The position numbers and the translations under genes are program-made. A DNA stretch of 22,919 nucleotides from a virus: IMG/VR virus record IMGVR_UViG_3300036760_000090, positions 1 through 22,919 of that record; one strand, 5' to 3'. The notes under the pieces were generated by a model. That model was not told where the DNA came from, searched no databases, and was given only the letters and a program-made list of their open reading frames with translations. The first letter of the stretch is position 1, and each line of letters starts with the position of its first letter. Shown here one piece after another: positions 1-22,919 of this stretch.

Positions 1-201
1 AAGCACCGGCTCGCTCGTCGGCACCAGCACCGATGCTTGTGCGCGCGTCAGCGACCCCGGCACCAATACGGGCTGGGCTACGCTCGGCGGCTGCTGCGCT
101 CGCAGCGGCCGCAGAAGCACCGGCTCGCTCGTCGGCACCAGCACCGATGCTTGTGCGCGCGTCAGCGACCCCGGCACCAATACGGGCTGGGCTACGCTCG
201 G
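1..201. repeat. 114-bp tandem repeat, about 1.8 copies, cut by window edge
   Basis: Positions 1-87 and 115-201 are identical over 87 bases, separated by a 27-base segment (88-114), giving a period of 114 bases. 114 is divisible by three (38 codons), so copy number can change without breaking a reading frame. The second copy ends about 20 bases before the stop codon of the LamG-like gene. More copies may lie to the left, outside the window. Perfect identity suggests recent duplication, ongoing homogenisation, or an assembly artefact at a contig edge. Confidence 0.9.
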
Positions 202-222
202 ATACTGGAACTGCCGCGTCAA
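1..222 (-). CDS. Partial repeat protein downstream of LamG gene (TTG start)
   Basis: A reading frame on the minus strand is open from a TTG at 222-220, whose last two bases begin the TGA stop of the LamG-like gene, and runs off the left edge (74 codons seen). A GAGGTGG stretch sits about seven bases before the TTG, and similar NTGA coupling is used throughout this operon. The product starts MTRQFQYPSVAQ and then consists of a 38-residue unit rich in Pro, Val, Leu and Ser (PSVAQPVLVPGSL...) repeated almost twice. Third codon positions are mostly G or C. No function is recognised; a repetitive tail-fibre or surface-exposed protein is a guess from position. A plus-strand frame over the same repeat is also open, so the coding strand is not certain. 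Confidence 0.45.
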   Translation of the reverse strand, partial: MTRQFQYPSVAQPVLVPGSLTRAQASVLVPTSEPVLLRPLRAQQPPSVAQPVLVPGSLTRAQASVLVPTSEPVL

Positions 223-1073
223 TAGGGCACCACCTCGATGCGCTCAACCGCACGCGGCGCATACGGCGTCAGCGAGGGCGCGTCCAACAACGGCAGCGCC
301 CCCAGCACCCAGTACCGGCGCATCACCTCCGGCCCCCGGAACATCGCGTAGGGCTCCTCGTAGAGCCAGGCGATGTCGTTGGGGCTCCGCTCCACATTCC
401 AGATGTAGACGTAACGAAGCCCTCCGTTGAGCGGGTTCGTTGAACCGCTGAATTGCCGTCGGGCGAACATCGCATTGGCGGTAGCAGTTGGAATACCGGA
501 AGTGGCCGCCGTGCCTGAAGCCTTTAAATTCCCGTCCACGTAGAGCGCGAGTCGCTTGGTCCCCTTGCGATAGGAACCGGCGATCACGTGGGATTCACCT
601 GCCACCGGGATCACGCTGTCCGAGACGATATCTGCCCCGCCGCCGCCATTGATGTAGAAACGGTTGCCGTTTGGTACCACCCCCACACGAAAGTCCAGCG
701 TGTAGGCGCGCCCCCCCGTGTTGCTGTCTTTGGCCACCAACTGCCCATCCGCAGCAGCAGTCGTCAGACAATAAGAGGTGACGATGGTGATGTCGTTGAC
801 GATCTGCAACGCCACCGGGTTGCCGAGGTCGACGTACTGATCACTCGCCGAAACGAAATCGATCCCGCTGTCGCCATTCGGCACACCGCGCCACTGCGGA
901 GCGTTTGTCAGCGCACCCGGCAGTGATTGCGGATGCGCCGAGTTCAACTGCAACCCCGACCCCTCGTTGAACAACCACGCGCCGACGATCCCTGTCGCCA
1001 GCGGGTGGCCGAAGTCCAGCACGCTGCCAGCTGGCGGCTTCCGCTGAGGCCGGTGGAGCAGTATGTTCGGCAT
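219..1073 (-). CDS. LamG-like lectin-fold virion protein
   Basis: This 284-aa protein looks like a concanavalin A/LamG-type jelly-roll domain. Residues about 22-40 hold the usual first strand (HPLATGIVGAWLFNEGSG), residues about 65-230 the body of the sandwich including the segment ending LALYVDGNLKASG, and the region near 220 has the family's closing motif (YVYIWNVERSPNDIAWLYEE). Such domains in phage tail-tip clusters bind glycans or decorate the virion; the ligand cannot be read from sequence. No signal peptide or membrane helix is seen. The start codon directly follows the TAG of the upstream gene, so translation is probably coupled. The C-terminal 55 residues are Pro/Arg-rich and may be a linker or attachment region. 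Confidence 0.75.
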   Translation of the reverse strand: MPNILLHRPQRKPPAGSVLDFGHPLATGIVGAWLFNEGSGLQLNSAHPQSLPGALTNAPQWRGVPNGDSGIDFVSASDQYVDLGNPVALQIVNDITIVTSYCLTTAAADGQLVAKDSNTGGRAYTLDFRVGVVPNGNRFYINGGGGADIVSDSVIPVAGESHVIAGSYRKGTKRLALYVDGNLKASGTAATSGIPTATANAMFARRQFSGSTNPLNGGLRYVYIWNVERSPNDIAWLYEEPYAMFRGPEVMRRYWVLGALPLLDAPSLTPYAPRAVERIEVVPY

Positions 1074-1376
1074 CTACACCGTCACCGTCTGGCCGATCAG
1101 GCCCGTCAACTGCGTCACAATCGCCGCGCTCAGCGGCGGGTGGAACTGCGCGGAGAGCTTCGCTATCACCTGCGTCCTGAACTGCGCCAGCGTGGTGATC
1201 GTCGCCAGTTCGGCGTCGGTAAATGAGACGACGTAGACGGCGGGCATGTTCGGCCCCGGTGAGCCGCACACGAAGGTCAGGTTGACGGTGACTGGCACAG
1301 CTGGCGTAGCGGTCGGATCTGCGGGGACGATGTCGAAGCCGGTGAACGTCATCACGGCATTGGCTTGCAGGGTCAT
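1074..1376 (-). CDS. Small unrecognised virion-region protein (100 aa)
   Basis: A 100-aa product preceded by a strong ribosome binding site (TAGGAGAT, about six bases before the ATG at 1376). It is Thr/Val/Ala-rich with alternating hydrophobic residues, suggesting a small beta-rich domain (MTFTGFDIVPADPTATP near the start), followed by a helical part (ELATITTLAQFRTQVIAKL, about 56-74). No catalytic motif, signal peptide or membrane segment is visible. It lies between two genes for apparent exposed virion proteins and directly abuts the LamG-like gene, so a tail-tip or adhesin-accessory role is plausible, but I do not recognise the family. Confidence 0.7.
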   Translation of the reverse strand: MTLQANAVMTFTGFDIVPADPTATPAVPVTVNLTFVCGSPGPNMPAVYVVSFTDAELATITTLAQFRTQVIAKLSAQFHPPLSAAIVTQLTGLIGQTVTV

Positions 1377-1386
1377 GACGTATCTC

Positions 1387-2016
1387 CTAGCTGATCAGCA
1401 CCGAATCCATTGTCTGCGCGAACGCCTCGATGGTCACCGCGTCGCCGGTCGTGTCGGCACCGTGGTCGAACGAAAGCTCTACCACCGCGCCGCCTTCCAC
1501 CCAGATCGGGGGGAACACGTCGGCCTTGTTCCGCACGGCGTCGAGGATGTTGTTGTGCGCGAACTTGGTCGGCGCATCGAGGATCAGCGCCGTACCCGCA
1601 GCCAGCGGCACGGCCACGCGGCACCACTCGCTGTTGCCCGAGCCCGCGCTGCCGTCGATGAACACGATGTCGCCCGCCGCATACGTCTGCGCGGCGTTCA
1701 GCGTCAGCGTCGTCACACCTGCGTTGTTGCCCGCCGCCGCGCACACCTGCGACACCGCAGCCGCCGTCTGCGAGACGAGTGATGGCAGGCTGCCGCCGAC
1801 CTGGAGGATCGCGCCGCCGTTGATCGTGCGGCGGATGTTGACGACGACACCGGACGAGAGCGCGGCCGTGCCGCCCCTGCCGATGCGGATGAAGACGTTG
1901 GCGCCCCACTTCCCCCGCAAGTCGAACGTCGAGGTGTTCGCCGTGATCCCGCGGGCCAGCGTCGTGCGCCCCAGCAGGGTGATATTGTCTGTCCAGACCG
2001 GCGTCGCTGATGCCAT
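1387..2016 (-). CDS. Unrecognised beta-rich virion-region protein (209 aa)
   Basis: The 209-aa product begins MASATPVWTDNITLLG and is dominated by Gly, Ala, Thr and Val with regular alternation of polar and hydrophobic residues, typical of beta-structured phage surface proteins. A middle segment (about residues 100-140: NAGVTTLTLNAAQTYAAGD, then VFIDGSAGSGNSEWCRVA) resembles the hinge domains found in virion proteins that carry a ligand-contact strand followed by a Gly-rich loop. No enzyme motif is visible. The gene is four bases after the stop of the zinc-motif gene upstream. Its family is not recognised; a structural or adhesion-related role is inferred only from position and composition. 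Confidence 0.7.
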   Translation of the reverse strand: MASATPVWTDNITLLGRTTLARGITANTSTFDLRGKWGANVFIRIGRGGTAALSSGVVVNIRRTINGGAILQVGGSLPSLVSQTAAAVSQVCAAAGNNAGVTTLTLNAAQTYAAGDIVFIDGSAGSGNSEWCRVAVPLAAGTALILDAPTKFAHNNILDAVRNKADVFPPIWVEGGAVVELSFDHGADTTGDAVTIEAFAQTMDSVLIS

Positions 2017-2019
2017 GCG

Positions 2020-2241
2020 CTAACCCTGTCTCTCTACCGACTCCAGCCACTCCTCGAACGGCCGGCACTCCGCCACGCATGGCTCCGCCCCGCACAGCAC
2101 GCCCATGCAGTTGCGGCAGAACCCGCGCACCCGGCAGCTGCCGGGCACGCGCGTCCAGTGATTGCCGCAGTGCATACACTGCATCGTCTCGGCTACCTGT
2201 ACGCCGTCGATGATGACCGCTCCGCCGATCTTGTCAGCCAT
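2020..2241 (-). CDS. Small Cys-rich, probably zinc-binding phage protein
   Basis: A 73-aa protein with eight Cys and two His. A CMHCGNHW motif (about residues 22-29) is followed by C36, CRNC (42-45), and CGAEPC with a further Cys (50-59), compatible with one or two zinc ribbons or knuckles. The N-terminus (KIGGAVIIDGVQVAET) looks like a small beta hairpin. Similar short Cys-rich proteins occur in the tail-fibre region of other phages; their job is not known to me. A strong ribosome binding site (TAGGAGAGGA) precedes the ATG. RNA or protein binding is possible, but nothing in the sequence decides. Confidence 0.75.
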   Translation of the reverse strand: MADKIGGAVIIDGVQVAETMQCMHCGNHWTRVPGSCRVRGFCRNCMGVLCGAEPCVAECRPFEEWLESVERQG

Positions 2242-2253
2242 GTGCGTCCTCTC

Positions 2254-2718
2254 CTACTCGACCCAGAGCACCGTCGCGATGTACTGCTGCGCCGCGACCG
2301 CCGCCGTGACCGAGGTCAGGCAGAGACCGTTCGCCGCCGTCGCCGGGATGACAAACTCCGAGTCCGGCGCCGCCACCCACCGGAAGTTGGCACGGCCGTT
2401 CATTGCGACCTGGTAGAGGTCGCTGGCCGCCGTGATCGTCGGCGCCGTGCCACCGGGCGAGCTGTACAGCGACAGCGACGCCGGGTCGCCGGGGTCGAGC
2501 GCGCGCGGCGTCACCGCCGCCGGCGTGCCGAAGTTGGCCGTGGTGCGCTGCCAGCTGAACCGCGCCGCCGTGTCCGCCGGCGTGGCGTCGCTGCCCAAGT
2601 CGAACTCGTAGATCTTCGTGCGGATGGTCGCCGCACCGACGATGTTGAGCATCGGCGCCGTCGCGCTCGCCGTGTTCGTGAATGCGCTGGAGCCCGAGTA
2701 CCTGCGTCCCTGGGACAT
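2254..2718 (-). CDS. Unrecognised virion-region protein (154 aa)
   Basis: A 154-aa product (MSQGRRYSGSSAFTNTASA...) with a good ribosome binding site (GAGAGGAACGG) before the ATG at 2718. It contains a beta-rich core (TIRTKIYEFDLGSD, about 32-45; ARFSWQRTTANFGTP, about 52-66) and an Ala/Thr-rich C-terminus ending ATVLWVE. The segment TPRALDPGDPASLSLYS suggests a compact structural domain, and the general look is like small phage proteins that coat the tail tip or capsid. No catalytic residues, signal peptide or transmembrane helix are visible. It lies between the tail-tip protein cluster and the Cys-rich small gene. Family unknown. Confidence 0.7.
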   Translation of the reverse strand: MSQGRRYSGSSAFTNTASATAPMLNIVGAATIRTKIYEFDLGSDATPADTAARFSWQRTTANFGTPAAVTPRALDPGDPASLSLYSSPGGTAPTITAASDLYQVAMNGRANFRWVAAPDSEFVIPATAANGLCLTSVTAAVAAQQYIATVLWVE

Positions 2719-2786
2719 ATTCCGTTCCTCTCTCTGCTATCGTGCCGCCTTCGTTGGCTCGTCTCGCATCACATAGGCTCCCCCTC

Positions 2787-2879
2787 CTACTGCCGCGTCG
2801 CGCGGCTGATCCGCTCGCTGATGTCGCGCAGCTCGCGCAACAGGTCACCCGTGGGGCTCGCGCGCACCGACGCCCTCAT
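2787..2879 (-). CDS. Very small coupled ORF (30 aa)
   Basis: The ATG at 2879 overlaps the TGA of the upstream gene as ATGA, the coupling pattern used across this operon. The product is 30 residues (MRASVRASPTGDLLRELRDI and ten more), with a basic start and an amphipathic helix of LLRELRDISERISR type. It may be a genuine short helical peptide or a fortuitous frame. The following 68 bases (2719-2786) hold only the ribosome binding site of the next gene. Function unknown. Confidence 0.4.
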   Translation of the reverse strand: MRASVRASPTGDLLRELRDISERISRATRQ

Positions 2880-3241
2880 ATCGGCACCACCATCCACCCA
2901 AAAAACGCGCCGGAGGCTCCGGGGTTCGCGCAGTTGATCGTGAACTGGGTGCTTGTGATCGTGCTCACCCAGGGCGCGCCGATCGCGTTCGTCGGGCTGT
3001 TGCCGAGGGTGATGTGGATCTGCTGCAGCGTCGGCGTCGCACCCAGCCCGTGCGTCACTACGACCGATGTCGTACCCGTGCCGACCGTAGCCTGACCGGA
3101 TCGCGTGAGTTGCCCTACGGCCGAGCCGAACGCGAAGTTGAACTTTCCGCCTTGGAAGAACTTCCGCAGCTGCGCGTCGATCGAGCGCACCCACTCGGCC
3201 ACGTCGTTCTGCTGGTGCGGTGCGGGTCGAAACATGCTCAT
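2876..3241 (-). CDS. Small tail-tip or fibre protein
   Basis: The start was placed at the ATG at 3241, which overlaps the TGA of the giant hub/propeller gene as ATGA; an ATG 18 bases upstream and one six bases downstream are also possible. The product is about 121 residues. An N-terminal helix (NDVAEWVRSIDAQLRKFF) is followed by a beta-rich C-terminal domain with the segment VVVTHGLGATPTLQQIHITL, seen in small phage fibre-tip or receptor-binding domains, and an end rich in Gly, Phe and Trp (GAFFGWMVVPI). This fits a short trimeric tip protein with a helical stalk. Receptor binding is inferred from position and composition only. Confidence 0.65.
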   Translation of the reverse strand: MSMFRPAPHQQNDVAEWVRSIDAQLRKFFQGGKFNFAFGSAVGQLTRSGQATVGTGTTSVVVTHGLGATPTLQQIHITLGNSPTNAIGAPWVSTITSTQFTINCANPGASGAFFGWMVVPI

Positions 3242-6200
3242 CGCGGCATCGCCAGACACCAGCCATTGAGGCTGGCACCCGTCACGTAATCGCCCGTGAC
3301 GTCAGAGGTTACGGCCGCGCCGCTGATCATCCCGGCAATCTTGCCGATCTTCTCTGTGGCCCCCAGCTTCGCAACGTAAGCCGTGTCGGTCGCCGGGTCG
3401 TAGGTGATAGCACCTCCTTGATAGTTCAGCACCGCGTCTGAGCCATCGATCACCCGCGTCCAGTTGAGGCCGTTGTCGATCGTCTTGTAGATGCAGACCT
3501 TACTGGTCTGGTCCGCAAGGATCAGCCCGCCGTTGAATCCTGTCGATTGCCACCACCACAACTCGCGCCCGCTGCCGGCGGCAATCGCCGGAGAGAACGA
3601 TGGGGTTGTCCATGCTGCTCCATGCCCGTCATCGTCGGTGTATTCCAAGGTCCAAGTGGACGTCGCCTTGAGATAGAAGAGCCGCCCACTCGCTCCATAA
3701 CGGCATGTGTCCGCCACCACGCCGTTCGATCGGCTCGGGCCGTTGGACGTGTTGACGGTCCAGTTCGCGCCACCATCCACCGTGTAGATCGAATCGGGCT
3801 CCGCCCCTGCCCCACCGCAAATCGCCGTGATCTTCGTCGGGTCTTGTTGGTGCGCAGCGATGGTATAGCCGCGTGTGTTGAAGTTCGTCGACCAGCCGGG
3901 GTCGGTATAGGCCGTAGTCCACGAGGTGTATGGTGCAACGCACTTCTTGATGAGGAGTGGAGTGAAGGCGTTTTGGCCGCTCGCCGACCCAGTGGGGTCG
4001 GAGTAGACCGCCCAGATCGTCCCGTCGGGGCCCACATCGATGTCGCACACGCCGGAGTCCAACCCTCCGGATGTCGTCTTCGCCAGCGTCTTCGTGAACG
4101 TGATCCCGTCCGCCGAGTGATACGCCTCGCCCGCATTGCCGCGATTCACGACGAAGAACCAGTGAGAGCCGACGTGCAGCAACTTGCCGGCGGACAGTGA
4201 TGACGAGACTTTCTGCGTCGACCAGTGCCCCGCGGTGTACGTGTCGATGCGCGCGTTGGCATTGATGATCGCAAGCTGCCCGGAGCCCGCGACGCTCGCG
4301 CCGGGCGCGCCGATGCTCAGCATCTTCGCCTTCGCGCCGGCCACCCACGCCGGGAAGCCCGTCGCCGGGTAGACGGCGTTGAGCGTCAGCAGCCCGTCGG
4401 TGCTCTTCGACACGAGCCCCGTGCCTGTACTGTCCTCACTGGCCGTCATGTAGACGCCCTGGAAGACCGGCAGCCCGGTCAGCACGTCGGAGAGGAAGAT
4501 CGCGTCATTGAATGCGAATCCGACCGGCAGCACGTTGGCGGTCTTCGACCAGGCGCTGCCATCGGTGCTGCTCCAGACGTCGCGGTCATTGAACATGGCG
4601 TGGAACGTGGTCCCGGCGACCGCCGCATCGCCGACGACGCAGCGCCCCGTCTTCAGTCCCGCCGTCAACCCCGTCGCTCGCGTGAAGGCCTTTGTGGCGC
4701 CGGGCGGCGAGGTCGTCGAGTAGATCGCGACCAGCGAGCCGCCGCCGCCGCTGGCCCATTCGAGGATCATCACCTCAACGCCATTGCCCGGCGCGGTGTA
4801 GTCAACGATCCGCATCGTGGCGTCCGCCGGCGTCGCGGTGTCCGTGGCAATGTCGCCGGTGAGCGCCACCTGCACCCAGCCATGCGAGCCCACCACCGGA
4901 TCGAAGGCGATCAGCGGGTGCCCGGCGCCGTCGCCGCCGCCAACATATACCCCGCCCGCCGCGGGCAGTCCGATCGCCCGCCGGCCGCCGATGGCGCCGG
5001 CGAGGCTTAGCCTCGTGCGCAGCGCGTCATACACGACCCACGTGATCCCGGCATCGACCGAGATGTACAGTCGCATGTCGGCCGTGAGTCCCCACGTCAC
5101 GTTGCCGTTACGCCAGTCCCAAGCCAGGTAGTTAAACGCCGACCCCACAGCCGCGAGCACCGACGCCCAGGTCTTGCCCGAATCCGTCGAGCGCTCGATG
5201 TGGCCGTCCGCAAAGCCCTTGATGACGTGCCCGAAGTTCACGCCATCGGCGGGCCGCATCGCGATGCAGTTAACCGTCCCCGCCGCGGTCGTGTTCCACG
5301 TCTGCCCGCCATCCGGCGAGACGGCGGAATTCGTGCCGGCTGCAAGACCAACCGCCGGAAGCTTCACCGCCGTCGACGCGGCCGTCAGCGCCACCGCCTT
5401 GGTCACGGCGCCGGTGAGGCCGCTGTTGTCCGTCACCGTGACCGTGACGTTTACGGTCGTCATTGCCGTGATGTCGTAGCGCACCGTGGGGTGCGATGTG
5501 GTGATCGTGGCGATCTCCGGCGTGCTCACCTGGTCGTCTGACCATGCGTACGAAGCGATCGTGCCGTCAGGATCGAACGAAATCGATGCGTCGAAGCTGA
5601 CGATCGCCCACAGCCGATCCCCAATCGGCTCGATCTCCACCGAGTAGGTGAAGTCGGCAATCGGGTTGATGTTCACCGTGCCGCCGAACTCATCGCCGCC
5701 GCGCTGGTCGAGGTAGCTCCAACAGCCGGACTTGCCGATCTCCCAGCGGTGGCCGAACAGGAAGTACCGGCCGTTCACCGCGAGATAGTCGATGTCGATC
5801 TGCCCCGTCTGACCGATCTCCAGCAGCGGGTTCAGCGGCACGCGCATCTCGCCCGTCGTGTCCATGATGCGGGCGAACGCCTGCGTGGTGTTGCTGTATG
5901 TGTAGTTCGCCACCGGCGCCGGCTGGAATTTCGTCACCTGCACCAGCACCAGCCCGCTCTTGAGCTGCTGCACATGGCAGCCCATGATCATCAGCTTCGC
6001 GAGCTTCTGCGCGCCCGGCATCCGCTCGAGGATCGCGCCGCTCGACGCCAGCGTGTATGCCGGCACGCCCGCAGTGTTGTATGCGGCGATACCGGCGGCC
6101 GTCAGCACGGCGCCGATCGCCGTCTTGATCGTCTGCCCGCTGAAGTCCTGCGCGGGGATCCGGTAGCTTCTGAACGCCCCGTAGAGGTCGCCAACGCAGT

Positions 6201-6720
6201 GGATCGTCGCGCTCAATAGTTTCCCGGCAGGTCGGCGTGGAATGCGCGCCTGGAGCGTCAGCAACCGCGCCGCCTCGGCACCGGCGGTCGCGGTATCCCA
6301 GACGAGATGATTGTCCTGGGCGAAGTCGATGTATTGCCCTGAGGGGATCGGTGGCCACACCGATGGCCCGCCGATCAGGCTCGCCGTCGCGGCGATCTGC
6401 GCGCCCGTCGCATCCGTCGCCCCGCGGTAGAAGCATTGCGAGCGGAAGAACTCCGGGTCCTCGCCAGGCAACGACAACACGCCGCCGGTGAATAGCCGCG
6501 CCTGCTCGCCGCTGTAGCCAAAATCGATCGTCACCGGCATCCCGCGCCGGATGAACGCCGGCAGCGTCGTGAACTCTATGTCGACTGTCGGCACGGGCGA
6601 ATCGAAACTCATCGCGCCCGAGCGCATCGAAACGATGTTGCCCACCTGGCGGACGCCGTTGATGAAGACGTCGAACGTCGGGACCTGCGAGGTTTCGTAG
6701 ACGCGCGTCGCGAGGGTCAT
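3238..6720 (-). CDS. Giant tail-tip protein: hub-like N-terminus, PKD domain, Asp-box propeller
   Basis: This 1160-aa protein has three parts. Residues 1-340 resemble a baseplate hub/tail-tip domain (early beta-rich segment TFDVFINGVRQVGNI, later KSGLVLVQVTKF and YFLFGHRWEIG). Residues about 352-447 form a PKD/Ig-like domain with the hallmark FDASISFDPDGTIASYAW. Residues about 455-1160 carry repeated Asp-box motifs of sialidase/BNR propellers: SPDGGQTW (468), STDSGKTW (511), SVDAGITW (554), SSTDGSAW (717), TVDGGANW (980), TIDNGLNW (1090), plus degenerate ones near 868 and 1028. The propeller probably binds or cleaves a surface glycan; I see no clear sialidase FRIP motif or catalytic triad, so binding is safer than enzymatic activity. 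The ATG overlaps the upstream gene as ATGA. Confidence 0.8.
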   Translation of the reverse strand: MTLATRVYETSQVPTFDVFINGVRQVGNIVSMRSGAMSFDSPVPTVDIEFTTLPAFIRRGMPVTIDFGYSGEQARLFTGGVLSLPGEDPEFFRSQCFYRGATDATGAQIAATASLIGGPSVWPPIPSGQYIDFAQDNHLVWDTATAGAEAARLLTLQARIPRRPAGKLLSATIHCVGDLYGAFRSYRIPAQDFSGQTIKTAIGAVLTAAGIAAYNTAGVPAYTLASSGAILERMPGAQKLAKLMIMGCHVQQLKSGLVLVQVTKFQPAPVANYTYSNTTQAFARIMDTTGEMRVPLNPLLEIGQTGQIDIDYLAVNGRYFLFGHRWEIGKSGCWSYLDQRGGDEFGGTVNINPIADFTYSVEIEPIGDRLWAIVSFDASISFDPDGTIASYAWSDDQVSTPEIATITTSHPTVRYDITAMTTVNVTVTVTDNSGLTGAVTKAVALTAASTAVKLPAVGLAAGTNSAVSPDGGQTWNTTAAGTVNCIAMRPADGVNFGHVIKGFADGHIERSTDSGKTWASVLAAVGSAFNYLAWDWRNGNVTWGLTADMRLYISVDAGITWVVYDALRTRLSLAGAIGGRRAIGLPAAGGVYVGGGDGAGHPLIAFDPVVGSHGWVQVALTGDIATDTATPADATMRIVDYTAPGNGVEVMILEWASGGGGSLVAIYSTTSPPGATKAFTRATGLTAGLKTGRCVVGDAAVAGTTFHAMFNDRDVWSSTDGSAWSKTANVLPVGFAFNDAIFLSDVLTGLPVFQGVYMTASEDSTGTGLVSKSTDGLLTLNAVYPATGFPAWVAGAKAKMLSIGAPGASVAGSGQLAIINANARIDTYTAGHWSTQKVSSSLSAGKLLHVGSHWFFVVNRGNAGEAYHSADGITFTKTLAKTTSGGLDSGVCDIDVGPDGTIWAVYSDPTGSASGQNAFTPLLIKKCVAPYTSWTTAYTDPGWSTNFNTRGYTIAAHQQDPTKITAICGGAGAEPDSIYTVDGGANWTVNTSNGPSRSNGVVADTCRYGASGRLFYLKATSTWTLEYTDDDGHGAAWTTPSFSPAIAAGSGRELWWWQSTGFNGGLILADQTSKVCIYKTIDNGLNWTRVIDGSDAVLNYQGGAITYDPATDTAYVAKLGATEKIGKIAGMISGAAVTSDVTGDYVTGASLNGWCLAMPR

Positions 6721-7097
6721 CGGCCCAATAGCTCCATCGTGTACCAGAAGCGCTCATCCGTGCCCGCCACCGCAGACGGGTTCTGCGAGGTCCAGCGCAC
6801 GAAGCGCGACCGCGTCTGCAGCCAACTCCTGCCCGTCGTGTCGAATGGTGTCTTGATCGTGAACGTCGTCCGGTTCAGCGCGAGGATCGCCGTCTTCGTC
6901 GCCGCGCTGCCCCAGCCGCTCAGCGTCGCCTGGATCGACGGCGCGCTCACGAGCTGCGCAACGGTCGACGCGGTGCCCGTTGCGCCCACGGGCGTTTCCT
7001 TCGCGTAGTTGTCCTCCTGCGCTTCCGGTATCACGCTGTCTGCCAGCGGCGCATCGGCGTCGGGCACCGTGTAGCTTCCGAAGATCCAGCTAGCCAC
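6717..7097 (-). CDS. Small tail protein after tape measure (GTG start)
   Basis: The 126-aa product starts at a GTG at 7097 that overlaps the last bases of the tape-measure gene and has a GGGGGCG stretch upstream. The sequence (VASWIFGSYTVPDADAPLAD...) contains a central segment STVAQLVSAPSIQATLSGWG and ends in an aromatic beta-rich tail (FVRWTSQNPSAV, then ERFWYTMELLG). Its place between tape measure and the hub-like protein is where distal-tail proteins sit in siphophages, but it is shorter than usual for that family, so a partial Dit-like or adaptor role is only a suggestion. Its stop overlaps the start of the hub gene as ATGA. Confidence 0.7.
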   Translation of the reverse strand: MASWIFGSYTVPDADAPLADSVIPEAQEDNYAKETPVGATGTASTVAQLVSAPSIQATLSGWGSAATKTAILALNRTTFTIKTPFDTTGRSWLQTRSRFVRWTSQNPSAVAGTDERFWYTMELLGR

Positions 7098-9489
7098 TGA
7101 ACGCCCCCAGCGGCGGCAGCGTGCCGGCCGATCGCGCGAACGTCAGGTGCGCCTGCTGCTCCTCCCGGATCACCATTGCGAGGCGCCGCATCTGTTCCTC
7201 GCCGATGCCGGCGTCCGCCGTGACGTGCGTCTCGAACGTGACGTATGTAGCGCCACCGCCGCTCCGGCCAGCGGGGATCACCTGCTCACCGCGATGCAAC
7301 ATCGCCGGGCCGGTGTACGGCACGTAGTCCGTGCCGCTCGCGTACGACATCATCGCGTTCGGGTGATAGGCGTTGTACGCCGCGATCCATGACGTGCGCT
7401 GGTCCATCGGCGCCGCCATGCCAAACACGGAGTCCAGCCGCTGCACCGTCGCGCCGAGAGAGATAAGCGCGTCGGTGACGTAGCGTGCCGCGTTCATCTG
7501 CTGCATGTCCGTCTGGATCATCCCGCTCGCGAGCGCCGCCTGGTCCTTGGCGATGGCGAGCGAGTCCTGGCGGATCTTCTGCTCCTGCTCGATCGCGGCG
7601 ATCTGCGCATCGAGCGCCTTCGCGCGAGGGTCATCGCTGCCGCCGGCGCGCCCGAGCAGGTCGCGCTGCAGGCGGAGTTTGTCGATGGCGAGTTGCAACT
7701 GTGTGCCCTCGCGCGTCGGCGCGTTGAGAATGCCGTCGAGCGTCGATTGCGTCTTGTCGAGAATCCCCTGGAACATGTGCGCCGTCGCCTGCTCGATCGT
7801 CTCACCAGAGCGCACCGCCTGCTCTGCCAACGCCACATAAGTGGCGCGCAGCTGGAAGCCGCCATCCGCCGCCTCGAGCTGCGCCACCTTCAGATCAATC
7901 CCCGCCTGGGCCGCGCGCTTGTCCATGTCGGCGCGATCCTCGCTCATCTTGATCAGCGCCATGAAGTCCTGCTCGCCGAGGCCCGTCGCGGCGTGGAAGT
8001 CCGCGAACGCCAGCGCCATGTCGATCAGCCCCTGCTGCGCCGCCTTCTCTGCGGCCGACAGGCCGCCGGCCGCGCCACCGCCGGAGGAGCCGCCGATGCC
8101 GGGCAGCTCGCGCGTACCACGCGGGCTAGGCCCCGCTGCGGCCGCGTCCATCCAGCGCTGGAAGTCGCCCATGAGTTCCGGGCGCTGCGCAAGGAGTGAC
8201 TGCAATTCGAGCGGGAGGGTCTTCCGGTCGATGCGCTCGCCGGCGATCTCCTGCATCTTCTGTTGCAGTGCCTTCTGTGCGTCCTCAATTTGAGTCGTCG
8301 CGATGCCCGACTTACCTGTTATCTCATTCAGACCCAGCGTAAAGATGTCGTCCAGTGCACGCGCAAGCGGCTGGAGATGATCCAGGATTGAATCGATCGC
8401 GCGTAACCACGCGGTCTCAAACGTCAGCGCGCTATCACTCGCGTTCTGGACATCGCTATCGAGAATTGCGAACGTCTCATGCACGGCCATGATTCCGGCA
8501 ACAGCCGCAATGAATAGTCCGCGCTCCGGAAATACGATCGCGATCGTCAGGCCGAGCGCCGCGACTGCGAAGGTGAGATCCTTACTCAACCCGATGAGCT
8601 TGCCCATCGGCTCGATAGCAGCTCCGATGCCCTCACTGAGCGTTCCTACCGATCGAATAGAGACCTCGATCGCGCCGGGGATGCCGCTGGTGAAGTTCTC
8701 GATCGCCTCGTGGTTCCGCTCGATGAAGTGCACCATGCCCAGCGCGCCCTCGGTGAGCGCGGGGATCAGCGCCATGCCGATCTTCACCTTCACGCCTTCA
8801 ATGGCCTGTTCCATCTCGCGCTGCGCGAGCGTGTACTGGTGGATCTGCGCGACGTTCTCCCCAGACAGCGTGACGCCGAGCTTGTCGGCTTCGTCCGCCA
8901 TGCGCTTCATTTCCGCCGAGCCCAGTTCGAGGAACGGGATCATCTCCTTGCCGGAGCGCCCGAAGAGCTGCATCGCGATCGCGGTCTTCTCGGAACCGTC
9001 GGCCATCTCGCGGAAGTGGTCGGATACTTCCGGGATCAGGCTGTCGAGCGACCTGATATGCCCCGTCGCGTCGAACGCCTTGATCCCCAGTTCCTGCAAC
9101 ACGTCGGCAGTCTTCTTGCCGCCGCTGATACTCCCCGTCTCAGCATCGACGATGCCGAGTAGCCCCTTCGCCATGATGCCGAGCCCCTTCTCGGCGTCAC
9201 CGGCGCTGAGCCCGACGGAGTGCAGCGCGAAGATCATGTGCGAGGATTGCTCGGCGCTCAGCCCCGTCTGCATCGAGAGCTTGCGGACGCTCTCGCCCAA
9301 CTCCTGGGTCGCGCTGACGGCGCTCTCGATCGTGCGCATCGAGGCGTAGGCAGCGGCGGCGCCGGCCGCCGCCACGGCGAGCCCCTTGAGCTTGCCGCCG
9401 AGCCCGTCCGCTGACTTGCCCGCCTCTTTGATGGCCGAAGATGCCTCGTCTTTGAACTTGAGGATGACGCTGAGAGTCGCATCGGACAT
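7090..9489 (-). CDS. Tail tape measure protein
   Basis: A 799-aa tape measure protein. The start chosen is the ATG at 9489 because GGAGGTCGCC lies just upstream; an in-frame ATG at 9552 would add 21 residues with no support. The N-terminus (DATLSVILKFKDEASSAIKE) and the Ala/Gly-rich hydrophobic segment about residues 32-48 are typical of the family. Long helical regions follow, with a hydrophobic stretch near 320-360 (FAVAALGLTIAIVFPERG). The C-terminus has the frequent phage motif PAMLHRGEQVIPA. Tape measures set tail length inside the tail tube and are wrapped by the assembly chaperones, encoded just upstream here. The length would suit a siphophage tail a little over 100 nm by the usual residue-to-length rule. 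Confidence 0.9.
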   Translation of the reverse strand: MSDATLSVILKFKDEASSAIKEAGKSADGLGGKLKGLAVAAAGAAAAYASMRTIESAVSATQELGESVRKLSMQTGLSAEQSSHMIFALHSVGLSAGDAEKGLGIMAKGLLGIVDAETGSISGGKKTADVLQELGIKAFDATGHIRSLDSLIPEVSDHFREMADGSEKTAIAMQLFGRSGKEMIPFLELGSAEMKRMADEADKLGVTLSGENVAQIHQYTLAQREMEQAIEGVKVKIGMALIPALTEGALGMVHFIERNHEAIENFTSGIPGAIEVSIRSVGTLSEGIGAAIEPMGKLIGLSKDLTFAVAALGLTIAIVFPERGLFIAAVAGIMAVHETFAILDSDVQNASDSALTFETAWLRAIDSILDHLQPLARALDDIFTLGLNEITGKSGIATTQIEDAQKALQQKMQEIAGERIDRKTLPLELQSLLAQRPELMGDFQRWMDAAAAGPSPRGTRELPGIGGSSGGGAAGGLSAAEKAAQQGLIDMALAFADFHAATGLGEQDFMALIKMSEDRADMDKRAAQAGIDLKVAQLEAADGGFQLRATYVALAEQAVRSGETIEQATAHMFQGILDKTQSTLDGILNAPTREGTQLQLAIDKLRLQRDLLGRAGGSDDPRAKALDAQIAAIEQEQKIRQDSLAIAKDQAALASGMIQTDMQQMNAARYVTDALISLGATVQRLDSVFGMAAPMDQRTSWIAAYNAYHPNAMMSYASGTDYVPYTGPAMLHRGEQVIPAGRSGGGATYVTFETHVTADAGIGEEQMRRLAMVIREEQQAHLTFARSAGTLPPLGAFSG

Positions 9490-9507
9490 CAGGCGACCTC
9501 CGCGAAC

Positions 9508-9539
9508 TTGACATCGGGGTTGACTCGCTGTGGTACGAT
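9508..9539 (+). promoter_or_regulatory. Possible promoter of the plus-strand moron gene
   Basis: On the plus strand a perfect TTGACA (9508-9513) lies 20 bases before TACGAT (9534-9539), which is preceded by TGG, giving an extended -10 (TGG-TACGAT). The spacer is longer than the optimal 17, so the extended -10 may do most of the work. It is just outside the tape-measure start codon and about 60 bases before the moron start. Confidence 0.45.
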
Positions 9540-9600
9540 TGTCGTCCGACACCGCGCCCGATTCTGATCGTCACGTACGCGAAGCGCTGAGAGGTTAGCG

Positions 9601-9813
9601 ATGCCCGACGGATTTGCCATCTTCGAGCTAACCATCTTCGCGATCCTCTACATCGCGCCGACGGTGGTTGCCGGAGTGCGTCGGCATCCGCAGTCGATGT
9701 CGATCTATGTCGTGAATCTCTTCCTCGGCTGGACGATGGTCGGCTGGGTAGTCGCCCTGGCGATGGCAGTGAGCCACATCGACAAACCGCCGCGCGTGAC
9801 GAACGCCCCCTAG
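9601..9813 (+). CDS. Superinfection immunity family membrane protein (moron)
   Basis: A 70-aa protein, the only convincing plus-strand gene. Two hydrophobic helices are visible (about residues 6-26, FAIFELTIFAILYIAPTVVA, and 35-57). The signature VVNLFLGWTMVGWVVALAMA after a basic RRHP turn matches the superinfection immunity family (PF14373; T4 Imm is the well-known member), whose members sit in the inner membrane and block DNA entry of related phages. A GAGAGG ribosome binding site precedes the ATG. It lies between the tape-measure and tail-chaperone genes in opposite orientation, with a possible promoter of its own, as expected for a moron expressed from a prophage. Its TAG overlaps the opposing TAG of the chaperone extension in a shared CTAG. 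Confidence 0.8.
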   Translation: MPDGFAIFELTIFAILYIAPTVVAGVRRHPQSMSIYVVNLFLGWTMVGWVVALAMAVSHIDKPPRVTNAP

Positions 9814-10019
9814 CCGCCCTCGGGCCGCCACGTCGCCTCGGCGCTGGCCGCCAGCCGCCAGATCACGCGCACCGGCTCCGGCAACTCCAGGTACTCGCGG
9901 TAGTTGCTGACAAGGCCCCATTCCTTCATCCCCCGGATCTCGTAGAGAAAGGCCGCTTCGTCTGGTATGTCGCCCTTGCCTACGCCGTAGTGGGCGAGGA
10001 GGGCGACTCGGATTCCCCC
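9810..10019 (-). CDS. Tail assembly chaperone frameshift extension (T part of GT)
   Basis: This frame lies -1 relative to the upstream chaperone gene and is open across the overlap. From the GGGGGAA site it would add 69 residues to the first 118 of the G-type product, giving a fusion of about 187 aa. It contains LYEIRGMKEWGLVSNYREYL, followed by Leu-Glu-Leu-Pro-Glu-Pro-Val-Arg-Val-Ile-Trp-Arg-Leu, like the T domain of lambda-type tail chaperones, and it has no start codon or ribosome binding site suited to independent expression. In lambda and many siphophages the G/GT pair helps assemble the tail tube around the tape measure. Location directly before the tape-measure gene fits. Confidence 0.65.
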   Translation of the reverse strand, partial: GGIRVALLAHYGVGKGDIPDEAAFLYEIRGMKEWGLVSNYREYLELPEPVRVIWRLAASAEATWRPEGG

Positions 10020-10372
10020 AGCGTTTCGTCCTCGCTGGCGTCCGTCGGGTTGAGCTTGTCGAACTCCTCGAAGATGCGTGTCACCGCGAGGTCGGAGAGC
10101 TGCGACACGTCGACCTTGCCGGCGCTCGTGTCGACGACGATGTCGCTGAGCTTCGCGATCATGAACGCGGCGTGGTCCTGGGTCTGCTCGCTGGTGCGCA
10201 CGGTGGTCTTGCCGCGGCCGGTGATCTTCACCTTGTTCTGAATCGAAGCGGTGACCCACCGCGCGCCCTGAACGCCCGTCACGGAGCGGCGGATGTCAAT
10301 CCACTCGCTGCTTTCGCCGAACTCGATGCGATGCGTCTCGCTGCCGTCTACCAGGAAGGATGGGGTTGTCAT
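9980..10372 (-). CDS. Tail assembly chaperone (G-like)
   Basis: A 130-aa product with a strong ribosome binding site (GGAGGCGGCG) before the ATG at 10372. It contains an early beta-rich part (ETHRIEFGESSEWIDIRRSV, about 12-31), a central helix (HAAFMIAKLSDIV) and an acidic/Ser-rich C-terminus (ASEDETLGESESPSSPTTA). Its position between the tail tube and tape-measure genes, with a downstream frame overlapping at -1, is the conserved arrangement of siphophage tail assembly chaperones. The gene is preceded by a promoter-like site and a terminator-like hairpin, so expression may be separately controlled. Family assignment rests on position and the frameshift layout more than on sequence motifs. 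Confidence 0.7.
   Translation of the reverse strand: MTTPSFLVDGSETHRIEFGESSEWIDIRRSVTGVQGARWVTASIQNKVKITGRGKTTVRTSEQTQDHAAFMIAKLSDIVVDTSAGKVDVSQLSDLAVTRIFEEFDKLNPTDASEDETLGESESPSSPTTA
10013..10019 (-). other. Candidate -1 frameshift site GGGGGAA
   Basis: Read on the minus strand the frame-zero codons are CTG GGG GAA. After a -1 slip, the P-site tRNA re-pairs with GGG perfectly and the A-site codon becomes GGA. This is not the classical X-XXY-YYZ heptamer (the second codon re-pairs imperfectly) but it is the best run in the overlap. It is about 35 bases before the frame-zero stop, and the new frame encodes the T-like domain. Confidence 0.5.
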
Positions 10373-10386
10373 CGCCGCCTCCGTAG

Positions 10387-10432
10387 AAAAAGAAAAGTGA
10401 CCCGCGACCGATCTCTCGGAAAGCGGGTCACT
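10387..10432 (-). terminator. Terminator-like hairpin in leader of tail chaperone gene
   Basis: A perfect 10-bp stem (AGTGACCCGC, 10396-10405, with its complement at 10423-10432) encloses a small inner hairpin (CCGA/TCGG, 10408-10419). On the minus strand it is followed by TTTCTTTTTCT, the form of an intrinsic terminator. It lies only about 15 bases before the chaperone start codon. A competing 6-bp pairing (GGTCGC 10444-10439 with GTGACC 10431-10426) would free the arm, like an antiterminator. Confidence 0.7.
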
Positions 10433-10451
10433 CGGAAGGCGACCTCTGCAA

Positions 10452-10643
10452 TCAACCTACTACCGTTGCCGGCGCCCTGTCAAGCGAGCGCACCACAGCC
10501 ACGCCGTCCGCGACCTCGAACCGCACCAGCGGCCGCCCCGTGCAGTGCCGGTTCTGGCACCGCGTCTCCAGCGCGCCGTCGCCGCTCCTCAGCGCGAGCG
10601 TCAGCAGCGGCTGCCGGCACATCGGGCAGTACAGCGTCTGCAT
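10452..10643 (-). CDS. Com-like zinc mini-protein
   Basis: A 63-aa protein with a CPMC pair near the N-terminus (residues 6-9) and a second CQNRHC pair (29-34), the layout of a four-cysteine zinc ribbon. The overall form, with GALETRCQNRHC, resembles Com of phage Mu and its relatives, which bind mRNA and activate translation of a modification gene. Here no Mom-like gene is seen nearby, so the target is unknown. The ATG overlaps the stop of the tail-tube gene as ATGA. The end of the gene carries a perfect TTGACA, the -35 of the next leader. It could also be a small virion or DNA-binding zinc protein. Confidence 0.6.
   Translation of the reverse strand: MQTLYCPMCRQPLLTLALRSGDGALETRCQNRHCTGRPLVRFEVADGVAVVRSLDRAPATVVG
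10454..10483 (-). promoter_or_regulatory. Promoter-like site before tail chaperone leader
   Basis: TTGACA (10483-10478) is followed, 18 bases later, by TAGGTT (10459-10454) on the minus strand; TAGTAG at 15 bases is an alternative -10. It lies inside the 3' end of the zinc mini-gene. The -35 is perfect, the -10 weak. The following leader contains a terminator-like hairpin and resembles that before the capsid gene. Confidence 0.5.
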
Positions 10644-11650
10644 CACGGCAGCGCCGCCAGCGCATTGACGATCGTGAACTTGCACCCGATCAGGTTCGTC
10701 GTGTCGAACGCCGAGATCAGCGGCAGCGTGATCGTGTCGTTGCCGTCCCGCTCGCCGTCCGCGTCCGGCATCGCCGTGGCGTGCCGCGCCGCGAAGTCGA
10801 TCTGTATCTGGTAGTTCGAGGCGCCGAGCACCGCGCCGGTATTCACGATGCGGACGTAGCGAACGGTGCGGAGCGCTGCCTTGGAGCGTTCCGCGTGCGT
10901 CGGCGCGTTGTACTCGCACTGCAACGTCGCCGAGTACTTCTGCCGCTTCAGCCCGTGGCTGGAGAAGCTCCGGTCGGCGCGCCCGTCCTGGAACATCTTT
11001 GCCTGGTACTGCGCTTCGAGGTTGAACTCCCAGCCGATGATGTCGCCCAGCAGCTGCGTCGTGCCGAGTCCGGCGAAGGTGTCGTCGATGAATACCTTTG
11101 TGTCGGCAGACGAGACGAAGTTGACCGCCGGTACGGCCGCACCGGACAGCACCAGCGACGTGTCCAGCGGCCGAGAAAACAGCGTCGCGTCGAATTTCAC
11201 CGCCTCGCCGATCGCGCCGGAGAGCTTGAAGGACTCGCACAGCACGTACGCCAGCACTTCATCCCACGTGGTCGTGCCATCGGTCACGCGCTTGCGGAGC
11301 GTAAAGCTGTCCAGGATGGGGTCCGCCGTGTAGAGCGAGGCGAACGTCCACGTCTTGTCGGCACCGGCGCCGGTGCCGGTCTGCGCGCCGTCGACGCTCA
11401 TGGAGAGCAGATGCAGGATCTGCTCGTACGTCAGGTCGCCCTTCCAGTTGATCTTCGCCATGCGCGAGACGACCATATCCGAGGTCGGGTTGTCGAGCAT
11501 GATGCCGATCTGCGGCTGCGGCTGGTATGTCTTCTCCTCCGGCTTGACCATCACGTCGGCGACCAGCCGCGTCGTGCCGGCGACGGCCGTGCCCTTCGTG
11601 GTCTCCTTGCCGATTTCGTAAATACCGAGATCACGGACTCCTGTGGGCAT
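10643..11650 (-). CDS. Major tail tube protein
   Basis: A 335-aa protein with strong ribosome binding site (GAGGAGGTG) overlapping the end of the upstream gene. The N-terminal segment (YEIGKETTKGTAVAGTTRLV, about 11-30) and the following beta-rich body are typical of siphophage tail tube proteins, which polymerise as stacked rings around the tape measure. Further signs are the position directly after head-tail joining genes and before the assembly chaperones and tape measure. The C-terminal part has segments such as VRYVRIVNTGAVLG and SNYQIQIDFAARHAT, consistent with a beta-sandwich. No signal peptide or membrane segment. It is longer than lambda's gpV and may carry an added domain, but I cannot place its border. 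Confidence 0.8.
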   Translation of the reverse strand: MPTGVRDLGIYEIGKETTKGTAVAGTTRLVADVMVKPEEKTYQPQPQIGIMLDNPTSDMVVSRMAKINWKGDLTYEQILHLLSMSVDGAQTGTGAGADKTWTFASLYTADPILDSFTLRKRVTDGTTTWDEVLAYVLCESFKLSGAIGEAVKFDATLFSRPLDTSLVLSGAAVPAVNFVSSADTKVFIDDTFAGLGTTQLLGDIIGWEFNLEAQYQAKMFQDGRADRSFSSHGLKRQKYSATLQCEYNAPTHAERSKAALRTVRYVRIVNTGAVLGASNYQIQIDFAARHATAMPDADGERDGNDTITLPLISAFDTTNLIGCKFTIVNALAALP

Positions 11651-11653
11651 CGC

Positions 11654-11863
11654 CTACACCTCCTCTTCGGCCTGCCGCGCAGGCTTCGTCGCCGCCACCG
11701 GCGTCGCCTCGTAGATGCGGCCCTGATCGAGCCTCATGTGCTGGTCCAGTCCGCCACGCTGCTCGGCGCTCAGCTCCGCCAGGTCCTCATCGCTGAGGTC
11801 GCGCGCCGGGATGCCGGGCAGAAAGCTGCCCTCTTCGCCGGTGAATCGAAACTTGATTGCCAT
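11654..11863 (-). CDS. Small conserved tail-region protein (69 aa)
   Basis: The 69-aa product begins MAIKFRFTGEEGSFLPGIPA followed by RDLSDEDLAELSAEQ. Short proteins with this 'xGxxFLPGIPARDL' look and a following acidic helix occur between head-tail joining and tail genes in other HK97-type siphophages; their role is not known to me. A strong ribosome binding site (GGGAGGAACAC) precedes the ATG. The C-terminus is acidic and Ala/Pro-rich. It ends three bases before the tail tube start codon, and the AGGAGG of that gene lies inside its last codons, so the two are tightly linked. Confidence 0.7.
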   Translation of the reverse strand: MAIKFRFTGEEGSFLPGIPARDLSDEDLAELSAEQRGGLDQHMRLDQGRIYEATPVAATKPARQAEEEV

Positions 11864-11873
11864 GTGTTCCTCC

Positions 11874-12317
11874 CTACGGCGCGAACGCCAGCGTCTCTTC
11901 GATCACTGCCCGCAGCACGAACGTCGCCGCGATATATTCCGTCCCGTTGAGATCCACCGGCGCGTACTCCACGCGCGTCAGATGCGCATGGCCGTTGATC
12001 GTGCTACCTAGCTTCAGCTTCCCGTCGAACGTGTCCAGCACGACCCGCACCCATCGCCGGCGCGACCGCACCGAGTACTTCTGGTCAGCGGCGCCGAACA
12101 GCAGGTGCATATCGATCGTGTGCGCCGTCCGCCTGAATCCGCTCGAAGGCCGCTCCACCTCACTCTGCGATTCGATATTCAGGAAGCATGGCCACGTCAT
12201 GAACTGCGCCGGCGGCTCGTCATAGATCTCCTTGATCGGGTGCTCGCCCGTCGGCGTCGGGATCGTCTTCTGGATCGTCACGATGGCGTCGAACACGTCT
12301 TGCAGTTCATTCGCCAT
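11874..12317 (-). CDS. Probable tail terminator or head-tail joining protein
   Basis: A 147-aa protein whose ATG (12317) overlaps the stop of the connector gene as ATGA. It begins MANELQDVFDAIVTIQKTI and continues with a beta-rich, basic middle (FRRTAHTIDMHLLFGA, about 61-76; RRRWVRVVLDTFDGKL, about 85-100) and a C-terminal strand (YIAATFVLRAVIEETLAF). The length, helix-then-sheet layout and position between the gp6-like connector and the tail tube fit tail terminator or tail completion proteins, which cap the tail and dock it to the head. No decisive motif is seen. Confidence 0.6.
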   Translation of the reverse strand: MANELQDVFDAIVTIQKTIPTPTGEHPIKEIYDEPPAQFMTWPCFLNIESQSEVERPSSGFRRTAHTIDMHLLFGAADQKYSVRSRRRWVRVVLDTFDGKLKLGSTINGHAHLTRVEYAPVDLNGTEYIAATFVLRAVIEETLAFAP

Positions 12318-13144
12318 CAGAGCCCCCAGTCCGCGCGCACGAGCGGCCCCAGCAGCTCAGCCACGTCGGGATCGACCCTGCGGAACACCTCAAACGACCC
12401 CACCACCGGGTTGGCGATCGTGTTCGCGTACGCCGTCTCGCGCCGCTTCCACATCCTGCCCGCGAGGATCAGCGTCGCCTCCCGCACCTCCGGCACCCAC
12501 GCGAAGCGGTCGATCGGCATCGACGCATGCGCCGCGGCCGTGGTCCCGTTCACGCCGCGCTTCACCGTCCAGGTCGGCCCGGTGCCCGCCGCGACGTACA
12601 CCTGCTCCGCCTCGATCAGCAGCGTCTGCCCGATGCTCAGGTCGCCATCTGCGGCCGTCGTCATCACCGTGGTCGTTGCGTCCGCGATCGTCGCCACCGG
12701 CGCGATGCGATCCACCGCCTCCGTGTAGCCCCAGCGGCCGACGATCTCCACCAGCCGCGGCGTCGGGATGAAGTACGCCGACTGCCCGCGGAAGATGTTC
12801 AGCCGGATCTCCGTCTTCGGCGTCGAGTCGACGTCGACGTACCCCGCCCGCCGCAGCCAGTAGTCCGTCGCCGCGAGCGTCAGCTCGTAGACGCCGTTCA
12901 CATCCTCATCGAGCTTGATGCTCGTCGCGGCGATCAGGTCCGGCAGGCGCATGCTGTTGCAGGCGTTGCCGTCGAAGTAGCGCGTGTCCGTCTCGGCGAA
13001 GAACTTGCGATTGCAGAACTCATCCACGCGCCGCGACGCCGACTCCAGCACGCGCTCGATCTCCGAGCTGTCGCCCGTGTCCAGTGCCGACGCGTTGGCG
13101 AAGCGCCGGGCGAACGATGCCGGGTCGGCGTACAGATTCAGCAT
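12317..13144 (-). CDS. Head-tail connector (gp6-like)
   Basis: A 275-aa protein. Residues 1-60 (YADPASFARRFANAS, then RVLESASRRVDEFCNRKFF) match the start of gp6-like phage connector proteins, in which helices form a ring below the portal. Segments such as TRYFDGNACNSMRLPDLI (about 54-71) and the later WVPEVREATLILAGRMWKR also match this family. At 275 residues it is about twice the length of the minimal HK97 gp6; a beta-rich middle part (about 140-215, TTVMTTAADGDLSIGQTLLI) looks like an inserted domain. Start is ATG at 13144 directly after the TAG of the upstream gene. Confidence 0.75.
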   Translation of the reverse strand: MLNLYADPASFARRFANASALDTGDSSEIERVLESASRRVDEFCNRKFFAETDTRYFDGNACNSMRLPDLIAATSIKLDEDVNGVYELTLAATDYWLRRAGYVDVDSTPKTEIRLNIFRGQSAYFIPTPRLVEIVGRWGYTEAVDRIAPVATIADATTTVMTTAADGDLSIGQTLLIEAEQVYVAAGTGPTWTVKRGVNGTTAAAHASMPIDRFAWVPEVREATLILAGRMWKRRETAYANTIANPVVGSFEVFRRVDPDVAELLGPLVRADWGL

Positions 13145-13576
13145 CTACTCTCCCGACGCATCTTCCTCGCGCTCCACAGCCGCCTTCAGCGAGTCCGAAA
13201 ACGCCTGCTTCGCGTCCGTCTGCCAGTGCCCCACGGCCCGCGCGAAGAACGGCCGCGCCGGCTGGCGAATGCCGCCGCCCTTGCGCTTCGTGCCGAACTC
13301 GTAGAACCGCATGATCCGGGCCGTGCCCTGGTGCCCGCCCTTGTAGCCCACCCGCGCCCACGCCTCTTTCGCAGAGACGCGCACGGTCGTCTTGACGTGC
13401 TTGGCGGCAAGGCCCGTGCGCCGCGGCGTCCCGGCCTTCACGCTGCGCGCGATCTTCGTCGCCGTCGCCCGCAGCGGCTTGCGGATGGCGCGGCGCTGGA
13501 TCTTGCCCGGCAGCTCATCGAGCCGCTTCTGCAACTGCGCCAGCCCTTCGAGCTTGACCTCGATCGCCGCGCTCAC
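13145..13576 (-). CDS. HK97 gp10-like protein
   Basis: The product is 143 aa from a GTG at 13576, two bases after the stop of the 47-aa ORF. The N-terminus (VSAAIEVKLEGLAQLQKRLD) and helix are typical of the HK97 gp10 family; the middle has a basic segment (KIARSVKAGTPRRTGLAAKH), and the C-terminal motif MRFYEFGTKRKGGG, then PARPFFARAV, is the family signature. These proteins join head and tail or terminate the tail. Order here differs from HK97 because this gene precedes the gp6-like connector. A longer frame reaches upstream to 13696, but it would run through the 47-aa ORF in another frame. Confidence 0.8.
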   Translation of the reverse strand: MSAAIEVKLEGLAQLQKRLDELPGKIQRRAIRKPLRATATKIARSVKAGTPRRTGLAAKHVKTTVRVSAKEAWARVGYKGGHQGTARIMRFYEFGTKRKGGGIRQPARPFFARAVGHWQTDAKQAFSDSLKAAVEREEDASGE

Positions 13577-13578
13577 GC

Positions 13579-13722
13579 CTACTCGCCGTCGGCCGGCGTC
13601 TCCGCCTCGGGCTCGCCGAGGGACTTCGTCTCGCCCGTCTCGGTGTTGCGGATCTCGGTCGGCTCGCCTTCGAGGGTGCGTCCGCTGATCTCCCACCCGT
13701 CCGGTACGTTCACGTCTGCCAT
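13579..13722 (-). CDS. Acidic 47-aa protein
   Basis: ATG at 13722 has a strong ribosome binding site (AGGAGTGAG). The 47-residue product begins MADVNVPDGWEISGRTLEGE and is rich in Glu, Thr and Gly with no Cys. It ends two bases before the GTG of the gp10-like gene. Strong start signal and tight spacing argue that it is real; short acidic proteins of this type between capsid and joining genes are common in phages, but the function is unknown. Confidence 0.6.
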   Translation of the reverse strand: MADVNVPDGWEISGRTLEGEPTEIRNTETGETKSLGEPEAETPADGE

Positions 13723-13750
13723 CGTCTCACTCCTGTCTGCATTGCTGGTG

Positions 13751-13771
13751 GTCCGGCATCCGCCGCCGGAC
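13751..13771. other. Short inverted repeat between two late genes
   Basis: GTCCGGC (13751-13757) and GCCGGAC (13765-13771) form a perfect 7-bp stem with a 7-base loop. No T-run follows on either strand, so it is not a standard terminator. It is the only structure seen in the roughly 100-base gap 13723-13826, which otherwise holds just the ribosome binding site of the 47-aa ORF. Confidence 0.5.
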
Positions 13772-13826
13772 GCGCGACCGGAGCATCCATGCTCACGGAG
13801 TCAGCGCGCCCGGCGGCAGGGAAGCC

Positions 13827-14267
13827 CTACGCGACGGTCTGCTTCATCGACGTGGCCTGCGCCAGCGGCTGGTTGCGCGCGTCGAACGCCCGCACCTCCG
13901 CCGCGATCAGCGACGCCGCGGCGCCGACCGTGACCGACAGCCGCACAAAGGCGAAGTTGTTGTCCAACTCATCCGAGCGGCAGTTGATCTGCGCCGACTT
14001 GCCGTCGTCGGTCGCCTTCACGAGCTGCGTGATCGCCTTGCTGGTCACGTCCTTGACGCCCGTGCCAGCGGCGTCCGTGGCCTGCTGCAACTTCGCATCG
14101 ACTGTGGCCGACGCGCCGAGCACGCCGCACGAGATGACCGCGAGGATCTCGTCGACGGTCTGCATCGAGAGCCAGCCCGTGGTCACGGTGCCGGCGCCCT
14201 GCGAAATCGGGGCGATCTTGTCGTACGACACCGCCCGGTTGCTGGGGAGAGTGTTCGGATTGCTCAT
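13827..14267 (-). CDS. Conserved virion protein after capsid gene (146 aa)
   Basis: A 146-aa protein with strong ribosome binding site (AGGAGAACAG). It begins MSNPNTLPSNRAVSYDKIAP, then shows WLSMQTVDEILAVISCGVLG and later a DGKSAQINCRSDELD segment and beta-rich FAFVRLSVTVGAAAS. Genes of similar size and place, just after the major capsid gene, often encode capsid decoration or accessory proteins; nothing here proves it. No signal peptide or membrane helix. It lies after the GC-rich hairpin that follows the capsid gene. Confidence 0.7.
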   Translation of the reverse strand: MSNPNTLPSNRAVSYDKIAPISQGAGTVTTGWLSMQTVDEILAVISCGVLGASATVDAKLQQATDAAGTGVKDVTSKAITQLVKATDDGKSAQINCRSDELDNNFAFVRLSVTVGAAASLIAAEVRAFDARNQPLAQATSMKQTVA

Positions 14268-14290
14268 GTCTGTTCTCCTCTTGCTTCGGA

Positions 14291-14314
14291 GGGGGAGCGG
14301 CGGGCCGCTCCCCC
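14291..14314. other. GC-rich hairpin after the capsid gene
   Basis: GGGGGAGCGG (14291-14300) pairs perfectly with CCGCTCCCCC (14305-14314) around the loop CGGG. It lies ten bases past the capsid stop codon. On the minus strand TCCGAAGC follows, with no U-tract, so it is more likely an RNA-stabilising or processing hairpin that protects the abundant capsid message than an intrinsic terminator. Confidence 0.6.
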
Positions 14315-14324
14315 CACATCAGTC

Positions 14325-15686
14325 CTAGGTGGCCAACGTCACGAAGTGGCTCTTCGTGTTCGATCCCTTCGCCGGCGTCACCGCCGCGCTGAGGAACGGC
14401 TCGCCGCCGAAACGCAGCGTCCAACGGAACGCCTGCACGCCGAAGTCGAAGTACAGGTGGATCGAACTCGCGAAGCCCATGCCGCCGCTCTTCTGGGTCA
14501 GGTACATGCCTGTCGGATCCACGAGCTGCAGGTCGCCCTTCGTGCCCAGCGAGCTGGCGTGCTCCGAGAGCACCACCGGCAGGCCCATCAGGAACCCGCC
14601 CGGCGCCCCCGCGAACCCGCCCTGCGGCGGGAACCAGACGTTGTTCTGGCCGGAGGTCATCGCGTAGAGCTGCGAGATCGTGTCCATGTTGGCGATCCAG
14701 AACGCCTTCGACAGGTTCAGCGGCAGGATGCGCTTGAACACGTTCAGCACGTCCGCGACAGCGATCAGGTTCGCGCCGCTCCGGGTCACACTGATCAGCG
14801 CCGGCGAGTTCATCCAGCCGAGCGGCTGGCCCGCGCCGACACCCGACATGATCGAGTCCGACACCTTCCAGTTGATCGCCTCGGCCGCGCCGCGCGTCAG
14901 CCGCTCGTTGAGCCGCGGCGCGTCCGCGAGCAGTTCGTCCGTCGCCAGGACGAAGGCGTACAGCTCATTCAGCCGCACCTGACGGAGCCCGGTCTGCAAG
15001 CGGCTGGGCGTCATCTGCCCGCCTTCAGAGCGCCAGGCCGCCTGCACGCCCGTCGCCCCCCAGGGCGTCGATTCATCGACGATCAGCTCCACCGAGTTTG
15101 ATTCCGTCGGTTCGACGGTGAACCGGGAGATGATGTCCGACATGCCGTCGTACATCTCCCAGATCGCCTGACGGAACTCCGGCGGCACCATGTAGCCCTC
15201 GTCGGCGCCCAGCTCGCGGTTGTAGTTGGTGGGCGCGGCCATCGGGCCGCCGCCGCCATTCGCGCCGTTGAGCCGGTTCAGGCGCTCGTCGAAGCGGAAG
15301 CTGCCCCCGGCCGGGTTCGCGGCCTTCACAGCCAGGGCGAACTCCGCGAGGTTGGTGAAGCCGGCCTTCGGGTCGGCGTCGCCCAGGTCGCGGCCCACTT
15401 CGACGCCCGCGGCGCCGCGCCCGCCCTTCGGCCTGCCCACGCTGGCCGACGCCTCGGCGATGTCGCGCTTGCGCTGCGCGTCCATGCCCTCTTCGCGCTC
15501 GGCGTAGCGGCCGAGCCGCACGATCTCCGCGTCGATCGCGTCGATGCGCGCGTTGATCTCGTCGTCACGGGTCTGCTCGGCGTCGGTCAGCGCCCGGTTC
15601 TCGGTCTGTGCCGCGGTGATGGCGCCCATGCCCTCGGTGTGCAGCGCGGCGCGCTCCTTGCGAAGGGCGGCGATTCGTTCTCGCAT
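14325..15686 (-). CDS. Major capsid protein (HK97 fold)
   Basis: A 453-aa HK97-type capsid protein. Start is the ATG at 15686 with GGGAGGAAC upstream. Residues 1-75 are a charged coiled-coil delta domain (RERIAALRKERAALHTE; AEQTRDDEINARIDAIDAE), expected to act as an internal scaffold and be removed by the protease encoded just upstream. The cleavage point cannot be set. The mature part carries the family features: YMVPPEFRQAIWEMYDGMSD, EYE-type YAFVLATDELLADAP, FWIANMDTISQLYAMTS and GFLMGLPVVLSEHA, ending in the strand PFLSAAVTPAKGSNTKSHFV. It has its own promoter and leader with a terminator-like hairpin. Confidence 0.93.
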   Translation of the reverse strand: MRERIAALRKERAALHTEGMGAITAAQTENRALTDAEQTRDDEINARIDAIDAEIVRLGRYAEREEGMDAQRKRDIAEASASVGRPKGGRGAAGVEVGRDLGDADPKAGFTNLAEFALAVKAANPAGGSFRFDERLNRLNGANGGGGPMAAPTNYNRELGADEGYMVPPEFRQAIWEMYDGMSDIISRFTVEPTESNSVELIVDESTPWGATGVQAAWRSEGGQMTPSRLQTGLRQVRLNELYAFVLATDELLADAPRLNERLTRGAAEAINWKVSDSIMSGVGAGQPLGWMNSPALISVTRSGANLIAVADVLNVFKRILPLNLSKAFWIANMDTISQLYAMTSGQNNVWFPPQGGFAGAPGGFLMGLPVVLSEHASSLGTKGDLQLVDPTGMYLTQKSGGMGFASSIHLYFDFGVQAFRWTLRFGGEPFLSAAVTPAKGSNTKSHFVTLAT

Positions 15687-15856
15687 TTCCGTTCCTCCCA
15701 CGTTGTGGTGGTGCGGGGAACGCAAAAAGGGCGCGCTCAGCGCACCGGATCAATCTCCGGTGCAGCCAAGCGCGCCTCTACCGAGTCGCCTTTGCTGCGT
15801 CGCCGCCACCGCTCGGAACTCGACGGAGTCTCCGCGATGGCGACCACTAGGAATCA
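15687..15856 (-). other. Structured leader of the capsid message
   Basis: The roughly 170-base stretch between the predicted start site (near 15856) and the capsid ATG holds no ORF of note but dense potential pairing. GGTCGCC near 15843-15837 can pair with either of two GGCGAC copies (near 15806 and 15790), CGGAGACTCCG forms a small hairpin, and the terminator-like hairpin lies at 15730-15776. Its order (promoter, alternative pairing, terminator, ribosome binding site) is that of an attenuator or cis-regulatory RNA. It matches no riboswitch consensus I know. Confidence 0.45.
15724..15776 (-). terminator. Terminator-like hairpin in capsid leader
   Basis: On the minus strand GGCGCGCT (15776-15769) pairs with AGCGCGCC (15737-15730); inside is a second perfect 8-bp stem GCACCGGA/TCCGGTGC (15763-15742) with a six-base loop. 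CTTTTTGCG follows. This is the form of a strong intrinsic terminator. It ends about 40 bases before the capsid ATG, so no full promoter fits between, favouring attenuation over simple termination. Confidence 0.75.
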
Positions 15857-15862
15857 GTCGCT

Positions 15863-15891
15863 ACTCTACGCCCGGCGCATTGCGTTGTCAA
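15863..15891 (-). promoter_or_regulatory. Strong promoter-like site for capsid message
   Basis: On the minus strand TTGACA (15891-15886), a 17-base spacer, and TAGAGT (15868-15863) make a near-consensus sigma-70-type promoter. The -35 and spacer lie within the last codons of the protease gene and the -10 starts with its TAG stop. A predicted start near 15856 puts the terminator-like hairpin in the leader. Confidence 0.7.
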
Positions 15892-16822
15892 GCCGCCGCC
15901 GCCGCCGCTCCGCGTCGAAGTCGACGCCAGGGGTTGTCGCTTCCGCCATCGGCGCGTCGCCCGCGGCATCCGCCCGCGCCCCCGCGCCCTTCGTCCCCGC
16001 CAGCCGCGCGATCGTGTCCCCGAGCGTGCCCACGCGGTCCGCCATTCCCATCTTCACCGCATCCTTCGCCCCCACGATGTAGCCCTCGCCGAAGCCGCCG
16101 CGCACCTCCGACGCCTTCACGCCGCGGCCGCGCGCCACCGCATCGACGAAGAGCCCGTAGTACTGGTCGATCCGCCCCTGCATGAGCGCCCGGCCGTCCT
16201 CGGACAGCGCCTCGGCGTCGTTGCCGAGCGTCTTGTATTTGCCGGCGCTGATGTACTCGATGTTCAGGCCCATTTGCTCGTAGAACTTCGAGGCGTCGAT
16301 GTTCATCATCCAGACGCCCACCGAGCCCACCGACCCCGACGGGCTCACCACCAGCTCGTCCGCCTGCGTTGCGATCCAGTACGCCGCGCTGAAGGCGTAG
16401 CTGTCCGCCACGGCGACGATCGGCTTCGTGCCGCGCGCCTTGTAGATCACGTCGGCCAGCTCCGGCGTGCCGTAGACCTCGCCGCCCGGCGAGCAGATGT
16501 CCAGCACGATCGCGCCCACGCTCTCGTCCGCCACCAGCGCCCGGAACTGCGCGCCGATCGCCTCGGTGCTCGCCCCGCCGCCGAAGAGGTAGTCGAAGAA
16601 GTCCTGCGGCCCCTTCTGGCTCATCGGCCCGTAGACCGGCAGCACCGCCACCGACCCAGAGCGCGTCGAGCCGCCCCGTGCCGCCTCTACCGGCGCCGGC
16701 TCCCCGCCGGCCTGCGTCCGCGCCAGCGCGCGCTCCAGCGCCCCCCGCTCGATCGCCCACGGCGTCTCGCTCAGCCACGCCCCCATGCCGTTGCTCGTCT
16801 TCATGCCGTTGCTCGTCTTCAT
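15866..16822 (-). CDS. Capsid maturation protease, S49/SppA-type
   Basis: A 318-aa serine protease of the S49 family used as a phage head maturation protease. The Ser/Lys dyad can be seen: S145 in DSYAFSAAYW and K197 in SAGKYKTLG, 52 residues apart as in SppA. VLDICSPGGEVYG (107-119) forms the ClpP-like oxyanion-side loop, and SGSVGSVGVWM (162-172) follows the usual pattern. It should remove the delta domain of the capsid protein. The start ATG at 16822 has AGGAGGTCGC upstream and overlaps the portal stop as ATGA. The N-terminus is odd, MKTSNG repeated twice, from an 18-bp tandem duplication. The C-terminal tail is Arg-rich (RRRRRLDNAMRRA). Confidence 0.88.
   Translation of the reverse strand: MKTSNGMKTSNGMGAWLSETPWAIERGALERALARTQAGGEPAPVEAARGGSTRSGSVAVLPVYGPMSQKGPQDFFDYLFGGGASTEAIGAQFRALVADESVGAIVLDICSPGGEVYGTPELADVIYKARGTKPIVAVADSYAFSAAYWIATQADELVVSPSGSVGSVGVWMMNIDASKFYEQMGLNIEYISAGKYKTLGNDAEALSEDGRALMQGRIDQYYGLFVDAVARGRGVKASEVRGGFGEGYIVGAKDAVKMGMADRVGTLGDTIARLAGTKGAGARADAAGDAPMAEATTPGVDFDAERRRRRLDNAMRRA
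16784..16819. repeat. 18-bp tandem duplication at protease start
   Basis: The 18-base unit CATGCCGTTGCTCGTCTT occurs twice in a row (16784-16801 and 16802-16819) and its first six bases a third time (16820-16825). It adds MKTSNG to the N-terminus of the protease and gives three possible ATG starts (16822, 16804, 16786). Only the first has a good ribosome binding site. Confidence 0.95.
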
Positions 16823-18354
16823 GCCGCGACCTCCTCTCCCAGCGCCAGCGCCGCCAACTGCGTCACCCACGCCGGCTCGCTCTCCTCGGCCACGTGCAGC
16901 CCGCCCTCGCGGACCGCCGCCGTGTGCTCCTGACAGTACGCCGCCGCCGCCGCCTCGTCGACGTGCAGGTCCCTCACGATCTCCCCGGCGTGTTTCGCGT
17001 AGAACTCGCCCAGCCAGGCGTCCCACGCCGCGCCGTCGCCGGCGTGCTTCACCGCCGCCTTGCGCAGCGCCGTGCACTCCTTCCGCACGATGCGCGCCGC
17101 CGCGTTGCTCGCCAGCAGCTCCGCCGCGGCCGCGGCCTTCCCCGCGCCGGCGCCGGCGTCCGTGCCCTGCCCCACGCGCATATTCAGCGGCGAGAGCATC
17201 TCGTCCAGCCCCGGCAGCGCCCGCATGTTCTCCTTCTTCCGGATCTCGTTGCGCGTCATCCACGGCGCGTTCCCGCCGGCGGCGATCTGGTACGCCGCCA
17301 CCCGCGTGGCCGTGTCGGCGCGCAGGAGGCCATCGAGGTTGAACTCGGCGTAGAAGGCGTCCGAGACGATCAGGTCCCGCTGGATCGCCTGCTCCCAGCG
17401 CACCGCCCACGGCCGCAGCGTGTGCGTGACGAACATGATCATGAACTGCTCGATGCCCGTGCCCCACGTCGTCGAGCGCTCATGCTCGCCCAGCAGCGGC
17501 AGCGGGATGCCGAAGCGCCGCGCGATGTCCGCGACCTGGTACTTCCGTGTCTCCAGGAATTGGGCATCCTGCGAGGTCATGCCGACCTGCGACCACTCCA
17601 TCCCTTCCTCGAGCACGACGGTGCGGTGGGCGTTCGCCAGCCCCGAGTTCGCTTCGTTCCAGCTTGCCTTGAGGTTCGCGCGCGCCTCCGCGCTCAGCGC
17701 CTTCGGATGCTTCAGCACGCCCTTCGGGCTCGCGTCCTGAGCGAAGAACCGCGCTCCGTATTGCTCGGCCGCCATTGCGAGGCCGATGCTGTCCTTCGCC
17801 ATCTCGATCGGTGACAGCCCCTTCACCCCGTCCGACGATAGCCCGCGCAGGTGGAAGATCTCCGCTTGATCGAGGTCGTACGTGCTGCCATCGTCGCGCC
17901 GCACGTGGTAGACCACCGTCCCGTCCGGCTGCAGCGCCGGCTCGACGCGGCCAGGGTGCAGCGGGATCAGCCCCTCCGTGAACGGCGTCCCCGGCGTCAT
18001 GATCTTGCGCGAGTAGGCGTTGCCCCGGAGCACCATGTGCCCCATCATCATCTCGCGCCACTCGAAGCTGGTCTGCCAGCGGTTCGGCCGCTTCTCCAGC
18101 ACGTCCGTCAGGCCGATCACCGCCCGCTCGCGCTCCCCCGCGCCCTTGTCGATGTAGACGTGCAGCGGCGTCGAGGCGATCGACTCGGCCAGAATCCGCA
18201 CGCACGCAGCGACGATGCTCGCCCGCATCGCCGAATCCTCCGTGACCGAGATGCCCGCCACCGACCGCGGCACCCAGTTCGACCACGCCCGCGGGTCGCC
18301 CGGACTCATGTCCGCCCGCGGACGCTCCAGCATCCGCATCAGCATTCCGCTCAT
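16819..18354 (-). CDS. Portal protein (HK97 type)
   Basis: A 511-aa portal. The start is the ATG at 18354, with GAGGAAGGGGG upstream and overlapping the stop of the small membrane gene as ATGA; a frame 25 codons longer lacks support. Hallmarks are RASIVAACVRILAESIASTP (about 44-63), TDVLEKRPNRWQTSFEWREM with MMGHMVLRGNAYSRKI, IFHLRGLSSDGVKGLSPIEM, and TSQDAQFLETRKYQVADIAR with FGIPLPLLG. It forms the dodecameric ring through which DNA enters and leaves and binds the terminase. The C-terminal part after about 390 is Ala/Glu-rich and beyond the common core, and may help with head assembly. Confidence 0.92.
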   Translation of the reverse strand: MSGMLMRMLERPRADMSPGDPRAWSNWVPRSVAGISVTEDSAMRASIVAACVRILAESIASTPLHVYIDKGAGERERAVIGLTDVLEKRPNRWQTSFEWREMMMGHMVLRGNAYSRKIMTPGTPFTEGLIPLHPGRVEPALQPDGTVVYHVRRDDGSTYDLDQAEIFHLRGLSSDGVKGLSPIEMAKDSIGLAMAAEQYGARFFAQDASPKGVLKHPKALSAEARANLKASWNEANSGLANAHRTVVLEEGMEWSQVGMTSQDAQFLETRKYQVADIARRFGIPLPLLGEHERSTTWGTGIEQFMIMFVTHTLRPWAVRWEQAIQRDLIVSDAFYAEFNLDGLLRADTATRVAAYQIAAGGNAPWMTRNEIRKKENMRALPGLDEMLSPLNMRVGQGTDAGAGAGKAAAAAELLASNAAARIVRKECTALRKAAVKHAGDGAAWDAWLGEFYAKHAGEIVRDLHVDEAAAAAYCQEHTAAVREGGLHVAEESEPAWVTQLAALALGEEVAA

Positions 18355-18539
18355 TCGTCCCCCTTCCTCAGCGCTACCAGCGCCGGCGCCAGGGCGATGC
18401 CCAGCGCGATCAGCCCGCAGAAGATCCACGCCGCCGGCGCGTACACCAGCGCCAGCCCATATGCCGTCGCGCCCGCGCCCCCCAACGCCAGCACGTCACG
18501 CAGGTCAACCAGCGCCACGATGGCGCGCAGCAGCTTCAC
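18351..18539 (-). CDS. Small two-helix membrane protein
   Basis: A 62-aa protein starting at a GTG (18539) that overlaps the stop of the large terminase as GTGA. Hydrophobic stretches at about residues 17-35 and 37-57 (AAWIFCGLIALGIALAPALV) would make two membrane helices, with a basic start (MKLLR) and charged end (RKGDE). Small membrane proteins of this kind are frequent between terminase and portal genes in HK97-like phages; the role is not known to me. The overlapping ends with both neighbours argue it is real. Confidence 0.7.
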   Translation of the reverse strand: MKLLRAIVALVDLRDVLALGGAGATAYGLALVYAPAAWIFCGLIALGIALAPALVALRKGDE

Positions 18540-20215
18540 AGGACGGTGATTCCAGCCGTCTCATACACCGACCGCCCGTCCTCGCCGTCGCGCACCATCG
18601 CTCGCCCCACGGCCATCGCCAGCGCCACCATGCCGTCCACCTTCTCGCTGCTCTTCTCCTTCGAGATCTTCAGGTTGCCGGCCGCGTCCTGCTCCACCGC
18701 CACGTTGCTGGCGTGCCACGTCAGCACCGGGTTGCCGCCGTGCCGCAGCGTCCGCGCCAGCAGTTGTCGCTCGATCTCCTTCGTCGGCGCCGCCATCGAC
18801 GCGAACCCCTGCCCGAACGGTACCACCACGAAGCCGTCGCCCATCAACTGCGTCTGCAGCTGCGTCGAGTTCCAGCGGTCGATCGCGATCTCGCGGATGT
18901 TGCACCACGCCCCCAGCTCGCGGACGCGCTCGCGGATCACGTCGTAGTCCACCACGTTGCCGTCGGTCACCTCGATGTAGCCCTCGCGCGACCACTGCTC
19001 GTACGGGATGCGGTCGTGCTTCGTCCGCGACAGCACCGTCTCCTCCGGCAGCCAGAAGTACGACAGCACGTGCCCGCCGCCATCCTCGCCGGGGAAGAAC
19101 AGCTCGAGCGCCGTCATGTCCGACGTGCTGGAGAGGTCGAGCCCGGCGTAGCACGGCCGGCCCGCCAGCGTCTGCGGGTCGAAGGTTTCCCCGCCCTCGT
19201 TCCAAAGGTCCATGTCGATCCAGCGGTTCGCCTGCTGCGTCCAGACGTTCAGGTGCAGCCGCAGCACGGCGTTCTGTTGCCCCGGCACGAGCTTCGCCCG
19301 CTCCACCTTGCGCGCGATGTCCTCAACCTTCACCGACACGCCCAGGTTCGGGTTCGCCTTCACCCAGACCGCCGGGTCCGTCCAGTCGTCTTCCTCGTCG
19401 ATCGTCGCGATGTACACGAAAAACGAGTCATCCTCGATCGTCCCTTCGAGCACCTTGATGCCGTAATCGTGCTGCTCCCAACAGACGGTATTACGGTCGT
19501 AGCCGGCCGTGGTGATCACAAACGTCATCGGCTGCCGGCGCGAGGCTGTCGCCGTATCCAACACATCCCAGACGGCGCGAGTCTTGTGCGCGTGCAGCTC
19601 GTCGATGATGCAGCCGGCCATGTTGAGGCCGTCCATGCTGTCGGCGTCCGCGCCCAACGGCTCGAACTTCGAGTTCGACGCCTCGCTATGCAGATTGGCG
19701 ACGAACGATTGCACGTCCTTGCGCAGGAATGGCGACGCCTTCACCATCCGCGCCGCCTCGCCCCAGACGATCTTCGCCTGGTCGCGCTTCACGGCCGCCG
19801 CGTACACCTCGGCACCGGGCTCGCCGTCGAAGAAGGCGAGCTGTAGGCCGACGCCAGACGCTAAAAAGCTCTTGCCGTTCTTGCGCCCCAGCTCGGTGTA
19901 TGAGATGCGATAGCGGCGCGTACCGTCGGCGCGCATCCAGCCGAAGAGCGACCCGATGATGAACTCTTCCCACGGCTCCAAGCGCACCGGCGTGTTCGCC
20001 CACTCGCCCTTCGAGTGCTGGACGAAGCCGAAGAAACTGATCGCTTTGGCCGCTGCCCTGTCATCAAAGCGCAGGCCGCGGTCGGCACCCGTCTCGACGT
20101 CGCGCATGTGCCGCTGGACCGCCAGCCGTACCAGCCGGCCGGTGACGATCTCACCCGCCAGCACGCGCTCCGCGTAGGCCGTCACCGGGCTCATCGTTCT
20201 AGTTAGAGTGGGCAT
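18536..20215 (-). CDS. terL: Terminase large subunit
   Basis: The 559-aa motor and nuclease that packages DNA through the portal. The ATG at 20215 has GGAAGAGGG upstream and overlaps the end of the upstream gene by 17 bases; an ATG at 20194 is possible. Motifs: Walker A-like GRKNGKS (110-116), Walker B CIIDELHAH (202-210), coupling motif VITTAGYD (233-240), and a RNase H-type nuclease with D360 (AGLDLSS), D446 (AIDRW) and D527 (KVDGM). The combination GRKNGKS and IIDE with HAHK fits the HK97-type TerL clade. No intein or break is visible. Confidence 0.93.
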   Translation of the reverse strand: MPTLTRTMSPVTAYAERVLAGEIVTGRLVRLAVQRHMRDVETGADRGLRFDDRAAAKAISFFGFVQHSKGEWANTPVRLEPWEEFIIGSLFGWMRADGTRRYRISYTELGRKNGKSFLASGVGLQLAFFDGEPGAEVYAAAVKRDQAKIVWGEAARMVKASPFLRKDVQSFVANLHSEASNSKFEPLGADADSMDGLNMAGCIIDELHAHKTRAVWDVLDTATASRRQPMTFVITTAGYDRNTVCWEQHDYGIKVLEGTIEDDSFFVYIATIDEEDDWTDPAVWVKANPNLGVSVKVEDIARKVERAKLVPGQQNAVLRLHLNVWTQQANRWIDMDLWNEGGETFDPQTLAGRPCYAGLDLSSTSDMTALELFFPGEDGGGHVLSYFWLPEETVLSRTKHDRIPYEQWSREGYIEVTDGNVVDYDVIRERVRELGAWCNIREIAIDRWNSTQLQTQLMGDGFVVVPFGQGFASMAAPTKEIERQLLARTLRHGGNPVLTWHASNVAVEQDAAGNLKISKEKSSEKVDGMVALAMAVGRAMVRDGEDGRSVYETAGITVL

Positions 20216-20939
20216 CGCGCTCGGCCCTCTTCCGCTCGTAATATAGGTCGATCCTCTTTTGTTCCTCCACTGCGAGGCTCCGCTGTGCCCATGCTTCAGC
20301 CGACTGGTCATATTGCGCCTTGCGCCTCGCCCGATCTTTCTCTTCCTCCACATCATCCACGAACATAAGGCATCGCATCGATTCGGCACGCCGCAGCTTC
20401 TTGAGCGCCTGCTCCGCGATCTGGTGCGCCCGCTCGCGCGTGACACCGAGCTCGTTGCCGATGATGTCGAGCGTGCGCGGACGTCCGTCCTTGATGCCGA
20501 ACCGCAGCTCGATGACGGTGCGCTCGCGTGGTGTCAGTACGTCCAGGGCGTTACGGACGCGCTCGCGCAGGAGCTGCCGGTTGGCTTCTGTTTCATAGGG
20601 CACAATCACGCCATCGGAAAGCATCATGTCGGGCGCGAATGTCCCGCCGCGACGCAGCTCACGAAGCTCGACCGGGAAGAGTCGCGATGCCTCGTCAAAG
20701 AGCGCAGTCGCGATCTGTTCCATCGCCTCGACAGAAGGCCGACGGCGGAATGTTTCGATATCACGCAATTGGCTGAAGCTCATCCCAATGGAATCTGCAA
20801 GTTGGCGCTGTGTGTACCCGCACGCCTCGCGCCGCTTCCGCATCCGCCAATTATAGAGACTCACCCGCGCCCCGATTAAAGGCTCATGCCCGCGCGGCTC
20901 GTCAGGTGGCAATTTCACAATCGGCGCCGCCGTCACCAT
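20199..20939 (-). CDS. XRE-type HTH fused to sigma-70 region 4
   Basis: A 246-aa putative transcription factor with an unusual architecture. Residues about 29-85 are an XRE/Cro-type helix-turn-helix (RMRKRREACGYTQRQLADSI, GMSFSQLRDIE). Residues about 135-184 match sigma-70 region 4: LTPRERTVIELRFGIKDG and GVTRERAHQIAEQALKKLRR, very close to the RpoD pattern. Region 2, needed for -10 recognition and main core binding, is absent. The last 50 residues are charged and helical. It lies between the terminase genes, starts three bases after the upstream stop, and overlaps the terminase start. A late-gene activator that binds DNA by XRE and core polymerase or a -35 box by region 4 is inferred. Confidence 0.8.
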   Translation of the reverse strand: MVTAAPIVKLPPDEPRGHEPLIGARVSLYNWRMRKRREACGYTQRQLADSIGMSFSQLRDIETFRRRPSVEAMEQIATALFDEASRLFPVELRELRRGGTFAPDMMLSDGVIVPYETEANRQLLRERVRNALDVLTPRERTVIELRFGIKDGRPRTLDIIGNELGVTRERAHQIAEQALKKLRRAESMRCLMFVDDVEEEKDRARRKAQYDQSAEAWAQRSLAVEEQKRIDLYYERKRAERDAHSN

Positions 20940-20942
20940 CGG

Positions 20943-21182
20943 TCAGTTCACCAGCCCGTCGATGTGGGCGCCGGCGCGCGCGATCTCGATCCGCGGCGGC
21001 ATGTCGTGCAGCTCCGTGACGCTGAACCACTGCGGGCGCGGCACGCCCGGCCCGTGCTGCGCGACGAGACTGTCGTGCAGGTTGTCCAGCATCATCTGCG
21101 TCGGCTGCTCCGCCATGAGCACCCAGTACAGCTCCGACGCCTGCCCGTTGGCATCCCGGTAGTAGTACGTGTATCGCTTCAC
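20943..21182 (-). CDS. Small unrecognised protein (79 aa) after terS
   Basis: A GTG at 21182 overlaps the TGA of the small terminase gene as GTGA, giving a 79-aa product that starts VKRYTYYYRDANGQASELYW. It has a Tyr-rich start, a central helix with EQPTQMMLDNLHDSLVAQHG, and a beta-like end (ITELHD in outline, then IEIARAGAHIDGLVN). The pattern suggests a small alpha/beta domain. It is the only gene between small terminase and the XRE/sigma regulator. I do not recognise the family; an accessory in packaging or regulation is possible. Confidence 0.6.
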   Translation of the reverse strand: MKRYTYYYRDANGQASELYWVLMAEQPTQMMLDNLHDSLVAQHGPGVPRPQWFSVTELHDMPPRIEIARAGAHIDGLVN

Positions 21183-21649
21183 GCTTGCCCCCCGCTGCGC
21201 TTCCACTGCTCGAACGGGTCCAGCTCTTCCGCCGGCGCGGCCGCATGCACCCGGCTGCGGCTCGAAGGCGACATGCCGAACTCCACCGCGATCTTCGTCA
21301 TGTGCTCCAGCGCCCGGTTGGCGATCGCCAGATATGGCGACTGCACGAGGAAGCCGCTGGGCGCCTTGATCACGGTGCCAAACTTCCGCAACTGCTCCTC
21401 CGCCTCCACCAGCCGCCCCCACGCCTGGCAGTATCCCGCGAACATGCCCCGGTCGAGCGTCGTCACCAGCCCGAGGCGCAGCAGCTCCTTACCCGTCCGC
21501 CGCCACTCGCGCCGCGCCTCGACGCTGAGGTGCTTGGGCGCGGGCGGCAGCTTGACCGCCGGCTTTGCCTCGTGCGTTGGCAGGGCGCGTTTCGACGGGT
21601 TGCCGCGCAGCACGCGCAGATTCGTCGGCGCCGGCTTCCGGCCCTTCAC
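21179..21649 (-). CDS. terS: Terminase small subunit, P27 family
   Basis: The 156-aa DNA-recognition subunit of the packaging motor. The N-terminus from the GTG at 21649 (VKGRKPAPTNLRVLRGNPSK, then RALP) matches the standard P27 start, and AGAGAGGC lies upstream; an ATG at 21700 would add 17 unlikely residues. Further family motifs are KHLSVEARREWRRTGKEL (about 36-53), TTLDRGMFAGYCQAWGRLVE and GFLVQSPYLAIANRALEHM. The gene begins inside the methyltransferase ORF, which overlaps it by about 160 bases in another frame. It is followed by two genes before the large subunit, so the usual adjacent terS-terL pair is split. Confidence 0.88.
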   Translation of the reverse strand: MKGRKPAPTNLRVLRGNPSKRALPTHEAKPAVKLPPAPKHLSVEARREWRRTGKELLRLGLVTTLDRGMFAGYCQAWGRLVEAEEQLRKFGTVIKAPSGFLVQSPYLAIANRALEHMTKIAVEFGMSPSSRSRVHAAAPAEELDPFEQWKRSGGQA

Positions 21650-22877
21650 GGTGTGCCTCTCTTCCAGTGAACTGCTCCCATCGCCGCACGGCAACGTCAA
21701 CGTACTTGGGCTCGATCTCCATCGCGTAGCAGCGGCGCCCCAGGCGCTCGCAGGCGATCAGCGTCGTGCCGGAGCCGAGGAAGGGGTCGTAGACGACGTG
21801 CCCCACGTCAGATGAATTGGTGACGGCGCGCTCCACAAGTTCGACCGGCTTCATCGTGGGGTGCTCCGGCGACTTCGAGGGGCGGTCGATGTTCCAGACC
21901 GTCGTCTGCTGGCGCCCGCCGCGATAGCGATGTGCGGCGTTCGGAACCCACCCGTAGAAGATCGGCTCGGCCTGCCAGTGGTAATCGACACCCATCGGCG
22001 AGAACGTCGCGTTGTTCTTCACCCACTGGATCGTCTGGTGCCAGATGCCGCGCTCCTTGAGCGCGAGCCCGAAGAGGACATGTAGCGGCCCCGCCGGTGC
22101 CGCTACATACCACGCGGCCCCGGCGGTGCATGAGGCGAGCGCCAGATCGAACGATGCACAGAGCATCGCCATCAGCGCGGGTTCCCCGAGGGTGTCGCCC
22201 GTGAGGTTCTTCTCAACTCGATTGCACCGAGCAATCGAGTTGAGAAACTTGTTCTTGTCGCCCACAGACACGCCATATGGCGGATCAGTCCAGACAAGTT
22301 CGATCGTTGCCCCGTCCATCAGCCGCCCGACATCCTCACCCTTCGTCGAGTCCCCGCAGAGCAGCCGGTGCTCGCCCAGCAGCCACAGGTCGCCCGTCTT
22401 GCTGGTCGGCTCCACCACGGCAGGCACGTCGTCGGGGTCGGTGAGGCCGTCCTTCACGCCGACCGGCTGTAGCATCGCCCGCAGATCGGCGTCCGACACG
22501 CTGATCTCGGCCAGTAGTTCGTTCCACTTCTCCGGGTCTTGCACGGCCATCGCCGCCAGCGGGTCGAGCGACGCCAGCGCGATCCGCTCCTCGTTCTCGT
22601 CCAGGTCGACGTAGACCACCGGCACCGTCGGCTCCTCGCGGCTGATCGCCAGCGCGATCCGCGCGTGCCCGTCAATCACGTGCCCCGTCCGCTGGTTGAC
22701 GATCACCCGCTGAATCCAGCCGATCTCGTTGAGGGCTCCAGTTAGGGCGTCCTGTTGGGCTTTTGGATGAATCCGAAAATTGAAGGGGTTGGCTAGGAGT
22801 TGATCGGGCGCCTCTTCCCCATCGCCGACGATGCGGCTGCGCCAGGCGGCGGGCGCGGCGGGCTTAGCCTTGGGCAT
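21489..22877 (-). CDS. ParB-like domain fused to DNA methyltransferase
   Basis: A 462-aa fusion starting at the ATG at 22877 (AGGGGGAG upstream). Residues about 25-135 are a ParB/Srx-like domain with HVIDGHARIALAIS and VVYVDLDENEERIALASLDP. Residues about 160-402 are a beta-class amino methyltransferase: catalytic DPPY (198-201) precedes HPTMKPVEL (339-347) and the SAM-binding DPFLGSGTT (364-372). Such phage enzymes methylate adenine N6 (or cytosine N4) and may protect phage DNA from host restriction or mark packaging sites. No restriction partner is seen. The last 60 residues are low-complexity and overlap the terS gene in another frame, so the C-terminus may be non-conserved. A 16-bp hairpin lies in codons 211-223. 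Confidence 0.85.
   Translation of the reverse strand: MPKAKPAAPAAWRSRIVGDGEEAPDQLLANPFNFRIHPKAQQDALTGALNEIGWIQRVIVNQRTGHVIDGHARIALAISREEPTVPVVYVDLDENEERIALASLDPLAAMAVQDPEKWNELLAEISVSDADLRAMLQPVGVKDGLTDPDDVPAVVEPTSKTGDLWLLGEHRLLCGDSTKGEDVGRLMDGATIELVWTDPPYGVSVGDKNKFLNSIARCNRVEKNLTGDTLGEPALMAMLCASFDLALASCTAGAAWYVAAPAGPLHVLFGLALKERGIWHQTIQWVKNNATFSPMGVDYHWQAEPIFYGWVPNAAHRYRGGRQQTTVWNIDRPSKSPEHPTMKPVELVERAVTNSSDVGHVVYDPFLGSGTTLIACERLGRRCYAMEIEPKYVDVAVRRWEQFTGREAHREGPEAGADESARAARQPVETRPANARGKAGGQAAARAQAPQRRGAARVAADG
22210..22246. repeat. Perfect 16-bp inverted repeat inside methyltransferase gene
   Basis: TTCTCAACTCGATTGC (22210-22225) and its exact complement (22231-22246) flank a five-base loop ACCGA. 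The arms encode residues 211-223 of the methyltransferase (FLNSIARCNRVEK). The arms are about half A+T, lower in GC than the surrounding sequence. No T-run follows on either strand, so it is not a standard terminator. Confidence 0.95.
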
Positions 22878-22919
22878 CGGACTCCCCCTGCTCCAAAATC
22901 GCGGCCGCACGCGTGACAC

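Follow-up and report, generated by a model that had tools for sequence, protein, structure and literature searches.

In the BglG/LicT systems, a protein-read RNA hairpin (the RAT) overlaps the 5' arm of a terminator in a sugar operon, and binding of the protein leads to readthrough. The trp and his attenuators also have competing hairpins, together with a leader peptide. Among phage systems, the λ nut site has a single boxB per site, which does not overlap a terminator, and its loop is read by a phage-specific protein, N; the specificity of boxB loops and of N changes with the phage. λ Q binds DNA at the late promoter. In the late leader of λ, the promoter pR' is followed within about 200 nt by the terminator tR', ahead of the late genes (PMC6606751). 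The put element of phage HK022 is about 70 nt long and consists of two stem-loops; it lies in the early operons and acts through RNA polymerase alone (PMC9378689). Here we describe a leader upstream of a phage capsid gene that shares features with each of these systems; no description of such a capsid leader was found in the set of papers searched.

Few late products of a tailed phage are as abundant as the capsid protein, whose dose relative to the portal and protease is often ascribed to promoter strength or translation. The window, by which we mean the whole 22.9-kb virus record analyzed here (IMGVR_UViG_3300036760_000090), carries on its minus strand the genes for the large terminase, the portal, an S49 head protease and an HK97-like capsid, and then connector-type genes. 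The leader lies on the same strand between the protease and capsid genes. The major capsid gene (PF05065, phrog_10) occupies 14325..15686, with its ATG at 15686-15684 and, by inspection, a Shine-Dalgarno sequence GGGAGGAA at 15692..15699. The maximal frame of the head maturation protease spans 15866..17467 (minus strand); translation probably begins near 16.8 kb, since no match covers the N-terminal portion of this frame. Directly 3' of the capsid gene is a phrog_28483 gene of unknown function (13827-14267, minus strand, 146 aa), which is present in all 19 class-1 records examined (those with a window-type leader) and also in Bradyrhizobium phage ppBdUSDA122-1. A protein with HTH_3 and sigma-70 region 4 domains is encoded at 20202-20939 (minus strand), overlapping the start of the maximal large-terminase ORF, and is possibly a late transcription activator. 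Near the record end, on the plus strand, is a 16-pair inverted repeat, TTCTCAACTCGATTGC-ACCGA-GCAATCGAGTTGAGAA (22210-22246).

The initial annotation placed a near-consensus promoter in the last codons of the protease gene. Indeed, TTGACA-N17-TAGAGT is present at 15891-15863 on the minus strand, where the -35 hexamer TTGACA (15886..15891) can be read in the sequence and the -10 hexamer TAGAGT (15863..15868) contributes its TAG as the protease stop codon. This is the sole match of at least 9/12 in the 12.9 kb scanned. Taken alone, however, the motif is weak evidence, because 0.9 such sites are expected by chance in that region. The evidence becomes strong because the position is conserved across capsid loci. 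In the 70 nt upstream of each leader, TTGAC[AG] is present at 11 of the 19 loci, always 30-50 nt before the leader start, and the other eight lack it. Under random placement the mean is 0.40 loci, and none of 20,000 draws exceeded 4.

The leader that follows is predicted to be highly structured. The 169-nt sequence folds at -91.1 kcal/mol (z = -5.07), with 0 of 200 shuffles as stable, and a 139-nt piece of it reaches z = -5.8, a stability found in only 2 of 375 equal-length segments of the same strand. The first hairpin of the fold, H1 (15799..15847, minus strand; z = -2.9 for the region), is a long imperfect stem with an apical CUC-CGUC-GAG at 15828-15819. A linker, ACGCAG (15795..15800), has 2 nt in common with the base of H1 and is followed by H2 (15772..15789), a candidate antiterminator with an apical CUC-GGUA-GAG at 15785-15776 above a lower stem of GCG/CGC with a mismatched G. 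Next comes a two-part terminator hairpin (15731..15775), with an 11-bp outer stem, an unpaired U and an 8-bp inner stem; it reads GCGCGCTTGGC-T-GCACCGGA-GATTGA-TCCGGTGC-GCTGAGCGCGC from 15775 to 15731, then CC and a T5 tract (15724..15728). The two-part hairpin and T5 described in the initial annotation are thus present at 15775-15724, ending 37 nt before the capsid ATG, and its statement that no promoter follows the terminator also holds, since these 37 nt leave no room for another. A G+C-rich stem followed by a U tract is the arrangement of an intrinsic terminator; it is kept in the relatives described below, and release of the transcript is predicted.

Closer inspection revealed two features that had been missed, namely that H1 and H2 are a matched pair and that H2 overlaps the terminator. 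The 3' arm of H2 is the start of the terminator 5' arm, and because of this shared arm the two hairpins compete. In the window the overlap is only 4 nt (15775-15772), where the lower stem of H2 and its mismatched G coincide with the foot of the terminator stem, close to the U tract; an automatic hairpin search gave overlaps of 7 to 11 nt in eight leaders. At about -8 kcal/mol, H2 is far weaker than the terminator in the window, and H2 and terminator together score z = -6.3. An alternative hairpin that uses bases of the terminator stem is required of an attenuator, and a candidate antiterminator hairpin that overlaps the terminator is the arrangement of a RAT; here, the protein that would bind it is a prediction. 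Other alternative pairings had been suggested, between GGTCGCC (15845-15839) and two copies of GGCGAC (15804-15799 and 15790-15785). All three segments exist, and the first GGCGAC copy is part of the H1 stem, but relatives show no evident pairing with the second copy. Ribosome-mediated attenuation of the trp type can be ruled out: there is no ATG in the window leader, and the 19 leaders have no start preceded by a Shine-Dalgarno sequence in common and no conserved leader ORF. In this respect the locus differs from trp and his, which resemble it in having hairpins that compete and a spacing suggestive of a pause.

Searches of viral and genome collections with a single capsid sequence recovered no relatives, and profile queries were needed; these led to about 200 distinct capsid leaders. 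The phage collection yielded no isolate with a leader of the window type. Besides the window, 18 of them keep the layout of promoter region, H1, ACRCA linker, H2 and terminator (L005, L006, L011, L014, L023, L028, L032, L033, L038, L040, L044, L049, L058, L095, L100, L112, L113, and L164); H2 is not clear in L014 and L058. L272 is probably one more member; it has a TTGACA-N17-TAAACT promoter, loops of another type and two hairpin-terminator units in succession. The linker ACRCA is found in 12 of 17 unique members. H2 is small in the relatives, typically with CUC/UUC, a four-base loop and GAG/GAA, and often a one-base bulge on the 3' side before the lower stem. Most of the two-part hairpins fall between -34 and -55 kcal/mol and are followed by a T-rich tract, a Shine-Dalgarno sequence and, a few tens of nucleotides on, the ATG. 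The U tract is poor, with at most three T in the first eight positions, in 6 of 17 leaders (L100, L040, L011, L023, L113, and L164), so that in about a third of the members termination may be weak. Such tracts leave room for weak or conditional termination.

Conservation of the hairpin in relatives had been named as a check on the initial annotation, and the result strongly favors it: the layout recurs in very divergent phages. Capsid identity to the window is about 45 to 58% for the members aligned. Leader sequences have drifted far apart but keep the fold, and 18 of 20 leaders, counting a second copy described below, beat all 200 dinucleotide shuffles. Stem sequences of H1 diverge freely. 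For the terminator stem, taken together with its A/U extension, pairing is kept in 87% of cells, and 7 of 10 pairs show double changes. The covariation score of this stem is 0.337, versus 0.173 when shuffled (0/500) and at most 0.163 when slid; over the H2 and terminator columns together it is 0.329 versus 0.185 (0/500). Judged by sequence comparison with relatives at this level of capsid identity, the layout is not due to chance.

A covariance model of the linker, H2 and terminator was scanned over 0.83 Mb, and all matches at E below 0.03 were capsid leaders. Two of these were outside the set from which the model was built: L032 (E 0.0023) and L164, on a Rokuibacteriota MAG contig (E 0.013). 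L321, a second weak match in the L164 genome, looks like chance. A chromosomal origin was also considered, and 95 genomes of the L164 phylum gave no match, in a search where the known positive scores only E 0.06, too weak for that result to be informative. Rfam 15 gave no match over the window leader at E <= 5, or over the L006, L038 and L113 leaders at E <= 2, and an Rfam search with the window and seven relatives found nothing over the leaders. The phage of L028 has a second copy (E 1e-8 in a whole-record scan), which precedes a phrog_644 gene and a tail-fiber-like gene and has an identical 20-nt block at the promoter. The element can therefore stand apart from the capsid coding sequence.

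The apical loops of H1 and H2 are alike within a leader: the matching score is 10.33, versus 4.27 when loops are permuted (0/20,000). The result holds when near-duplicate lineages are removed and when only tetraloops are considered (P = 6e-5), and there are four identical pairs (P = 8e-4); some H2 apical stems in this test were assigned by eye. The pairs include CGAC/CGAC, CGAA/CGAA, CGAT/CGAT, CUUC/CUUC, CAUA/CAUC and UGA/AGA, among others, and differ between lineages. The simplest reading, by analogy with boxB and N, is that one factor recognizes both hairpins, with a specificity that drifts with the phage. Indeed, matched, lineage-specific loops strongly predict an RNA-binding partner. A DNA operator, with CTC-N4-GAG as a dimer site, is less likely, given that the lower stems are long and form pairs as RNA, that H2 and the terminator are in competition, and that the matching of loop letters holds in one orientation.

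Downstream of H2, a C-U-G in the terminator 5' arm (15763..15765, minus strand) places its U 12 nt after the H2 apical stem, a spacing that we read as pause-like. Y-U-G with the U 10 to 12 nt after this stem occurs in 13 of 17 leaders; other offsets, beyond the immediate neighborhood, reach at most four. Hairpin-stabilized pauses such as that of his have the same spacing, and by this analogy we predict a pause after H2.

Together these features lead us to favor, tentatively, a factor-gated attenuator of late virion genes. Transcription would begin from the promoter at the 3' end of the protease gene and yield a leader with H1 and H2, whose matching apical loops would be read by the same RNA-binding factor. 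With no factor bound, the far more stable terminator would form, and most transcripts, about 130 nt long, would end near 15724. If the factor were bound, H2 would be held, the base of the terminator beside the U tract could not close, and polymerase would read through into the capsid and downstream genes; the Y-U-G pause 10 to 12 nt after H2 would give the factor time to bind. The initial annotation had called the locus a probable attenuator. Promoter, leader structure and terminator do recur before divergent capsids, with H2 placed as the terminator's alternative; control of readthrough itself is what the sequences suggest. Comparison among the leaders gives the promoter position, the H1/H2/terminator layout, the covariation, the shared arm and the matching loops, and we infer that a factor exists and what it is, that there is a pause, and in which direction control acts. 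The design differs from a RAT in standing before a phage late gene rather than a sugar operon, and in having two matched hairpins with lineage-specific tetraloops. It resembles λ pR'-tR' in its promoter and terminator ahead of late genes, but the conserved features are RNA hairpins, whereas Q binds DNA.

Because loop identity changes from lineage to lineage, the factor is probably phage encoded. The genes most widely common to class-1 records are those of the head, portal, terminase and connector; a search for a gene both specific to class 1 and common to all class-1 records, several of which are fragments, gave no factor candidate. The HTH/sigma-region-4 protein at 20202-20939 is an unlikely reader because it is absent from the widely shared gene families.

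An unlikely alternative is that H1 and H2 load a factor onto polymerase, as boxB does for λ N, making it resistant to terminators across the late operon; the adjacent terminator would then merely filter out unmodified polymerases. Matched loops that change by lineage would be expected of such a site, as would its position near a promoter and ahead of a long late operon, and the second copy in the L028 phage also stands ahead of a late gene, the tail-fiber-like one. However, processive antitermination does not need H2 to overlap the terminator 5' arm, and the ACRCA linker is unlike boxA by eye. In the nut system the loop is read by a phage-specific protein; for the matched, lineage-specific loops described here, such a partner is predicted, and clustering of shared genes gave none.

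We consider it less likely still that H1, linker and H2 contact RNA polymerase and suppress termination with no trans factor. Two hairpins also stand close to a promoter, with terminators downstream, in the put RNA of phage HK022 (PMC9378689). Yet loops that are lineage specific and match each other point to a specific reader and not to a conserved polymerase surface, and the model gives nothing convincing in HK022: with filters off, the best match of the R1 model (linker, H2, terminator) to that genome has E 2.1, which argues against membership in the put family. The HK022 capsid gene, gene 5, starts 2 nt after the protease gene and has no leader.

Equally doubtful is an unregulated element, in which the terminator ends terminase-portal-protease transcripts, the amount of capsid follows from a fixed partial readthrough and the hairpins shield its mRNA. 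The terminator does come directly after the protease gene, very stable hairpins lie near the capsid start, and hairpins like intrinsic terminators are found in other capsid leaders. An insulator of this kind does not account for a conserved promoter upstream of the terminator instead of downstream, and leaves the matched loops and the shared arm unexplained.

The position before the capsid gene could also suggest feedback, with the two hairpins serving, like the coat operator of RNA phages, as the binding site through which capsid protein or some other head protein adjusts its own mRNA. Reduced twin-hairpin leaders with no obvious terminator stand before other capsid genes (L235, L244, and L116), and head and packaging genes are those common to all or nearly all class-1 records. 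We nevertheless judge this very improbable. The second copy precedes a tail-fiber-like gene, and because of this a role in late-gene regulation fits better than capsid autoregulation; moreover, the gene directly 3' of the capsid gene also occurs in a phage with a pseudoknot leader instead. Finally, λ 6S RNA is the terminated leader of the λ late promoter, and a promoter of its own, a stable fold and a strong terminator would suit a phage small RNA of about 130 nt, but the free divergence of H1 stem sequences and the location of all clear members directly before a virion gene make this the most improbable reading of all.

If the factor-gated reading is correct, the capsid gene would be immediately preceded by a conserved conditional terminator, which would make a clear and testable control point. 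More broadly, and with somewhat greater reserve, we propose that these leaders may constitute a phage RNA family that has not been described before, a readthrough switch of twin hairpins linked to a promoter, which stands ahead of the capsid gene and one or more other virion genes and is read by an RNA-binding factor that is lineage specific and co-evolves with it, and that capsid genes of the HK97-like superfamily may commonly be under the control of structured RNA leaders, the designs of which are several and unrelated (twin hairpin with terminator, H-type pseudoknot, and hairpin with U tract). RNA control of capsid dose would then be a general, overlooked feature. Other structured capsid leaders, including a widespread pseudoknot, suggest such a general theme.

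Other capsid leaders of the superfamily are indeed often structured, by different designs. An H-type pseudoknot was found within the 95 nt upstream of the capsid gene in 32 of 197 leaders, versus 0.8 in shuffles (L002, L046, L048, L050, L052, L059-L061, L068-L070, L089, L118, L130, L131, L138, L151, L152, and L294, among others). A stretch immediately 5' of the Shine-Dalgarno sequence pairs with the S1 loop, which often resembles GCCGGGG, and the stems vary while the pairing is kept; the representatives L072, L130, and L131 had no Rfam match. Capsid leaders of Sphingomonas-type prophages have a hairpin like an intrinsic terminator with a U tract, then GGGCGCACGCGCCC and then a Shine-Dalgarno sequence (L102, L104, L139, L144, L146, L185, L253, L256, L259, L304, and L305). 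A terminator-like hairpin directly ahead of a capsid gene is consequently less unusual than the initial annotation had held. A reduced form has two short GGCUC-CGNN-GAGCC-like hairpins before the capsid gene, mostly with no obvious terminator (the three leaders named above and L088, L201, and L039), in phages of varied hosts that include a Chloroflexota MAG (L116). Tandem hairpins with a CCGAG loop precede the capsid gene in L204, L211, L222, L271, and L272. Repeated hairpins with GUGA/UUGA-type loops (CCGUC-GUGA-GACGG) do so in L082, L084, L165, L168, L175, and L186, which include Bradyrhizobium and Hyphomicrobiales genomes.
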